This document shows, piece by piece, positions 1 to 64,000 of a stretch of DNA of 64,000 nucleotides. The DNA is taken from positions 6,138,325 to 6,202,324 of the forward strand of contig NZ_UPHU01000001.1 of NCBI RefSeq assembly GCF_900566075.1, read 5' to 3'. A program made the translations under genes and the position numbers. Positions within the stretch are counted from its first letter, which is position 1. Each line of letters opens with the position of its first letter. Below the pieces are notes generated by a model that was not told the DNA's origin, searched no databases, and saw only the letters and a program-made list of their open reading frames with translations. The DNA is from Mycobacterium pseudokansasii. GTDB taxonomy: Bacteria; Actinomycetota; Actinomycetes; Mycobacteriales; Mycobacteriaceae.

Positions 1-1881
1 GGCGACGGAGGCGTTGGCGCGGCCGGTGCCAATGCTGCGGCTGGCTCGGGTGCCGCGGGTGGGCCCGGGTTCGATGGCGGCGCAGGCGGCGACGGTGGGG
101 GCGGCGGGAACTCCGGTTCTGGCGGGACGAACGGGACCGGCGGCACCGGCGGCGCCGGCGGTCGCGGGGGTATCGGCGGTATCGGCGGGTCTGGCGCGCC
201 GGCCGGTAGCGCAGGTGCGGCCGGGGGCACCGGCGGCGCTGGCGGGATGGCTGGCACCGGCGGTGACGCCGGCACCGGGGGCGCTGGCGGCATGGGCGGC
301 GACGGTGGACGCGGCGGTGTCGGAGGCGACGGCGGCACGGGCGGCAATGGTGCCATCGGCCCCACCGTCGGTTCCCGGGGCGGCGACGGCGGCGACGGCG
401 GAGTCGGCGGTAAGGCCGGTGCCGGGGGCGTCGCAGCGGGCGGCACCGCGGGCCGCACCGGCATCGGCGGCGACGGCGGCACGGGCGGCTCAGGCGGCGC
501 CGGCGGCGCGGGTCCCGCCGGCGCAAACAGCTCCGGCGGTGCCACCGGTGGCACCGGTGGCACCGGTGGCACCGGTGGCAACGGCGGCAACGGCGGGGCC
601 GGGGGCGACGGCGTCAACGGGACCGGCGGCGGCAATGGTGGCAACGGCGGTATGGCCGGCAGTGGCGGTACCGGCGGCATCGGCGGCGTCAGTACCGGCG
701 CATCCGCTGGGGCTGCCGGTGGTGACGGCGGTCGGGGCGGAGTCGGCGGAAACGGCGGCAACGGTGGTTTAGGGGGTGACGGCGGAGCCGGCGGCGGCAT
801 CGGGGGCGCCATGGGCGGGGCCGGCGACGGTGGCACCGGAGGCACCGGTGGCCAGGGCGGCACCGGCGGAAACGGCGTCAACCCCAAACCGATTCCCAAT
901 GGGGGGCAGGCCGCCTCCGGCGCCGACGGCGGCGACGGCATTCCCAACGGCGAGAGTGGTGATCCCGGGCAGAACGGCACAACCCCCGGGGAGCGCGGCG
1001 GTAATGGCGGCGCCGGCGGCGACGGAGTGAGCGAAGGTGTGAAACCCACGGGCGGTGCCGGTGGCAAGGGCGGCGACGGCGCCACGGGGGCGAACGGTGG
1101 CAACGGCGGCACCGGCGGCGACGGTGTGCGACCGCGTCGGGACTCTCGGCCCGCCTCGGGCGGTGACGGCGGCGCCGGCGGCAACGGTGGCGATGGTGGC
1201 GATGGCGGCAGCGGCGGCAACGGTGGCAACGTCCAACCCTACGCAGTCGACTTCAGTTTTGACAGCAGCGCGGGCGACGGCGGCAACGGCGGCAACGGTG
1301 GAATCGGCGGCGACGGCGGCGACGGCGGCAACGGTGGCTACAGCATTGGCTTCGTGCTTGCCGGCAACGGGGGGAGTGGCGGCGACGGTGGCGACGCCGC
1401 CGGTCTCATCAGCGCGGGCGGTGCCGGCGGCAATGGCGGCATGGGCGGTGTCGGCGGCAACGCCGGTACCGTCGGCGATCTGCGCGGTGTCGCCGGTGGC
1501 GCCGGCGGTATGGGCGGCGCGGGCGGCAAGGGGGGTGTCGGTGCCGACGGCGGCAACGGTGGCCTCGGCGGCAGGGGCGGGGCCAACTGGAGTGGCGACC
1601 TTGAGGGCGGCAGCGGCGGCAACGGCGGCGACGGAGGTGCTGGCGCCAACGGCGGCAGGGGCGGCGACGGCGGCGACGGGGGGGCCGGAGGTGTCGGCCC
1701 GACCGGCACCGGTGTCGGCGGAGCGGGCGGCGCCGCCGGCGTCGGCGGTGGCGGCGGGACCGGCGGTCTCGGTGGCGCCGCCGGTGCCGCCGGAGGTCTC
1801 GGCGGAAATGCGGGCCTTACCGGACTCAACGGTGACGCCGGTCTGGTGGGCCCCGATGGCGTAGCGGGCAGGCACGGCTAA
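1..1881 (+). CDS. PE_PGRS-type glycine-rich protein, C-terminal part (5' end outside window)
   Basis: The frame is open from base 1 to the TAA at 1879-1881, giving 626 visible residues made almost entirely of Gly-Gly-X triplets (GGDGG, GGNGG, GGAGG), the signature of the PGRS domain of mycobacterial PE_PGRS proteins. The N-terminal PE domain lies upstream of the window. Short non-repetitive islands interrupt the repeat near 875-975 and 1225-1270. The protein ends in a short less repetitive tail (AGLVGPDGVAGRHG). PE_PGRS proteins are usually exported by type VII secretion to the cell surface; the function of this one is unknown. Long open frames on the other strand here (Pro- or Ala-rich) are artefacts of the GC-rich repeat. 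Confidence 0.85.
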   Translation, partial: GDGGVGAAGANAAAGSGAAGGPGFDGGAGGDGGGGGNSGSGGTNGTGGTGGAGGRGGIGGIGGSGAPAGSAGAAGGTGGAGGMAGTGGDAGTGGAGGMGGDGGRGGVGGDGGTGGNGAIGPTVGSRGGDGGDGGVGGKAGAGGVAAGGTAGRTGIGGDGGTGGSGGAGGAGPAGANSSGGATGGTGGTGGTGGNGGNGGAGGDGVNGTGGGNGGNGGMAGSGGTGGIGGVSTGASAGAAGGDGGRGGVGGNGGNGGLGGDGGAGGGIGGAMGGAGDGGTGGTGGQGGTGGNGVNPKPIPNGGQAASGADGGDGIPNGESGDPGQNGTTPGERGGNGGAGGDGVSEGVKPTGGAGGKGGDGATGANGGNGGTGGDGVRPRRDSRPASGGDGGAGGNGGDGGDGGSGGNGGNVQPYAVDFSFDSSAGDGGNGGNGGIGGDGGDGGNGGYSIGFVLAGNGGSGGDGGDAAGLISAGGAGGNGGMGGVGGNAGTVGDLRGVAGGAGGMGGAGGKGGVGADGGNGGLGGRGGANWSGDLEGGSGGNGGDGGAGANGGRGGDGGDGGAGGVGPTGTGVGGAGGAAGVGGGGGTGGLGGAAGAAGGLGGNAGLTGLNGDAGLVGPDGVAGRHG

Positions 1882-2260
1882 CTGCTCTTGGGCACGGGCA
1901 ACTTCGGCTTCGTCACAACGCCAGCGGCGGCAACCAGGACCACACGACGCGCACGTTCACGACGATGACAGTCGATGTGTTGGCGCTGCCTGACCGGTTG
2001 GTCGCGAGGGGGGCATCCAGTTCAACACGGCAGCGGCAATCTCTGGCTGTCCGACTCCGGTCTCGGAATTGTCGGCGCCCGCCATCATTTGCAGCGGATC
2101 CAGCAAGAGACCCGACCTCTGCGTGGTCCTCCTCCAGTTGGGGGAGCACATTTCATCCCTCGATTCGGCTAGTTGGCCGAGGGACCCGCGGCGCGAAATG
2201 CCCGAAGGTGGTAGCTGCAGCGACGGCTCGTGACCAAACTTGCGCTAAGGGGATCATGCG
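1882..2260. other. Intergenic region between two PE_PGRS genes
   Basis: 379 bases without a gene I can support. The small open frames here lack recognisable motifs. An AAGGGG stretch at 2247-2252 sits about 8 bases before the ATG of the next gene and is a plausible ribosome binding site. No repeat, insertion sequence or terminator was recognised. Confidence 0.5.
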
Positions 2261-4870
2261 ATGTCATTCATGTTGGCCAGCCCTGAAGCACTGGCGGCCG
2301 CAGCAGCGGACCTGGTAGGAGTCGGATCGTCGCTGGGATCGGCGAACGCCACAGTAGCGGCCTCGACGACGGCAGTGTTGGCCGCAGGGGCCGACGAAGT
2401 CTCGGCGGCGTTGGCGTCGCTGTTTTCCCAGTATGGCCAGACCTATCAAAGCGTCAGCGCTGCGGCTCTGGTTTACCACGACCGGTTCGTGCGGCTGTTG
2501 AATTCCAGTGCAGACGTCTATGCCGTCGCCGAGGCCGCCACTGCCTCGCCGCTTCAGCAGGTGATCAACGCGGTCAACGCGCCGGTTCAAACATTGACCG
2601 GGCGGCCGCTTATCGGTGACGGCGCCAATGGCGCCCCGGGCACCGGGCAGAACGGTTTGCCCGGCGGCTGGTTGATCGGCAATGGCGGGGCGGGCGGATC
2701 CGGCGCGCTGAACAGCGGTCAGAACGGCGGGGCCGGCGGGGCCGCAGGGCTGTTCGGCACCGGCGGGGCCGGCGGGGCCGGCGGGAACAATCCGACCGGC
2801 ACGGGCGGGGCCGGCGGCGCCGGCGGCGGCGGCGGCTGGCTGGCCGGCAACGCCGGCGCCGGCGGAAACGGGGGGCAGTCCTCGTTCGTGAACGGCAACG
2901 GCGGGGCGGGCGGCGCCGGCGGAACCGGCGGCTTGTTCGGCGCCGGCGGGGCCGGCGGAACCGGCGGGTACGGGCGCATGGACGGGGGCACGGGCGGCGC
3001 CGGCGGAACCGGCGGGCTGCTCGCCGGCCTGGTCGGAGCCGGCGGCGGAAACGGCGGAACCGGCGGCTTCGGCGGTGACACCGGCGGTACCGGCGGAGCC
3101 GGTGGAACCGGCGGCATGCTCACTGGATCGGGTGGTTCCGGCGGAGCGGGCGGATTCGGCGGCAATGCCGGCGGCGTCGGCGGGGCCGGAGGCGATGGCG
3201 GCCTGTTGTTCGGTCAGGGCGGAGCGGGCGGGACCGGCGGCGCCAGCGATCAAGGCCTTGGGGGTTCCGGGGGAACCGGCGGGAATGCGGGCCAGCTGTT
3301 CTCCAACGCCGGAGCCGGCGGAAACGGCGGAAGCAGCTTGGGTGGCAGCGGGGGCACCGGTGGTAGCGGCGGTAACGCCGGCCTGATCGGCTCCGGCGGT
3401 ATCGGCGGAGCCGGCGGAGTCAACGCCTTCCTCGGCGCCGGCGGCGCCGGCGGCGACGGCGGCCGGGGCGGACTGCTGTTGGGCAACGGCGGGGCGGGCG
3501 GCGCCGGCGCGGAAAGCGGCACCGCCGGCTTCGGAGGCGGACCCGCCGGGGCCGGCGGCAACGGCGGTAACGGGATCCTGATTGGCAACGGCGGCAACGC
3601 CGGCGCCGGGGGCAACGGCCCGGCACCGGGTAGCACCGGAGCAGGTGGTATCGGCGGACTGCTGCTCGGACTGGACGGATTCAACGCGCCGGCAAGCCCC
3701 AGCACCCCGCTGGGGACCCTGCACACCGTGCAGCAACAGGTGCTCAACGCGATCAACGCACCCGCTCAGGCGCTGACCGGGCGCCCGCTAATCGGCAACG
3801 GGGCGCCCGGCGCGGCGGGCAGCGGCGCCGACGGGGCACCCGGTGGCTGGCTGCTCGGCGACGGCGGATCCGGCGGATCGGGCCAGGCAGGTAGCGGGCA
3901 GGCCGGCGGTACCGGCGGTGCCGCCGGCCTGTTCGGCAGCGGCGGAACCGGCGGTGCCGGAGCGAGCAAGCCGAACGCCTTCGGCGCAGTGGGTGGCGCG
4001 GGCGGGACCGGGGGTGCCGGCGGGTGGCTGTTCGGCGATGGCGGAGTCGGCGGGGTCGGCGGAGCGGCCAGCGGTTTGGCCGGCGGCGCCGGCGGAGCGG
4101 GCGGCGCCGGCGGATTGTTCGGCGCCGGTGGCGCCGGTGGAGTCGGCGGTATCACGTCGTCCGGCAACGCCGGACGCGGCGGGACGGGCGGCACCGGCGG
4201 TTTGCTTGGCGGGTTGCTTGGCGCCGGCGGCGGCAACGGCGGCGACGGCGGTTGGGGCATCAGCGATGGCGGCGCGGGCGGGACGGGTGGCAGCGCCGGG
4301 CTGCTCGGCGGCCCAGGCGGGGACGGCGGGGCCGGCGGGATGGGATTCACCGGCAATGGCGGGGCCGGCGGGGCTGGCGGCAACGCAGGTCAGTTGTTCG
4401 GCACCGGCGGGACCGGCGGGGCCGGCGGATTCACCGACGCCAACCCCTTCGGTGCCGGCGGCAACGGCGGCGCCGGCGGCAACGCCGGCCTGCTGTTCGG
4501 CAGTGGAGGGGCCGGCGGGTCCGGCGGGGCCGCCCTCAACAACAGTGACGGCGGAGACGGCGGGAGCGGCGGCAACGCGGGTCTGTTCGGCGCCGGCGGT
4601 GCCGGCGGTCTGGGCGGTGCCGGCGGGCCGGCCGGCAACGGCGGCGCCGGTGGCACGGCCGGGCGGCTGTGGGGCGTCGGCGGTGCCGGAGGCGCCGGCG
4701 GCGGCGGTGGCAACGGCGGCAACGGAGGGGCCGGCGGCAACGCCGTGCTGATCGGCAACGGCGGCGGTGGTGGCAACGGTGGCGTCGGCACCGTGGTCAG
4801 CGGCAGCGGCGGCGCCGGTGGCGGCCCCGGGTCGCTGCTGGGCCGAAGCGGCATCAACGGGTTGCCGTAG
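2261..4870 (+). CDS. PE_PGRS family protein, full length
   Basis: 869 residues. Residues 1-95 form a typical PE domain starting [18 protein letters not shown], with the conserved helical pattern and a YAVAEAATA end. The linker with the GRPLIG motif follows at about residues 98-125, then a long PGRS domain of GGAGG/GGTGG repeats punctuated by GLFG, GLLFG and GWLIGNGG motifs. The linker module recurs near residue 490 (see repeat entry). The start is fixed by the PE consensus and an AAGGGG element upstream. PE domains direct export through ESX type VII systems, often ESX-5. The role of this protein is unknown. It lies directly upstream of the degraded embC region, so it may have arrived with the rearrangement there. 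Confidence 0.93.
2552..3960 (+). repeat. Duplicated GRPLIG linker module inside a PE_PGRS gene
   Basis: The post-PE linker (2552 to about 2780: [29 protein letters not shown]) recurs at about 3728-3960 with substitutions ([29 protein letters not shown]). The copies are about 1.18 kb (392 codons) apart. The linker normally occurs once, directly after the PE domain, so the gene looks like a fusion or tandem duplication of two PGRS bodies in which the second lost its PE domain. Confidence 0.75.
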
Positions 4871-5019
4871 CGACCGGTCATCCAGCCGCCGGTTGCCCTG
4901 CTGGCCGCGCGCCCGAGCCGCCGCCGAGTGGACCGCGGGGCGCCGCGAGGCTCACACCCGGCCGGTCCGGTGTGCGGTGGCGCCAGGCCGGTTCGACCAG
5001 CAGCGGCGCGCGTGTGTTC

Positions 5020-5536
5020 ATTGCCGGTCTTGGTGATCGGCCCTTGACTGCGCGTGCCACGCTGCTCGTGGTGTCAGCGGCGGGCCGGTTCGATCCGCAG
5101 AGAGTCCGGGTGCAATGGGCCACCGATGAGCAGGCAGCCGCCGGAAAGCACAGCGGCTCTACAGGATTCGCCGACGTGGGCGCGGCGCCGGCTTGGCGTA
5201 ACCTGCGGGCACCGCTGTCGGCCATCCCCGACACGGCCACCCAGATTCGCCTGGTGGCGGACGGCGACGACCTGGCTCCGCAGCACTGGATCGCCTTGAC
5301 CCCGCCGCGGATTCCACGGCTGCGCACACTGCAGGACGTGGTGGGCTCCAAGGATCCGGTGTTCCTGGACTGGCTGGTCGGGCTGGCATTCCCATGCCAG
5401 CGACCGTTCGGCCATCAAAACGGCGTTATCGAGACGCCGAAATGGCGGATCCTGCCGGACCGGTTCGGCGCCGAGGCCAACTCCCCGGTGATGGACAAGA
5501 ACGGCGGCGGCCCGCTGGGCATCACCGATCAGTTGC
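5020..5536 (+). pseudogene. embC: embC remnant: C-terminal fragment of arabinosyltransferase EmbC
   Basis: From about 5059 the + strand frame reads VVSAAGRFDP, WATDEQAAAG, APAWRNLRAPLSAIP, LAPQHWIALTPPRIP, FPCQRPFGHQ, PKWRILPDRFGAEANSPVMD and NGGGPLGITDQLL. This matches the C-terminal carbohydrate-binding region of EmbC rather than EmbA or EmbB (compare FSEHLG in EmbA). About 160 codons remain of roughly 1,090. All membrane segments and the catalytic loop are missing at the 5' side and about the last 60 residues at the 3' side, where sequence switches abruptly at about 5536. EmbC normally elongates the arabinan of lipoarabinomannan and is normally encoded directly upstream of embA. The 5' boundary is uncertain, because 4871-5058 is not convincingly embC. 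Confidence 0.85.
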
Positions 5537-6189
5537 TACTACAAGTCCAGCCGGATCAAGCAGTATTTCATGGAGCAGCGGGCGTTGCGCACCGAGACGG
5601 TCATCTGCGACACCCGCGACTTCGGAATCGGCCGGCGAGTCACCGCCGAAAACCGAAAAGCCCTTTGGGCGGGGGCGATGAGGCCAACCAGCGTCTATGC
5701 GACGCGCAAGCAGCCGATGCCCGGCCCGCTCCAGATGTGGCCATCTTCATCGAGGTGACCCGACCGTCCGATAGTGACGGCCAGCACGCACCCGCGCTGC
5801 GTTTCGGCGAGCCACCGGTGATGGCCGTCGTCGTCGGATTCACCCACCTGCTCGCCGGGTTCGACAACCCAGCCCTGGTCCGGGTCGTCAGCGCCTTGCT
5901 GGGCTGTCCCTACACCAGCCGGCAGGCGACTTACGACCTGCGCCGCCTCAAACGCAAAGGGCTCATCGTCAGGCTGCCCGGTCATCACCGCTACCAACTC
6001 ACTGCCCTGGGCCGACGTGTCGCGGTGCTGTTCACCAAGGTCTACGGGCGTGTCCTCGCACCTGGATTGGCCGAGTTAGACCCAAGGCTCCCAACAGATC
6101 TCGCCACTCGCAGCGCTCTGGCGCAAGCCTGGCGACAACTGGACCGCAGCCTGAATCAATTCACGAACGCAGCGTTCACCGCAGCCTGA
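5537..6189 (+). pseudogene. Frameshifted C-terminal part of a winged-helix-like actinobacterial protein
   Basis: The frame beginning at 5537 reads YYKSSRIKQYFMEQRALRTE then TRDFGIGRRVTAEN. Near 5665 the reading must shift to another frame, which continues EANQRLCDAQAADARPAPDV, LRFGEPPVMAVV, YTSRQATYDLRRLKRKGLIV, HRYQLTALGRRVAVLFTKVY and PLATRSALAQAWRQLD-like text to the TGA at 6187-6189. I recall this block, with its Y-D-L-R-R-L-K-R-K-G winged-helix-like segment, from uncharacterised actinobacterial proteins often found near mobile elements, but cannot name the family. It lacks its 5' half and carries a frameshift, so it is a remnant. The embC fragment runs into it in a continuous open frame only by chance. 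Confidence 0.6.
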
Positions 6190-6256
6190 ACCACCAAGTT
6201 GGTCTGATCGTAAACTTCACCCTCTGCAAGCGAAACTGGATGAGTAGTTCCAAGGG

Positions 6257-6561
6257 TCAGTGGTCGTAGGCGGTCAGTGGTCGCAGGATGGGCGATTGGT
6301 GCGGTCGTTGTGCCAGATCGCTACGGTGAGCGCGAGGAGGCGTTGCAGAACCCTTGCGGTGACGCCGGTAGCGCAGCCACCGGGCTTCAGAGGTAAACCC
6401 GAGCAGCGCTTGGACGACGACGAGAGTGACCAGTTCAGCATCGCCGAGACGAGGCGCGAACCCGACCTTCGGGCGCCACGGCCGATACTGCGGATTGTCG
6501 ATCAGGAAATCATCGGTAGTCACGTACAGTGCGTAACGAGGGTGTCCAGGTCAGCGTCCAT
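6257..6561 (-). mobile_element. IS982-type transposase remnant, internally deleted and frameshifted
   Basis: Read on the minus strand, an ATG at 6561 opens MDADLDTLVT. After a missing base the frame continues ALYVTTDDFLID, APRLGDAELVTLVVVQALLG and FTSEARWLRY, the typical N-terminus of IS982-family transposases. It then jumps directly to the typical C-terminus in a shifted frame (VLQRLLALTVAIWHND, then LRPLTAYDH before the stop near 6257). The catalytic centre between these parts is deleted. At least two frame changes and the internal deletion make it inactive. No intact terminal inverted repeats were identified around it. Confidence 0.7.
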
Positions 6562-6612
6562 GAGGGCCTCCAGGCTCGAGTTGGGAATCCAACGCCGATC
6601 CTGGACACCCTC
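6538..6612. repeat. 13-bp perfect inverted repeat at the transposase remnant
   Basis: GAGGGTGTCCAGG at 6538-6550 is the exact reverse complement of CCTGGACACCCTC at 6600-6612. The left arm encodes the Asp-Leu-Asp-Thr-Leu start of the transposase remnant on the minus strand. The right arm has the same coding sequence on the plus strand. This is the geometry of two transposase 5' ends placed head to head, a plausible footprint of element insertion and decay. Confidence 0.5.
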
Positions 6613-6664
6613 ATCTACAACTCACAGCCGCCACATCAGTAACACCCCTTGAAATTACTCATCC

Positions 6665-7134
6665 GGTGTTGGAGACAGCGCAGACGGCTCAAGCGCGCGC
6701 TACATCTGTACACTGAACGAACGCGTATGGGCAGGTGGGGGGCGTGTTCTCAACCCAGCGTCAACGCCCGAATTGAACGACATTCCGACAAATATTGAGC
6801 GTGTCGTCGTCGCTGCCGACGACGCAACCAAGCCATTAGAGCAGCGGGTACTCGGCTCTCCGGTCACGGTGGACGTCGGTGGCACTACGTACAAGCTTGG
6901 GGTAATCACCGGAACCGATGAGACGAAGCATTGGATCGTGGTCGACCTCATCGATCCGCTGTTAAGCAGCCTGGGTGGCGCGGCTGGTCGCAACCGGTTG
7001 ACCCGCGGAAGGACTTCATCGGCGGCCAGATTCCGCGCCCGTGCGTGGCGGGGTACTCGGCAACGTACCTCTGGATCGCCAAGGTCACGCAAGACGGCGC
7101 AGGCCGGGTCCAGCCGCACGAGAAACGAGGCTAG
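6665..7134 (+). pseudogene. Unrecognised, apparently frameshifted coding remnant upstream of embA
   Basis: One frame from about 6665 to 6985 reads like protein (YICTLNERVWAGGGRVLNP, PTNIERVVVAADDATKPLEQ, VLGSPVTVDVGGTTYKLGVI, HWIVVDLIDPLL). A second frame then takes over near 7000 ([38 protein letters not shown]) and ends at TAG 7132-7134. The hand-over between two coding-like frames suggests a single frameshift in a former gene. No start codon is convincing at the 5' end, which abuts the insertion-sequence remnant. I do not recognise the family, and no membrane segment or signal peptide is visible. It could also be chance coding-like sequence. Confidence 0.35.
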
Positions 7135-7316
7135 CCGCAAAGCCCACGCGGATCACGCCGAGACCGCACGCAGATCACGGCTTAGCGCCGACTTCACGCG
7201 GTGGCCGCGCCGGCCGCACACTCGGCCGAAACAGGCCACCCGAACCCCGTCCTCCACGCTGCTTCCCGGCCCCGCATTCAAAAGCCACTCAGCCTCGTCG
7301 CCTACGATCGACCCTC

Positions 7317-10300
7317 GTGCCCCTCGACGGTAATGAGCGATCTCACCGGATCGCCCGCCTAGTAGCCGTCGTCTCGGGAATAGCCGGACTGCTGTTGTGC
7401 GCCCTGGTTCCGCTGCTTCCGGTGCAGCAGACGACGGCGACGATCCTGTGGCCCCAGGGCACCACCGCAGCGGGCAACGTCACTCAAATCACCGCCCCAC
7501 TCCTATCCGGGGCACCACGCGCCCTCGACATCTCCATCCCGTGCTCGGCGATGGCCACCCTGCCCCCCAATGGCGGTCTGGTGCTGTCCACACTCCCGAC
7601 CGACGGGTTCAACACCGGCAAGTATGGCCTGTTCGTGCGAGCAAACAAGGACACCGTGGTCGTCGCCTTCCGCGACACGGTGGCAGCGGTGGCATCGCGC
7701 TCGGCAATCGCCGAGGGGCGCTGCAGCGTGCTTCACCTGTGGGCCGACGGCGGCGGTGCGCACGCCGACTTCGTCGGCATTCCCGGCGCCGCGGGAACCC
7801 TGCCGGCCGAAAAGAAGCCACAGGTCGGCGGCATCTTCACCGACTTGGAGGTGCCCGCCCAGCCCGGCCTGTCGGCACGCGTCGACGTCGACACCCGATT
7901 CATCACCAACCCCACCGCCATCAAGACGATCGCGATGACCCTGGGCGCACTGGCGGTCCTGGCCGGCATTGCCGCTTTAGCGGTCCTGGATCGCCAGAGC
8001 CGGGGCGGTTTACGGACGCCTCGACGCCTCCCTGGCCTGGCAATCTGGCTTGCCGACGCCGGGGTGATCGCCACACTGCTGCTCTGGCACATCATCGGCG
8101 CCACCTCGTCGGACGACGGCTACAACCTGACCATCGCCCGCATCGCGCCCAAGGCCGGCTATGTCGCCAACTACTACCGCTACTTCGGCACGACGGAGGC
8201 GCCGTTCGACTGGTATCTCGGCGTGCTGGCCCACCTGGCATCGGTGAGTACCGCCGGCGTGTGGATGCGGCTGCCGGCCACGCTGGCCGGGATCGCCTGC
8301 TGGCTGATCATCAGCCACTTCATGTTGCGGCGGCTGGGACCGGGCAAAGGCGGCCTGGCGTCCAACCGAGCCGCGGTGTTGACGGCCGGCGCGGTGTTCG
8401 TGGCCGCCTGGTTGCCGTTCAACAACGGACTGCGCCCCGAGCCCCTGATCGCGCTGGGTGTGCTGGTCACCTGGATGCTGGTGGAACGCTCGATCGCGCA
8501 GCGGCGACTGGCCCCGGCCGCGCTGGCCGTCATCGTCGCGATGCTGACAGCCACGCTGGCGCCGCAGGGCCTGATAGCGCTGGCGCCCCTCCTCACCGGC
8601 GCTCGGGCCATCGCGCAAACCATCCGGCGACGCCGCGCAGCCGACGGGCTACTGGCACCGCTGGCCGTGCTCGCCGCGTCGCTGGCGTTGATCACCGTGG
8701 TGGTGTTCCGCAGCCAAACGCTGGCGACGGTCGCCGAGTCGGCGCGGATCAAATACAAGGTCGGGCCCACAATCGCGTGGTACCAGGACTTCCTGCGCTA
8801 CTACTTCCTCACGGTCGAGTCCAATGCGGACGGGTCGATGTCGCGGCGATTCGCCGTGTTGGTGATGTTGCTGTGCCTGTTCGGAATGCTGTTCGTGCTG
8901 CTGCGCCGCGGCCGGGTGCCGGGGCTGGCCAGCGGTCCGGCCTGGCGGCTCATCGGTACGACGGCGATCGGCCTGCTGCTGTTGACGTTCACCCCCACCA
9001 AATGGGCCATCCAGTTCGGCGCTTTCGCCGGGCTGGCCGGCGCACTGGGTGGGGTCACCGCTTTCACCGTCGCCCGCATCGGCCTGCACAGCCGGCGAAA
9101 CCTCACGCTCTACATCACCGCGCTGCTGTTCGTGCTGGCATGGGCAACCTCGGGCATCAACGGCTGGTTCTACGTCGGCAACTACGGAGTGCCGTGGTAC
9201 GACATCCAGCCCGTCATCGCCAGCCACCCGGTGACCTCGATGTTCCTGACCCTGTCGATCCTCACCGGTCTGCTGGCCGCCTGGTACCACTTCCGGATGG
9301 ACTACGCCGGGCATACCGAGGTCAAGGACAACCGGCGCAACCGGGTACTGGCCTCCACCCCGCTGCTGGTGGTCGCGACGATCATGGTCGTGGGCGAAGT
9401 CGCTTCACTGGCCAAGGGCGCGGTCTTGCGCTACCCGCTCTACACGACCGCCAAGGCCAACCTGGCGGCGCTGGAATCCGGCCTGTCCAGCTGCGCCATG
9501 GCCGACGACGTGCTGGCCGAACCCGATCCCAATATCGGTATGCTGCAACCGGTTCCGGGCCAAACCTTCGGGCCCGCCGGACCGCTCGGCGGCGTCAACC
9601 CGGTCGGTTTCAAACCCGAGGGCGTGGGCGATGACCTGAAGTCCGACCCGGTGGTCAGTAAACCCGGAGTGGTCAATTCCGACGCGTCTCCCAACAAGCC
9701 CAACGCGGCCATCACCGATTCCGCCGGCACCGCGGGCGGCAAGGGCCCCGTCGGAGTCAACGGGTCGCACGCGGCGCTGCCGTTCGGCCTTGACCCGGCC
9801 CGCACCCCGGTGATGGGCAGCTACGGCGAGAACACGCTGGCCGCCACGGCCACCTCGGCCTGGTATCAACTGCCTGCCCGCAGCGCAGACCGGCCGCTGG
9901 TCGTGATCTCGGCCGCCGGGGCCATCTGGTCCTACAAAGAGGACGGCGACTTCGTCTACGGCCAGTCGCTGAAACTGCAGTGGGGCCTCACCCGGCCCGA
10001 CGGCAGCATCGCGCCACTGGGACAGGTGTTCCCGATCGACCTGGGGCCGCAACCGGCGTGGCGCAACCTGCGGTTCCCGCTGACCTGGGCGCCGCCGGAG
10101 GCCACCGTGGCGCGCATTGTCGCCTACGACCCGAACCTGAGCCCGGAGCAGTGGTTCGCCTTCACCCCGCCGCGGGTCCCGGTGCTGGAAACGCTGCAGC
10201 AGCTGATCGGATCCCAGAAACCGGTGTTGATGGACATCGCGACCGCAGCCAACTTCCCGTGCCAACGGCCGTTCTCCGAACACCTCGGCGTGGCCGAACT

Positions 10301-10580
10301 TCCCGAATACCGCATCATGCCCGACCACAAGCAAACCGCGGTGTCGTCGAACCTGTGGCAGTCCAGTTCCACCGGCGGCCCGTTCCTGTTCACCCAGGCG
10401 CTGCTGCGGACCTCGACGATCTCGACGTATCTGCGCGGCGACTGGTATCGGGACTGGGGTTCGGTGGAACAGTACTACCGGCTGGTGCCGGCCGACCAGG
10501 CGCCGAACGCCGTCGTGCAGCAGGGCGCTATCACCGTGCCCGGCTGGAGCCGGCGAGGACCCATTAGGGCGCTGCCATGA
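7317..10580 (+). CDS. embA: Arabinosyltransferase EmbA
   Basis: 1,087 residues beginning GTG with [15 protein letters not shown], as in Mtb EmbA; the longer open frame back to 7041 overlaps a remnant and is rejected. GT-C glycosyltransferase that, with EmbB, adds terminal alpha-1,3-arabinofuranose branches to arabinogalactan at the outer face of the plasma membrane, using decaprenyl-phospho-arabinose. Visible are an N-terminal membrane helix, an extracytoplasmic domain, the catalytic loop motif SSDDGYNL after a second helix, a dense run of membrane helices, and a C-terminal carbohydrate-binding domain with [12 protein letters not shown]. The last codon overlaps the embB start (ATGA). The normal upstream partner embC is only a remnant, so the promoter must lie in or beyond the scar region. 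Confidence 0.98.
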
Positions 10581-13500
10581 CACAGGGCGCGAGCAGTCGC
10601 AAAAGCACCCCAAATCGGGCGATCTTGGGTGCTTTTGCGGCTGCTCGCGGCACTAACGAGCGCCGCGACGTGCGGCTGACCCGCTGGGTAGCGACGATCG
10701 CGGGCCTGATCGGGTTCGTATTGTCGGTCGCGACACCGCTGCTGCCCGTCGTGCAGACCACCGCGATGCTGAACTGGCCACACAATGGCCAACTCAATAG
10801 CGTGACGGCGCCGTTGATTTCCCTGACGCCCGTCGACCTGACCGCCACCGTGCCGTGTGAGGTGGTGCGCGGCATGCCGCCCCAAGGCGGGGTGGTGCTG
10901 GGCACCGCACCCAAGCAGGGCAAGGACGCCAACCTGCAGGCGATGTTCGTCGTCGTCAGCAGTCAGCGGGTCGACGTCACCGACCGCAACGTGGTGATCC
11001 TGTCGGTGCCGCGCGACGCGGTGGTCGGCGGCGCCAATTCGCCGGGATGTTCACGCATCGAGGTCACCTCGACGCACGCCGGAACGTTCGCCACCTTCGT
11101 CGGCCTCAAGGATCCCGGCGGGCAACCATTGCGCGGCGGCTTCCCCGATCCCAACCTGCGCCCCCAAATTGTCGGGGTATTCACCGACCTCACCGGACCC
11201 GCGCCACCCGGGCTACGGCTGTCGGCGACCATCGACACCCGGTTCTCCACCACCCCCACCACGATGAAACTGCTGGCGATCATCGGCGCGATCGCGGCCA
11301 CCGTCGTCGCGCTCGTCGCGCTGTGGCGCCTAGACCAGCTGGACGGCCGGCGGATGCGCCGGTGGATTCCGGCCAACTGGCGCACCTTCACCCTGCTCGA
11401 CGGCGTGGTGATCTTCGCCTTCCTGCTCTGGCACGTCATCGGCGCCAACTCCTCCGACGACGGCTACATCCTGGGCATGGCCCGCGTCGCCGACCGCGCC
11501 GGCTATATGTCCAACTACTTTCGCTGGTTCGGCAGCCCCGAGGACCCGTTCGGCTGGTACTACAACCTGCTGGCGCTGATGACCCACGTCAGCGACGCCA
11601 GCATCTGGATGCGGCTGCCAGACCTGTTCGCCGGGCTGGTGTGCTGGCTGCTGCTCTCACGTGAGGTGCTGCCCCGGCTGGGGCCCGCGGTGACCTCCAG
11701 CAAAGCCGCCAACTGGGCAGCGGCCACGGTCCTGCTGACCGCGTGGATGCCGTTCGACAACGGCCTGCGCCCCGAGGGCATCATCGCGCTGGGCTCGCTG
11801 GTCACCTACGTGCTGATCGAGCGGTCGATGCGCTATAGCCGGCTCACCCCGGCGGCGCTGGCGATCATCGCCGCCGCGTTCACGCTGGGCGTGCAGCCCA
11901 CCGGGCTGATCGCGGTGGCCGCGCTGGTGGCCGGCGGCCGCCCGATCCTGCGGATCTTCGTCAAACGCCACCGCCTGGTCGGCACATGGGCGTTGCTGTC
12001 GCCGATGCTGGCCGCCGGCACCATCATCCTGACCGTGGTGTTCGCCGACCAGACGCTGTCAACGGTGTTGGAAGCCACCAGGGTTCGCGGCAAAATCGGT
12101 CCCAGCCAGGCCTGGTACACCGAAAACCTGCGCTACTACTACCTCATCCTGCCCACCGTCGACGGCTCGCTGTCGCGCCGCTTCGGCTTTTTGATCACCG
12201 CCCTGTGCCTATTCACCGCGGTGTTTATCATGTTGCGGCGCAAGCGAATTCCCGGCGTGGCGCGCGGGCCGGCGTGGCGGTTGATGGGTGTCATCTTCGC
12301 CACCATGTTCTTCCTGATGTTCACCCCCACCAAGTGGGTGCACCACTTCGGGCTGTTCGCCGCGGTAGGGGCGGCAATGGCCGCGCTGACGACGGTGTTG
12401 GTGTCACCACAAGTGCTGCGCTGGTCGCGCAACCGGATGGCGTTCCTGGCGGCGGTGCTGTTCATGCTGGCGTTGTGCTGGGCCACCACCAACGGCTGGT
12501 GGTACGTCTCCAGCTACGGCGTACCGTTCAACAGCGCCATGCCGAAGATCGGCGGAATAACCGTCAGCACAACCTTTTTCGCGCTGTTCGCCATTGCCTT
12601 GGTGTATGCGGCCTGGTTGCATTTCGCACCCCGGGGCAGCGGTGAGGGCCGCCTGGCCCGGGCACTGACTTGGCCTTCTCAAGCGCCGGTCCCCCTGGCC
12701 GCGGGTTTCATGGCGCTGGTCTTCGTCGCGTCGATGGTGGCCGGGATCGTGCGCCAGTACCCCACCTACTCCAACGGCTGGTCCAACCTGCGGGCGTTCG
12801 TCGGCGGCTGCGGCCTGGCCGACGACGTGCTCGTCGAACCAGACCCCAACAACGGCTTCATGACCGCGCTGCCCGGCGATTACGGCCCGCTGGGGCCGCT
12901 GGGCGGCACCAACCCGACGGGCTTCACCCCCAACGGCGTGCCGGAGCACACCGTGGCCGAGGCGATCGTGATGAAACCCAACCAGCCCGGCACCGACTAC
13001 GACTGGGACGCGCCCACCAAGCTCAAGACCGCGGGCATCAACGGATCCACGGTCCCGCTGCCCTACCAGCTCGATCCCGCGCGCGTTCCGTTGGCCGGCA
13101 CCTACACCACCGGTCCGCAGCAGCAAAGCCGGCTCGCGTCGGCCTGGTACCTACTGCCCAAGCCGGACGACGGACATCCGCTGGTGGTGGTGACCGCCGC
13201 CGGCAAGATCGCCGGGCACAGCGTCCTGCACGGCTACACCCCCGGCCAGACGGTGGTGCTGGAATACGCCCGGCCCGGGCCGGGCGCGCTGGTGCCCGCC
13301 GGACGGCTGGTGCCCGACGACCTGTACGGGGAACAGCCCAAGGCCTGGCGCAATCTGCGGTTCGCCCGCGACACGATGCCCGCCGACGCCGTCGCGGTCC
13401 GAGTGGTCGCCGAGGACCTGTCGCTCACCCCGGAGGACTGGATCGCGATAACCCCGCCGCGGGTGCCGGAGCTGCGTTCCCTGCAGGAGTACGTCGGCTC

Positions 13501-13858
13501 CACGCAACCGGTGCTGCTGGACTGGGCGGTCGGGCTGGCGTTCCCGTGTCAACAGCCGATGCTGCACGTCAACGGCGTCACCGAAATCCCGAAATTCCGC
13601 ATCACGCCGGACTACAACGCCAAGAAACTGGACACCGACACCTGGGAAGACGGCGTCAACGGCGGCCTGCTGGGAATCACCGACCTGCTGCTGCGCGCCC
13701 ATGTCATGGCGACCTATCTGTCGCGCGACTGGGCCCGCGACTGGGGATCGCTGCGCAAGTTCGACACCCTGGTCGATGCCCCGCCGGCGCAACTGGACTT
13801 GGGTACCGCGACCCGCGGCGGGTTGTGGTCGCCGGGCAAGATCCGCATCGGCCCCTGA
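10577..13858 (+). CDS. embB: Arabinosyltransferase EmbB (ethambutol target family)
   Basis: 1,093 residues (1,098 recalled for Mtb). Partner of EmbA in making the branched hexa-arabinofuranosyl ends of arabinogalactan. The catalytic-loop acidic pair of [10 protein letters not shown] is Asp294-Asp295. Met301 (codon 11477-11479) corresponds to Mtb Met306, Gly401 to Gly406 and the Gln of GPSQAWY to Gln497, so the main ethambutol-resistance positions carry wild-type-like residues. A neighbouring position reads PFDNG where I recall PFNNG in Mtb. The C-terminal carbohydrate-binding domain contains [12 protein letters not shown]. The start overlaps the embA stop by ATGA, so translation is likely coupled. 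A long hairpin lies just inside the gene. Confidence 0.98.
10589..10650 (+). promoter_or_regulatory. Long stem-loop in the first codons of embB
   Basis: CGCGAGCAG (10589-10597) pairs with CTGCTCGCG (10642-10650). T10598 faces G10641, a wobble pair in RNA. CGCAAAAGCACCC (10599-10611) pairs with GGGTGCTTTTGCG (10628-10640). With small bulges the helix can extend towards a tight loop around 10617-10622. It begins 12 bases after the embB ATG. A structure just downstream of a start that overlaps the previous stop could help ribosome re-initiation or protect the message. The peptide encoded here ([14 protein letters not shown]) resembles Mtb EmbB, so the hairpin is probably conserved. Confidence 0.65.
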
Positions 13859-13946
13859 GGCCGAGCCTGCGCCCAGCGCGGGCTCAGCCGCTCGACGCAC
13901 GCGCTGGCCGCAGTTTCGACGACGTGACCGCAGACTCGCGGCCCGC

Positions 13947-15407
13947 TCACCGCGTGATCGGCGCGGTCCGGCCGACGACGGCGCCGTCGGCGGCCAGCGC
14001 CTCTAGCTGGTAGTAGCCATCGGAATTCCCGGACAGCGGGATCGGGGTGTCATAGCCCGCCCAGGCGACGGTGGTTTGTGGCGTCATGGTGTTGCTTTCC
14101 CGGCCGTGCAGCAACCGCCACCGGTTCACCCTGGTGGTGCCGTTCCACACGGCGTGGGCGGTATCGCCGGCAAAGGTCAGCTCAGGGGGTTCGACGGGAT
14201 CGCCGGTCCACTCGTCGAGGAACGCCCGATAGGTACCGCCAGGCAAGCTGGCGTCGAACACCATCTCTCCACCCGCGGTGAACTCGGAGATGTGTTCGGC
14301 GGTGCCCCATCCGGAGAAGGTGTTGCCGCCCTGCAGCTGCTGCAGGTTGCCCATGGCGCCCACGCTGAGATCCCCCGGATGCCGCTGAGCGCGAAGCAGT
14401 GTCGCGCGGCCGGCATCGAAATCCAGGCGAATCCATTTCAGGCTGGTCGGCACGGAGCCGCCGTCTTTTTGTCCCAGGCTGCCCTCGAAGTGGTTGTCGA
14501 ACAACGTGATCGTGTTGGCGTCGGGCATCTCCACGTCGTGCTGGTAGGCGAAGTCGACGCCGTCGCCGAGGGCGAACGTGGACTGCTTACCACCCAGTCG
14601 CCAGTTGATGGCGCCGGTGCGGCAATCGACATTGAAAACCGTGGAGAGGGCGCGCATGCTGATCACCAGGTTGCCCGCCGGGTCCAGCGCGATCGAGTTC
14701 ATGTGGTACACGTCGAGCGTTTGACCGGCGGTGTATTTCGCCGGCGAGTCGCTGATCGGGACGTGGCTCAACGCATCCCATTGGAACAGCGTCTGTTTCG
14801 TTGCCACGTCGACAATCGAGGCGGTGCAGTTGTAGAGCCGCCCGTCTTTGGGTCCGCCGACAGCCGTCAGGTCGGCCGCCACCTCCGGGTAGGACGTGAT
14901 CAGGGCGCGGCCGTCCGGGGTGAGCCGGAATTCGTGGATATCCGACGACAGTTCACCGCCGGGCGTCACAGCGCTGATCACGTTGTAATGGTCGTCGGCG
15001 ATGTAGCTGGCGCCGAGGCCGTGGCCCCACTGCTTGCGGCCCTGCCACCAGGTGAGCACCGGCTTGCCCCGGTAGTGCTGGACGCGGAGATTGCCGGCGG
15101 TCTCCCCGGCCGGAAGTTGGCGCTGCCACACCACATGTCCGGCCTTGTCGGCGACGACGAGCACACAGGGGCGCGACCCGGCCCCAAGATGGGCGGCCGT
15201 TGTTCCGGAGACGAAGAATACATAGCCGGGTGCACCGCCGGGCTTGTTGACGTTGACGGTGTACCCCAGCGATTGCGCCGAGACTGTCGGTGCCGCGGAG
15301 TTCGCCGACTTGTGCTCGCGCGTACCCACCGCAATCAGCCCGCCCGCGAGAATGGCACTCATGGCGGCACCGAGTTGTCGCCGCGAAATCCGCAATTCGC
15401 CTGTCAT
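13947..15407 (-). CDS. Arylsulfotransferase (ASST)-like secreted protein
   Basis: 486 residues from the ATG at 15407. The longer frame to 15530 adds residues with no signal character. The N-terminus RISRRQLGAAM followed by a hydrophobic stretch (SAILAGGLIAVG) looks like a Tat signal peptide or membrane anchor. The body has repeated beta-propeller blade motifs (VVADKAGHVVWQRQLP, DIHEFRLTPDGRALI, VYHMNSIALDPAGNLVISMR, YQHDVEMPDANTITLFDNH), matching the arylsulfotransferase Pfam family (Arylsulfotran_2 type). Such proteins move sulfate between aryl compounds or act as uncharacterised propellers. The DIHEF, YHMNSI and YQHDVE histidines resemble the conserved His of the family. It is convergent with embB and replaces the unrelated Rv3796 found there in Mtb. 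Confidence 0.75.
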   Translation of the reverse strand: MTGELRISRRQLGAAMSAILAGGLIAVGTREHKSANSAAPTVSAQSLGYTVNVNKPGGAPGYVFFVSGTTAAHLGAGSRPCVLVVADKAGHVVWQRQLPAGETAGNLRVQHYRGKPVLTWWQGRKQWGHGLGASYIADDHYNVISAVTPGGELSSDIHEFRLTPDGRALITSYPEVAADLTAVGGPKDGRLYNCTASIVDVATKQTLFQWDALSHVPISDSPAKYTAGQTLDVYHMNSIALDPAGNLVISMRALSTVFNVDCRTGAINWRLGGKQSTFALGDGVDFAYQHDVEMPDANTITLFDNHFEGSLGQKDGGSVPTSLKWIRLDFDAGRATLLRAQRHPGDLSVGAMGNLQQLQGGNTFSGWGTAEHISEFTAGGEMVFDASLPGGTYRAFLDEWTGDPVEPPELTFAGDTAHAVWNGTTRVNRWRLLHGRESNTMTPQTTVAWAGYDTPIPLSGNSDGYYQLEALAADGAVVGRTAPITR

Positions 15408-15593
15408 GGGCCTGGTTTCGCTGTGGAAATCACGCTGACCATCCGACTCCTCCGAGAGCTCCGGGCACCGCGGCCCGCCGCTGTGGTTATACACCAGTTG
15501 CGGCGGCGGGCACGCCGAACCAACTGCCAATCCAATGAGGTTTCGGCGGCGCCAATGCCGTCAATATCTAGTGCGGGTCGGGCAAACCAATAG

Positions 15594-16136
15594 ATGAAGA
15601 CGGTGGGGGCCATGCGCAGGCTGATGCGGAATTTGACGTACACGGCAGCAATCACTTTGGTGACGTGCCCGGCAGCGCTGATCACGGGTGGAGCTGCGGC
15701 GGCCAATCCGGGGGCGAGCGGGCCCACCAGGGTGGCGTTGGGGGCCGCGATGCGGCAATGTGATTACAGCCGCACCTCCGTCGCGCCGAGGTTGCCGGCG
15801 GTTTCGCCGCCTACGGGCACCGGCTCGGCGCTGATCCACCGAGCGGGATCGCAGGCGGTCGCCGAGGTACACCTGATCAACCCCGCACAACCGGGGATGC
15901 ACTACGACGTCGGCCTGATCCAGGCGCCGCGCCCGGCCACTGGCTCGTGCGGCCCCGGCGCCCCGGGCACCGCTTTCGCCAGCCTTGACCTCGACGCGGG
16001 CGGGACGGGGACGGTGACCGTCCAGGACACGGTGCGACAGGGTACGACGGGCGTGTGGGTGATCGTCGAGCGTCCCAACCCCAATTCCCAAGACCCCGCC
16101 GAGTTCTATACCTCCGAGTTCCTGGTGCCCATGTAG
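15594..16136 (+). CDS. Small exported protein of unknown function
   Basis: 180 residues with an N-terminal signal peptide: basic MRRLMRNL, hydrophobic core YTAAITLVTCPAALITGGAA and a likely cleavage after AAA (AAAANPG). An alternative start at 15612 also keeps the signal. The mature part is Thr/Pro/Gly-rich, with two cysteines (MRQCDYS and GSCGPG) that could form a disulfide and a beta-rich C-terminus (TGVWVIVERPNP, FYTSEFLVPM). It resembles small secreted mycobacterial proteins of unknown role. It is transcribed divergently from the arylsulfotransferase-like gene with under 190 bp between the starts. Confidence 0.75.
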   Translation: MKTVGAMRRLMRNLTYTAAITLVTCPAALITGGAAAANPGASGPTRVALGAAMRQCDYSRTSVAPRLPAVSPPTGTGSALIHRAGSQAVAEVHLINPAQPGMHYDVGLIQAPRPATGSCGPGAPGTAFASLDLDAGGTGTVTVQDTVRQGTTGVWVIVERPNPNSQDPAEFYTSEFLVPM

Positions 16137-16183
16137 CCCATGCGGGCCGCCCGCGCGCTTGACTGACGAATGCCGGAGACCCG

Positions 16184-16201
16184 CGGGACTTCGGTCCCTA
16201 C
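16184..16201. promoter_or_regulatory. DosR-box-like palindrome (GGGAC-TTCG-GTCCC)
   Basis: GGGACTTCGGTCCC at 16185-16198 is a perfect GGGAC/GTCCC inverted repeat. It matches 12 of 14 core positions of the dormancy regulator DosR consensus (GGGACTWWAGTCCC). It lies about 70 bp upstream of the membrane-protein start at 16268, a fitting distance for a DosR-activated promoter. It also lies 48 bp after the stop of the preceding gene, so a short terminator hairpin is an alternative, though no T-run follows. Confidence 0.4.
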
Positions 16202-16267
16202 CGCCGCCGGCCGTCTCATGATGCGATTCAAGGTGATTCGTCAATGGCGTCGGATGGAGGTATGGCC

Positions 16268-16735
16268 ATGAACGTCTCACCTGATTCGCAGTCCCGAACC
16301 CGGATGTTCGCCCGGGTGCTCGGACCCTTCCTGGTGATCGTCGACCTGACGGCCGTGGTGCGTGCCGCCGACATGCAGACCCTGCTTTCGCAGTTCGAAG
16401 CGAACTCCCTGTGGACCTGGGTGACCGGGGCGTTCGTCTTACTGTTCGGCTTGGTGATGGTGGCCGGTCACCAATCGTGGCGCGGAGCCCCGGCGATCAT
16501 CGTGTCCGTGCTGGGCTGGCTGGTCACGCTGCGTGGACTCTTGCTGTTGGCATTTCCCAGGGCTTTCGTGTCGCTTGCCAACAGCATGATCGGCGCGCAG
16601 GCCGTGTGGGTGAGCTTGTGCCTGGTCGCCACGCTGGTCGGGCTGTATCTGACCTACGTCGGCTGGGCGCCGACGCCCAGCAGGCCGACACAACACACAG
16701 CCACGGCAAGGCCGGATCTGCCGCGCGCCGCGTGA
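16268..16735 (+). CDS. Four-helix integral membrane protein, unknown function
   Basis: 155 residues. The ATG at 16268 is chosen because GGAGG at 16256-16260 sits 7 bases before it; the in-frame ATG at 16262 is too close. Four hydrophobic segments are visible: VLGPFLVIVDLTAVV, TWVTGAFVLLFGLVMVAG, APAIIVSVLGWLVTLRGLLLLAF and VWVSLCLVATLVGLYLTYVG. The polar C-terminus is Thr/Pro/Arg-rich. I do not recognise a named family. The stop overlaps the GTG of the following lipoprotein gene (GTGA), so the two probably form an operon and may work together in the envelope. A DosR-like palindrome upstream hints at hypoxia control. Confidence 0.75.
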   Translation: MNVSPDSQSRTRMFARVLGPFLVIVDLTAVVRAADMQTLLSQFEANSLWTWVTGAFVLLFGLVMVAGHQSWRGAPAIIVSVLGWLVTLRGLLLLAFPRAFVSLANSMIGAQAVWVSLCLVATLVGLYLTYVGWAPTPSRPTQHTATARPDLPRAA

Positions 16736-17055
16736 GCAAGCCCCGCAGCGCCTCGACGCGCGCCCGGATCGTCGGCCGGGCAGCGGCGACGGCGGTGCTC
16801 GTCAGCGGATGCGGCATGCCCAGCGGGGGTGGTACGGCCGCGTCGTCGCCCGGTACGACCACGCCGTCCACCGCCGACAGTGGCTCGTCGGCGGTGGAAC
16901 AGGATGTGGTGGTCAGGCTCGACACCGCTCAACCGGATCGGCCGGTGGGTGTGCACTTCGGTCGCCACCCGGCGATATATCTGTTGGAACGCGACGATCC
17001 TCATTTCGCGACGTGGCTGGCGGTCCTGCAGCGAAGCCTGAACGAGGGAACATAA
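16732..17055 (+). CDS. Small putative lipoprotein
   Basis: 107 residues from a GTG overlapping the previous stop (GTGA). A basic N-terminus (KPRSASTRARIVGRAA) and short hydrophobic stretch lead to the lipobox VSGC with lipidated Cys27, followed by a Gly/Ser/Thr-rich linker. The C-terminal part (VEQDVVVRLDTAQPDRPVGV, AIYLLERDDPHFATWLAVLQ) is a compact unrecognised domain. Prediction: anchored at the outer face of the plasma membrane. Coupling to the four-helix membrane protein suggests a shared role. Confidence 0.6.
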   Translation: MSKPRSASTRARIVGRAAATAVLVSGCGMPSGGGTAASSPGTTTPSTADSGSSAVEQDVVVRLDTAQPDRPVGVHFGRHPAIYLLERDDPHFATWLAVLQRSLNEGT

Positions 17056-17191
17056 GTTCGGTTCGCGTACGCGGTGGCGGGTCCGCGGCTCACCCCGGTT
17101 GAGCCCGCATAGCAGCTGTATGTCTTTGCGCCGCAAGTCGTTTGAGGTGTCCGTGAACCGGTGTTCGAGACGTCTAGACATATATAAAACC

Positions 17192-17210
17192 TATGTAATA
17201 GTGTCGCGGG
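17192..17210 (+). promoter_or_regulatory. AT-rich promoter just before fadE35
   Basis: In an otherwise GC-rich context, 17178-17199 is AT-rich and contains TATGTAAT (17192-17199), a reasonable -10 element, 11 bases before the ATG at 17211. Transcription would start within a few bases of the ATG, and no clear ribosome binding site is present, so the message may be leaderless or nearly so. ACATA (17178-17182) and TATGT (17192-17196) form a short inverted repeat that could also be an operator. Confidence 0.4.
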
Positions 17211-18983
17211 ATGAGCGAATACCTGCTGGAGGCTGTGGACCGGCTGCCGTTTTCGACACCGGAAAAAGCCGGGCGCTACCGCACCGAGAATTACCAGGGC
17301 GCCACCGGTCTCAACTGGTACCTCACCGATCCCACGCTGCAGTTCACCATGGCGTACTACCTGCAGCCCGACGAACTGGGGGTCGCCGAGTCTCATTTGA
17401 CCCGCATCGGTGAGCTGATGGGCGGCCCGGTGACGCGCTGGGCCGAGGAGACCGACCGCAATCCCCCACAGCTGGAACGCTACGACCGGTGGGGCCATGA
17501 CATCAGCCGGGTGGTGATGCCGGAATCGTTCACCCGGTCCAAGCGGGCCATTCTGCACGCCCAGCAAGCCTTGCGCGACGACGCCAAGCGGGCCGGCGTG
17601 AGCCCGTCGCTGCCACTGTTCGCTTCCAACTATCTGCTCAACCAGGCCGACATCGGGATGGCCTGCGCGCTGGGCACCGGCGGCAACATGGTGCGGTCAC
17701 TGGCGACGGCCTACGCGCCGCCCGATGTGCGCGACTACGTCCTGGGCAAACTCAACTCCGGCGAGTGGGACGGCGAGGCGGCACAGCTGATGACCGAGCG
17801 CACCGGGGGCTCCGACCTGGGCGCGCTGGAAACCACCGCGACCCGCAACGGCGACGCCTGGCTGCTGAACGGCTTCAAATGGTTTGCCTCCAATTGCGCC
17901 GGGGAGGCGTTTGTGGTGCTGGCCAAACCCGAGGGCGCCCCCGACTCGACCCGGGGGGTGGCGTCGTTCCTGGTGTTGCGGACACGTCGGGACGGCTCCC
18001 GCAACGGCGTGCGCGTCCGGCGGCTGAAGGACAAACTCGGGACCCGCTCGGTCGCCTCCGGCGAGATCGAGTTCGTCGACGCCGAAGCCTTTCTGCTGTC
18101 CGGTGAACCGCAGGCTGATTCCGGGCCGGCCGACGGCAAGGGACTTGGCCGCATGATGGAACTGACCAACACGTTACGGCTGGGCACCGCATCGTTCGCC
18201 GTCGGCAATGCGCGCCGTGCCCTGGTCGAGTCGCTGTGCTATACCCGCCAGCGGCGGGCGTTCGGCGAGGCGTTGATCGACAAACCGCTGATCCGGCGCA
18301 AGCTGGCGGAGATGATCGTCGACGTCGAAGCCGCGCTGGCGCTGATTTTCGACGGCACCGGCGCCCCTAATCACCGTCAGCCCCAAGCGATTCGGCAACG
18401 TATCGCGGTACCGGTGACCAAGCTGCGGGTGTGCCGGCTCGGGCTCACCGCCGCGTCCGACGCGGTCGAGATGCACGGCGGCAACGGCTACATCGAGACT
18501 TGGCCGGTGGCCCGGATTTTGCGGGATGCGCAGGTCAACACCATCTGGGAGGGTTCCGACAACATCCTGTGTCTGGACGTGCGCCGCGGCATGCAACAGT
18601 CGCGGGCGCACGAGCCGCTGCTGGCCCGCATGCGCGATGCGGTGTCGGTGTCCGACGATGACGACACGACGCGCCTGGTGTCGCGGCGCATCGAGGATCT
18701 CGATGCGGCGATCACGGCGTGGACGAAGCTGGACCGGGATCTGGCCGAGGCGCGGCTGTACCCGCTGGCGCAGTTCATGGGCGACGTCTATGCCGGGGCG
18801 TTGCTCACCGAGCAGGCGGCGTGGGAGCGGGCCGCCCGCGGCACCGACCGCAAGGCGCTCGTCGCCCGGCTATACGCGCAGCGGTATCTGGCCGATCGCG
18901 GCCCATTGCGCGGCCTCGACACCGAATCCGACGAAGCGCTGCAGCGCTTCGACGAACTTGTGGCGGGCGCCCTCACGCTGTAG
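17211..18983 (+). CDS. fadE35: Acyl-CoA dehydrogenase FadE35 (AidB-like)
   Basis: 590 residues, the long AidB-like branch of the acyl-CoA dehydrogenases (flavin enzymes that introduce a trans-2 double bond into acyl-CoA). Visible: the central FAD/substrate region AQLMTERTGGSDLGALET, FKWFASNCAGEAFVVLAKPE, the C-terminal helical domain with LGTASFAVGNARRALVESL and RRAFGEALIDKPL, and the hallmark AVEMHGGNGYIETWPVARIL followed by TIWEGSDNI. The substrate is unknown; the position between emb and mycolate genes suggests a cell-envelope lipid. The start is supported by the conserved N-terminus (LPFSTPEKAGRY). It is convergent with accD4, with 10 bp between stops. Confidence 0.93.
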   Translation: MSEYLLEAVDRLPFSTPEKAGRYRTENYQGATGLNWYLTDPTLQFTMAYYLQPDELGVAESHLTRIGELMGGPVTRWAEETDRNPPQLERYDRWGHDISRVVMPESFTRSKRAILHAQQALRDDAKRAGVSPSLPLFASNYLLNQADIGMACALGTGGNMVRSLATAYAPPDVRDYVLGKLNSGEWDGEAAQLMTERTGGSDLGALETTATRNGDAWLLNGFKWFASNCAGEAFVVLAKPEGAPDSTRGVASFLVLRTRRDGSRNGVRVRRLKDKLGTRSVASGEIEFVDAEAFLLSGEPQADSGPADGKGLGRMMELTNTLRLGTASFAVGNARRALVESLCYTRQRRAFGEALIDKPLIRRKLAEMIVDVEAALALIFDGTGAPNHRQPQAIRQRIAVPVTKLRVCRLGLTAASDAVEMHGGNGYIETWPVARILRDAQVNTIWEGSDNILCLDVRRGMQQSRAHEPLLARMRDAVSVSDDDDTTRLVSRRIEDLDAAITAWTKLDRDLAEARLYPLAQFMGDVYAGALLTEQAAWERAARGTDRKALVARLYAQRYLADRGPLRGLDTESDEALQRFDELVAGALTL

Positions 18984-18993
18984 CGCCACCGGG

Positions 18994-20547
18994 CTACACC
19001 GGGATCAGCCCGTGCTTACGGCCTAGCCGCTGCCACTGCTGCTTATCCCGCAGTATGTGCATGGACTTGCGCAGCAGCAGCCGGGTTTCGTGCGGATCGA
19101 TGACCGCGTCGATAAACCCGCGCTCGGCGGCGATCCATGGAATCGCCATGTTGAGGTTGTAGTTCTCGATGAAAGACTTCCGAATCGCCTGCGCTTCGGG
19201 CGCATTGGGGTCCGGGAAGCGTTTCATCAGCAGCTGCGCCGCCCCCTCGGCACCGATCACCGCAATCCGCGCGGTCGGCCACGCGAAGTTGAAGTCGGCG
19301 GTCAGCTGCCGGGAGCCCATCACCGCGTACGCGCCGCCGTAGGACTTGCGGACCGTGATGGTCACCTTCGGTACGTCGGCCTCGACCACGGAGTACAGGA
19401 ACCGCCCGCCGCGCTTGATGATGCCCCGCTTCTCCTCCTCGGCTCCCGGCAGAAATCCGGGGGTGTCGACCACGAACACCAGCGGGATCTGGAAGGAATC
19501 ACAGAATCTGATGAACCGCGCCGCCTTGTCGGAAGCCTCATTGTCGATGGCCCCGGACATGTGCATGGGCTGGTTGGCGATCACGCCCACCGGACGCCCG
19601 TCGACCCGGGCGTACCCGGTGATGATGGCCGGCCCGTGCTGGGCGGCGACGTCCAGAAAGTCACCGTCGTCGAAGATGCGCAGCAGGATCTCGTGCATGT
19701 CGTAGGCCGCATTGTCGGAGTCCGGCACGATCGAGTCGAGTTCCAGGTCGGTCGGGGTGATCTCCGGTTCCAGCCCGGGATTGATGGCCGGCGGCTTGCC
19801 GAAGCAGTTGGACGGCAAAAACGACAGGAAGTCGCGCACGTACTGGAACGCCTCGGCTTCGGAGTTCACCACGTGGTGGATGTTGCCGTAGCGGGCCTGC
19901 GCGTCGGAGCCGCCGAGTTCGTCGAGGGTGACGTCCTCGCCGGTGACCTCACGGATCACGTCGGGTCCGGTGACGAAGAAGTAGCCCTGGTCACGCACCG
20001 AGACCAGCAGGTCGTCCTGGATCGGCGAATACACCGCTCCCCCGGCGCACTTGCCGAAGATGAGGGAGATCTGCGGCACCACCCCGGACAGTGCCTCGTG
20101 GCGTTGGCCCAGCTCGGCGTACCACGCCAACGACGTGACGGCGTCCTGGATGCGGGCGCCGCCGGAGTCCTGGATGCCGACGATCGGGCAGCCGACCATC
20201 GCGCACCACTCCATCAGCCGGGCCACCTTGCGGCCGAACATCTCCCCGACCGTGCCGCCGAACACCGTCTGGTCGTGCGAGAAGACCCCGACCGGGCGGC
20301 CGTCGATCAGGCCGTGCCCGGTCACCACCCCGTCGCCGTAGAGTGCGTTAGGGTCGCCCGGAGTGCGGCACAACGCCCCGATCTCGAAGAAGGTGCCCGG
20401 GTCCACCAGGTCGTACACGCGGGCGCGAGCACTGGGAATGCCCTTCTTGTCGCGCTTGGCGGCGGCCTTCTCACCGCCGGGCTCCTTGGCCAGCTCCAGC
20501 TTTTCGCGTAGTTCGGCCAGCAGCTCGGCGGTGGTCTTCGTGCTCAC
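18994..20547 (-). CDS. accD4: Acyl-CoA carboxylase beta subunit AccD4
   Basis: 517 residues, GTG start overlapping the pks13 stop (GTGA). Carboxyltransferase subunit of the long-chain acyl-CoA carboxylase that makes the carboxylated extender (2-carboxy-C24/C26-acyl) condensed by Pks13 in mycolic acid synthesis. It works with biotinylated AccA3 and the AccD5/AccE5 subunits encoded elsewhere. The two crotonase-like halves are visible: [20 protein letters not shown] and [11 protein letters not shown] in the N-half, [14 protein letters not shown] and [12 protein letters not shown] in the C-half, with oxyanion-hole glycines. Last gene of the fadD32-pks13-accD4 operon. Confidence 0.97.
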
Positions 20548-23500
20548 TTAGGGGCCCTCTGTTCAGCCTCGACGTTGCCTAACGCGCGGCTCATGTGCTC
20601 GCCCACCTTGGCGATGATCGGCTCGTCGATGGCCTGGATGTGCTCACCACCGATCGGCACGACCTCGAGGTCGGAGACGTATTCGCCCCAACCGCCGTCC
20701 GGCTGGCGAACGGCATAGCGCGGCTCGAACATGATCGCGTCGTCATGGTATCGGTCGGCCATGTAGAGGGTGACATGCCCGTCGTAGGGCTGGATCTGCG
20801 CGGTATCGATCGCGCGGTTGTCCAGGTACGACGTGCGCTGGTGCTCGATGATCCCGGCCGGGATCTGCACGCCGGACTCCCGCACGGCGTCGAGCACGAA
20901 CCGGACCTGGCCCTCGTCGTCGAGCTCCTCGAGCTGCTCGTAGGGGATCGCCGGGATGGCGACGTTGAACGTCTTCTCGGCGAAGCGGGCGTAGCGGTCC
21001 CAGCGCTTGCGGATCTCCTCCTTGGTCTGCGGGATCTCCTCGCCGGCCCGCACGGCATCGATCAGGCCGACGAACGCGACGTTCTTGCCCAGCCGCTTGA
21101 GTCCGATCGCGCAGGCGTAGGCCAGCACCCCGCCCAGCGACCAGCCGACCAGAATGTAGGGCCCGTCGCCCTGCATCTCGACCAGCTTCGGAACGTACTG
21201 CGCGGCACGCTCTTCGATGGTCCCCTCGACCCGCTCGAAGCCGTACATCGGGGTGTCCGCCGGCAGCCGGTTGAGCAACGGCTCGTACACCACGGTCGAG
21301 CCGCCGGCCGGATGGAACACGAACACCGGCGGCTTGGTGCTGCCCTCGGGCCGGGCCCGCAGGGTACGGACAAACCCGTCGATCGTGCCGGCCTCCAGGT
21401 AAGTGCGCACCTTGTCGGCCAGCGCCTCGATGTTGGCCGACGTCAGCACGTCCTCGGCGGTGATCGGGCCTTCGGCACGCTCGGAGAGCCGTTGGGCCAT
21501 CTTGGCGGCCTTGTCGTCGTCCAACTTGGGCAGCGGGTTGAAGATGCCGCCCGGTGACTTGCCGGTGACAATCGCCCAGGTGGCAAAGGTGACCCGTTCG
21601 GCGGCATCGCGCGGCGGCACGTCGGAGTTGAGCGCCTTGGCGACCGCTTCGGAGTTCAGCGCCTCCGCGGCACCTTTGAGGTTTGGCTGCCCGTTACCCG
21701 AGGGATCCGACGGGCCCGACGGATCCGTCGGCGGCGGCGGGACAGGAACCTCCGATCCCGGCGGTGCTTGGGTTTCCGGTTCCGCCTGCGGGTCGGGCGC
21801 CGGCGCAGTCACCGTGGAAACCGTTGCGCCACTGAGCAATTCGGCCTGCGCCCGGGCAATCTCCTCGGCCGTCTGGTTCTTCTGGTACTCGCTGAGTTGC
21901 GTCACCTCGTCGCGGTGCTCGACGGCGTACTCGATCAGCTTCTCGACGTTGTAGAGGTTGGCATCACGCACCGCCGTCAACTGAATCGGCGGCAGATCGA
22001 AGTCGTATTCGACGCGGTTCTTGATCCGTACCGCCATCAGCGAGTCGAGCCCAAGCTCGATCAGCGGCACTTCCCACGGCAGGTCTTCGGGTTCGTAGCC
22101 CATCGCCGACCCGACGATCAGGCCCAGCCGATCCGCGATGGTCTCACCGGAATCCGGCGACCACCTGCCCATGTCGGAGGGCAGATAGCGGGTGGTCAGG
22201 CTGTCGGTCAGCGTGTCGGCTTCCGGCTCCTCGGGCGCTTGAGGCACGTGAGGCACCACCGGCGCCGCAGCCGCGATCGCCGTGCCGGCCCCGACCGCGG
22301 CAGGCAACACCGACTCCGAGCCGGCCCGGGCCACCAGGGCGTCGTAGACCAGCGTGAACGACTCGTCGATACGGGCGTGCACCTGAACCGACGCACCACC
22401 GGGATGGCGCGTCATCGTCGTCACCAGCCGGGCGCCCTCGCCGGGCACCGCACGCTGCTCGGCGGCCGTCAGCTGTGCGTCGGAAAGCACTTGGGCCGCA
22501 GCGGCTCTGACCAACGCCGCGAGGTCGGTCTGGCCGTTGCGCGGCGCGTACTCCCACACGTGGCGGCCGTCCGGCAGCGCGACATGGTTGCCCGGCATGA
22601 TCACCGAGGCGTCGCCGGAGAAGTGCGCGTCGAGCCAGTGCTCCTTGCGCTTGAACCGGGTCGGCGGGATGTCGGCGAAATCTTCGGGGCCCGTGGCCCG
22701 GCTGAACAGCGTCCAGATGTCCAGGCCGTGGCCGTACACGTAGAGCTGGGCCATGGTCGAGATCATCGACTCGACCTCGTCCTGCTTGCGGGCCAGCGTC
22801 GGGATCAGTTGGGCGTCATGCAGACCGGCGGCGGCCGTGGTCAGACCAACCTGCATCAGCGCGACCGGGTTGGGCGCCAATTCCAGGAAGGTGGTGTGCC
22901 CGCTGTCGACGGCGTTGCGGATGCCGTGCGTGAAGTAGACGCTGTGCCGCAGCCCCTTCTTCCAGTAGTCGACGTCGTGGATCGGCTCGCTGCCCGGCTT
23001 GATGTAGCTGCCCTCGTGCACCGTCGAGTAGATCCCGCAGGTCGGGCTCATCGCCTTGATGCCCTGCAGCTCCGCGGACAGCTCACCCAGCAGCGGATCC
23101 ATCTGCTGAGTGTGGCTGGCGCCCTTGGTCTGGAACTTGCGGGCGAACTTGCCCTCGGATTCCGCCCGGGCGATGATCGCGTCCACCTGCTCAGGCGGTC
23201 CGCCGATCACGGTCTGGGTGGGTGCGGCGTAGACGCACACCTCGAGATCGGGAAAGTCGGAAAACACCGTCTTGATCTCGTCGGCGGAGTACTCCACCAG
23301 CGCCATCAACCGGATGTACTCGCCGAACAGCATCGCCTCGCCCTCGCCCATCAAATGCGAGCGCGAGCAGATGGTGCGGGTGGCGTCGCGCAGCGACAGG
23401 CCGCCGGCGAAGTACGCCGACGCCGCCTCGCCCAGCGACTGCCCGACCACCGCGGCCGGCTTGGCGCCGTGATGCTTGAGCAGCTCACCCAGCGCGATCT

Positions 23501-25934
23501 GGATCGCGAAGATGGTGACCTGGGTGGTCTCGATGCCGTAGTCCTGCGAGTCGTCCAGGATCAGCTCGAGCACCGAATATCCCAGCTCGTCCTGGACCAG
23601 CGCGTCGACCTTTTCGATCCACTCGGCGAACACCGGGTTGCGCAGGTACAGGCTCTTGCCCATCTTGCGGTGCTGGGCGCCGAAGCCCGCGAGCACCCAG
23701 ACGGGACCGTTGGTCACCGGCCCGTCGACGCTGAACACATTCGGCGACTGCTTGCCCGCCGCGATCGCCCGCAGGCCCTTGATCGCTTCCTCGTGATTGT
23801 GGGCCAGCACCACCGCGCGGGAGCGGCCGTGGTTGCGCCGCGACAGCGACCGGCCGATCGACTCCAGCGACGACGCCTGACCTTCGGGGCTTTCCATCCA
23901 GTCGGCCAGCTCGGCGGCGGCGGCCTTCTTACGCGAGGTCAGGAACGCCGACACGGCCAACGGAATCCAGGGTGCCGAAACGTCTTGTGCCGCAAGATCT
24001 TCCAGCGCGGCCTCCTTGAGCCGCAGCGCTTCTTCGGTGACACCCGGCAGTTCGGGCTCCTCGTCCTCGTCGGCAGCGCGTGCGTCGGTGATGATGTTGC
24101 CGAAGTCGTCGAACCGCAGCGCGTGGCCTTCCAGCGCGGGCGTCTCGGACGGCGCCGCCTCGGCGGGCGCCGCCGGCTCGGGCTCGGGTTCCCGCGCCTC
24201 TTTTTCCACCACGTCGCGCGGCAACGTCTCACGCACGACCACGTGCGCGTTGGCGCCGCCGAAGCCGAAGCTCGACACCCCCGCCACCGCGTAGCCGCTG
24301 TACCGCGGCCAGTCGGTAACCGTGTCGATCACCTTCAGCCGCATCGCGTCGAAGTCGATGTAGGGGCTGGGCCCGGCGAAGTTGATCGACGGCGGCAGCT
24401 TGTCATGCTGCAGCGCGAGCACCACCTTGGCCATGCTGGCCGCACCCGCGGCCGACTCCAGGTGTCCGACATTGGTTTTCACCGCGCCGAGCAGTGCGGG
24501 CCGCTCGGCGGGCCGGCCTTTGCCGACGACGCGGCCCAGCGCCTCGGCCTCGATCGGGTCACCGAGGACGGTGCCGGTGCCGTGGGCCTCGATGTAGTCG
24601 ACGGTGCACGGGTCGATCCCGGCGTCCTTGTAGGCCCGGCGCAGCACGTCGGCCTGGGCGTCCTGGTTGGGCGCGATCAGGCCATTGGACCGGCCGTCGT
24701 GATTCACAGCACTGCCGGCGATCACGGCCAGGATCTGGTCACCGTCTCGGCGGGCGTCGTCGACCCGCTTGAGCACCAGCATCCCGCCGCCCTCGGAGCG
24801 GGTGTAGCCGTCGGCGTCCGAGGAGAACGACTTGATCCGGCCGTCGGGGGCCAGCACCTGTCCGATCTCGTCGAAACCCAGCGTCACCACCGGGGTGATC
24901 AGCGCGTTGACCCCACCGGCCACCGCGACGTCGCATTCGCGCATTCGCAGGGCCTGCACCGCCTGATGGGTGGCCACCAGCGAGCTCGAGCAGGCGGTGT
25001 CGACCGCGACCGACGGGCCGCGGAAGTCGTAGAAGTAGGACACCCGGTTGGCGATGATCGAGGTGGCGGTGCCGGTGATCGCGTACGGGTGAGCGACCGT
25101 GGGGTCCGATACCGCCAGGAAGCTGTAGTCATTGTTGGAGACGCCGACGTACACGCCGACGGCCCCGCCACGCAGGCTCGACGCCGGGATGCGGGCGTGT
25201 TCGAGCGCCTCCCAGGTCAGCTCCAGCGCTATCCGCTGCTGCGGGTCGATGTTGTCGGCTTCGGTCTTGGCCACCGCGAAGAACTCCGAGTCGAAACCCT
25301 TGATGTCCTTCAGGTAGCCACCGCGGGTGCGCGCCTTGGCCACGCGTTCGGCCAGTCGCGGTTCTTCGAGGAATTCCGTCCAGCGGCCCTCGGGCAGGTC
25401 GGTGATGGCGTCGCGGCCCTCGAGCAGCGCCTGCCAGGTTTCGTCGGGGGTGTTCATGTCGCCGGGCAGCCGGGTCGACAGGCCCACGATCGCGATGTCG
25501 ACCCGCTCGGCGGGACCGTTGCGGGTCCAGTCGGTGACGTCGACGCCGTCATCAGCCGTTTCGGGTTCGCCTTCGATGATCCGGGTGGCCAGCGACTCGA
25601 TGGTCGGATGCTGGAAGGCCACCGCGACCGACAGCGTGACGCCGGTCAGGTCTTCGATGTCGGCCGCCATCGCCACGGCGTCGCGCGACGAGAGCCCCAG
25701 CTCCACCATGGGCACCGACTCGTCGATCGAGTCCGGCGACTTCCCGACTGCCTTACCCACCCAGTTGCGCAGCCACTGCCGCATCTCGGGGACGGTTGTT
25801 ATGCGCCGCTCTCCCCCGAAAGTGGGTGGGGGTACCTCCGGCTCACGGGGGAGTGCCCCCACTGCATCGTCGCCGGCGCGCATCCCGGTCTTGTCGGCGG
25901 GCAGGTTCTCCTGCGGTTGGTCTATGTCAGCCAT
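20544..25934 (-). CDS. pks13: Polyketide synthase Pks13 (mycolic acid condensase)
   Basis: 1,796 residues from the ATG at 25934, eight bases after the fadD32 stop and preceded by GAGG; a longer frame to 25958 is rejected. Joins the meromycolyl chain (from FadD32) with the AccD4-made carboxyacyl chain and transfers the product to trehalose. Domains: N-terminal ACP (LGLSSRDA, phosphopantetheine Ser83), ketosynthase ([21 protein letters not shown]), acyltransferase (GQSLGEA), C-terminal ACP (LGLDSLMAV) and thioesterase ([12 protein letters not shown]). About 28 residues are inserted before [12 protein letters not shown] compared with my recall of Mtb Pks13, encoded largely by a palindromic repeat. 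The ACP-thioesterase linker is long and Pro-rich. Confidence 0.98.
25811..25862. repeat. Nested palindromic repeat inserted in-frame in pks13
   Basis: CTCCCCCG (25811-25818) pairs with CGGGGGAG (25846-25853), and GTGGGGG (25826-25832) pairs with CCCCCAC (25856-25862), around a GGTACC core (25831-25836). This nested dyad with G and C runs looks like the short palindromic repeats scattered between genes in several slow-growing mycobacteria (recollection). Here it encodes roughly residues 25-42 of Pks13 ([16 protein letters not shown]), explaining most of the extra N-terminal sequence without breaking the frame. Confidence 0.65.
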
Positions 25935-25941
25935 GGGTACC

Positions 25942-27831
25942 TCAGGACTCGGTGGCAAACGCCGTCGGGGAACCGACGCCGCTGCGCAGGCTGCCGTCGA
26001 GGTAGGCAGCCCGGCACGCGCGCCGTCCGATCTTGCCGCTGGAGGTCCGGGGAATCGTACCGGCCGACACCAACAGCAGGTCCCGCACGGTCACCCCATG
26101 TCCGACGGCGATGGCGGCACGGATGTCGTCGGCGATAGGCTGGTATTCCAATTTGTGCGTACCGGCAGCGCGTTCGGCGACGATCACCAGTTGCTCGGAG
26201 GTGTCCTCGGGGTCGAACTTCAGCCCGGCGTGCGGGTCGTCGAACACCTTCTGCGGCAGCTGGTTGGCGGGCACCGAGAAGGCGGCCACGTAGCCGACCC
26301 GCAAGGCCTTGTTCGACTCCTGCGCGGTGAACTCCAGATCCTGCGGGTAGTGGTTGCGGCCATCGATGATGACCAGGTCCTTGATCCGGCCCGCTATATA
26401 GAGGTGTCCATTGAAGTAGGTGCCGTAGTCGCCGGTGCGCACCCACAGTCCGTCGTCGGGGGCGCCCTCGGCGTGCGACTCGCTGATCCGCGACTTCAGG
26501 ATGTTGCGGAATATCTGAGCGGATTCTTCTTCCTTGCCCCAATATCCGATACCCAGGTTGTTGCCGTGCAGCCAGATCTCGCCGATTTGCCCGTCCGGCA
26601 ACTCACTGGCGGTGTCCGCGTCGACGATAACGGCCCATTCGTCGACGCCGACCTTGCCGGCCGAAACCTGCGCGACGGCGTTCGGCGCGTCGGCGGGCAC
26701 CTCGACGAAACGCTGCTTGTTCAGCTCGTCGCGGTCGACGTGGATGACGGTCGGCGGCTCGTTGGGCGCGGTAGTCGAGACGAACAGCGTCGCCTCGGCC
26801 AGACCGTAGGACGGCTTGACCGCGGTCTCGGGCAGACCGTACGGCGCGAAGGCCTCGAAGAATTTGCGCATCGACGCCGGCGACACCGGCTCGCTGCCGT
26901 TGAGGATGCCCTTGACGTTGCTCAGGTCCAATGGTGGTTCGTCGTCGCGGGGCAGACCGCGCACCGCCGCATGCTCGAAGGCAAAGTTCGGTGCGGCGGA
27001 GAATGTTCCCCCGGTTTCGCCGGGCTTACGAGCGAGTTCGCGAATCCAGCGGCCGGGTCGGCGCACGAACGCGGCCGGGGTCATGAAGGTGAAGCTGTGG
27101 CCCAGCACCGACGTCAGCAGCACCGTGATCAGGCCCATGTCGTGGAAGAACGGCAGCCAGCTGACACCGCGGTCGCCTTCTTGCCCTTCCAGTGCATGGA
27201 GCACCTGCAGCACGTTGGTCGGCAGGTTCAGATGGGTGATCTGCACGCCGGTCGGAGTCCGGGTCGATCCGGAGGTGTACTGCAGGTAGGCCGTGGTGGA
27301 CTCGTTGGCGTCGGGCTCCTGCCAGGTGGACGCGACCTCAGTGGGAACCGCGTCGACGGCGATCACCCGGGGCCGCTCCTTTGCCGAGCGGCTGCGGATG
27401 AACTTGCGTACCCCCTCGGCGGAGTCGGTGGTCGTCAGAATGGTCGACGGGGTGCAGTCGTCGAGTACCGCGTGCAGCCGGCCGACGTGGCCCGGCTCGG
27501 CCGGGTCGAACAGCGGCACCGCGATCCGGCCGGAGTACAGCGCGCCGAAGAAGGAGATCAGGTAGTCCAGGTTCTGCGGGCACAGGATGGCGATACGGTC
27601 GCCGGGCTGGGTGACCTGTTGCAGCCGGGCGCCGACGGCGCGGTTGCGCGCACTGAATTCCGACCACAGGATGTCGCGTTCGATGCCGTCCCGTTCGGTG
27701 GAGAAGTCCAGGAACCGGTAGGCCAGCTTGTCGCCACGCACCTTCGCCCATTTTTCGACATGACGCACCAGATTGGTGTTCTCCGGGAACCGGATTCGTC
27801 CATTCACGATGAACGGGTTGTGGTACGCCAT
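25942..27831 (-). CDS. fadD32: Long-chain fatty-acid AMP ligase FadD32
   Basis: 629 residues from the ATG at 27831 ([11 protein letters not shown]), preceded by GGAGAGGG; an in-frame upstream start at 27849 is possible. Activates the meromycolic acid as an acyl-adenylate and loads it onto the N-terminal ACP of Pks13. ANL superfamily motifs: [16 protein letters not shown] (P-loop-like A3), [49 protein letters not shown] and the C-terminal [13 protein letters not shown]. The insertion typical of the FAAL subfamily is present between the A3 and A5 regions. First gene of the operon with pks13 and accD4. Target family of coumarin inhibitors. Confidence 0.98.
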
Positions 27832-28182
27832 GCCGCCCTCTCCTGTCACAACACTGCTTGGTCGGCTACGCCGACAGGGTTTACATCCTGGTCGGCTCCG
27901 CCGACGAGTTACATCCGTGCACGATCCAGCCCCTGATCGGCGCGAACACTCGCGGGCGCGCCGATCGTTGCCAGCTACGACCCCACAGGGTCATCCACAT
28001 GCTCTTAAATTTCTCTTAATGTTACGGGCCGTGAGGCGTCAGACCAAATCACAAGGTACCGCTGATCCCATTACGATCGGGGCACTGGCGGCTGTGTGCC
28101 GCTGCCCCAATCTGCAAGCACCCGGGTGCTGCGGTGCCTGGGCCCGTCCCCGCCCGCGGTTGTTCGGGCCACCCGTCCCATC
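27832..28182. promoter_or_regulatory. Upstream region of fadD32 with tandem palindromes and a direct repeat
   Basis: 351 bp between Rv3802c-like and fadD32. Two near-identical palindromes, GTCGGCTACGCCGAC (27861-27875) and GTCGGCTCCGCCGAC (27891-27905), lie 30 bp apart, each followed by a similar GTTTACATCC or GTTACATCC tail, 30-75 bases before the fadD32 ATG. Further out, CTCTTAA occurs at 28002-28008 and 28013-28019 (7-bp direct repeat with 4-bp gap, 11-bp period), a spacing typical of OmpR/PhoB-family response-regulator sites. The AT-rich part around 28000-28025 is the likeliest promoter area. Confidence 0.4.
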
Positions 28183-29199
28183 TCAGCCGTGTTTGGGATG
28201 CGGCGCCTTGTCGATGAGGTCATGAGCCCAGTTCAGCGTCCATTGCGTAGCCGGCTGCCCGTCGGAGTTCCAGAATTCGGGGGTGGCGTACATCGCGTGG
28301 ACCGGTTGGCCGGCCCCGCCGGCCAACGTGTTGAGGGTGGTCGGCAGGTTGGCGGGACTGAATGCCTCCTGCGGGGCGGCACAAATCAGATCGCCCTGGG
28401 CACAGATCTCGTTGGTGCGACTGTCGAGCGCGCCGAAACCGCCCGGGCGTGCCCCCGTCATCGTCAGGCCGAGCCCGGACAGCACCGGCACCTCATGAAG
28501 GGTGACCTCGGCGCCCTCACCCGGGGGGCTGGGCGGGATGTCGTTGCCGACCCCCGGTTGACGACGGCCATCGGCGATCAGCGTCACGCCCAGCACCAGG
28601 TCGTCATCGACCGGGCCGCGGCCGTTGCCGATATCGCTGGCCACATCGCCGGCGATCACCGCCCCCTGCGAGAAGCCGATGATCACGTAGCTGGTCAACG
28701 GGCACTTGTTGGTCATGTCCGTCATGGCCTGCACCATCGCCCGAGTGCCCTCAGCCCGGCTTTCGTTGTAGGACATCTGACCGTCGGAACTGAGCGGATT
28801 GTGGAACTGCGCGGTGTAGGGAACCGTGTACGTCTGCACCCGCGACCCGGGGAAATCCTGGGAGATCGGCCCGGTCACATTGAGCAGCAACGCCTTCGGG
28901 AACTGCACCGGGTTGAGCGGATTGTCCTGCGGTGACGACTCCCAGGTACCCGGCACGGAGATCAACTGAGCGTCCGGGCAGGACGCGTCCTGGAAAGCGG
29001 GCCGGGGCTTGCGTGGGTGAGAGGTGGTGGGACCCGGGGTCAGCACCCCGGGCGGTACCGCGCTGGGCGGTACTTCCTGGCGCCGCAGCATGACCACGCC
29101 GGCGACGATGACAAGTGCGACGACCGACGCCAGGGCGCCGGCCGCAACCCAGGCGAGGATTCGTTGGCGGCGTCTTCTGCGCCGGGAGTTGGTAGCCAT
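28183..29199 (-). CDS. culp6: Cutinase-like phospholipase/thioesterase (Rv3802c equivalent)
   Basis: 338 residues (336 recalled for Mtb). Essential in Mtb, linked to envelope lipid metabolism, with in vitro phospholipase A and thioesterase activity. Basic N-terminus then one membrane helix ([20 protein letters not shown]), so it is a membrane-anchored extracytoplasmic protein. Serine-hydrolase motif [17 protein letters not shown] with the nucleophilic Ser; the acidic residue and His are expected near [11 protein letters not shown] and YATPEFWN. Two cysteine pairs (SCPDAQL/KCPL and ICAQ/ICAA) resemble cutinase disulfides. Same strand as fadD32 downstream and fbpD upstream. Confidence 0.95.
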
Positions 29200-29430
29200 G
29201 TTCTCCTGCTAGCAGCGTCGGTAAGTCTGAGCACAGCGTGCGGGCGGTGGCAGTGTCGCGCGTGCCCGCCGCCCGAGCCGCCCGAAGTCACCACACCGCG
29301 TCGGCACACGGTGGCGCGGCCCTCTGCTGCACCCCATACACGGTACCGGCTGGTGACGTAGTTCCGTCCCGGACGATGCTCCCGCCGCGCGTGCCCCGGG
29401 GCCGGCTAGGTGGATCCGCCCGTCGGCTCG

Positions 29431-30336
29431 CTAGCGGATCGCGCCGACGATATCGCCGGACATGGCGCCCAGCTGTGCCGACCACGAGCCCCAGCCGTTA
29501 TCGCCGCCGCCAGGGAAGTCAAAGTGACCGTTGTGCCCGCCGACGTTGCGATACTGCTGGTAGAACGACCTACTGTCACCCATCGCCGCGCCGGCCTGAC
29601 CGATCATGGCGGCAGGATCACTGGCGCCCAGGTTGGTCGGACTCCATACCCACACCCGGGTGTTGTTCTGCGCCAGCAGAGCGACATGCACGCACGGGTC
29701 GTGCCACTTCCACCGGCCCAGTTGTGGGGCACCCCACATGCCGTTGCCGTCCACACCGCCGAACTCCTGCAGCCCGGCGAGGATCGCGCCGTTGGTGGTG
29801 GTGCTCGACGGGTACAGGAATCCGGAGAGCGATCCGGCGAAGCCGAACCGGTCCGGGTGGAACGCGGCCAGCGCCATTGCGCCATAGCCGCCCTGAGATG
29901 CGCCGACGGCGGCGTGACCACCGGGTGCCAGGCCCTTGTTAGCCGCCAGCCAATCGGGAAGCTCGCTGGACAGGAAGGTTTCCCACTGCTTGCTGCCGTC
30001 CTGTTCCCAGTTGGTGTACATGCTGTAGGCACCGCCGGCCGGGGCGACCACCGAGATTCCCTTGCCGGCCAGGGTGTTCATCGCGTTACCTGCGGTAACC
30101 CAGTTGCTGACATCCGGGCCGGCGTTGAAGGCATCCAGCAGATACACCGCGTGCGGGCCGCCGCCCAGGAACGCGACCGGGATGTCGCGGCCCATCGCGC
30201 CCGACGGCACCATCAGGGTCTCGTAGGGGGCGGCTTTGGCCGTGCCCGACGATCCAGCAGCCGCGGTGACACCGCCCAACGCGATCGATACCACCGCAAC
30301 GCAGAGCAGCCGTAGCAACACCGAGAGACCCCTCAT
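29431..30336 (-). CDS. fbpD: Antigen-85-like protein FbpD (MPT51)
   Basis: 301 residues from the ATG at 30336, preceded by GGAGGT; the open frame to 30873 overlaps fbpA and is rejected. A signal peptide (VLLRLLCVAVVSIALGGVTA, cleavage near AKA-APYE) precedes the alpha/beta-hydrolase fold of the Ag85 family. MPT51 binds matrix proteins rather than acting as a mycolyltransferase. The nucleophile region reads AAVGASQGGYGAM, with Ser where I recall Ala in Mtb. The Glu and His of the Ag85 triad (FLEGF and THSWEYW in FbpA) are replaced (MIGQAG and NGWGSW), so activity remains unlikely. Downstream of fbpA on the same strand. Confidence 0.95.
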   Translation of the reverse strand: MRGLSVLLRLLCVAVVSIALGGVTAAAGSSGTAKAAPYETLMVPSGAMGRDIPVAFLGGGPHAVYLLDAFNAGPDVSNWVTAGNAMNTLAGKGISVVAPAGGAYSMYTNWEQDGSKQWETFLSSELPDWLAANKGLAPGGHAAVGASQGGYGAMALAAFHPDRFGFAGSLSGFLYPSSTTTNGAILAGLQEFGGVDGNGMWGAPQLGRWKWHDPCVHVALLAQNNTRVWVWSPTNLGASDPAAMIGQAGAAMGDSRSFYQQYRNVGGHNGHFDFPGGGDNGWGSWSAQLGAMSGDIVGAIR

Positions 30337-30469
30337 GTCCACCTCCATCGTGTATCGCTGCGTGCCCGCAGCGCCCGACCGTGCGGCGGGTTCGAGGCAC
30401 GCCCCGGCCCGCAAGGTAGCTAACCACACCGCACACAACGGGATAAAGGGGAGATAACGCAGAAATGAC

Positions 30470-30503
30470 CAACGGCGGCGACCCCGAAGGGCCGCCGCCG
30501 TTG
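30470..30503 (-). terminator. Strong hairpin downstream of fbpA
   Basis: CAACGGCGGCG (30470-30480) and CGCCGCCGTTG (30493-30503) form an 11-bp perfect stem with further CCC/GGG pairing inside the loop. It lies 40 bases after the fbpA stop on the minus strand and 134 bases before fbpD. No T-run follows, as is common for mycobacterial intrinsic terminators. It may limit read-through into fbpD. Confidence 0.55.
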
Positions 30504-30542
30504 ACTGCCGGTTATCGGACGCCGTTGCGGCGCCCAGGGCGT

Positions 30543-31956
<1,414 letters not shown>

Positions 31957-33948
31957 TCACTCCCGAGCCGGGGCCGGCGGCACGTCGGGCACCTCGAGCC
32001 CGCACCTGATGAGTTCGTTGAGCGGCACCCGGTCAATCCGGTACCTGGTGAACTCGAAGGAGTGCACCACGTTGGACACAAAACGACGCACGGTCAACGG
32101 CGCGCGCACCGAGTTCAGCACCGCCTGGGTCGCAGGACACCGCAGGGCCGCCTCCGCCTGCGCCACCCAGGCCGGGTCGAGGTACCCCGGAACACCCGGA
32201 TACCACTTCACCCACGGACCGTCGGCGATCACCCAGTCGGGGAACAGGTTCTTGTCGTGGCCGATCCGGCCGTGCTTCAACCGCTCGGTATGTTGAGCCA
32301 GCGGGTTCGCCAACCCGATTTGGTCGAGCACCCTGACGTCGAGACCCACGTTCATGCCCAGCATCCCCAAATTGGTGAAAAACACCGCGTGCTGCGGCTT
32401 TTGAGTCGCCGGGATACCGGGAGCGGTTCCCGGCGGGATCATCGGCACCAGATCCCACTGGTTGTAGTTGCCCGACGGCAGCAGCAGCGCGCCTTCGGGG
32501 GTGTTGTCGAGCGCGGTCAGGACGGCGGCCATCCGCGGGTAATCGAGGTAGTCGGCGGCGGTCAGCGGATGGGCGTGTCCGGTGGCCTGCGCGTAGAAGC
32601 GGCGCTCGTCGACGATGCCGGTATAGGTGACGTGCGTGGCGTCGTCGCCCATCCCCGGCGAATTCGCTGCCCACAGCGACCAGCCCGCCACACCCAGCCA
32701 GAGGATGCTGACCCCACCGGCCAGCCAGTAACCAGTCTCCTTGGAGAAGTCCTTGCCATCGGGCAGTAACACCGGAATTACCGCCACCGGAGCCAGCAAG
32801 CAGAAGAGCGGCGCCAGCAACACGCGGCCGTGCATGAAATCGCCGCCTTGCCGGATCCAGTACAGCGCCTGCAGCAGGCCGCTGCCGACCATGAAGGCCA
32901 CCACCGCAGCCGGGCTCTGCACCGCCCGCGCCACCCGCCCGTAGTCGGGCGCCACCACCGGACGCAGGAACGACGGCCTGCGACGAGCCAGCATCAGAGC
33001 CAGGCCAAGGGGCACCAAGAGCACGATCGGCACCCACAGGGCGTAGGGCCGGCTGAAATTCGAGAGATAGATCATGCCCTGCGACCACTTGTCGCCGGCG
33101 GCGTCCTTGGCCAGCGCGGTACCCGGCACCAATAACGCGTAGTAGCCCATCCGGAAGATCTGGTAGGCGACCGGCAGAAAGCCGCCGGCCACCACGATCA
33201 GCACCCGGCGGCGCCAGGTCCGCGCCGCGACCAGCATCATGATCAAGGCCAGACCGCCCAGCAGCGCCAGCTCCGGTCGGACCAGCACGCTGCATCCCGC
33301 GACGAAGGCCAGCGCACCGATGAACACCCGACCGTGGGGACGGACCCGCAGCGGCTGCGCCCAGCACACCATCAGCCACCACAGCAGCCCGAGATAGGTC
33401 AGCACCAGCCCGCTTTCCAGCCCTGAGGTGGCAAAATCTCGCGCCGGTGGCACCGCGATGTAGACCAGCGCGCCGGCCGGCAACATGATCGCCCGGCGGC
33501 CGCGCAGGCTGGGTGCATACAACCTTCCGGTGCCGAGCATCTGCAGCGCCACCCCCAGCAACGACAGCACCAGGGCCACGGCCAGCGCCACATATTCCAG
33601 CCGCATCGGCCCGCCCACCCAGCTGGCCAGGTAGAGCAAATAGGTCCACGCTGTCGAGGTGTTGGCCTCCACCCGCTCACCCATGTTGAACACCGGCCCG
33701 TTGCCGGCCAACAGGTTGCGCACCGTGCGCAACACGATCAGCCCGTCGTCGGCGATCCACCGTCGTTGCCACGCACCCCATCCGAACAGCACGCAGACCA
33801 CCGCCACGCTGACCCACAGACTGATCCGGACCACCGGCTCATAGGGAAAGGCCGGCCACCTGACCCGCCGGACTGCGGGCCTGCGGGCCAGCGCGCTGGC
33901 CCGTAGGGCCTTGAATCTCGAACTAGCCGAAGGCAACAGCGGCCCCAA
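31957..33948 (-). CDS. aftB: Terminal beta-1,2-arabinofuranosyltransferase AftB
   Basis: 663 residues as drawn (627 recalled for Mtb, so a start nearer 33840 is possible; the ATG at 33948 overlaps ubiA by 26 bp). GT-C membrane glycosyltransferase adding the terminal beta-1,2-linked arabinose to arabinogalactan and lipoarabinomannan from decaprenyl-phospho-arabinose. First helix ISLWVSVAVVCVLFGWGAW, then the catalytic loop with RRWIADDGLIVLRTVRNLL (Asp pair) and GERVEANTSTAWTYLLYL, about nine further helices, and a periplasmic C-terminal domain (NYNQWDLVPMIPPG, FFTNLGMLGMNVGLDVRVLD). Same-strand, overlapping neighbour ubiA supplies its lipid donor. Confidence 0.95.
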   Translation of the reverse strand: MGPLLPSASSRFKALRASALARRPAVRRVRWPAFPYEPVVRISLWVSVAVVCVLFGWGAWQRRWIADDGLIVLRTVRNLLAGNGPVFNMGERVEANTSTAWTYLLYLASWVGGPMRLEYVALAVALVLSLLGVALQMLGTGRLYAPSLRGRRAIMLPAGALVYIAVPPARDFATSGLESGLVLTYLGLLWWLMVCWAQPLRVRPHGRVFIGALAFVAGCSVLVRPELALLGGLALIMMLVAARTWRRRVLIVVAGGFLPVAYQIFRMGYYALLVPGTALAKDAAGDKWSQGMIYLSNFSRPYALWVPIVLLVPLGLALMLARRRPSFLRPVVAPDYGRVARAVQSPAAVVAFMVGSGLLQALYWIRQGGDFMHGRVLLAPLFCLLAPVAVIPVLLPDGKDFSKETGYWLAGGVSILWLGVAGWSLWAANSPGMGDDATHVTYTGIVDERRFYAQATGHAHPLTAADYLDYPRMAAVLTALDNTPEGALLLPSGNYNQWDLVPMIPPGTAPGIPATQKPQHAVFFTNLGMLGMNVGLDVRVLDQIGLANPLAQHTERLKHGRIGHDKNLFPDWVIADGPWVKWYPGVPGYLDPAWVAQAEAALRCPATQAVLNSVRAPLTVRRFVSNVVHSFEFTRYRIDRVPLNELIRCGLEVPDVPPAPARE

Positions 33949-34831
33949 CTGTTCCTATCCACGCCAGCGCCAGCAACTGCAACACCCGGTCGCGCAGCGC
34001 GATGTCTTCGGGCTCCCCGGCCAGCCCCCCGTCGACGTCCACGGCGTAGCGCAGGATCGCGATGGTGAACGGGACCATCGACACCGCATACCACGACCCC
34101 GAGTAGCGGTCGCGTTCGAACGCCCACAACCCGTAGGACACCACCACGGCGGTGGCCGAGAGCGTCCAGACGAATCGAAGATAGGTGCTGGTATAGCTCT
34201 CCAGCGACTTGCGGATCGCCGCGCCGGTGCGCTCGGCCAGCTGCAGCTCGGCGTAACGCTTGCCGGCCACCATGAACAGCGACCCGAACGCCGCCGTCAG
34301 CAAGAACCACTGGGACAGCGGAATATCAGCAGCAGCACCGCCTGCGATGGCGCGGATCAGATACGCCGACGACACGATGCAGATGTCGATCACCGCTTGG
34401 TGCTTGAGGCCGTAGCAGTACCCCAGTTGCATGGCCAGGTAGACGGCCATCACCACGGCCAGGCTGGGGGTAAGCCACCAGGCAATGGCCAGCGAGGCCA
34501 CCCCCAGCACCGCCGCGACCGCGTAGGCCAGCCATTCGGGCACCACGCCGGCGGCGATCGGGCGGAACCTCTTGGTGGGGTGCTCGCGATCAGCCTCCAC
34601 ATCGCGCACGTCGTTGATCAGGTAGATCGCCGAGGCGGCCAGGCTGAACACCACGAATGCGACCGAAACCTTGGTCAGCACCTCGGCGTAGTCGTATCGG
34701 ACGCCGCGGCCCGCCGCGGCCAGCGGCGCGGCCAGCACCAGGACGTTTTTCACCCACTGCCGCGGGCGCATCGCCTTGACGACACCGACAACCAGGTTGG
34801 CCGGAGGCCCGGTCACCACGTCTTCACTCAT
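33923..34831 (-). CDS. ubiA: Decaprenylphosphoryl-5-phosphoribose synthase UbiA (Rv3806c type)
   Basis: 302 residues, UbiA prenyltransferase superfamily. Transfers 5-phosphoribose from PRPP to decaprenyl phosphate, the first step to decaprenyl-phospho-arabinose, donor for EmbA, EmbB and AftB. Visible: MRPRQWVKNVLVLAAPL, the first aspartate-rich motif INDVRDVEADREHPTKRFRP, and a second metal/phosphate region with YCYGLKHQAVIDICIVSSAY and GKRYAEL. About nine membrane helices. The start overlaps the stop of the PAP2 phosphatase gene by 4 bp, indicating tight coupling; that phosphatase probably removes the 5-phosphate from the product. Confidence 0.97.
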   Translation of the reverse strand: MSEDVVTGPPANLVVGVVKAMRPRQWVKNVLVLAAPLAAAGRGVRYDYAEVLTKVSVAFVVFSLAASAIYLINDVRDVEADREHPTKRFRPIAAGVVPEWLAYAVAAVLGVASLAIAWWLTPSLAVVMAVYLAMQLGYCYGLKHQAVIDICIVSSAYLIRAIAGGAAADIPLSQWFLLTAAFGSLFMVAGKRYAELQLAERTGAAIRKSLESYTSTYLRFVWTLSATAVVVSYGLWAFERDRYSGSWYAVSMVPFTIAILRYAVDVDGGLAGEPEDIALRDRVLQLLALAWIGTVGAAVAFG

Positions 34832-35377
34832 ATCGACACACCCCTCTGCAGGCCGACGTCGAGTCGCACTGCAACGGCCGCGACGGCGGCGCCGAGCGCC
34901 ACACCGGCGGCGACGTCGCTCGGGTAGTGCACCCCCAGCAGTATTCGGGACAGGGCCATCGGTGGCACCAGCGCCGCCGCGCCAAGCCCGATGGGCAGGC
35001 CGGCGGCCCTGCTCATCAGGATGGCCGCGGCCGTGGTGGAGGTGGCGTGCGCCGACGGGAAGCTCAACTGACTTGGCGTGCCGACGTTCACGGCTACGGC
35101 CGGGTGATGGGGCCGTTTGCGCCGGACCACCCGCTTGACCAATACCGCGGCCGCGTGGGCCGCGAAGGCGCCGCCACCGGCGACCAGCCAGCCCCGGCGT
35201 CTCCGCGGGGAAAGCACCGCGCCGAGTGCCGACAAGGCCAGCCAGCCGATGCTGTGTTCGCCGAAGTAGGAAAGCCCCTGGGCCACCGTCAGCGCCTCCG
35301 GTCGCTCATTCAGTGCTGACTGTACGGCCACAATTGCAGCGACTTCGCCGCTCGCCGGCGCCTCCAGCGGACGGGCT

Positions 35378-35385
<8 letters not shown>
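34828..35385 (-). CDS. PAP2-family phosphatase (Rv3807c type)
   Basis: 185 residues. The three phosphatase motifs are intact: KRVVRRKRPHHP, PSAHATST and SRILLGVHYPSD, the last with the catalytic His-Asp arrangement. Several hydrophobic helices place it in the membrane. From its place between glfT2 and ubiA it is the candidate decaprenylphosphoryl-5-phosphoribose phosphatase of arabinan donor synthesis; in Mtb this role is proposed but thought to be partly redundant. Its start overlaps the end of glfT2 by 8 bp and its end overlaps ubiA by 4 bp. Confidence 0.92.
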
Positions 35386-38481
<3,096 letters not shown>

Positions 38482-38734
38482 TTATCCGACCCCGCCGCCA
38501 AAACCCGACTTGGCGGCTCGCCCGAGTGAGGGTTCTCGCAGGTTTTGGGCAAGTACGCAGGTTCTCATGTCCGTCGCCAGCGCAACATCGCACCTTTGGT
38601 GCGATTGCCTCACGATTCGATATAGCCACTCTAGTCACATAAACCTCACTCGTACCATCGACCTTGTGGGTTTCCTTCCGTCGATGACGGGCAGGGAGCC
38701 GACGCGATAAATAGTCCAGATTGAGGAGACTTCC

Positions 38735-39679
38735 GTGCCGAATCGACGCCGACGCAAGCTCTCGACCACCATGAGCGCAGTCGCGGCCCTGGCAGTTGCG
38801 AGTCCTTGTGCATACTTTCTCGTTTACGAATCGACCGCGGGAAGCAAACCGCCCGAGCACCACGAGTTTGTCCGTGCGGCAAGCGTGGCCGATTTGCCCG
38901 GTGAGCTGATGTCGGCCCTGTCGCAAGGGCTTTCGCAGTTCGGTATCAACCTGCCGCCGGTGCCGAGCCTGACCGGCGGCAGTGCCGCCGGTACCGGTCT
39001 GACCAGTCCGGGCCTGACCAGTCCGGGCCTCACCAGCCCGGGGCTGACCAGCCCGGGGCTGACTAGTCCGGGTCTCACCAGCCCGGGCCTGACCAGCCCG
39101 GGCCTGACCAGCCCGACGGGTTTGACGCCGTCGACACCGGGATCGCTGGCCCTGCCGGGTACCACGTTGACGCCACCGACACCGGGGACAGCGGTGAATC
39201 CCGCGCTGACCAGCCCCACCGGAGCGACGCCCGGCCTGACCAGCCCGACGGGGCTGGACCCGGCACTCGGCGGCGGCGCCAACGAGATTCCCATCACGAC
39301 ACCGGCCGGGCTGGACCCGGGGGCCGACGGCACCTACCCGATCCTGGGAGACCCGTCGTTGGGCTACGGGCCGGGAACCGGCTACGGGCCGGCGACCAGC
39401 CCGATCGGCACCGGCGGCGGAGCAGGCAGCAGCGGCGGCGGCGGGCTCCTCAACGACGTGATGCAGGCGGCCAATCAGCTGGGCGCCGGGCAGGCCATCG
39501 ACCTGCTGAAGGGGGTGCTGATGCCGTCGATCATGCAGGCCATCCAGAACGGCGGCGCGGCGGCGCCGGCGGCTGGCGCACCTGCCATCGGTGCACCCGC
39601 CGTGGCCCCGCCCGCGGTGCCGGCGGCCGCCGCACCGGTGGTGGCACCACCGGTAGCGCCGACCACACCGGTCGCCTGA
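38735..39679 (+). CDS. erp: Exported repetitive protein Erp (PirG)
   Basis: 314 residues (284 recalled for Mtb). GTG start with GGAG 6-7 bases upstream. Signal sequence LSTTMSAVAALAVASPCAYF precedes the conserved VADLPGELMSALSQGLSQF segment. Eight contiguous GLTSP pentapeptides follow, then degenerate copies (TGLTPSTPG, GATPGLTSPTGLD), and a C-terminal region with a helix (LNDVMQAANQLGAGQAIDL) and a Pro/Ala-rich tail. Surface-associated protein important for virulence and envelope integrity in Mtb; its repeat number varies between species. Flanked by glf (divergent) and the amidase gene (same strand). Confidence 0.95.
   Translation: MPNRRRRKLSTTMSAVAALAVASPCAYFLVYESTAGSKPPEHHEFVRAASVADLPGELMSALSQGLSQFGINLPPVPSLTGGSAAGTGLTSPGLTSPGLTSPGLTSPGLTSPGLTSPGLTSPGLTSPTGLTPSTPGSLALPGTTLTPPTPGTAVNPALTSPTGATPGLTSPTGLDPALGGGANEIPITTPAGLDPGADGTYPILGDPSLGYGPGTGYGPATSPIGTGGGAGSSGGGGLLNDVMQAANQLGAGQAIDLLKGVLMPSIMQAIQNGGAAAPAAGAPAIGAPAVAPPAVPAAAAPVVAPPVAPTTPVA
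38996..39115 (+). repeat. Eight tandem GLTSP-coding 15-bp units in erp
   Basis: Units of the type GGCCTGACCAGCCCG repeat eight times without interruption, differing only at third positions (GGT/GGC/GGG, CTG/CTC, AGT/AGC). The length of this array is the main variable part of Erp between mycobacterial species, through slippage or recombination. Confidence 0.9.
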
Positions 39680-39708
39680 AGCCCGGCAGCCTCGAGAAGA
39701 ACCTAGGG

Positions 39709-39791
39709 ACCTGTCACCTGACGACACCGCAGAGTAGCCCCGGACGCCAGACCGTCCAGCACGTCAACACTCTGCGGTGTCGTCGACAGGT
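39709..39791. terminator. Long inverted repeat between erp and the amidase gene
   Basis: GACGACACCGCAGAGT (39720-39735) and ACTCTGCGGTGTCGTC (39769-39784) form a perfect 16-bp stem. ACCTGTC (39709-39715) and GACAGGT (39785-39791) extend it, with four unpaired bases on one side; the loop is 33 bp. TTTT follows directly (39791-39794). Position 30 bp after the erp stop suits a transcription terminator, but the length and loop size also fit an interspersed palindromic repeat or a small mobile-element relic. Confidence 0.5.
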
Positions 39792-39852
39792 TTTCCACAC
39801 AAATACCGTGTCGTCTCATTAGAAACATTAGACACACAAGTAACATCAGCTG

Positions 39853-41484
39853 GTGGCGTCTCGCAGCCGTGCCCCGACAATGCTGGTCACCGCTGTCGCC
39901 GCCACGGCGGTCATCGTCTCGTGGGTGCTGAACCGTCCTCCTCACAGCACCCATGAGCGACCGCCGGCGCCGGACACCCAGCTCGTCGAGCAGCCGCTGA
40001 TCGGCCTCGGCGGCGGCGTCACGGTACGCGAACTGACTCAGGACACGCCGTTTTCGTTGGTCGCATTGACCGGTGACCTGGCCGGTACCTCGACGCGCGT
40101 GCGGGCCAAACGCCCCGACGGATCGTGGGGGCCTTGGTACCAAGCCGAGTATGAAACCGCGGCGCCCGACTCACCAGGCTCCGACCCCGGTGAGGGGCCG
40201 CGCAGCACCGATCCGGTCTTCGTCGGCAGCACCACGACCGTCCAAGTCGCGGTCACCCGCCCGGTCGACGCGCCGGTGACCCAGCCGCCGGTCGCTGCCG
40301 AAACGAACCCGGCCGGCCTGGGCTATCGTCCGGCCACCAAGGAGCAGCCGTTCGGTCAGAACATCTCCGCGATCCTCATCTCGCCACCGCGGGCGCCGGC
40401 CCGGACGCAATGGACACCACCGACCGGGGTCACCATGCCCGGCCAGGCGCCGCCCATCATCAGCCGCGCGGAATGGGGAGCCGACGAATCGCTGCGCTGC
40501 GGCAGCCCGCAATACGACCGGGCGGTTCGTGCCGCGGTGGTCCACCACACCGCCGGCAGCAACGACTATTCGCCCCTGGAGTCGGCCGGAATCGTCAAGG
40601 CGATCTACACGTATCACAGCAAGACGCTGGGCTGGTGCGACATCGCCTACAACGCGCTCGTCGACAAGTACGGCCAGGTGTTCGAGGGCAGCGCCGGGGG
40701 CCTCACCAAACCGGTCGAGGCATTCCATACCGGTGGATTCAACCGCGACACCTGGGGCGTGGCGATGATCGGCAACTTCGACGACGTGGCGCCGACACCG
40801 CTGCAACTCCGCGCCGTCGGGCGACTGCTCGGCTGGCGGCTGGGCATGGACGACGTCGACCCCAAGGGCACCGTGGAACTGGAGTCTGCCGGCAGCTCCT
40901 ATACCACTTATCCGGCTGGTGCGATAGCGCGGTTGCCGGCTGTCTTCACCCACCGCGACGTCGGCAACACCGACTGCCCGGGCAATGCCGGCTACGCCCT
41001 GATGGATGAAATCCGCGACATCGCCGCACATTTCAACGACCCCCCCGAGGAGTTGCTCAAGGCGCTGGAGGGCGGCGTGATCTACGAACGCTGGCAGGCG
41101 CTGGGTGGGATGAACAGCGTGCTGGGCGCACCGACCTCGCCGGAGGCCGAGGCGGCCGGAGCGGCGCGGTACGTAACCTTCGCCAAGGGAGCGATGTACT
41201 GGTCACCCGAAACCGGCGCGCAGCCGGTCACCGGCGCGATTTACGACGCCTGGGCTTCGCTGAGCTACGAACGCGGGCCGCTTGGCCTGCCGACCAGCGC
41301 CGAGATACAGGAGCCGCTGCGGATCACGCAGAACTTCCAGCACGGAGTGTTGAACTTCGAACGGCTCACCGGCAACATCACCGAGGTCGTCGACGGGATC
41401 ACATCACCGCTGTCGACCCAACCCCCGAGCGGCCCCATGGTACCTCCCGAACACTTCTCGCTCCCAACGCATCCAGTGAACTGA
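39853..41484 (+). CDS. Secreted peptidoglycan amidase with LGFP repeats (Rv3811 type)
   Basis: 543 residues, GTG start. N-terminal signal/anchor helix (TMLVTAVAATAVIVSWVL), a beta-rich region (about 45-180), then an amidase_2/PGRP domain: IISRAEWGADESLRCG, AAVVHHTAGSNDYSP (zinc His), CDIAYNALVDKYGQVFEG, EAFHTGGFNRDTWGVAMIGNF, and HRDVGNTDCPGNAGYALMDE (zinc His and Cys). Such domains cleave the muramoyl-alanine bond of peptidoglycan. The C-terminus has two LGFP-type repeats (YERWQALGGMNSVLGAPTSP and AIYDAWASLSYERGPLGLPT), which bind the cell wall. Only 21 bp separate it from the polyamine fusion gene downstream, so they may be co-transcribed. Confidence 0.93.
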   Translation: MASRSRAPTMLVTAVAATAVIVSWVLNRPPHSTHERPPAPDTQLVEQPLIGLGGGVTVRELTQDTPFSLVALTGDLAGTSTRVRAKRPDGSWGPWYQAEYETAAPDSPGSDPGEGPRSTDPVFVGSTTTVQVAVTRPVDAPVTQPPVAAETNPAGLGYRPATKEQPFGQNISAILISPPRAPARTQWTPPTGVTMPGQAPPIISRAEWGADESLRCGSPQYDRAVRAAVVHHTAGSNDYSPLESAGIVKAIYTYHSKTLGWCDIAYNALVDKYGQVFEGSAGGLTKPVEAFHTGGFNRDTWGVAMIGNFDDVAPTPLQLRAVGRLLGWRLGMDDVDPKGTVELESAGSSYTTYPAGAIARLPAVFTHRDVGNTDCPGNAGYALMDEIRDIAAHFNDPPEELLKALEGGVIYERWQALGGMNSVLGAPTSPEAEAAGAARYVTFAKGAMYWSPETGAQPVTGAIYDAWASLSYERGPLGLPTSAEIQEPLRITQNFQHGVLNFERLTGNITEVVDGITSPLSTQPPSGPMVPPEHFSLPTHPVN

Positions 41485-41505
41485 GGTCCGGCTACTCTGC
41501 GTCGT

Positions 41506-43428
41506 GTGCGCGAGACGCCATATCTGACGATCGATCTGGCTCGGGTGCGCGACAACCTCCAAGCGCTGCGAGCCGCCCTGCCGGAGGCTTCGATTCGCTA
41601 TGCGGTCAAAGCGAACCCGGGCGAACCCATCCTACGGCTGCTCGCGGGCGAAGGCGCCGCATTCGACGTCGCTTCGGTCGGTGAGATCCACGCGTGCCGT
41701 TCCGCCGGGATCGACGGTAGCCTGCTGGCGTTTGGCAACACCATCAAGAAGCCGGCCGCGGTCGGCCATGCGTATGCCGGCGGGGTACGGCGGTTCGTAT
41801 TCGATACCCCCGAAGATCTGGCCGCGATCGCCGAGCATGCTCCCGGAGCCAGCGTGGAATGCCGTATCGCGCCGGCGTTTCCGTCGTCTGTCACGCCGTT
41901 CGGGCACAAATTCGGGTGTGCTCCCGACGGGGCCGCGAATCTGCTGACGCGTGCCCGGCGACTGGGGTTGCGCCCGGCCGCCATCGCCTTCCACGTCGGT
42001 TCCCAACAACTCGACCCCGCAGCGTGGGATCTTGGGATACGTTGTTGTGCAGACATTTTCGAACAGTATGGGGGCGCGTTGGAGGTCAACGCCGGGGGCG
42101 GTTTCCCGATCCCGTATGCGACCGATGCGCCGAAGCTGCCGGTCCTTGCTGACACCATTACTTCCGCGCTGACGCGCTATTTCGGCGCCGATCGTCCCCG
42201 GCTCGTGGTAGAGCCGGGCCGGTTGCTCGTCGGTTCGGCGGGCATCATTGCCGCCGAGGTGGTCTCGGTGCGAACCGGTACCGAGGGCCGGCGTTGGGTG
42301 TACCTCGACATCGGCCGTTACGGCGGTCTTGCCGAGACCGAGAACGAATACCTCCGATATCGCCTGCGTACCGACCGTGACGGCGACCCTGCCGCCGATG
42401 CCGTGGTGGCCGGACCGACCTGCGACGGCGACGACGTGCTCTACCGAAGCTATGCCCTTCCGGTGACGCTGCGCGCCGGCGACGGTGTCCAGATCGAGGA
42501 CGCCGGAGCCTACACCGCGAGCTACGCCTCGGCGGGATTCAATGGATTTTCGCCGTTGCCAACGTATTTCACGAACGATACCGGACCCGGCATAGCCCGC
42601 ACGATCATCGAGGAGCTGGCGCCGGGGCTGAGCCGACATTGGCAGGTCGACGACGTCATCTGCGATGTGCGTACCGAGTTCCAGGAATTGGTGATCGGGC
42701 GAACGGCGCAGGGTGTCACCTTGTTCAGCGGCGGCGAACGGCAGAGCACCGAGTTCAGCCAGCTCGTGTATCACGAGGCGTTGCTGGTCCCGGCACTGCT
42801 GCTGGCGGAGCGGATCGACCGAGTACTGGTCATCGGTTCCGGCGAAGGCGTGGTGAGTCAGCTGGCCGTCGCGGCCGGGGCATCGCATGTCGATCACGTC
42901 GACATCGATCGCGATGCCGTTCGGCTCTGCGCCGAGCACCTGCCCTACGGCTACGCGGTCAGCGAATTGCACCAGGCTGAAAGAGGTTTAGGCCCGGTCA
43001 CCGTGCATTACCGCGACGGATGGGAGTTCGTGCAGCAGTCCACCGAATGCTACGACGTCGTCGTGTTCGATCTGCCCGACGAGCGCACCGGGCCCGCCCA
43101 GCACAACCGGTTGTACGACGTCGACTTCCTCAGGCGATGCCGCGCAATCGGCCATGTCGTCGTGTCCCAAGCCGGCTGCCCGACACTGTGGCGCAACGCG
43201 TCACTGCGCCGGTCTTGGCGGCGCTTTCACGAAACCTTCGACACCGTGGTCTATTTCGGTAGCGACGAGCACGAGTGGGCCTTTCTGTCCGGCCTTTGCG
43301 GTCCCATTCCCGAAGATCCCATCGCGGCGATGACGGCGCGATTGCCCGGGTTGGCGTACCGGCCCCGCACCATCGACGCCGACTCGCTGGCCGGCTGCAC
43401 GGTTGCACCCAAATCACTGCGCGGCTAG
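41506..43428 (+). CDS. PLP decarboxylase-spermidine synthase fusion protein
   Basis: 640 residues, GTG start. Residues 1 to about 365 are a fold-III PLP decarboxylase (ornithine/lysine/diaminopimelate type): Lys35 in RYAVKANPGE binds PLP, AGGGFP (196-201) and EPGR (236-239) hold the phosphate, Cys306 in GPTCDGDD and Tyr336 in GAYTASYASAGFNGF complete the active site. Residues from about 375 are a spermidine-synthase-like aminopropyltransferase: GSGEG (444-448) for the nucleoside, VDHVDIDRDAV, and DLPDERTGP (from Asp522) where the family has its catalytic Asp region. Prediction: makes putrescine or cadaverine and aminopropylates it. Aminopropyl donor synthesis (SpeD) is not in the window. Replaces PE_PGRS62 of Mtb. 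Confidence 0.9.
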   Translation: MRETPYLTIDLARVRDNLQALRAALPEASIRYAVKANPGEPILRLLAGEGAAFDVASVGEIHACRSAGIDGSLLAFGNTIKKPAAVGHAYAGGVRRFVFDTPEDLAAIAEHAPGASVECRIAPAFPSSVTPFGHKFGCAPDGAANLLTRARRLGLRPAAIAFHVGSQQLDPAAWDLGIRCCADIFEQYGGALEVNAGGGFPIPYATDAPKLPVLADTITSALTRYFGADRPRLVVEPGRLLVGSAGIIAAEVVSVRTGTEGRRWVYLDIGRYGGLAETENEYLRYRLRTDRDGDPAADAVVAGPTCDGDDVLYRSYALPVTLRAGDGVQIEDAGAYTASYASAGFNGFSPLPTYFTNDTGPGIARTIIEELAPGLSRHWQVDDVICDVRTEFQELVIGRTAQGVTLFSGGERQSTEFSQLVYHEALLVPALLLAERIDRVLVIGSGEGVVSQLAVAAGASHVDHVDIDRDAVRLCAEHLPYGYAVSELHQAERGLGPVTVHYRDGWEFVQQSTECYDVVVFDLPDERTGPAQHNRLYDVDFLRRCRAIGHVVVSQAGCPTLWRNASLRRSWRRFHETFDTVVYFGSDEHEWAFLSGLCGPIPEDPIAAMTARLPGLAYRPRTIDADSLAGCTVAPKSLRG

Positions 43429-43446
43429 GTGGTGAAAGAGACCACC
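43428..43446. terminator. Short hairpin between convergent polyamine-locus genes
   Basis: GGTGGT (43428-43433) pairs with ACCACC (43441-43446) over a 7-base loop, starting on the last base of the fusion-gene stop. It is the only inverted repeat I see in the 116 bp between the convergent stops. A weak terminator is the simplest reading. Confidence 0.3.
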
Positions 43447-43544
43447 CCGCAAGACTCTAAGACCCACGGCGGTTGTCGTCGAGACGCAGGTTAGCCCGAA
43501 GTCCACTCGCACTTTTCCGCGGCTGCGCGGAACTCGCTGTCGCC

Positions 43545-44000
43545 TCACAGAATCGCCACCGCGACCACGATGCCTAGTGCGAACTGCGCCGCCGCCACGA
43601 TAAGACACTCGTAGCTGTATTCGTCGGCCTGGAACAGCGTATCCATGTCGATTCCGATGACCAGGGTCGCGATCCGCATCATCACCACCTGCGCGGCGAT
43701 GCCCACGACGCCGAAGGTCGCTGACGCCAGCAATCCCTCGCCGAGCCTGCCCGACGACGAATAGATCGCCAGCACCACGATGAGCGCCATGCTCACCATC
43801 CCGGCGGCGGCCACAATGATGGCGTTGGGCTTTCCGGCGCGAACCATCTTGCGCAGCGGCCCGGGCGTCGTGAAGTCGATCGCATGAAACCCGATGATCA
43901 TGAGCACCAGGCCCAGAATCGAGTACAAGACGACGGCGCCGACCCCGCGACCGAGCCAACTCCAGTAGTCCGAATGCAGCGCCACGATGGATGTCGTCAT
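43545..44000 (-). CDS. DUF350 integral membrane protein
   Basis: 151 residues. Four hydrophobic segments: GVGAVVLYSILGLVLMIIGF, AIIVAAAGMVSMALIVVLAI, LASATFGVVGIAAQVVMMRI and CLIVAAAQFALGIVVAVAIL. The pattern FHAIDFTTPGPL after helix 1 and the Asp-containing loop before the last helix (IGIDMDTLFQADEYS) fit the DUF350/YjfL family. DUF350 proteins are encoded next to YjfC-type ligases in E. coli and, as I recall, next to speE in Mtb (Rv2600/Rv2601), which ties the family to polyamines; biochemical function is unknown. It lies 50 bp downstream of the ATP-grasp gene on the same strand. Confidence 0.85.
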   Translation of the reverse strand: MTTSIVALHSDYWSWLGRGVGAVVLYSILGLVLMIIGFHAIDFTTPGPLRKMVRAGKPNAIIVAAAGMVSMALIVVLAIYSSSGRLGEGLLASATFGVVGIAAQVVMMRIATLVIGIDMDTLFQADEYSYECLIVAAAQFALGIVVAVAIL

Positions 44001-44050
44001 CGAAGATCAGCTCCGTTCAGTTCAGCGGAAAGTTCATCCGGCGGACATGT

Positions 44051-45217
44051 TCACTTCAGCGGAATCCGGTGTGGGACAAAGGCGGCGCCATCGTCGGTGA
44101 CCAGTCCGGCGGTCTCCCGGATACCGAGACCGGCCGACGTGTCACCGACGATCCAGGCGCCCAACGCGGGACGCATATCGTCGAATTCCGGTAGCGGATC
44201 CAGCAATTGGTAGACGAAGCCCTCTTCGCCGTAGACGCCGCCGGTGGCGGTCTGCATACCGGCGCCGACGATCGTGATGTTGGCGCCTTCGCGACCCAGC
44301 TTGGGTTTGCGAACGTATTCGGTGAGTTCGTGCGGGTCGTCGATGTAGGCGGGCAGCAGGTTCGGGTGCCCGGGATACATCTCCCACAACACCGCCAGGA
44401 TCGCCTTGTTGGATAACAGTGCCTTCCACAACGGCTCGATCCACATCGTCTGCGGCAGGCTTGATACCACGTGCTTGCCGAACTCGTCATCGAGCACCCA
44501 TTCCCACGGGTGCAGTTTGAAGATGGCCTCGATCGGCGCCTCTTCCAGATCGACGAATCGCTGCAGCGCGGCATCCCAGCCGACGTCTTCGATCATCAAG
44601 CCGACGGTCTGAAAACCGGCTTCAGCCGCGGTCTCCTGCAGGTACGTCGTCGTGATCTGGTCTTCGCCGGTTGCTTCCACGCCCGACCAGGTGAAGTGGA
44701 GTTCGTTGCCGGGCAACAGCTCGGCGACCGCCTTCCAGCGGTCGACGAGCTGTTCGTGCAACGAGTTCCACTGGTCGTCGGCGGGGAACTTATCCTTCAG
44801 CCAGTACCACTGCAGGATTGCGGCTTCCAGCAGTGTGGTCGGGGTGTCGGCGTTGTATTCGAGCAATACAGCCGGCCGGCGACCGTCGTAACGTAAGTCG
44901 AAGCGGCCGTAAACATGTGGATCGGAGCGCCGCCACGATTCGGCGATCGACGGCCAACTCCATTCGGGCAGACCGAAATCGGCGTACCGCTCCATCAGAA
45001 CCACCTGCTCGACGGCATTCAGGCACATCGAGTGCAGCAGTTCGACGTCGGCTTCCAGCGCCAGGATCTCGTCCATGTCGAACTCGTAGTACACCGACTC
45101 GTCCCAGTACGGCCGGTCGGCGCCGGTCGCATCGCGCGCGGGTGTGCCGTACACCAGGCCTTGCGATTCGACGATGGATCGCCAGTTGGGACGTGGCTGT
45201 GTCCTGGCGCGTTTCAC
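44051..45217 (-). CDS. Glutathionylspermidine-synthase-type ATP-grasp ligase (YgiC/YjfC-like)
   Basis: 388 residues from a GTG that overlaps the previous stop (GTGA); the frame extending to 45520 is an artefact. Matches the stand-alone synthetase domain of glutathionylspermidine synthases (E. coli YgiC/YjfC are of similar length and lack the amidase domain): GRFDLRYDGRRPAVLLEYNA, DTPTTLLEAA, KLHPWEWVLDDEFG, WIEPLWKALLSNKAILAVLW, HPNLLPAY, and KPKLGREGANI near residue 300 as the nucleotide/metal site. The family forms an amide bond between a carboxylate and a polyamine amine with ATP. Mycobacteria use mycothiol, so the acyl partner is probably not glutathione. Co-operonic with the YgiB-like and DUF350 genes. 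Confidence 0.88.
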   Translation of the reverse strand: MKRARTQPRPNWRSIVESQGLVYGTPARDATGADRPYWDESVYYEFDMDEILALEADVELLHSMCLNAVEQVVLMERYADFGLPEWSWPSIAESWRRSDPHVYGRFDLRYDGRRPAVLLEYNADTPTTLLEAAILQWYWLKDKFPADDQWNSLHEQLVDRWKAVAELLPGNELHFTWSGVEATGEDQITTTYLQETAAEAGFQTVGLMIEDVGWDAALQRFVDLEEAPIEAIFKLHPWEWVLDDEFGKHVVSSLPQTMWIEPLWKALLSNKAILAVLWEMYPGHPNLLPAYIDDPHELTEYVRKPKLGREGANITIVGAGMQTATGGVYGEEGFVYQLLDPLPEFDDMRPALGAWIVGDTSAGLGIRETAGLVTDDGAAFVPHRIPLK

Positions 45218-45975
45218 GAGCCGCTGCTCCCGCCGCCGCCCTTGCCGCCGCTGCCGCCGAGCCCGCCGCGCGAAATGGTGGTACCGGACTTGGTGGTGAT
45301 CGTGGCACCCTTCGGCGCAACCGTGGTGCCACCGCTCGGGCGTTGACCGACCGTCCCGGAGCTGCCGTAGTAGTACCGGTACTGATGTCCGCCGTAGAAG
45401 AAGAAGCCGTTGAGTCCCGCGGTATGGCCGGTGCAGTAGCTGTCGGGGACGATCACCGGTTGACCATTCGGGTCGTCCTGGACACATTGGGCGGTGACAT
45501 GCTCGGGCGTCAACAACCAATACCCGAGGCCAGCCACCAGACCCACCACCCCGACACCGGCCGCGGCGCCCATCAGGACACGCTTCTGCTTGGCGCGCTT
45601 GGCCTCCGCCTCGAGCCGAGCCTCTTCGATCTCGCGCTGCTTGTCCTCGTACTTCCGTCGCGCCCGCAGTTCGGCCGGCGTCGGGGGACGCGGCCGCGCG
45701 GTTTCCGCGTCCTGATACTGGATGCTGCCGCCGGCCCGGCGCTTGGCGGGTGCGTCCGCTGCTGAATCGACGTCCGGCGCACGCGGCGCCTCGTCGGCCC
45801 GCTCAGCCGCCGCGACGGGCTCGTTTTCCACCACCGGCTGTGTCTCGTCGGAACGCTCGGCAGCAGCGGCGGGCTCATCCTCCGGTGCCGGTTGGGCATC
45901 CTCGCGCCGCCCGGCGGTCCCGCTCTGGTTGTCGTCGGGTCGGCCGCGGACGGGTGGGTCTGGTTCCGGCCCCAC
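45214..45975 (-). CDS. YgiB-like single-pass membrane protein with Gly-rich tail
   Basis: 253 residues; GTG at 45975 chosen because GGAGGA (45982-45987) precedes it. Residues 1-105 are acidic, Pro/Ala-rich and likely disordered (QPAPEDEPAAAAERSDET). A charged helix or coiled coil follows (AELRARRKYEDKQREIEEAR), then one membrane helix (VLMGAAAGVGVVGLVAGLGY). The outer part has two cysteines (TAQCVQDD, DSYCTGH), a Tyr-rich stretch (YGGHQYRYYYGSSG) and an ending like E. coli YgiB/DUF1190 (VAPKGATITTKSGTTISRGG then a Gly/Ser tail). YgiB is encoded beside YgiC in E. coli, matching the layout here. The anchor differs: YgiB has a lipoprotein-type N-terminus. Confidence 0.7.
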   Translation of the reverse strand: MGPEPDPPVRGRPDDNQSGTAGRREDAQPAPEDEPAAAAERSDETQPVVENEPVAAAERADEAPRAPDVDSAADAPAKRRAGGSIQYQDAETARPRPPTPAELRARRKYEDKQREIEEARLEAEAKRAKQKRVLMGAAAGVGVVGLVAGLGYWLLTPEHVTAQCVQDDPNGQPVIVPDSYCTGHTAGLNGFFFYGGHQYRYYYGSSGTVGQRPSGGTTVAPKGATITTKSGTTISRGGLGGSGGKGGGGSSGS

Positions 45976-46096
45976 TAGCTCTCCTCCGGTCCGGGTAATT
46001 GGCCCGGCGTGGCGACACATTTCCCGCCCAGGGCGCGAGTATCGGGCTGGTACGCCGGCACGCGGGCAGTCTCCCACATCAGCGGCGCCGTCCGGA

Positions 46097-46924
46097 TCAG
46101 GACCACCAGCGCTCCAGCACCCGCGCGACGCCGTCGTCGGTGTTGGGAGCGGTGACCTCATTGGCCGCGGCGCGCGCGTCGGGATGAGCATTGCCCATCG
46201 CCACCCCGAGCCCGGCCCGCAGCAGCATCGGCACGTCATTGGGCATGTCACCGAAAGCCACCACGTCCGCCTCGGCGATCCCCAGCGGCCGGCCGATCTC
46301 CGCCACACCGGTGGCCTTGCTGATGCCCAACGGAACCACCTCGACCAGCCCATTGTTGGTCGAATAGGTGATTTCACCCTCGGACCCGAGATGTTTGGCC
46401 AGCCGGGCCGCCATCTCCGCGCTGGTGGCGCCGGTCTTGCGGATCAGCAGCTTGATCGCCGGCGCGCTGAGCAGATCTTCGATCGACACCTCGGTGTGAT
46501 CCGGGTTCAGCCAGGCATGCTCGTAGCCCGGCGAACTGACGAATTGCGGGGTCGCCGTATCGTGCGCACGGTCGCCGATGCGCTCGACGGCCAGCCCGGA
46601 ACCGGGGATGACCCGCCGGGCAATCTCGGCCAGTGCGGCTAGAGCGTCCACGGACAGGGTGTGCGCCGACACCACTCGATCGGTGGCGGGGTCATAGATG
46701 ACCGCGCCATTGGCGCACACCGCCATGGGCGCAAAACCGAGTGCTTCGACAACCGGCCGCACCCAGCGCGGCGGGCGGCCGGTGGCCAGGATGAACGTCG
46801 CACCGCCGGCAACCGCGGCGCGCACCGCCGCGCGGGTGCGCGCCGTCACGGTTTCGTCGTCGTCTAGCAGAGTGCCGTCGACGTCGCACGCGATGAGCGC
46901 CGGCGGGCCCGGCGGTGTCGTCAG
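46097..46924 (-). CDS. Cof-type HAD phosphatase (Rv3813c equivalent), apparent CTG start
   Basis: 275 residues if translation starts at CTG 46924-46922. The first ATG/GTG (46849) would delete the catalytic DVDGTLLDDDE motif, so an upstream start is required, and no ATG, GTG or TTG lies in frame between the preceding gene and the motif. CTG overlaps the previous stop as CTGA, replacing the usual GTGA or ATGA junction (Mtb begins VTTTPG; here the codon before TTPPG is CTG). Motifs: DVDGTLL nucleophile, ATGRPPRWVR, KLLIRK, and GDMPNDVPMLLRAGLGVAMGN. Cof-type HADs remove phosphate from sugar phosphates or small phospho-metabolites; substrate unknown. Confidence 0.85.
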   Translation of the reverse strand: MTTPPGPPALIACDVDGTLLDDDETVTARTRAAVRAAVAGGATFILATGRPPRWVRPVVEALGFAPMAVCANGAVIYDPATDRVVSAHTLSVDALAALAEIARRVIPGSGLAVERIGDRAHDTATPQFVSSPGYEHAWLNPDHTEVSIEDLLSAPAIKLLIRKTGATSAEMAARLAKHLGSEGEITYSTNNGLVEVVPLGISKATGVAEIGRPLGIAEADVVAFGDMPNDVPMLLRAGLGVAMGNAHPDARAAANEVTAPNTDDGVARVLERWWS

Positions 46925-47775
46925 AGCGGTACGCCTTTGCTGCGACTGGGCGAGGCCACTCCGTGGTGCCCGCGCCTGCGCGCTCGCTGGGCCAGTTCGG
47001 CAATTCTGCTGCGACTCGGCGATGTGATGCGGGCCTGCTCACGCTTTCGCGCTCGCTCAGCCAACTCAGCAATGCGAAAGGCCTTCGACTCCTCCAGGCT
47101 CGGCGCACTGCCACCGAGCCGCCGGGGCACCCAGTACTCTCCCGGCGGATGCGGATACTGTTCCTGCACCCGATACAGCATCGATTCCATCGCCTGACGC
47201 AACGTGGCGTTGAGCGTCACCGCATCGTCCTGGGGCCGCAACGGCGCCCCGACCGCCACGGTGATCGGAACCTTGTTGCGGAACAAGTCCTTTGGCTGAT
47301 CTTTGGGCCAAATACGGTGTGCACCCCAGACGATCATGGGAACGATCGGCACCTGCGCCTCCAACGCCATCCGGGCCGCCCCGGTCTTGAACTCCCGCAG
47401 TTCCAGGCTGCGGCTGATGGTCGCCTCCGGGTGCAATCCGATCAGTTCGCCCTCGCGCAGCCGCTGCACCGCCACCGCATAGGCATTGCCGCCCTCGGAG
47501 CGGTCCACCGGAATCAGCTGGGCATGCTTGATCACGTAGTTGACCGCCTTCACCTCCTGCATTTCGGCCTTGATCATGAACCGCAACCGTCGCCGGCGCT
47601 GCTTGGCGGCGATCGAGGCGGGAATCCAGTCCACGTAGCTGGTGTGGTTGAGGGCGATCAAGGCGCCGCCGCGCTCCGGAATGTTCTCCAGGCCGTGGTA
47701 GGTGATCTTGTTTCCGTTGGCCGCGACAATCGATGGGACAAGAAACTCCATCATTCGGAAAAATGGCTCTGCCAT
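46921..47775 (-). CDS. PlsC-type 1-acylglycerol-3-phosphate acyltransferase (Rv3814c equivalent)
   Basis: 284 residues from the ATG at 47775, with GGAGAA 8 bases upstream; the frame to 47892 is rejected. The acyltransferase motif is NHTSYVDW (HX4D), followed by IPVDRSEGG and the GLHPEATISRS block (PEGTR-equivalent). The family transfers acyl chains to lysophospholipids or similar acceptors at the inner face of the membrane. The C-terminus carries a tandem duplication of about 23 residues (RIAELAERARKREQARITSP then RIAELAQRARRRGHHGVASP, each followed by SRS), basic and probably helical. Third of three tandem paralogues, presumably one operon with the HAD gene. Confidence 0.9.
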   Translation of the reverse strand: MAEPFFRMMEFLVPSIVAANGNKITYHGLENIPERGGALIALNHTSYVDWIPASIAAKQRRRRLRFMIKAEMQEVKAVNYVIKHAQLIPVDRSEGGNAYAVAVQRLREGELIGLHPEATISRSLELREFKTGAARMALEAQVPIVPMIVWGAHRIWPKDQPKDLFRNKVPITVAVGAPLRPQDDAVTLNATLRQAMESMLYRVQEQYPHPPGEYWVPRRLGGSAPSLEESKAFRIAELAERARKREQARITSPSRSRIAELAQRARRRGHHGVASPSRSKGVPL

Positions 47776-47797
47776 TTCTAATGTTCTCCTTCCACCG

Positions 47798-48553
47798 CTA
47801 CCGCGACTGATGCGGCGCACGGCTGGCGGCTTTCGCCGCCGCCTCGTCAGCCTCCAACTGGGCCGCCTCGGCCGGCGTCGGCGCACCGCCACCGAGTCGG
47901 CGCGGCACCCAATACGCCCCGGGCGGATGCCGATACCGTTGCTGCACCTGGTGTAGCAGCCCGGTCATCGCCTCCCGCAGAGCAGCGTCGGTCTGCGCGA
48001 TATCGCCGCGGGCCGGAAACGGCGGTCCCACCTGCACAATGACCGGCACCTTGGTGCGTCCAATGCGCCGGGGATGGCCTTTAGTCCAGATCCGCTGGGC
48101 ACCCCAAACAATAACGGGAACAATCGGGACGTCTGCTTCCAGCGCCATCCGGGCGGCCCCCGACTTGAAACCTTTGAGCTCGAAGCTGCGGCTGATCGTC
48201 GCCTCTGGATAGACGCCGACCAGTTCACCTTCCCTGAGCCGCTGCACTGCCACCGCATAGGCGCCGGCGCCGGCGCCCCGGTCCACCGGGATAGTCCGGG
48301 TGCGTTTGATCAAGAAATTGACCACCTTCACCCGCTGCATCTCGGCCTTGATCATGTATCTCATCCGGCGGCGCCGGCGATTCATGGCCAGCGCGGCCGG
48401 CAGCCAGTCGACATAGCTGGTGTGGTTGATCGCGACCACGGCACCGCCCCGCTCGGGCACGTTATCCACACCGAGATAGGTGATGCGGGTTCCGGTCGCC
48501 AGCACCAGCAACTTGGCCAGGATCTCCAGGCTGCGATAGGTCGGTTCGGCCAT
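47798..48553 (-). CDS. PlsC-type acyltransferase (Rv3815c equivalent)
   Basis: 251 residues. Motifs NHTSYVDW, IPVDRGAGAGAYAVAVQRLR, VGVYPEATISRSFELKGFKS and VIVWGAQRIWTKGHPRR follow the family order. C-terminus GAYWVPRRLGGGAPTPAEAA with a short Ala-rich helix. Very close to its two neighbours in sequence, so the trio arose by tandem duplication. Acceptors unknown; a role in phospholipid, phosphatidylinositol-mannoside or triacylglycerol synthesis is possible. The start ATG lies 3 bp after the upstream paralogue's stop. Confidence 0.9.
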   Translation of the reverse strand: MAEPTYRSLEILAKLLVLATGTRITYLGVDNVPERGGAVVAINHTSYVDWLPAALAMNRRRRRMRYMIKAEMQRVKVVNFLIKRTRTIPVDRGAGAGAYAVAVQRLREGELVGVYPEATISRSFELKGFKSGAARMALEADVPIVPVIVWGAQRIWTKGHPRRIGRTKVPVIVQVGPPFPARGDIAQTDAALREAMTGLLHQVQQRYRHPPGAYWVPRRLGGGAPTPAEAAQLEADEAAAKAASRAPHQSR

Positions 48554-48556
48554 GGG

Positions 48557-49336
48557 TCACTGCTCCGCGGCCCCGGCCGGACCGGCGCGCTGCGCACGGC
48601 GCGCCGCCTTCTCCGCCGCCTCCTGCGCGTCCATCCGGGCCGCCTCAGCCAGCGATGGTGCGCCGCCACCCAGCCGGTGCGGTACCCAGAACTCCCCGGC
48701 CGGATGCGGTCCGTACAGCTTCTGCGCCCGTTCCAGCAAATGCTGCATCCGCGAGTGCAGCAACCTGTTCAGTTCGGCGGTGCCCAGTGTCGGTTCGATC
48801 GGTTCGCCGACGACGACCGCGATCGGCACCTTGGGACGCAACAGCTTTTTGGGGTGGCCCTTCGTCCAGATCCGTTGCGCGCCCCACACGATGTGCGGAA
48901 CGATCGGCACGCCGGCCTCAACCGCCATCCTCGCGGCACCCGACTTGAATTCCTTGATCTCGAAACTGCGGCTGATCGTGGCCTCGGGATAGACTCCGAC
49001 CAGCTCACCATCCTTGAGCATCCGGACCGCCGCCTCGTAAGAGGCGGCCCCCTCCTGCCGGTCTACCGGGATATGGCGCAGCCGACGCATGATCGGGCCG
49101 GTGGCCTTGTGGTCGAAGACTTCCTGTTTGGCCATGAACCGCACCTTGCGCCCGAGGCCCTGCTGGTAAGCGGGCAAACCCGCGAAGGTGAAGTCCAGGT
49201 ATCCGGTGTGGTTGATCGCGACGACGGCGCCACCGCTGGCCGGCACATTCTCCACACCGGTGACGGTGATCCGGAGACCCTGGATGCGCCAGGTCAAGCG
49301 GGCAAGCTGAATGATAGTCCCGTATACCGGCTCCAC
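48557..49336 (-). CDS. PlsC-type acyltransferase (Rv3816c equivalent)
   Basis: 259 residues from the GTG at 49336 (VEPVYGTIIQLARLTWR), the length recalled for Mtb; the open frame to 49447 runs into the divergent gene. Motifs NHTGYLDF (HX4D), IPVDRQEGAASYEAAVRMLK, VGVYPEATISRSFEIKEFKS and GVPIVPHIVWGAQRIW. First gene of the minus-strand run of three acyltransferases and the HAD phosphatase. Transcribed divergently from the APH-like gene with under 100 bp between starts. Confidence 0.9.
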   Translation of the reverse strand: MEPVYGTIIQLARLTWRIQGLRITVTGVENVPASGGAVVAINHTGYLDFTFAGLPAYQQGLGRKVRFMAKQEVFDHKATGPIMRRLRHIPVDRQEGAASYEAAVRMLKDGELVGVYPEATISRSFEIKEFKSGAARMAVEAGVPIVPHIVWGAQRIWTKGHPKKLLRPKVPIAVVVGEPIEPTLGTAELNRLLHSRMQHLLERAQKLYGPHPAGEFWVPHRLGGGAPSLAEAARMDAQEAAEKAARRAQRAGPAGAAEQ

Positions 49337-49428
49337 AGCTGTCCAGCCTAGTGCTCCGGGCCGCCAAGGCTGAAGCCGGAAAAAACAGGCCCCGAAAAGA
49401 GGGCAAGGAGAGGCGGCCTTCCCTTCCC

Positions 49429-50163
49429 ATGTCTTTCCCGACGTCACCGCCGGCCGTGCCTGCGGTTGTCCGCAGATTTGCTGCCGGCCGGCGCGTGCGC
49501 GCGGTCTGGACCAATGAACTCGGCGGCATCACCTTCCGGATCGGTCCCGGCACCGAATTCGTCAAGGTTGCCGGAGCGGGCACGGTGGACTTTGCCGACG
49601 AAGCACGACGCTTGCACTGGGCTGCGCAGTACACGCCGGTGCCGCCGGTTTTGGGTTTCGGGCTCGACGGAGACCGGGCGTGGCTGCGAACCGGCGGGCT
49701 GCCCGGTGTTTCGGCGGTGCACCCCCGCTGGCTGGCGGCACCTGAAGTGGCGGTGTGCGCGATTGCTGTGGGGTTGCGCACACTGCACGACACGTTGCCG
49801 GTGCCGTCGTGTCCGTTCGACTGGTCGGCGACCGGCCGGTTGGCCACGCTTGCCCCGGCCCGGAGGGCAAAGCTCGGCGACCCTCCGCCGGTCGATCGGC
49901 TGGTGGTCTGTCACGGCGATGCGTGTGCACCCAATACGCTGCTCGATGAGCACGGCCAGTGCTGCGGACACGTCGACGTCGACGCCTTGGGCGTGGCCGA
50001 TCGGTGGGCCGATATCGCGGTAGCAACGCTGTCACTGGGCTGGAACTATCCCGGGCGGGACTGGGACGCGGAGTTCTTCGCCGCCTACGGAGTCGAGCCG
50101 GACCCGCTGCGCCTGGATTACTACCGCCGGTTGTGGCAGGCCGAGGATATCGACGCAAGCTAA
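49429..50163 (+). CDS. Aminoglycoside phosphotransferase-like protein (Rv3817 equivalent)
   Basis: 244 residues from the ATG at 49429 (AAGGAGAGG at 49405-49413 is somewhat distant; the open frame back to 49351 overlaps the divergent gene's 5' region). APH/choline-kinase fold: FVKVAGAGTVDFADEARRL as the ATP-binding lysine region, catalytic loop LVVCHGDACAPNTLLDE, and metal-binding HVDVDALGVADRWADIAVAT. The loop HGDACAPN matches APH(3')-type enzymes. Whether it phosphorylates aminoglycosides or another small molecule cannot be told from sequence; Mtb has an equivalent at the same place, so it is not a recent resistance gene. Confidence 0.85.
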   Translation: MSFPTSPPAVPAVVRRFAAGRRVRAVWTNELGGITFRIGPGTEFVKVAGAGTVDFADEARRLHWAAQYTPVPPVLGFGLDGDRAWLRTGGLPGVSAVHPRWLAAPEVAVCAIAVGLRTLHDTLPVPSCPFDWSATGRLATLAPARRAKLGDPPPVDRLVVCHGDACAPNTLLDEHGQCCGHVDVDALGVADRWADIAVATLSLGWNYPGRDWDAEFFAAYGVEPDPLRLDYYRRLWQAEDIDAS

Positions 50164-50234
50164 GCTCGATGCTGCATTTCGGCGCCCGCAGGCGCGCAGC
50201 AGGTAGATCTCTCTGAACCGTGCGAAAGGTATTT

Positions 50235-51785
50235 GTGCAGGTCACCAGCATCGGCCACGCCGGCTTTCTGATCCAGACCCACGCGGGCAGCATTCTGTGC
50301 GACCCATGGCTCAACCCGGCATACTTCACTTCCTGGTTCCCGTTTCCCGATAACAGCACCCTGGACTGGGACGCCGTGGGCACCTGCGACTATCTGTACG
50401 TCTCCCACCTCCACAAGGATCACTTCGACGTGGAGAACCTGCGGGCCCACGTCAACAAGGACGCGGTGGTGCTGCTGCCGGACTTTCCGGTGCCCGATCT
50501 GCGAAACGAGCTGGAGAAGTTAGGGTTTCACCGTTTCTTCGACACCACCGACTCGGTCAAGCACCGGCTCAGCGGGCCCAGGGGCGCGCTGGACATCATG
50601 ATCATCGCGCTGCGAGCCCCGGCCGATGGCCCGATCGGGGATTCGGCGCTGGTGGTTTCGGACGGCGAGACGACTGCCTTCAATATGAACGATGCCCGGC
50701 CGGTCGATTTGGATGTATTGGCGGCCGAGTTCGGCCCGATCGACGTGCACATGCTGCAGTATTCGGGCGCCATCTGGTACCCCATGGTCTACGACATGCC
50801 GGCGCGCGCCAAGGAGGCGTTCGGCACCCAGAAGCGGCAACGCGGGATGGACCGGGCTCGCCAGTACATCGCGCAGGTCGGGGCCACCTGGGTGATTCCG
50901 TCGGCCGGACCACCGTGCTTCCTGGACCCCGAGCTGCGCGACCTCAACGACGACGGCAGCGATCCGGCCAACATCTTCCCCGACCAGATGGTGTTCCTGG
51001 ACCAGATGCGGGCGCACGGCCACGATCGCGGCCTGCTGATGATGCCCGGGTCGGTTGCGCAGTTCACCGGCGCCGCGCTCGACTCGCTGAGCCATCCGCT
51101 GCCCGTCGAAGAGGTCGAGGCCATCTTCACCACCGGCAAGGCGAAGTACATCGCCGACTATGCCGAACGGATGGCACCCGTCGTCGCGGCCGAACGGGCC
51201 AGCTGGGCACCCGCGGTCGGCGAGCCGCTGCTGGAACCGCTGCGCGCGCTGTTCGAACCGATCATGACGCAGAGCGACCAGATCTGCGACGGCATCGGCT
51301 ACCCGGTGGAACTGGTCCTGGGCCCCGAGACCGTCGTCTTGGACTTTCCGAAACGGACGGTGCGCGAACCGATTCCCGACGAAAAGATGCGCTACGGGTT
51401 CGCGATCGCACCCGAGCTAGTCCGCACCGTGCTGCGCGACAATGAACCGGACTGGGTCAACACCATCTTCTTGTCCACCCGGTTTCGGGCCTGGAGAGTC
51501 GGTGGCTACAACGAATACCTCTACACATTCTTCAAGTGCCTGACCGACGAGCGGATCACCTACGCCGACGGCTGGTTCGCCGAGACTCACGACGACAGCG
51601 CATCGATCACCCTGGACGGCTGGGAAATTCAGCGGCGCTGCCCTCATCTCAAGGCCGATCTTTCGAAATTCGGTGTGGTGGAAGGCAACACATTGACCTG
51701 CAACCTGCACGGGTGGCAATGGCGGCTGGAGGACGGCCACTGCCTGACCACCCGCGGGCACCAGCTGCGGAGTAAACGCACATGA
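50235..51785 (+). CDS. Rieske iron-sulfur / metallo-beta-lactamase-fold protein (Rv3818 equivalent)
   Basis: 516 residues from GTG 50235 (VQVTSIGHAGFL), with AAAGG 6 bases upstream; GTG 50220 is an alternative. Residues 1 to about 300 are a metallo-beta-lactamase fold with the metal motif YVSHLHKDHFD and a later His region (VHMLQYSGAIWYP). The C-terminus is a Rieske domain: RRCPHLKADLSKFG and TCNLHGWQWRLEDG hold the 2Fe-2S cluster with two Cys and two His. The arrangement resembles CMP-N-acetylneuraminate hydroxylase-like proteins, but the substrate here is unknown. The stop overlaps the next gene by ATGA. Confidence 0.9.
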   Translation: MQVTSIGHAGFLIQTHAGSILCDPWLNPAYFTSWFPFPDNSTLDWDAVGTCDYLYVSHLHKDHFDVENLRAHVNKDAVVLLPDFPVPDLRNELEKLGFHRFFDTTDSVKHRLSGPRGALDIMIIALRAPADGPIGDSALVVSDGETTAFNMNDARPVDLDVLAAEFGPIDVHMLQYSGAIWYPMVYDMPARAKEAFGTQKRQRGMDRARQYIAQVGATWVIPSAGPPCFLDPELRDLNDDGSDPANIFPDQMVFLDQMRAHGHDRGLLMMPGSVAQFTGAALDSLSHPLPVEEVEAIFTTGKAKYIADYAERMAPVVAAERASWAPAVGEPLLEPLRALFEPIMTQSDQICDGIGYPVELVLGPETVVLDFPKRTVREPIPDEKMRYGFAIAPELVRTVLRDNEPDWVNTIFLSTRFRAWRVGGYNEYLYTFFKCLTDERITYADGWFAETHDDSASITLDGWEIQRRCPHLKADLSKFGVVEGNTLTCNLHGWQWRLEDGHCLTTRGHQLRSKRT

Positions 51786-52120
51786 TGCAGTTCTACGACG
51801 ACGGCGTGGTCCAGCTGGACCGTGCCGCGCTCACGTTGCGCCGGTACCACTTTCCCTCCGGCACGGCCAAGGTCATCGCACTAGACGACATCCGCGGCTA
51901 CAAGGCCGAACCGCTGGGCCTGCTCACCCATCGGTTCCGTATCTGGGGCAGCTCGGACCTGCAGCGTTGGCTACCGCTGGACGTCAACCGGCCCCTCAAG
52001 TCGACGTTGATCACCCTGGACATACCGGGCGCGCGGTGGAAGCCTGCCTTCACACCCGCGCGTCCGGTCGATTTCGTTGCGCTGCTGGACGAGCTACTCG
52101 GGCAACGCAAAGGCGGTTAA
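51782..52120 (+). CDS. Small conserved protein (Rv3819 equivalent)
   Basis: 112 residues, ATG overlapping the Rieske gene stop (ATGA). Predicted mixed alpha/beta: MQFYDDGVVQLDRAALTLRR, IALDDIRGYKAEP, FRIWGSSDLQRWLPLDVNRP, and a C-terminal helix VDFVALLDELLGQ. The fold pattern (strands ending in a helix) recalls PH-like or DUF1905-like small domains, but I cannot name it. Its strict coupling to the Rieske gene suggests a partner or subunit. Confidence 0.85.
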   Translation: MMQFYDDGVVQLDRAALTLRRYHFPSGTAKVIALDDIRGYKAEPLGLLTHRFRIWGSSDLQRWLPLDVNRPLKSTLITLDIPGARWKPAFTPARPVDFVALLDELLGQRKGG

Positions 52121-52123
52121 CCC

Positions 52124-52189
52124 CTCGCCGAACGTGTAGCCACTGCGAGATTTTCGCGAATTTGTCGCGCTGAGAACACGTTCGGCGAG
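52124..52189. terminator. Inverted repeat between convergent genes
   Basis: CTCGCCGAACGTGT (52124-52137) and ACACGTTCGGCGAG (52176-52189) form a perfect 14-bp stem around a 38-base loop that contains a smaller CGCGA/TCGCG dyad. It fills the 69-bp gap between the converging stops of the Rv3819- and Rv3829c-like genes, so it probably serves as a bidirectional terminator. It could also be an interspersed repeat. Confidence 0.55.
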
Positions 52190-53746
52190 CTATAACCCCG
52201 CCAGGGCCGCACGGCCGGCATTGAAGCCCGGGATGAACGTGATTCCGGGCCCGCCGTGGCATCCCGCGCTGCCCAGGTAGAGCCCGTCGATCGGGATAGG
52301 TTGCCCGATATAGCCTTTCGGACCCGGCCGGTTGGGGCCGATCTGGTTCGGATGCAACAGCCCGTGACAGTAGTCACCGCCCGGAGCGCCGAACATCACC
52401 CCCATGTGCTTGGGCGTGAAGGTGGTGTGCCTGGTGATGCTGCCCGCGAAATTCGGCGCCAGGCGGGTGATCTTGTCGATGACCCGCTGACCCATGTCGA
52501 CCTTGGCCTGACCATAATCCGCCCCGCCCTCGATCGGGAACCACATGGCAAACGCCGACGCGGCGTGCTTGCCCTCCGGAGCCAGCTGCGGATCGTGCAG
52601 CGACGGAATCTGCAGCACGACGGTCGGGTCGGCCGGCACAATTCCGTGACGGCATTCCTCCCACTGCTGCTGCACTTCTTCCGGGGTGCAGAAGATACCG
52701 ATCGATGCCTGCATGACCGGTTCATTGAGCGCCTGGTACGGCGCGGCAAAGCTGGGAGTCTCGTCCAGGGCGAAGTGCATCTGCAGGTAGCTGCCGCGGT
52801 GATCGATGCGCGCGTACCTTTCTCGGACGCCGGCGGGCAGCTCCGCGGGATCGATCAGCTCGCAGAGCGTGACGTCCGGCGCGATCGCCGAGACCACGAT
52901 CGGGGCGCTCAGTAGGTCACCGGCCTCGGTGCGCACGCCACTTACCCGGCCGCCCCCGACGCGGATCTCGGCCACCTTGGCTCGCAGCCGGACCTCGCCG
53001 CCGTGGCTCTGCAGCAGCCGGCACAGATGCGCGGTCAGCGCCCCGATGCCGCCGCGCAGCTTCTTCATCTGCACGAAGTCGCCATCGGGGATGCCGAGCC
53101 CGTAGGCGAGAGCGGCGGCGCTGCCCGGCGTGGCCGGCCCGCGATAGATGGTGTTGACGGCCAGCACGGTCATCGAGCCGCGCAGGGCGGCATGCTTCTC
53201 GCGGTCCGGCAGGTAGCGGTCCAGCACGTCGGTGACCGATCCGAACAGCATGTCGTCGATGGCCGAGCGTTCGAATTCGTTGGTGGCGCAGGCATACATC
53301 TCGTCGAAGGTCTTCGGCAGCGTGCCGGCCTCGAAGCGGCCCAACGCGCGTGTCGGCGCCTGGCTCCACGCCAGCAGCCCCGCCATTCCGGTGACGGTGT
53401 CCGTCCCGTGTACCTGGTTGAGGTGGGCGAACATCTTCACCGGATCGGTGTACTGCACCAGCGGATCGTCGCCGATACCGCGCAGCGCCACCGACATCAC
53501 GTCCAGGTCGACCGTCGGCAAGGTATCGAGGCCCAGTTCGCTCACCACCGCCGCCGACGTCGGGAACTGCACCGAGCCGGCGATCTCGAAGCTGTACCCG
53601 TCGAACAGTTCGACGGTGGCGGCCATCCCGCCGGCGTAGCGTTTGGCGTCCAGACACACGGTTCGCATCCCCGCCCGCTGCAGCAGCACCGCCGCGGTCA
53701 GCCCGTTGTGCCCGGCACCAATGACAATCGCGTCGTAATCAGACAT
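52190..53746 (-). CDS. CrtI/phytoene-dehydrogenase-like FAD oxidoreductase (Rv3829c equivalent)
   Basis: 518 residues from the ATG at 53746, with AGGAG just upstream; ten extra codons to 53776 are possible. Dinucleotide-binding motif YDAIVIGAGHNGLTAAVLLQ, the second glycine motif CLDAKRYAGGMAATVELFDG, and a C-terminal FAD signature YLGSAGCHGGPGITFIPG followed by NAGRAAL. This matches the carotenoid-desaturase-like branch (pyridine nucleotide-disulfide oxidoreductase domain-containing proteins), in which many members act on isoprenoids or are uncharacterised. The TetR regulator gene ends 49 bp upstream, and a half-conserved palindrome lies in that gap. Confidence 0.88.
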   Translation of the reverse strand: MSDYDAIVIGAGHNGLTAAVLLQRAGMRTVCLDAKRYAGGMAATVELFDGYSFEIAGSVQFPTSAAVVSELGLDTLPTVDLDVMSVALRGIGDDPLVQYTDPVKMFAHLNQVHGTDTVTGMAGLLAWSQAPTRALGRFEAGTLPKTFDEMYACATNEFERSAIDDMLFGSVTDVLDRYLPDREKHAALRGSMTVLAVNTIYRGPATPGSAAALAYGLGIPDGDFVQMKKLRGGIGALTAHLCRLLQSHGGEVRLRAKVAEIRVGGGRVSGVRTEAGDLLSAPIVVSAIAPDVTLCELIDPAELPAGVRERYARIDHRGSYLQMHFALDETPSFAAPYQALNEPVMQASIGIFCTPEEVQQQWEECRHGIVPADPTVVLQIPSLHDPQLAPEGKHAASAFAMWFPIEGGADYGQAKVDMGQRVIDKITRLAPNFAGSITRHTTFTPKHMGVMFGAPGGDYCHGLLHPNQIGPNRPGPKGYIGQPIPIDGLYLGSAGCHGGPGITFIPGFNAGRAALAGL

Positions 53747-53789
53747 GCTCCTGCCCTCCGGTAGGCACGCTGGCACGGCCGCAATGTTT

Positions 53790-53803
53790 TGTCAATTATG
53801 ACG
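53790..53803. promoter_or_regulatory. Second TetR-type operator-like site, upstream of the CrtI-like gene
   Basis: TGTCAATTATGACG matches the perfect palindrome at 54445-54458 (TGTCAATATTGACA) at 11 of 14 positions, including one complete half-site. It overlaps the stop of the TetR gene and sits 44 bases before the CrtI-like ATG. Confidence 0.45.
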
Positions 53804-54422
53804 AAATGTGAGCGTCCACCCACGCCCCGGTAATGCCGGCTCGCAGCGATTCCAGCGCGGTGTGACACATGCGAGCCAACTCACCGAGGGACCGGTCATC
53901 ACCGAGCATCCACACCTCCATCGCGCCGAACACCGCGGCCGCGATACACCTGGCCGTCACCGCGACGCGCAATCGTTCGTCGGGTGACGGCTCCGAGACG
54001 CGGCTGCGGCGTTGCAGCTGTGACGCGATCGCGTCGGCGAAGTCGGCCTGGACATCGCGAATATGACGGACGATGCGACCGGGATCGAGTTCGCCGCCCC
54101 GTAACGCGGCGATTTTCGTCACGGCCTCAACGTCATAGGGAAATGCGAAGATGGCCGCGCGCACCGAGTCGATGATCGGCTCGCCGGCCGGCCGGCCGGC
54201 TAGCGCCGCACGAAACCAGTGCAGCCCGGTGTAGTCGGCGAACAACAGATCGTGCTTGGACCGGAAGTGGCGATAGAACGTCCGCAGCGATACCCCGGCG
54301 TCGGCCGCGATCTGCTCGGCGGAGGTCTCCTCGACGCCCTGGGCGAGAAACCGCACCAGCGCAGCCTGGATCAGCGCTTCCCGGGTGCGCTCGCTGCGCG
54401 CCGTTTGCGCGGGCCGGACCAT
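53796..54422 (-). CDS. TetR-family transcriptional regulator (Rv3830c equivalent)
   Basis: 208 residues. The N-terminal helix-turn-helix is clear: RSERTREALIQAALVRFLAQ, GVEETSAEQIAADAGVSLRT, FYRHFRSKHDLLFADY. The C-terminal ligand-binding domain is helical and unassigned. A perfect palindrome, TGTCAATATTGACA, lies 22 bases before its start in the divergent promoter shared with the DUF2834 gene. A related site precedes the CrtI-like gene downstream. Prediction: it represses itself, the divergent membrane gene and the oxidoreductase. Confidence 0.92.
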   Translation of the reverse strand: MVRPAQTARSERTREALIQAALVRFLAQGVEETSAEQIAADAGVSLRTFYRHFRSKHDLLFADYTGLHWFRAALAGRPAGEPIIDSVRAAIFAFPYDVEAVTKIAALRGGELDPGRIVRHIRDVQADFADAIASQLQRRSRVSEPSPDERLRVAVTARCIAAAVFGAMEVWMLGDDRSLGELARMCHTALESLRAGITGAWVDAHISS

Positions 54423-54444
54423 GGCAGTACCGTACCCCCTGCTC

Positions 54445-54458
54445 TGTCAATATTGACA
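54445..54458. promoter_or_regulatory. Perfect 14-bp palindrome, probable TetR operator
   Basis: TGTCAATATTGACA is self-complementary over its full length and lies in the 65-bp gap between the divergent TetR and DUF2834 genes, the usual place for an autoregulatory TetR operator. Confidence 0.65.
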
Positions 54459-54487
54459 AAACCTTCAAGCGCGGTGAGACTGCGCGC

Positions 54488-54967
54488 ATGGTGTCGCTCC
54501 TTGTCCATGCGTTGCTCGGGCTCGCCAGCATCGCGTGGATCATCGTGTCTAACCCAAAGATCTATGCCCGCCCCGCCGGTGGCCCCTGGCTCTCGCCACT
54601 GGAATGCGTGTATTACCTCGCCGGCATCGCCTCGATCGCGCTGGGCTGGTATTTCAACATCCATTTCGTGCTCGACGCGCACGGTCAAGGCAACCTGGTC
54701 TCAGGACCGGGCAGCTATCCGAACTTCCTTCGGCTGCAATTCGCAAACCCGGCTGCAGGCTCGGGCAATCAGGACTACCTCATCGCGAATGTCGTTCTGC
54801 TACCGGTGTTTACCATCGTCGACGGCCATCGGCGCGGTCTGAAACGCCCGTGGCTGTTCTTCGTGGCCAGCTTCTTCACCAGCTTTGCCTTCCCGCTCGC
54901 CTTCTACTTCGCCACCATCGAACGGCAGCGCCGGCACGAACGATCGCGCCAGGCCGTCGACGCCTGA
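54488..54967 (+). CDS. DUF2834-type membrane protein
   Basis: 159 residues. Four hydrophobic segments: SLLVHALLGLASIAWIIVSN, CVYYLAGIASIALGWYFNIH, YLIANVVLLPVFTIVDG and LFFVASFFTSFAFPLAFYFA. The polar stretch [20 protein letters not shown] between helices 2 and 3 fits the DUF2834 family, which occurs as small membrane proteins near carotenoid- and terpenoid-type genes. Divergent from and probably controlled by the TetR gene. It ends directly at the serS stop region (convergent). Confidence 0.8.
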   Translation: MVSLLVHALLGLASIAWIIVSNPKIYARPAGGPWLSPLECVYYLAGIASIALGWYFNIHFVLDAHGQGNLVSGPGSYPNFLRLQFANPAAGSGNQDYLIANVVLLPVFTIVDGHRRGLKRPWLFFVASFFTSFAFPLAFYFATIERQRRHERSRQAVDA

Positions 54968-56221
54968 CTAGGGTTCGAGCACCTCGGTGCCGACAAACGG
55001 GACCAATGCGGCGGGGACCCGCACGCTGCCGTCGGGCTGCTGGTGGTTCTCCAGGATCGCGACCAGCCAGCGGGTGGTGCCCAGGGTGCCGTTGAGCGTT
55101 GCCGCGATCTGCGGCTTGCCGTTGGCATCGCGGTAACGAATCGCCAGCCGGCGTGCCTGAAAGGTGGTGCAGTTCGAGGTCGAGGTCAGCTCGCGGTAGG
55201 CGCCCTGGGTCGGCACCCACGCCTCGCAGTCGAACTTTCGCGCGGCCGACGAGCCGAGATCGCCCGCGGCGACGTCGATGACCCGATACGGCACCTCGAT
55301 CAGGGCCAGCATCTCGCGCTGCCAGGCGAGCAGCCGTCGATGTTCGGTCCCGGCGTCGCCGGGTGTGCAGTAGACGAAGCCTTCGACCTTGTCGAACTGG
55401 TGCACCCGAATGATGCCGCGGGTGTCCTTGCCGTAGCTGCCCGCCTCGCGCCGGAAGCACGACGACCACCCCGCGTAACGCAGCGGCCCGGCGGACAAGT
55501 CCAGAATCTCGCCGGAATGGTAGCCGGCCAGCGGCACCTCCGAGGTGCCCACCAGGTAGAGGTCGTCGGCCTCCAACCGGTACACCTCCTCGGCATGGGC
55601 ACCCAGGAATCCGGTGCCGGACATCACCTCCGGGCGCACCAGCACCGGTGGAATCATCGGGATGAAGCCGTTGTCGACGGCCAACCGCAGCGCCAGCTGC
55701 AGCAGCCCCAACTGCAGCAGCGCACCCCGCCCGGTCAGGAAGTAGAACCGCGATCCGGACACCTTCGCGCCGCGCTGCATGTCGATCAATCCCAGCGCCT
55801 CGCCGAGTTCCAGGTGGTCTTTCGGGTCGTCCAGCCGAGGGGGCTCGCCGACGACGTCCAGCACCGCGTAGTCGTCCTCCCCCCCGGCGGGGACGCCGTC
55901 CAGAATCACGTTGGGGATCGTCAGGCGTGCCGCGATGAACGCCGCCTCGGTTTCGGTTTGGTTTGCTTCGGCGGTCTTGACCTGCTCGGCGAGGTCTTTC
56001 GCGCGCTGCAGCAGCGCGGGCCGTTCCTCTGGGGACGCGGCGCCCACACTCTTACTGGCGGCCTTCTGTTCGGCACGCAGCGCATCCGCGGCCGCGATCG
56101 CGCGGCGCCGCGCGGCGTCGGCCGTCAACAGGGCGTCCACCAGCGACGGGTCTTCGCCGCGACTGAGTTGGGAGCGGCGGACGGCGTCGGGGTCTTCCCG
56201 GAGCAGCTTCAGGTCGATCAC
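54968..56221 (-). CDS. serS: Seryl-tRNA synthetase
   Basis: 417 residues (419 recalled for Mtb). Class II synthetase charging tRNA-Ser with serine. N-terminal tRNA-binding coiled coil (about residues 28-100: [39 protein letters not shown]). Motif 1 near [20 protein letters not shown], serine pocket [16 protein letters not shown], motif 2 [20 protein letters not shown], motif 3 [18 protein letters not shown]. Start ATG with the family-typical [15 protein letters not shown]. Essential housekeeping gene. Confidence 0.98.
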
Positions 56222-56330
56222 GGGCGCAAGACTACTTTTGACCGCACAGCCCGGTGGCGTCAGATGGCCGGGGTCGGCCCTGGTCTCACATCAGCAACAT
56301 TGGTCACCCGACTGGGTGGGCCCTGTCAGA

Positions 56331-57701
56331 ATGGAACGGATGTTGGAAGCGCCCGAGAAGCAACTGCCACCTGACAGCTCACCGGACGGCGAAGCCGCCA
56401 CGGCCCAAACGGAGCCGCCACGGGCGGGCTTCCGCTGGCCCCGTGCTCTGCAGGCGTCGGCGACGCGGCGGGCGCTGCTGCTCACCGCTCTGGGTGCCCT
56501 GTTGATCGCCGGGCTGGTCACCGCCATTCCCGCGGTGACCACCGGTCCCGGGCGCCTTGCCGGCTACATCGACAACAACCCGGTGCCCAGCACCGGCGCC
56601 AAGAGCAACGCCGCCTTCAACCGCGCCACCGGCAGCGACTGCCTGACCTGGCCCGACGCCATGCCGGAGGCCGCGACCATCGTCAACTGCTCCGACGACC
56701 ACCGGTTCGAAGTGGCCGAGTCCATCGACATGCGGACCTTCCCCGGTTCGGAGTACGGGCCCAACGCCGCCCCCCCGTCGCCGGCACGCATCCAGCAAAT
56801 CAGCCAGGAGCAGTGCGAGGCCGCGGTACGCCGCTACCTTGGCACCAAGTTCGATCCGAACAGCAAGTTCACCATCAGCATGCTGTGGTCCGGTGACCGG
56901 GCATGGCGACAAGCCGGCGAGCGCCGCATGTTGTGCGGCCTGCAGTTGCCCGGCCCCAACAATCAGCAGGCCCTGTTCAAAGGCAAGGTTGCCGACCTTG
57001 ACCAGTCCAAGGTCTGGCCGGCCGGCACCTGCCTGGCCATCGACTCGAACACCAACCAACCGGTCGATGTTCCGGTCGATTGCACGGCCGCGCACGCGAT
57101 GGAGGTGACCGGCACGGTCAACCTCGCCGAGAAGTTCCCGAACGCGCTGCCCGCCGAACCCGAGCAGGACGCGTATATCAAGGACAACTGCACCCGGATG
57201 ACGGACGCCTACCTGGCGCCCATCAAGTTGCGCACCACCACGTTGACCCTGATCTACCCGACGCTGTCGCTGTCCAGTTGGTCGGCGGGGAGCCGTGAGG
57301 TCGCGTGCAGCATCGGTGCGACGCTGGGCAACGGAGGCTGGGCCACGTTGGTGAACAGCGCCAGGGGACCGCTGCTGATCAACGGCCAGTCCCCGATACC
57401 GCCGCCCGACATCCCCGAGGAGCGGCTCACGCTGCCGCCGATCCCGGTGCAGGTGCCGGCCACGCAACCCGCGGCCCCGGTCCAGGAGATCCCGGTCACA
57501 CCGCCGGGCAACCAGCACCTGCCCAATCAACAGCCGGTGGTGACACCGTCTCGCGCACCCGCCGCCCCGGCCACCACCCAAGCACCCGCCGCCCCGGCCA
57601 CCACCCAAGCACCCGCCGTCCCGCCGGCCGACGGCGGGGCGCCGTCGGCGGCCCCACCACCGGAAGCCCCCGCACCCGCCGAACCCGCGCCGGAAGGTTA
57701 G
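56331..57701 (+). CDS. Septum-formation-family membrane protein (Rv3835 equivalent)
   Basis: 456 residues from the ATG at 56331 (or 56340); an open frame from 55911 overlaps serS and is rejected. An acidic N-terminus, one membrane helix at about 48-70 (ALLLTALGALLIAGLVTAIP), then an extracytoplasmic domain with regularly spaced cysteines (GSDCLTWPD, IVNCSDDHRFEVAESIDM, QCEAAVRRYLG, GTCLAIDS, VDCTAAHAMEVTGTV, NCTRMTDAYL, VACSIGA) as in the septum_form family, in two repeated halves. The tail is Pro/Ala-rich with duplicated APAAPATTQ units. The exact role is unknown; the family is linked by name to septation. The next gene, a zincin, starts 3 bp after the stop. Confidence 0.85.
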   Translation: MERMLEAPEKQLPPDSSPDGEAATAQTEPPRAGFRWPRALQASATRRALLLTALGALLIAGLVTAIPAVTTGPGRLAGYIDNNPVPSTGAKSNAAFNRATGSDCLTWPDAMPEAATIVNCSDDHRFEVAESIDMRTFPGSEYGPNAAPPSPARIQQISQEQCEAAVRRYLGTKFDPNSKFTISMLWSGDRAWRQAGERRMLCGLQLPGPNNQQALFKGKVADLDQSKVWPAGTCLAIDSNTNQPVDVPVDCTAAHAMEVTGTVNLAEKFPNALPAEPEQDAYIKDNCTRMTDAYLAPIKLRTTTLTLIYPTLSLSSWSAGSREVACSIGATLGNGGWATLVNSARGPLLINGQSPIPPPDIPEERLTLPPIPVQVPATQPAAPVQEIPVTPPGNQHLPNQQPVVTPSRAPAAPATTQAPAAPATTQAPAVPPADGGAPSAAPPPEAPAPAEPAPEG

Positions 57702-57704
57702 CCC

Positions 57705-58055
57705 GTGGCGGTGCGGATGGACCCGCAGCGGTTCGACGAACTGGTTTCCGATGCACTCGACCTCATCCCGCCCGAACTGGCAGCCGCGATGGACAACGTG
57801 GTCGTCTTGGTCGCCGACCGCCACCCCGACGACCACGACTTGCTGGGCTTGTACGAGGGGGTCGCGCTGACCGAGCGCGACTCCGATTATGCCGGAGCAC
57901 TGCCGGACGCGATCACCATCTACCGCGACGCCCTGCTGGATGTCTGCGAATCCGCCGACGAAGTCGTCGACCAGGTGGCGATCACGGTGATCCACGAGAT
58001 CGCCCACCACTTCGGCATCGACGATGCCCGGCTGGACGAACTGGGGTGGGGCTGA
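57705..58055 (+). CDS. Minimal zincin metallopeptidase-fold protein (Rv3836 equivalent)
   Basis: 116 residues, GTG start. The zinc motif HEIAHHFGIDDARLDELG (HExxH plus downstream Asp) is intact, and the rest matches the small PF06262-type zincin family: RFDELVSDALDLIPPELAAA, YEGVALTERDSDYAGALPD, ITIYRDALLD. Peptidase activity is plausible but undemonstrated for the family. Adjacent to the septum-formation-type gene on the same strand, likely one transcript. Confidence 0.88.
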   Translation: MAVRMDPQRFDELVSDALDLIPPELAAAMDNVVVLVADRHPDDHDLLGLYEGVALTERDSDYAGALPDAITIYRDALLDVCESADEVVDQVAITVIHEIAHHFGIDDARLDELGWG

Positions 58056-58120
58056 CCGAACCCGCCCGGCGACGGGCGCGGCATCCCGGATTTGTCCGGC
58101 CCTGGTGCTAAGAACGCTTC

Positions 58121-58336
58121 ATGAGAACAGTCTGTCGCGACTGCCGGACAGGCGTCTATCACTGCCACGGCACCATCATTCGTCATGCTCTGGGCCGGGC
58201 CGAATGCACCGAAACCGACTGCGACGGACCCGAGATATCGGTGCACACGTTCGTCATCGACTGCGACGCGGTCGGCTGCCGATGCGCTGACGCGCCTAAC
58301 GGAGCGGTCGGATCACCCCATCGGGTCGGTGCTTGA
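58121..58336 (+). CDS. Small cysteine-rich protein, unknown
   Basis: 71 residues with eight cysteines in CxxC-like spacing: MRTVCRDCRTGVYHCHG, ECTETDCDGPE, IDCDAVGCRCAD. The pattern suggests a structural zinc site or iron-sulfur binding. I recall similar short actinobacterial proteins but no function. The 3' end overlaps the convergent phosphoglycerate-mutase-like gene by 24 bp. No strong ribosome binding site is visible. Confidence 0.55.
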   Translation: MRTVCRDCRTGVYHCHGTIIRHALGRAECTETDCDGPEISVHTFVIDCDAVGCRCADAPNGAVGSPHRVGA

Positions 58337-59011
58337 CGTCACCGCGTCGATGACCGGTGTGGGTGGGCCTTGCGTGAGGTCGGGGTAGAACGGCGGCTTG
58401 AGGGTTCCCCACTGCACACAACTCCAGCGCCCGTCGGTGATCGGAGCCAGCACCACGCATTCGGCGTTGCCCAAATGGTTGTCGAGCACGAAGGTGCCGT
58501 CGACTCCGGCCAGCACCGCCGACGTCAGCCGGATTGCCGCGCCATGGCTGACGACCACGATGTCACCGTCCCAGGCGGCGTCGTCCAGGTAGCGCATCCG
58601 TAGTTCGGTGATCACCGGCACGTAGCGATCCAAGACGTCTTCGCCGGACTCACCACCGGGCAGCGGCACATGCAGTTCACCGCGATGCCAGCGGTCGTAG
58701 ATGGCGTTGAATTCGGCGACGGCCTCGTCGTCGTTGCGATTTTCCAGCTCTCCCACCTGCACCTCGTGGATGCCGTCGAGCCGCAGCGGCGGCAAGTCGA
58801 GCTCGGCGGCGATCACCTCGGCCGTTTCCGACGCACGGACCGCTACCGAGTGCGCAAGCAGGACCGGCCGAGCAGGGCCGCCGAGCGCGAACGCGCGGGC
58901 CTGTTCGCGTCCCAGGGGCGTCAACGCCGTGCCCGGTGGCCGAGTGTCCAGCCGGCGTTCGACGTTGCCGTGGGACTGACCGTGCCGCAGCAGCACCAGA
59001 CGACCGCTCAT
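58313..59011 (-). CDS. Histidine phosphatase / phosphoglycerate-mutase-like protein (Rv3837c equivalent)
   Basis: 232 residues. Histidine-phosphatase motif LVLLRHGQSHGNVERRLD with the phospho-acceptor His, ALTPLGREQARAF, VRASETAEVIA, and the second His in DIVVVSHGAAIRL. The insertion and C-terminus (DNHLGNAECVVLAPI) are typical of the actinobacterial gpm-like group that are phosphatases rather than glycolytic mutases. Substrate unknown. The start ATG overlaps the pheA stop (ATGA), so the two are co-translated, although no shared pathway is obvious. Confidence 0.9.
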   Translation of the reverse strand: MSGRLVLLRHGQSHGNVERRLDTRPPGTALTPLGREQARAFALGGPARPVLLAHSVAVRASETAEVIAAELDLPPLRLDGIHEVQVGELENRNDDEAVAEFNAIYDRWHRGELHVPLPGGESGEDVLDRYVPVITELRMRYLDDAAWDGDIVVVSHGAAIRLTSAVLAGVDGTFVLDNHLGNAECVVLAPITDGRWSCVQWGTLKPPFYPDLTQGPPTPVIDAVTSSTDPMG

Positions 59012-59964
59012 CGTCCAAACTCCCGGGACGGGGCCGGCTGGCCCTCCCTGAGCCGAGCCAGCCAGATCGATGCATCGTCGGGTGGCGGCGGCGCCGTGCC
59101 GTCCGCTTGCCCCGTCGGCCAGGAACCCAGGTATCGCACATCAGCACAACGACGGTGCAACGCCTTGAGTGCCTCGGCGACGGCGTCGTCGTCGATATGG
59201 CCGACGCAGTCCACGAAGAACATGTAGGTGCCCAATTCGGTGCGGGTGGGCCGGGATTCGATCCGGGTGAGGTCGATGCCGCGCATGCCGAACTCGGTCA
59301 GCGCGTCCACCAGTGCGCCGGGCACGTTGTCGATCCGCAACACCGCCGAGGTGCGATCGGCTCCCGTGCGCGCCGGCGGTCGGGCCGGCCGGCCGATCAA
59401 CACGAAACGGGTCCGGGCGCTGGATTCGTCGACGACGCCGTCGGCCAGCGACGCCAACGCCCAGTGGGCGGCCGCCAGCGGCGACGTGACGGCCGCATCG
59501 ACCCGCCCATCGGCCACCTGGCGGGCCGCGTCGGCATTCGAATACGCCGGGCACATCTCGACGCCGGGCAGATGCGCGCGCAGCCATTGCCGTACCTGTG
59601 CCGCCGCCACCGGAAAAGCGGCCAGCGTACGTACCTCGGCGGCACTGCGGCCGGGCCGCACGACGATGCTGAAGGCCACGTCGAGGGTGGTCTCGGCGAA
59701 CACCTGCAGGGGCGAACCGATGGCCAGGCTGTCCAAAGTGGGCACCAGCGACCCGTCAATCGAGTTCTCCATGGGAACGCAGGCGAAATCCGCCGTGCCG
59801 TTCCGGACGGCATCCAGCGCGGCGGGGGTGCTTTCGACCGGCAGCCGCTGCGGCAGCTCCGTTAGCTCCGCTTCCCGGCGGGGTACCAGCCCGGCGGCCG
59901 CTATCTGCAGCAGCGCCGCCTCGGTGAACGTCCCTTCCGGACCGAGGTAGGCGATGCAGACCAC
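59008..59964 (-). CDS. pheA: Prephenate dehydratase PheA
   Basis: 318 residues (321 recalled for Mtb), GTG start. Converts prephenate to phenylpyruvate in phenylalanine synthesis. Periplasmic-binding-like catalytic domain (IAYLGPEGTFTEAALLQIA, VPMENSIDGSLVPTLDSLA, the catalytic Thr-Arg-Phe in SSARTRFVLIG) followed by an ACT regulatory domain (NVPGALVDALTEFGMRGIDL then TRIESRPTRTELG), which senses phenylalanine. Stand-alone dehydratase without a chorismate mutase part, as usual in mycobacteria. Its start lies 53 bp from an IdeR-type box shared with the divergent iron-regulated gene. Confidence 0.97.
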   Translation of the reverse strand: MVCIAYLGPEGTFTEAALLQIAAAGLVPRREAELTELPQRLPVESTPAALDAVRNGTADFACVPMENSIDGSLVPTLDSLAIGSPLQVFAETTLDVAFSIVVRPGRSAAEVRTLAAFPVAAAQVRQWLRAHLPGVEMCPAYSNADAARQVADGRVDAAVTSPLAAAHWALASLADGVVDESSARTRFVLIGRPARPPARTGADRTSAVLRIDNVPGALVDALTEFGMRGIDLTRIESRPTRTELGTYMFFVDCVGHIDDDAVAEALKALHRRCADVRYLGSWPTGQADGTAPPPPDDASIWLARLREGQPAPSREFGR

Positions 59965-60016
59965 GCTGACAACACTAGTGGCGCATCGGGTCCTTGCGAC
60001 GGACGAGCCGAGTAGC

Positions 60017-60035
60017 TTAAGTTAGGCTTACCTAA
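60017..60035 (+). promoter_or_regulatory. IdeR iron box
   Basis: TTAAGTTAGGCTTACCTAA matches the 19-bp IdeR consensus (TTAGGTTAGGCTAACCTAA) at 17 positions. It ends 20 bases before the ATG of the DUF2470-type gene, where bound IdeR-Fe would block transcription. It is also 53 bp upstream of the divergent pheA start. Confidence 0.85.
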
Positions 60036-60054
60036 TTATTGAGGAGCCGCCGCG

Positions 60055-60858
60055 ATGTTTCCGACCACCAGCCCGACGCCCACGACCGCCGAGCGCATTC
60101 GCTCTATTTGCGCGCGGGCCGGCGCAGGCCTGCTGGCGGTGGAGCCCGACCAACCGATGGCCGCGCCGCTGCACCATTTGATGTCCGACGGCTCCTTCGC
60201 CGTGGCGGTTCCCGCTGACCGCACCACCGCGGCCGGTTACGGGCCCGGCTGCGGATCCCAGGCCCTGCTCGAACTCACCGATTACGCCCCGCTGCCGGTC
60301 CGGGAGCCGGTCCGATCGCTGGTGTGGATCCGCGGCCGCCTGCAGCGGGTCCCGTGGGGAGCGGTGACCTCGGTGCTGGACGCGATCGCCACCGAGAACC
60401 CGGACCCGGCCCTGTTGCAGGTCGAGACTCCACGATCCGGCCCCGCCCTGCGGCAGAACCGGTACGCATTGCTGCGGCTGGAGACCGAATCGGTGGTCGT
60501 GACCGACACCACCGGCGCCTCGCCGGTCAGTGTCGCGGACCTGCTGGCCGCCCGGCCCGACCCGTTCTGCGAGATCGAATCCACGTTGCTGTGGCATCTG
60601 GCGACCGTCCATGGCGACGTCGTCGCCCGGTTGGTCTCCCGGCTGCCGGCCCGATGGCGACGCGGACCGATCCGTCCCCTCGGCCTGGACCGGTACGGCG
60701 TGCAATTTCGGGTCGAAGGTGACGACGGCGACCGTGACATCCGGCTGGCATTCCACCGGCCGGTGGACGACATGAACGGGCTGGGGCAGGCCATCCGGGT
60801 GTTGATGGGGTGCCCCTTCGTCAACGGCTTGCGCGCCCGCCGGTGCCGCGCCTCGTAG
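60055..60858 (+). CDS. Iron-regulated DUF2470/HugZ-like protein (Rv3839 equivalent)
   Basis: 267 residues, ATG with GAGGAG 8 bases upstream. N-terminal split-barrel flavin-binding-like region (AVEPDQPMAAPLHHLMSDGS, VWIRGRLQRVP) and a C-terminal DUF2470-type domain (YGVQFRVEGDDGDRDIRLAF, HRPVDDMNGLGQAIRVLMG). Related HugZ-type proteins degrade or bind heme, so a role in heme-iron use is likely. The IdeR box directly upstream predicts induction under iron starvation. Confidence 0.85.
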   Translation: MFPTTSPTPTTAERIRSICARAGAGLLAVEPDQPMAAPLHHLMSDGSFAVAVPADRTTAAGYGPGCGSQALLELTDYAPLPVREPVRSLVWIRGRLQRVPWGAVTSVLDAIATENPDPALLQVETPRSGPALRQNRYALLRLETESVVVTDTTGASPVSVADLLAARPDPFCEIESTLLWHLATVHGDVVARLVSRLPARWRRGPIRPLGLDRYGVQFRVEGDDGDRDIRLAFHRPVDDMNGLGQAIRVLMGCPFVNGLRARRCRAS

Positions 60859-60910
60859 CACGCCGTTGCGGCCGGCCGCATTGCCGGGTCCGGCCACGTA
60901 CGTTGTCCAG

Positions 60911-62137
60911 GTGAACGGCGATCGATCACCGGAGCGCGGGAGACCCCGAAGACCGATGCAGCAACGGCCGGCGCAGCCGGAGCCGTCACAGGTTATCCGT
61001 CGCGAAAACCCACCGTCCCGGCCACCGGGCAGACCCCGGCTCGAGCCGGAACCCGCACCAGCGACGACTGACCCACAGCCATCCCCGACAGTCCGGCGCG
61101 GACGGCAGCGCGGTCCCGCCGCTTCGACGCCCCCGCGGCCGGTGGCGCCGAAGGCGCGCCGCAACCGGGTCAGGCGGCGCTGGGGCAGGATCGTGACACT
61201 CAGCATGCTGGTCGTTCTGTTACTGGCCGGGGCGGGCATCCTCGGCGGCGCGCTGTGGCTGGACACGTCGCTGCGCCGCGAGCCGGTGTTCAGCGACTAC
61301 GCCGACCGCCCGGTGGGCGGCCGCGGCACGAACTGGCTGCTCGTCGGTTCCGACAGCCGCCAGGACCTCACCGCCGAGCAACAGCAGAACCTCGCCACGG
61401 GCGGCGACGTCGGCACCGGACGCACCGACACCCTCCTGCTGGTGCACGTGCCGGAGTTCGGGTCGAGCACCCCGACGACGTTGGTGTCGATACCGCGCGA
61501 CTCCTCGGTGCCGATACCAGGTCACGGTCGCGACAAGATCAACGCCGCCTTCGTGACGGGTGGCGCGCCCTTGCTGGTGCAAACGGTTGAGCAGACCACC
61601 GGCTTGCGCGTCGACCATTACGCCGAAATTGGGTTCGGCGGCTTCGCCGAGTTGGTCGACGCGCTGGGCGGGGTCAGCGTGTGCCTGAGCGAGCCGATCC
61701 GCGATCCATTGGCCGGTGTCGACCTGCCGGCCGGCTGTCAACAACTGGACGGCCGACGGGCGTTGGGGTACGTCCGGTCTCGCGCGACACCGCGGGCCGA
61801 TCTGGACCGCATGCTCAACCAACGCCAGTTCATGGCAGCGCTGCTGCACCGCGCCGCCAGCCCCGCGGTATGGCTCAACCCATGGCGTTGGTACGCGGTG
61901 CCACACGCAGCCGCCGGGGCGCTGACCGTCGACCAGGACACCCATGTCTTCGACCTGGCCCGCCTGGGATGGGCGTTGCGCGGACACACCACCGCGCTGA
62001 CCGTTCCGATCGGCGAGTTCACCGACAGCGACGTTGGCTCGGTGGTGGTATGGAATCACGACGCGGCCCGGGAATTGTTCGACGCGCTCGCTTCGGACGC
62101 TCCGGTGCCGGCTTCCGCGATCGACGGCCAACCATAG
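60911..62137 (+). CDS. LytR-CpsA-Psr (LCP) family protein, full length
   Basis: 408 residues from GTG 60911 (an upstream in-frame start at 60866 and an ATG at 60956 are alternatives). Long basic, Pro-rich cytoplasmic N-terminus, one membrane helix (IVTLSMLVVLLLAGAGILGG), then an extracytoplasmic LCP domain: TNWLLVGSDSRQDLTAE, GTGRTDTLLLVHVPEF, TTLVSIPRDSSVPIPGHG, DKINAAFVTGGAPLLVQTVE, HYAEIGFGGFAELVDALGGV, GYVRSRATPRADLDRMLNQR, all with the conserved Asp and Arg. LCP enzymes attach arabinogalactan or teichoic-type polymers to peptidoglycan. At the same place I recall only a short protein in Mtb (Rv3840), so this may be the intact ancestral form. Confidence 0.88.
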   Translation: MNGDRSPERGRPRRPMQQRPAQPEPSQVIRRENPPSRPPGRPRLEPEPAPATTDPQPSPTVRRGRQRGPAASTPPRPVAPKARRNRVRRRWGRIVTLSMLVVLLLAGAGILGGALWLDTSLRREPVFSDYADRPVGGRGTNWLLVGSDSRQDLTAEQQQNLATGGDVGTGRTDTLLLVHVPEFGSSTPTTLVSIPRDSSVPIPGHGRDKINAAFVTGGAPLLVQTVEQTTGLRVDHYAEIGFGGFAELVDALGGVSVCLSEPIRDPLAGVDLPAGCQQLDGRRALGYVRSRATPRADLDRMLNQRQFMAALLHRAASPAVWLNPWRWYAVPHAAAGALTVDQDTHVFDLARLGWALRGHTTALTVPIGEFTDSDVGSVVVWNHDAARELFDALASDAPVPASAIDGQP

Positions 62138-62473
62138 CGACTTCACCGGCTCTACCGGACGCGTCGAACGTGAACCCGCCGCGACGACACGCCCCGATGC
62201 TCAGCGCACCCTGTTTCACCTCGGGGCGAGAAAGCCGAGAAAGCCGAGAAAGCCGGGGAAGCCGGGACCCAGAATGTCGATCAGATCGGGAGAGACGTCC
62301 CGCATCGTTTGCGCGACGGCCACCCGGAATAACGCCCACCAGAATTGCTATAGTTAGGCAAACCTGCCCTGGTGAAGAGCGTTATTGGCGGCCTCGGAGC
62401 ACTTAGGAAAAGCTTTCCTCACTAAGTGATACCTTCGTTGCGGACGAGGTTCTACCTGCATTAACCTGGTCGC
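62138..62473. promoter_or_regulatory. bfrB upstream region: 9-bp tandem repeat and IdeR-type sites
   Basis: 336 bp. A tandem array of GAGAAAGCC occurs at 62228-62254 (three perfect 9-bp units, then a degenerate GGGGAAGCC). Two weak IdeR-like boxes lie at 62349-62367 (TATAGTTAGGCAAACCTGC) and 62403-62421 (TTAGGAAAAGCTTTCCTCA), 54 bp apart, each matching about 13 of 19 consensus positions. The second contains the palindrome AGGAAAAGCTTTCCT. Known in Mtb: IdeR with iron activates bfrB from upstream boxes, counteracting Lsr2. The AT-rich 62340-62440 zone suits such binding. Confidence 0.55.
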
Positions 62474-63019
62474 ATGACTGACTACGACGGACACAAGACC
62501 AAATTTCATGCGTTAATGCAGGAGCAAATCTTCAACGAATTCACCACCGCGCAGCAATATATTGCGATCGCGGTCTATTTCGACAGCGAGGACTTGCCGC
62601 AATTGGCGAAGCATTTCTATGGCCAGGCGGTCGAAGAGCGCAATCACGCGATGATGCTGGTGCAACATCTGCTTGAGCGCGGCCTTCGCGTCGAAATTCC
62701 GGGCGTCGACACCGTCCGAAACCAGTTCGACGAACCGCGCGACGCGGTGGCGCTGGCGCTCGAACAGGAGCGTGCCGTCACCGACCAGGTCAGCCGGCTG
62801 GCGGCGGTGGCCCGTGACGAGGGCGACTTTCTCGGCGAGCAGTTCATGCAGTGGTTCCTGCAGGAACAGGTTGAAGAGATGTCGCTGATGTCCACCCTGC
62901 TGCGGATTGCCGACCGGGCCGGATCCAATCTGTTCGAGCTGGAGAACTTCGTCGCCCGCGAAGTGAGCCGGGCGCCCTCCGCCTCAGGCGCCCCGCGCGC
63001 CGCCGGCGGTAGCCTCTAG
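62474..63019 (+). CDS. bfrB: Ferritin BfrB
   Basis: 181 residues (181 recalled for Mtb). Iron-storage ferritin forming a 24-mer cage. Four-helix bundle with the ferroxidase residues: Glu in MQEQIFNEFTTAQQYIAIAV, Glu-Glu and His in GQAVEERNHAMMLVQHLL, and the Glu/Gln of EQFMQWFLQEQVEEMSLM. No heme-binding Met in the bacterioferritin position, so it is a true ferritin. The C-terminal tail after EVSRAP is Ala/Ser-rich. IdeR-like sites lie upstream. Its TAG stop overlaps the glpQ1 stop on the other strand (shared CTAG). Confidence 0.97.
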   Translation: MTDYDGHKTKFHALMQEQIFNEFTTAQQYIAIAVYFDSEDLPQLAKHFYGQAVEERNHAMMLVQHLLERGLRVEIPGVDTVRNQFDEPRDAVALALEQERAVTDQVSRLAAVARDEGDFLGEQFMQWFLQEQVEEMSLMSTLLRIADRAGSNLFELENFVAREVSRAPSASGAPRAAGGSL

Positions 63020-63846
63020 CCGCCGGCCTGGCCGGTGCGCCCCTGCTGTAGCCAGGCCTTTGTGCGGGCGGGGTGGTGAGTGGCCATCCACGCCACCCCG
63101 ACCTCACGACAGAATTCGACGTCGTCGTATTCGTCGACGTTCCAGCAGTAAACCGCCCGTCCCTGGGCGGCCGCACGGTCGACGAGTTGCGGGTAGTCCT
63201 TCAACGCCGGCAGCGACGGTCCCACCGCGGTCGCCCCGACGGCGGTGGCCGCGCTGCTGGCGAGGTACCGTCCGGTCTTGCCGAGTAGCACGGTCGGCAA
63301 CAGCGGCGCGGCCCGCCGGATCCGCCAGACCGCCGCGGCCGAGAACGACATCACGACTGCGCGCGACCGGTCGGCTGAGGCGGGTGCGGCAATACCGAAG
63401 CGGTGCAGAAGTGCCAGCACTTTGTTTTCGACCAGCGAACCGTACCGGACGGGGTGCTTGGTCTCGATGAAGATCTTCACCGGCCGGTTCCAGTCCAGCA
63501 CCAGCGCAACCAGCGCGTCCAGGGTTAGCAGGCTGGTGTCGCCGTGAGTGCCGTCCGGACGCCAGCTTTCGTGCCAGGCGCCATATTCCAGCTCGCGCAG
63601 TTCGGCCAGCGTCATCGTGCTGACCAGCCCGACTCCGGTCGAGGTCCGGTCCAAGCGCCGGTCGTGCACACAGACGAGGTGGCCGTCACGGGTTAGCCGC
63701 ACGTCACATTCCACGCCGTCGGCGCCCTCCTTGAGCGCCAGGTCGTACGCGGCCAGCGTGTGTTCCGGTCGAGCAGCGGACGCGCCACGGTGGGCAACCA
63801 CAAACGGGTGCCCGGCGATCACCTCGTCGGCCCAGGTCATACCCAT
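63016..63846 (-). CDS. glpQ1: Glycerophosphodiester phosphodiesterase GlpQ1
   Basis: 276 residues (274 if starting at ATG 63840). TIM-barrel GDPD family, hydrolysing glycerophosphodiesters to glycerol-3-phosphate and alcohol. Motifs: FVVAHRGASAARPEHTLAAY, EGADGVECDVRLTRDGHLVC, VHDRRLDRTSTG, IFIETKHPVRYGSLVE, YCWNVDEYDDVEFCREVG. Metal-binding HRG, EXD and ETK are all intact. No signal peptide, so cytoplasmic. The upstream gene's TAA overlaps this ATG (TAATG), favouring the 63846 start and translational coupling. Confidence 0.95.
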   Translation of the reverse strand: MGMTWADEVIAGHPFVVAHRGASAARPEHTLAAYDLALKEGADGVECDVRLTRDGHLVCVHDRRLDRTSTGVGLVSTMTLAELRELEYGAWHESWRPDGTHGDTSLLTLDALVALVLDWNRPVKIFIETKHPVRYGSLVENKVLALLHRFGIAAPASADRSRAVVMSFSAAAVWRIRRAAPLLPTVLLGKTGRYLASSAATAVGATAVGPSLPALKDYPQLVDRAAAQGRAVYCWNVDEYDDVEFCREVGVAWMATHHPARTKAWLQQGRTGQAGG

Positions 63847-64000
63847 TATGCTGCCGGTTCTTGCCCTTGCAGCTCAACTGCACCGGCTGCTGCCGGGGCG
63901 GGTTGCCGGGGCGGGCCATCCGGGCGCACCACGAGCCACCGGTGTGCCGGCCGTTCGACCGGTTTTCGCTCGAACCCTTCGAACACCCGGCCGGCAGCGG
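63846..64000 (-). CDS. C-terminal end of an Rv3843c-like gene (5' part beyond window)
   Basis: On the minus strand the frame entering at the window edge reads AGRVFEGFERKPVERPAHRW then LVVRPDGPPRQPAPAAAGAV and stops at TAA 63848-63846. The coding character, the TAATG junction with glpQ1 and the matching gene order in Mtb (Rv3843c upstream of glpQ1) support a real gene. Only about 50 codons are visible; Mtb Rv3843c is a probable membrane protein. No functional motif lies in this tail. Confidence 0.6.
   Translation of the reverse strand, partial: AAGRVFEGFERKPVERPAHRWLVVRPDGPPRQPAPAAAGAVELQGQEPAA

Follow-up and report, generated by a model that had tools for sequence, protein, structure and literature searches.

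What might a polyamine be made for, and to what might it be joined, at a locus where a fused decarboxylase-spermidine synthase faces an operon with a YgiC/YjfC-type ligase? We know of no physiological acceptor established for ligases of this type, and the locus examined here, within a 64,000-nucleotide stretch of Mycobacterium pseudokansasii DNA (the window), places a candidate amine source, a ligase and a tailed neighbouring protein side by side. The reading preferred here, put forward tentatively but as a real possibility, is of a module for polyamine-to-protein conjugation, in which the ligase caps the C-terminus of its partner with a polyamine derived from the fusion.

Gene content of the locus

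The locus is flanked by a PGRP/LGFP amidase and a HAD hydrolase, which the sequence-only reading took to be the Rv3811 and Rv3813c equivalents, and comprises the following features:

41506-43428, + strand: decarboxylase-spermidine synthase fusion (640 aa)
41506..42579, + strand: N-terminal half of the fusion (residues 1-358), an alanine-racemase-fold PLP decarboxylase of ornithine/lysine/arginine type
42580..43428, + strand: C-terminal half of the fusion (residues 359-640), a spermidine-synthase-type aminopropyltransferase domain
43545-44000, - strand: DUF350 (YjfL-type) membrane protein (151 aa; PF03994 E 6.6e-17)
44051-45217, - strand: YgiC/YjfC-type ATP-grasp ligase (388 aa; GSP_synth PF03738 E 5.5e-149)
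45214-45975, - strand: YgiB-like partner (253 aa; called from ORF and SD)
45217..45282, - strand: C-terminal tail of the partner, TTISRGGLGGSGGKGGGGSSGS, the proposed acceptor through its terminal carboxylate

The fusion and the YgiB-like/ATP-grasp/DUF350 operon are convergent, the GTG start of the ligase overlaps the stop codon of the YgiB-like gene, and GGAGGAG lies upstream of the YgiB-like GTG start. ORF and Pfam checks found all four genes where the sequence-only reading had placed them, including the DUF350 protein, which scored 62.3 bits to PF03994 (cut-off 26). That reading stood as to the module, the ligase residues and the parallel with E. coli, and gave way on two points, a complete polyamine maker (see below) and the replacement of PE_PGRS62. 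On the latter, PE-family genes (assigned at the family level, by Pfam) coexist with genes of the locus: in M. gordonae (L049) one lies between the fusion and the DUF350 gene, and in G105 (L187) PE genes stand beside a DUF350 remnant, the fusion and ligase being gone, so that the presence of one kind of gene does not exclude the other.

The ligase and the tail of its partner

The ligase spans the whole PF03738 profile (1-371 of 371), with no amidase domain and no other family above cut-off, matches PDB entry 7uk8 (E 8.8e-89) and shares 41% identity with E. coli YgiC across 393 aligned columns. Conservation of the ATP and metal ligands, on which the system reading had been staked, is complete: the 18 inspected positions (ATP/metal and neighbouring residues, by the roles we presume for them) are identical in 57/57 mycobacterial rows, two of which (L084 and L109) are the same contig, and in E. 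coli YgiC and YjfC. Where GspS has DSAS, the alignment gives the ligase the YgiC-type DTPT. Together with the E. coli annotations, the ligase residues bear out the parallel drawn earlier to the ygiB-ygiC and yjfL-yjfM-yjfC sets. RefSeq annotates YgiC and YjfC as peptide--spermidine ligases, a naming that follows Pederick 2023 as cited in other papers, and by analogy with these homologues the mycobacterial ligase probably shares their spermidine-ligase chemistry.

In the alignment, the partner has a basic juxtamembrane stretch, one hydrophobic segment, a two-Cys domain with YRYYYG and a Gly/Ser-rich C-terminus. The protein in the window has no match in Pfam, even with E values up to 1 allowed, and, because it has no DUF1190 match, is described as YgiB-like in its working and is not filed as DUF1190; by its position adjoining the ligase, its RGG[FYLI]G C-terminal tail and its small end residues it is DUF1190-like. 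Among 7997 candidates scored, 769 homologues were found at E<=1e-3, and the 120 listed, which carry either no Pfam label or PF28211.1, end without exception (120/120) in GS (63) or GG (57). The tail motif is present in 55/55 mycobacterial tails parsed from 56 partner proteins (L064 was unparsable), with GS or GG at the end of 54/55 and a final Ser, not Gly, in 53/55.

The signature extends beyond the genus. At 27 ligase loci from other groups (20 from Actinomycetota, with 7 from proteobacterial and Deinococcus plasmids), the partner tail carries [RQ]xG[FLW] in 27/27, a count that is partly circular because partners were chosen among the neighbours by their Gly-rich motif; a terminal GG, the last two residues having played no part in that choice, follows in 23/27. 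Two of these tails do not end in G[GS] (L204, SS; L217, HA). Outside the count are L211, which has no ligase by tblastn, and L219 and L220, whose ligases are more distant (33% and 26% identity) and have no such tailed partner. Both E. coli partners share the signature. The background for a terminal GG is ~1%, at 10/1013 other frames in the same loci (stop-to-stop frames of at least 60 aa, mostly non-genes) and 1/99 E. coli CDS. The earlier suggestion of the Gly-rich tail as acceptor thus gains support from a terminal GG signature found across phyla.

The polyamine might go instead onto another acceptor (a peptidoglycan precursor, a mycothiol-related compound or another peptide), with the GG tail as a docking or sorting signal. 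This is rather unlikely, though it has points in its favour, as glutathione, on which the related GspS acts, is a small peptide, the tail of the partner is of low complexity, and the export topology makes a cytosolic reaction awkward. Against it, the last two residues are conserved across phyla in the ligase neighbour, as would be expected of a carboxylate substrate, whereas a docking signal need not be at the free end.

The fusion and the missing AdoMet decarboxylase

In the unfused relatives, an AdoMet decarboxylase (SpeD) domain of ~110 residues lies between the two enzymes, and the junction at 42579/42580 falls in its place. The gap between decarboxylase and synthase measures -9 to +3 bp in the fused form versus 334-574 bp in SpeD+ loci, and comparison of the sequences indicates that SpeD was cleanly removed on one branch, in the fused clade, and lost once. 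The unfused form is widespread in Pseudonocardiaceae and so not confined to mycobacteria, and one relative (L102) has a SpeD-SpdSyn ORF of 411 aa. The genes next to the decarboxylase, SpeD and synthase genes in two Pseudonocardiaceae loci and in L106, among them a sodium symporter and a lytic transglycosylase, offered no clue.

A SpeD hidden elsewhere in the genome of the window was ruled against by a PF02675 search, which found no match there, also when repeated, and was positive in 8/14 controls. SpeD matches occur in 6/198 sampled Mycobacterium genomes and are absent from 26/27 fusion-bearing genomes; in the remaining one, G110, the match is weak (E 4.8e-11) and lacks the ESH motif, which we take to be the usual SpeD site motif, and it was not counted as an AdoMet decarboxylase. 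The class 2 family (PF01536) had zero matches, controls included, and has no bearing either way. These searches found no source of decarboxylated AdoMet for the fused clade. As the fusion lacks a SpeD domain and its genome a SpeD match, the fusion is at most a putative source of spermidine, and its description as a complete dedicated polyamine maker is not supported.

Residue counts nonetheless place catalytic residues of the ODC-AdoMetDC-SpdSyn pathway in both halves, with roles that we presume after ODC and SpdSyn structures. The decarboxylase half (Orn_Arg_deC_N E 5.4e-39; Orn_DAP_Arg_deC E 2.6e-15) keeps K35, H163, E236, R239, C306, D307 and Y336, is closest to Lys/Orn decarboxylases, and has the specificity segment YGGLAETENEY, with a Glu presumably at the place of ODC Asp332. 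The synthase half (Spermine_synth E 1.5e-12, with PDB matches) keeps Y422, H423, E424, E447, D466, D504, D522, D525 and Q555 in 40/40 SpeD- sequences and is under purifying selection, with a median dN/dS of 0.188 in the SpeD- set (pairs with dS between 0.1 and 1.5 only), compared with 0.199 for the decarboxylase half, 0.174 for the flanking HAD and 0.160 for the flanking PGRP; the value is slightly higher than in six SpeD+ mycobacteria (0.150, 15 pairs). The alignments held 91 synthase and 89 decarboxylase sequences after removal of duplicates (L104, L109, L112, L117), a broken locus (L056), one with its decarboxylase in two frames (L108), a distant one (L074) and loci with an identical synthase sequence; L073 and L118, without a decarboxylase, are absent from the decarboxylase set. 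The dN/dS and the invariant residues argue against decay of the synthase half, and the recurrence of the fusion in many genomes and protein clusters rules out a chimera of a single assembly. By its sequence, then, the aminopropyltransferase appears to be retained without a recognised donor supply.

One way around the missing donor is that the fusion makes only a diamine, which the synthase half holds or hands over, the ligase using putrescine, cadaverine or agmatine. The absence of a SpeD match from all fusion genomes except G110, with its single weak one, speaks for this, but the mapped donor-site and catalytic residues are unchanged in all 40 sequences and the synthase dN/dS is near that of the decarboxylase half despite long divergence, which makes the proposal unlikely.

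The association of fusion and ligase across genomes bears on whether the two act together at all. An intact full-length fusion is present in 27/198 sampled Mycobacterium genomes, of which 27/27 also have the ligase, and in 0/143 ligase-free genomes (Fisher p 2.6e-18, uncorrected for kinship). The module thus recurs when checked for co-occurrence and gene order, as the sequence-only reading had proposed: in 24/27 all the genes share a contig and keep their order; the other three (G007, G010, G015) are draft assemblies with the genes on separate contigs. The YgiB-like/ligase/DUF350 triplet is found in 55/55 ligase-bearing genomes of the genus. Because 25/55 of these have neither an intact fusion nor SpeD, the ligase does not depend on the fusion as its amine source.

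Shared descent alone might keep fusion and triplet side by side, each serving a process of its own. This would fit the triplet without an intact fusion in 28/55 ligase genomes, the decarboxylase, SpeD and synthase genes found elsewhere in the genomes of G149 and G157, and the lack of a triplet match within flanks of up to 10 kb of the unfused Pseudonocardiaceae loci. It is nevertheless improbable given that no ligase-free genome has an intact fusion, that G089 lost both (of its fusion three fragments interrupted by stop codons are left, and the ligase, DUF350 and YgiB-like genes are gone from the site), and that in M. talmoniae and one MAG, which keep SpeD, the enzymes are also linked to the triplet.

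Least probable is a SpeD-free route, in which the synthase half would move the 3-amino-3-carboxypropyl group of AdoMet to the diamine and the decarboxylase would remove the carboxylate from a carboxyspermidine-like intermediate: it would explain why the halves became one chain at the loss of SpeD, three Glu of the specificity segment (E277, E279, E281) are invariant and carboxyspermidine decarboxylases have the same fold, but neither half has a residue that consistently separates SpeD+ from SpeD- sequences, E447, whose counterpart presumably contacts the aminopropyl end of decarboxylated AdoMet in known enzymes, is identical in 51 SpeD+ and 40 SpeD- sequences, and the nearest decarboxylases act on Lys/Orn.

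A proposed conjugation module and its known relatives

Starting from the observed gene content, co-occurrence, active sites, tail and SpeD loss, we infer an acceptor, a particular amine, a donor source and an envelope role for the conjugation module. The substrate of the YgiC-type ligase would be the neighbouring YgiB-like protein, which passes the membrane once and has a tail of the form ...RGGxG...Gly-Ser, with Gly-Gly at the end in most of the other bacteria examined. Its C-terminal carboxylate would be activated and coupled to a polyamine, in the manner of glutathionylspermidine synthetase, which acts on the glutathione Gly carboxylate. The fusion would supply the amine, its first half making a diamine that its second half aminopropylates, with decarboxylated AdoMet still in use; this donor must then have an unrecognised source, since SpeD was lost from the ancestral ODC, SpeD and SpdSyn arrangement. 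Once capped and thus positively charged, the tail would pass to the envelope, the DUF350 protein serving as partner in the membrane. Several points count against this reading: ligation would have to come before export, because the ligase is expected to be cytosolic and the tail to lie outside by positive-inside reasoning; mycobacterial tails mostly end in Ser; the more distant ligases of L219 and L220 have no tailed partner; and many ligase-bearing genomes have neither the intact fusion nor SpeD.

It is conceivable, if less assured, that YgiC-type ligases in general are protein-polyaminylation enzymes acting on the C-terminal Gly/Ser of a dedicated partner, the GG tail being a bacterial analogue of a ubiquitin-like tail, and that slow-growing mycobacteria, many of which carry the fusion next to such a ligase, draw the amine from it without a known AdoMet decarboxylase. 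The shared terminal Gly-Gly of the neighbouring protein offers a candidate acceptor for YgiC/YjfC that is accessible to test in E. coli; were it the acceptor, a bacterial envelope protein would be modified by a polyamine at its C-terminus. Puzzling in the fused clade is that selection has kept an aminopropyltransferase whose donor-making domain is gone, and this points either to a source of decarboxylated AdoMet that has escaped recognition or to other chemistry. The loss of SpeD with a conserved synthase half, and the shared tail signature of the partners, go beyond what had been read from the window.

Parts of this arrangement have been described. As far as the accessible portions of the literature extend, neither the fusion nor the tail as acceptor is described, and an earlier mention (e.g., Pederick 2023, Li 2019) is possible. 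GSS-like ATP-grasp, DUF350, DUF1190 and AdoMet decarboxylase genes are linked in PspA/polyamine operons, where polyamines are proposed to act on membranes (Ravi et al. 2024, PMC11237479); a fusion of decarboxylase and synthase, a signature in the tail and an acceptor are all absent from the available part of that work. The available parts of other reports cover SpeD neofunctionalisation (PMC10407285), de novo spermine synthesis in Mycobacterium, with Rv2601 named as spermidine synthase (PMC11841054), and AdoMetDC-aminopropyltransferase fusions in Pelagibacter (PMC11107197). The last share with the present locus a domain fusion in polyamine synthesis but, as described there, differ from the fused clade, in which a PLP decarboxylase runs directly into the aminopropyltransferase with no SpeD. 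GspSA belongs to the same ATP-grasp family and has the same general reaction type, whereas the mycobacterial ligase has no amidase domain and carries DTPT, not DSAS. There is also a close likeness to E. coli YgiC/YjfC with YgiB/YjfM (DUF1190) and YjfL (DUF350), which share the 18 ligase residues, the level of identity given above for YgiC, an adjacent partner with a T[VI]xRGG[FYL]G tail and, in the yjf set, a DUF350 gene. Unlike the E. coli partners, the mycobacterial one has no Pfam family and no lipobox-like Cys at its hydrophobic segment, and ends in GS; the mycobacterial locus, with no PspA-like gene among its four, adds the polyamine-enzyme fusion.

The locus and its distribution in the genus

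The locus lies on the larger of the two contigs of a 6.4-Mb genome and consists of a decarboxylase-synthase fusion and a convergent operon of three genes (the triplet):

41506-43428, + strand, fusion of an alanine-racemase-fold PLP decarboxylase and a spermidine-synthase domain (640 residues)
43545-44000, - strand, DUF350 protein of the triplet operon
44051-45217, - strand, ATP-grasp ligase, its start overlapping the stop of the YgiB-like gene
45214-45975, - strand, YgiB-like membrane protein (the partner), in the triplet operon converging on the fusion

The locus is flanked by PGRP (amidase) and HAD (hydrolase) genes, and upstream of the former, 38735-39679 encodes a protein that looks secreted and carries GLTSP repeats (Pfam GLTT). 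In the fusion tree, the nearest row to the window's fusion is G057 (G-numbers denote genomes of a 198-genome Mycobacterium sample); G091, G074, M. gastri, and G158 come next.

The sequence-only reading had treated the four genes as one system, and their co-occurrence and order hold within the genus sample. The PF03738 ligase is present in 55/198 genomes and a full-length intact fusion in 27/198, all of them ligase-bearing (Fisher p 2.6e-18, a value that ignores kinship). In 24 of the 27, the fetched stretches place the order PGRP - fusion> ... <DUF350 <ligase <YgiB-like <HAD on a single contig, while in G007, G010, and G015 the fusion and triplet parts are on separate contigs. The remaining 28/55 ligase genomes carry the triplet without an intact fusion, including G005, where separate decarboxylase, SpeD (AdoMet decarboxylase), and synthase genes adjoin it. 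G089 has a broken fusion and no triplet at the site, and in G105 both fusion and ligase are gone, the sole remnant being a DUF350 fragment next to PE genes (fetched locus L187, 5004-5162; residues 99-151, 85% identical), which is a trace of the earlier presence of the module. Such joint loss fits a shared function, though the events are few. Elsewhere, DUF350 is split over two frames (G076; L085 8197-8662) and a single TAG interrupts a ligase match (G031:C1:4131919-4133040); these breaks could represent module decay in single species or sequencing errors.

Loss of SpeD and retention of the synthase

SpeD makes dcAdoMet, the donor for the synthase, and no match to it was found in the window's genome; six of the 198 sampled genomes have one. 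Among ligase genomes SpeD is clear in just 3/55 (G005, G149, and G157), with a weak match only in G110, and home-made SpeD-route spermidine is therefore unlikely to be the amine in most ligase-bearing mycobacteria. The decarboxylase could act on ornithine, lysine, or arginine.

G005, G149, and G157 encode the decarboxylase on its own, with SpeD and then spermidine synthase next in line; G157 has the latter two joined in one 411-residue ORF. A scan of named genomes identified a relative in 207 stretches and, at its upper limit, yielded 80 loci, with SpeD present in 50 and absent in 30. The 50 derive from Pseudonocardiaceae, Segniliparus, Smaragdicoccus, four fast-grower-type Mycolicibacterium/Mycobacterium records, M. 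talmoniae, M. kyorinense, and two MAGs, with 334-574 bp between decarboxylase and synthase where both occur; every one of the 30 is a fusion from Mycobacterium, with -9 to +3 bp between its two halves. In a tree of 89 sequences (short search without bootstrap, M. talmoniae left out), the 40 SpeD-lacking sequences fall on one side of one branch (SH-aLRT 88) and the loss requires one change, versus a shuffled mean of 29.4.

No position of either half showed a fixed difference between SpeD-bearing and SpeD-lacking sequences; across the two groups together, 57 positions of the synthase and 64 of the decarboxylase never vary. Y422, H423, E424, E447, D466, D504, D522, D525, and Q555, which we take from the alignment to be donor-binding or catalytic residues, are kept in 40/40 SpeD-lacking sequences; position 525 is Glu in one SpeD-bearing sequence. 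Median pairwise dN/dS in the SpeD-lacking set is 0.188 for the synthase and 0.199 for the decarboxylase, compared to 0.174 for the flanking HAD, 0.160 for PGRP, and 0.074 for the ligase (six SpeD-bearing mycobacteria: synthase 0.150, decarboxylase 0.175). By these ratios and the unchanged residues, the donor-using domain stayed, under selection with slight relaxation at most, after the donor-making domain went. The acidic residue that faces the aminopropyl end has not changed, which speaks against direct use of AdoMet by the synthase half; the simplest account of the retained synthase is that dcAdoMet is supplied by an enzyme not yet recognised.

Additional synthase and SpeD-like genes were observed. 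The window's genome encodes two more spermidine-synthase domains (C1:2430775-2431263 and C1:6123796-6124194), of which the second has similar matches in four near relatives and sits ~14 kb upstream of the window. L118 (M. kyorinense) and L073 (G117) encode a SpeD-spermidine synthase without an adjoining decarboxylase. The SpeD-like protein of G110 (L036 1255-1767, E 4.8e-11) precedes an uncharacterised ORF and lacks the usual ESH processing motif.

The partner tail and the ligase

The window's partner has no Pfam match; its layout is a basic stretch, a hydrophobic segment, a two-Cys domain, and a Gly-rich tail with TISRGGLG near the end and SSGS as last residues. The corresponding E. coli motif is TVTRGGFG in YgiB, which ends MGG, and TVSRGGYG in YjfM, which ends WGG; shuffling the last 60 residues of these two proteins produces the pattern 0 and 8 times, respectively, in 200,000. 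All 55 parsed mycobacterial partners carry the motif 9-18 residues before the end, terminating in GS (52/55) or GG (2/55; 54/55 together). The motif occurs in 120/120 listed homologues, which end in GS (63/120) or GG (57/120), though these were ranked by a tail-containing profile that biases the motif count and, less so, the terminal pair. At 27 further ligase loci, 20 from an Actinomycetota survey (L191 from the genus, L192 from the family) and seven from plasmids of proteobacteria and Deinococcus, the ligase-neighbour protein has [RQ]xG[FLW] in 27/27 and ends in GG (23), GS (2), SS (1), or HA (1); GG ends 10/1013 other frames of the same loci and 1/99 E. coli CDS. A free end conserved next to a ligase that activates carboxylates is the pattern that an acceptor would be expected to show. 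The layout suggests that the tail ends outside and the ligase sits inside, therefore modification would come before export. An envelope role is inferred from the membrane parts and the association described by Ravi et al. (PMC11237479).

Among the literature searched, with key subscription papers outside its coverage, neither a SpeD-free decarboxylase-synthase fusion nor a GG tail as acceptor was found. AdoMetDC-aminopropyltransferase fusions have already been reported (PMC11107197), as have the association of GSS-like ATP-grasp with DUF350, DUF1190, and AdoMet decarboxylase (PMC11237479) and YgiC/YjfC peptide-spermidine ligase activity (Pederick 2023, as cited in PMC12568646). RefSeq names both E. 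coli YgiC and YjfC peptide--spermidine ligase. The window's ligase is 41% identical to YgiC, and alignment bore out the expected ligand conservation, with 18 inspected positions the same in 57/57 mycobacterial rows, YgiC, and YjfC. It shares the DTPT segment of YgiC and YjfC, where glutathionylspermidine synthetase has DSAS, a difference that fits an acceptor other than glutathione.
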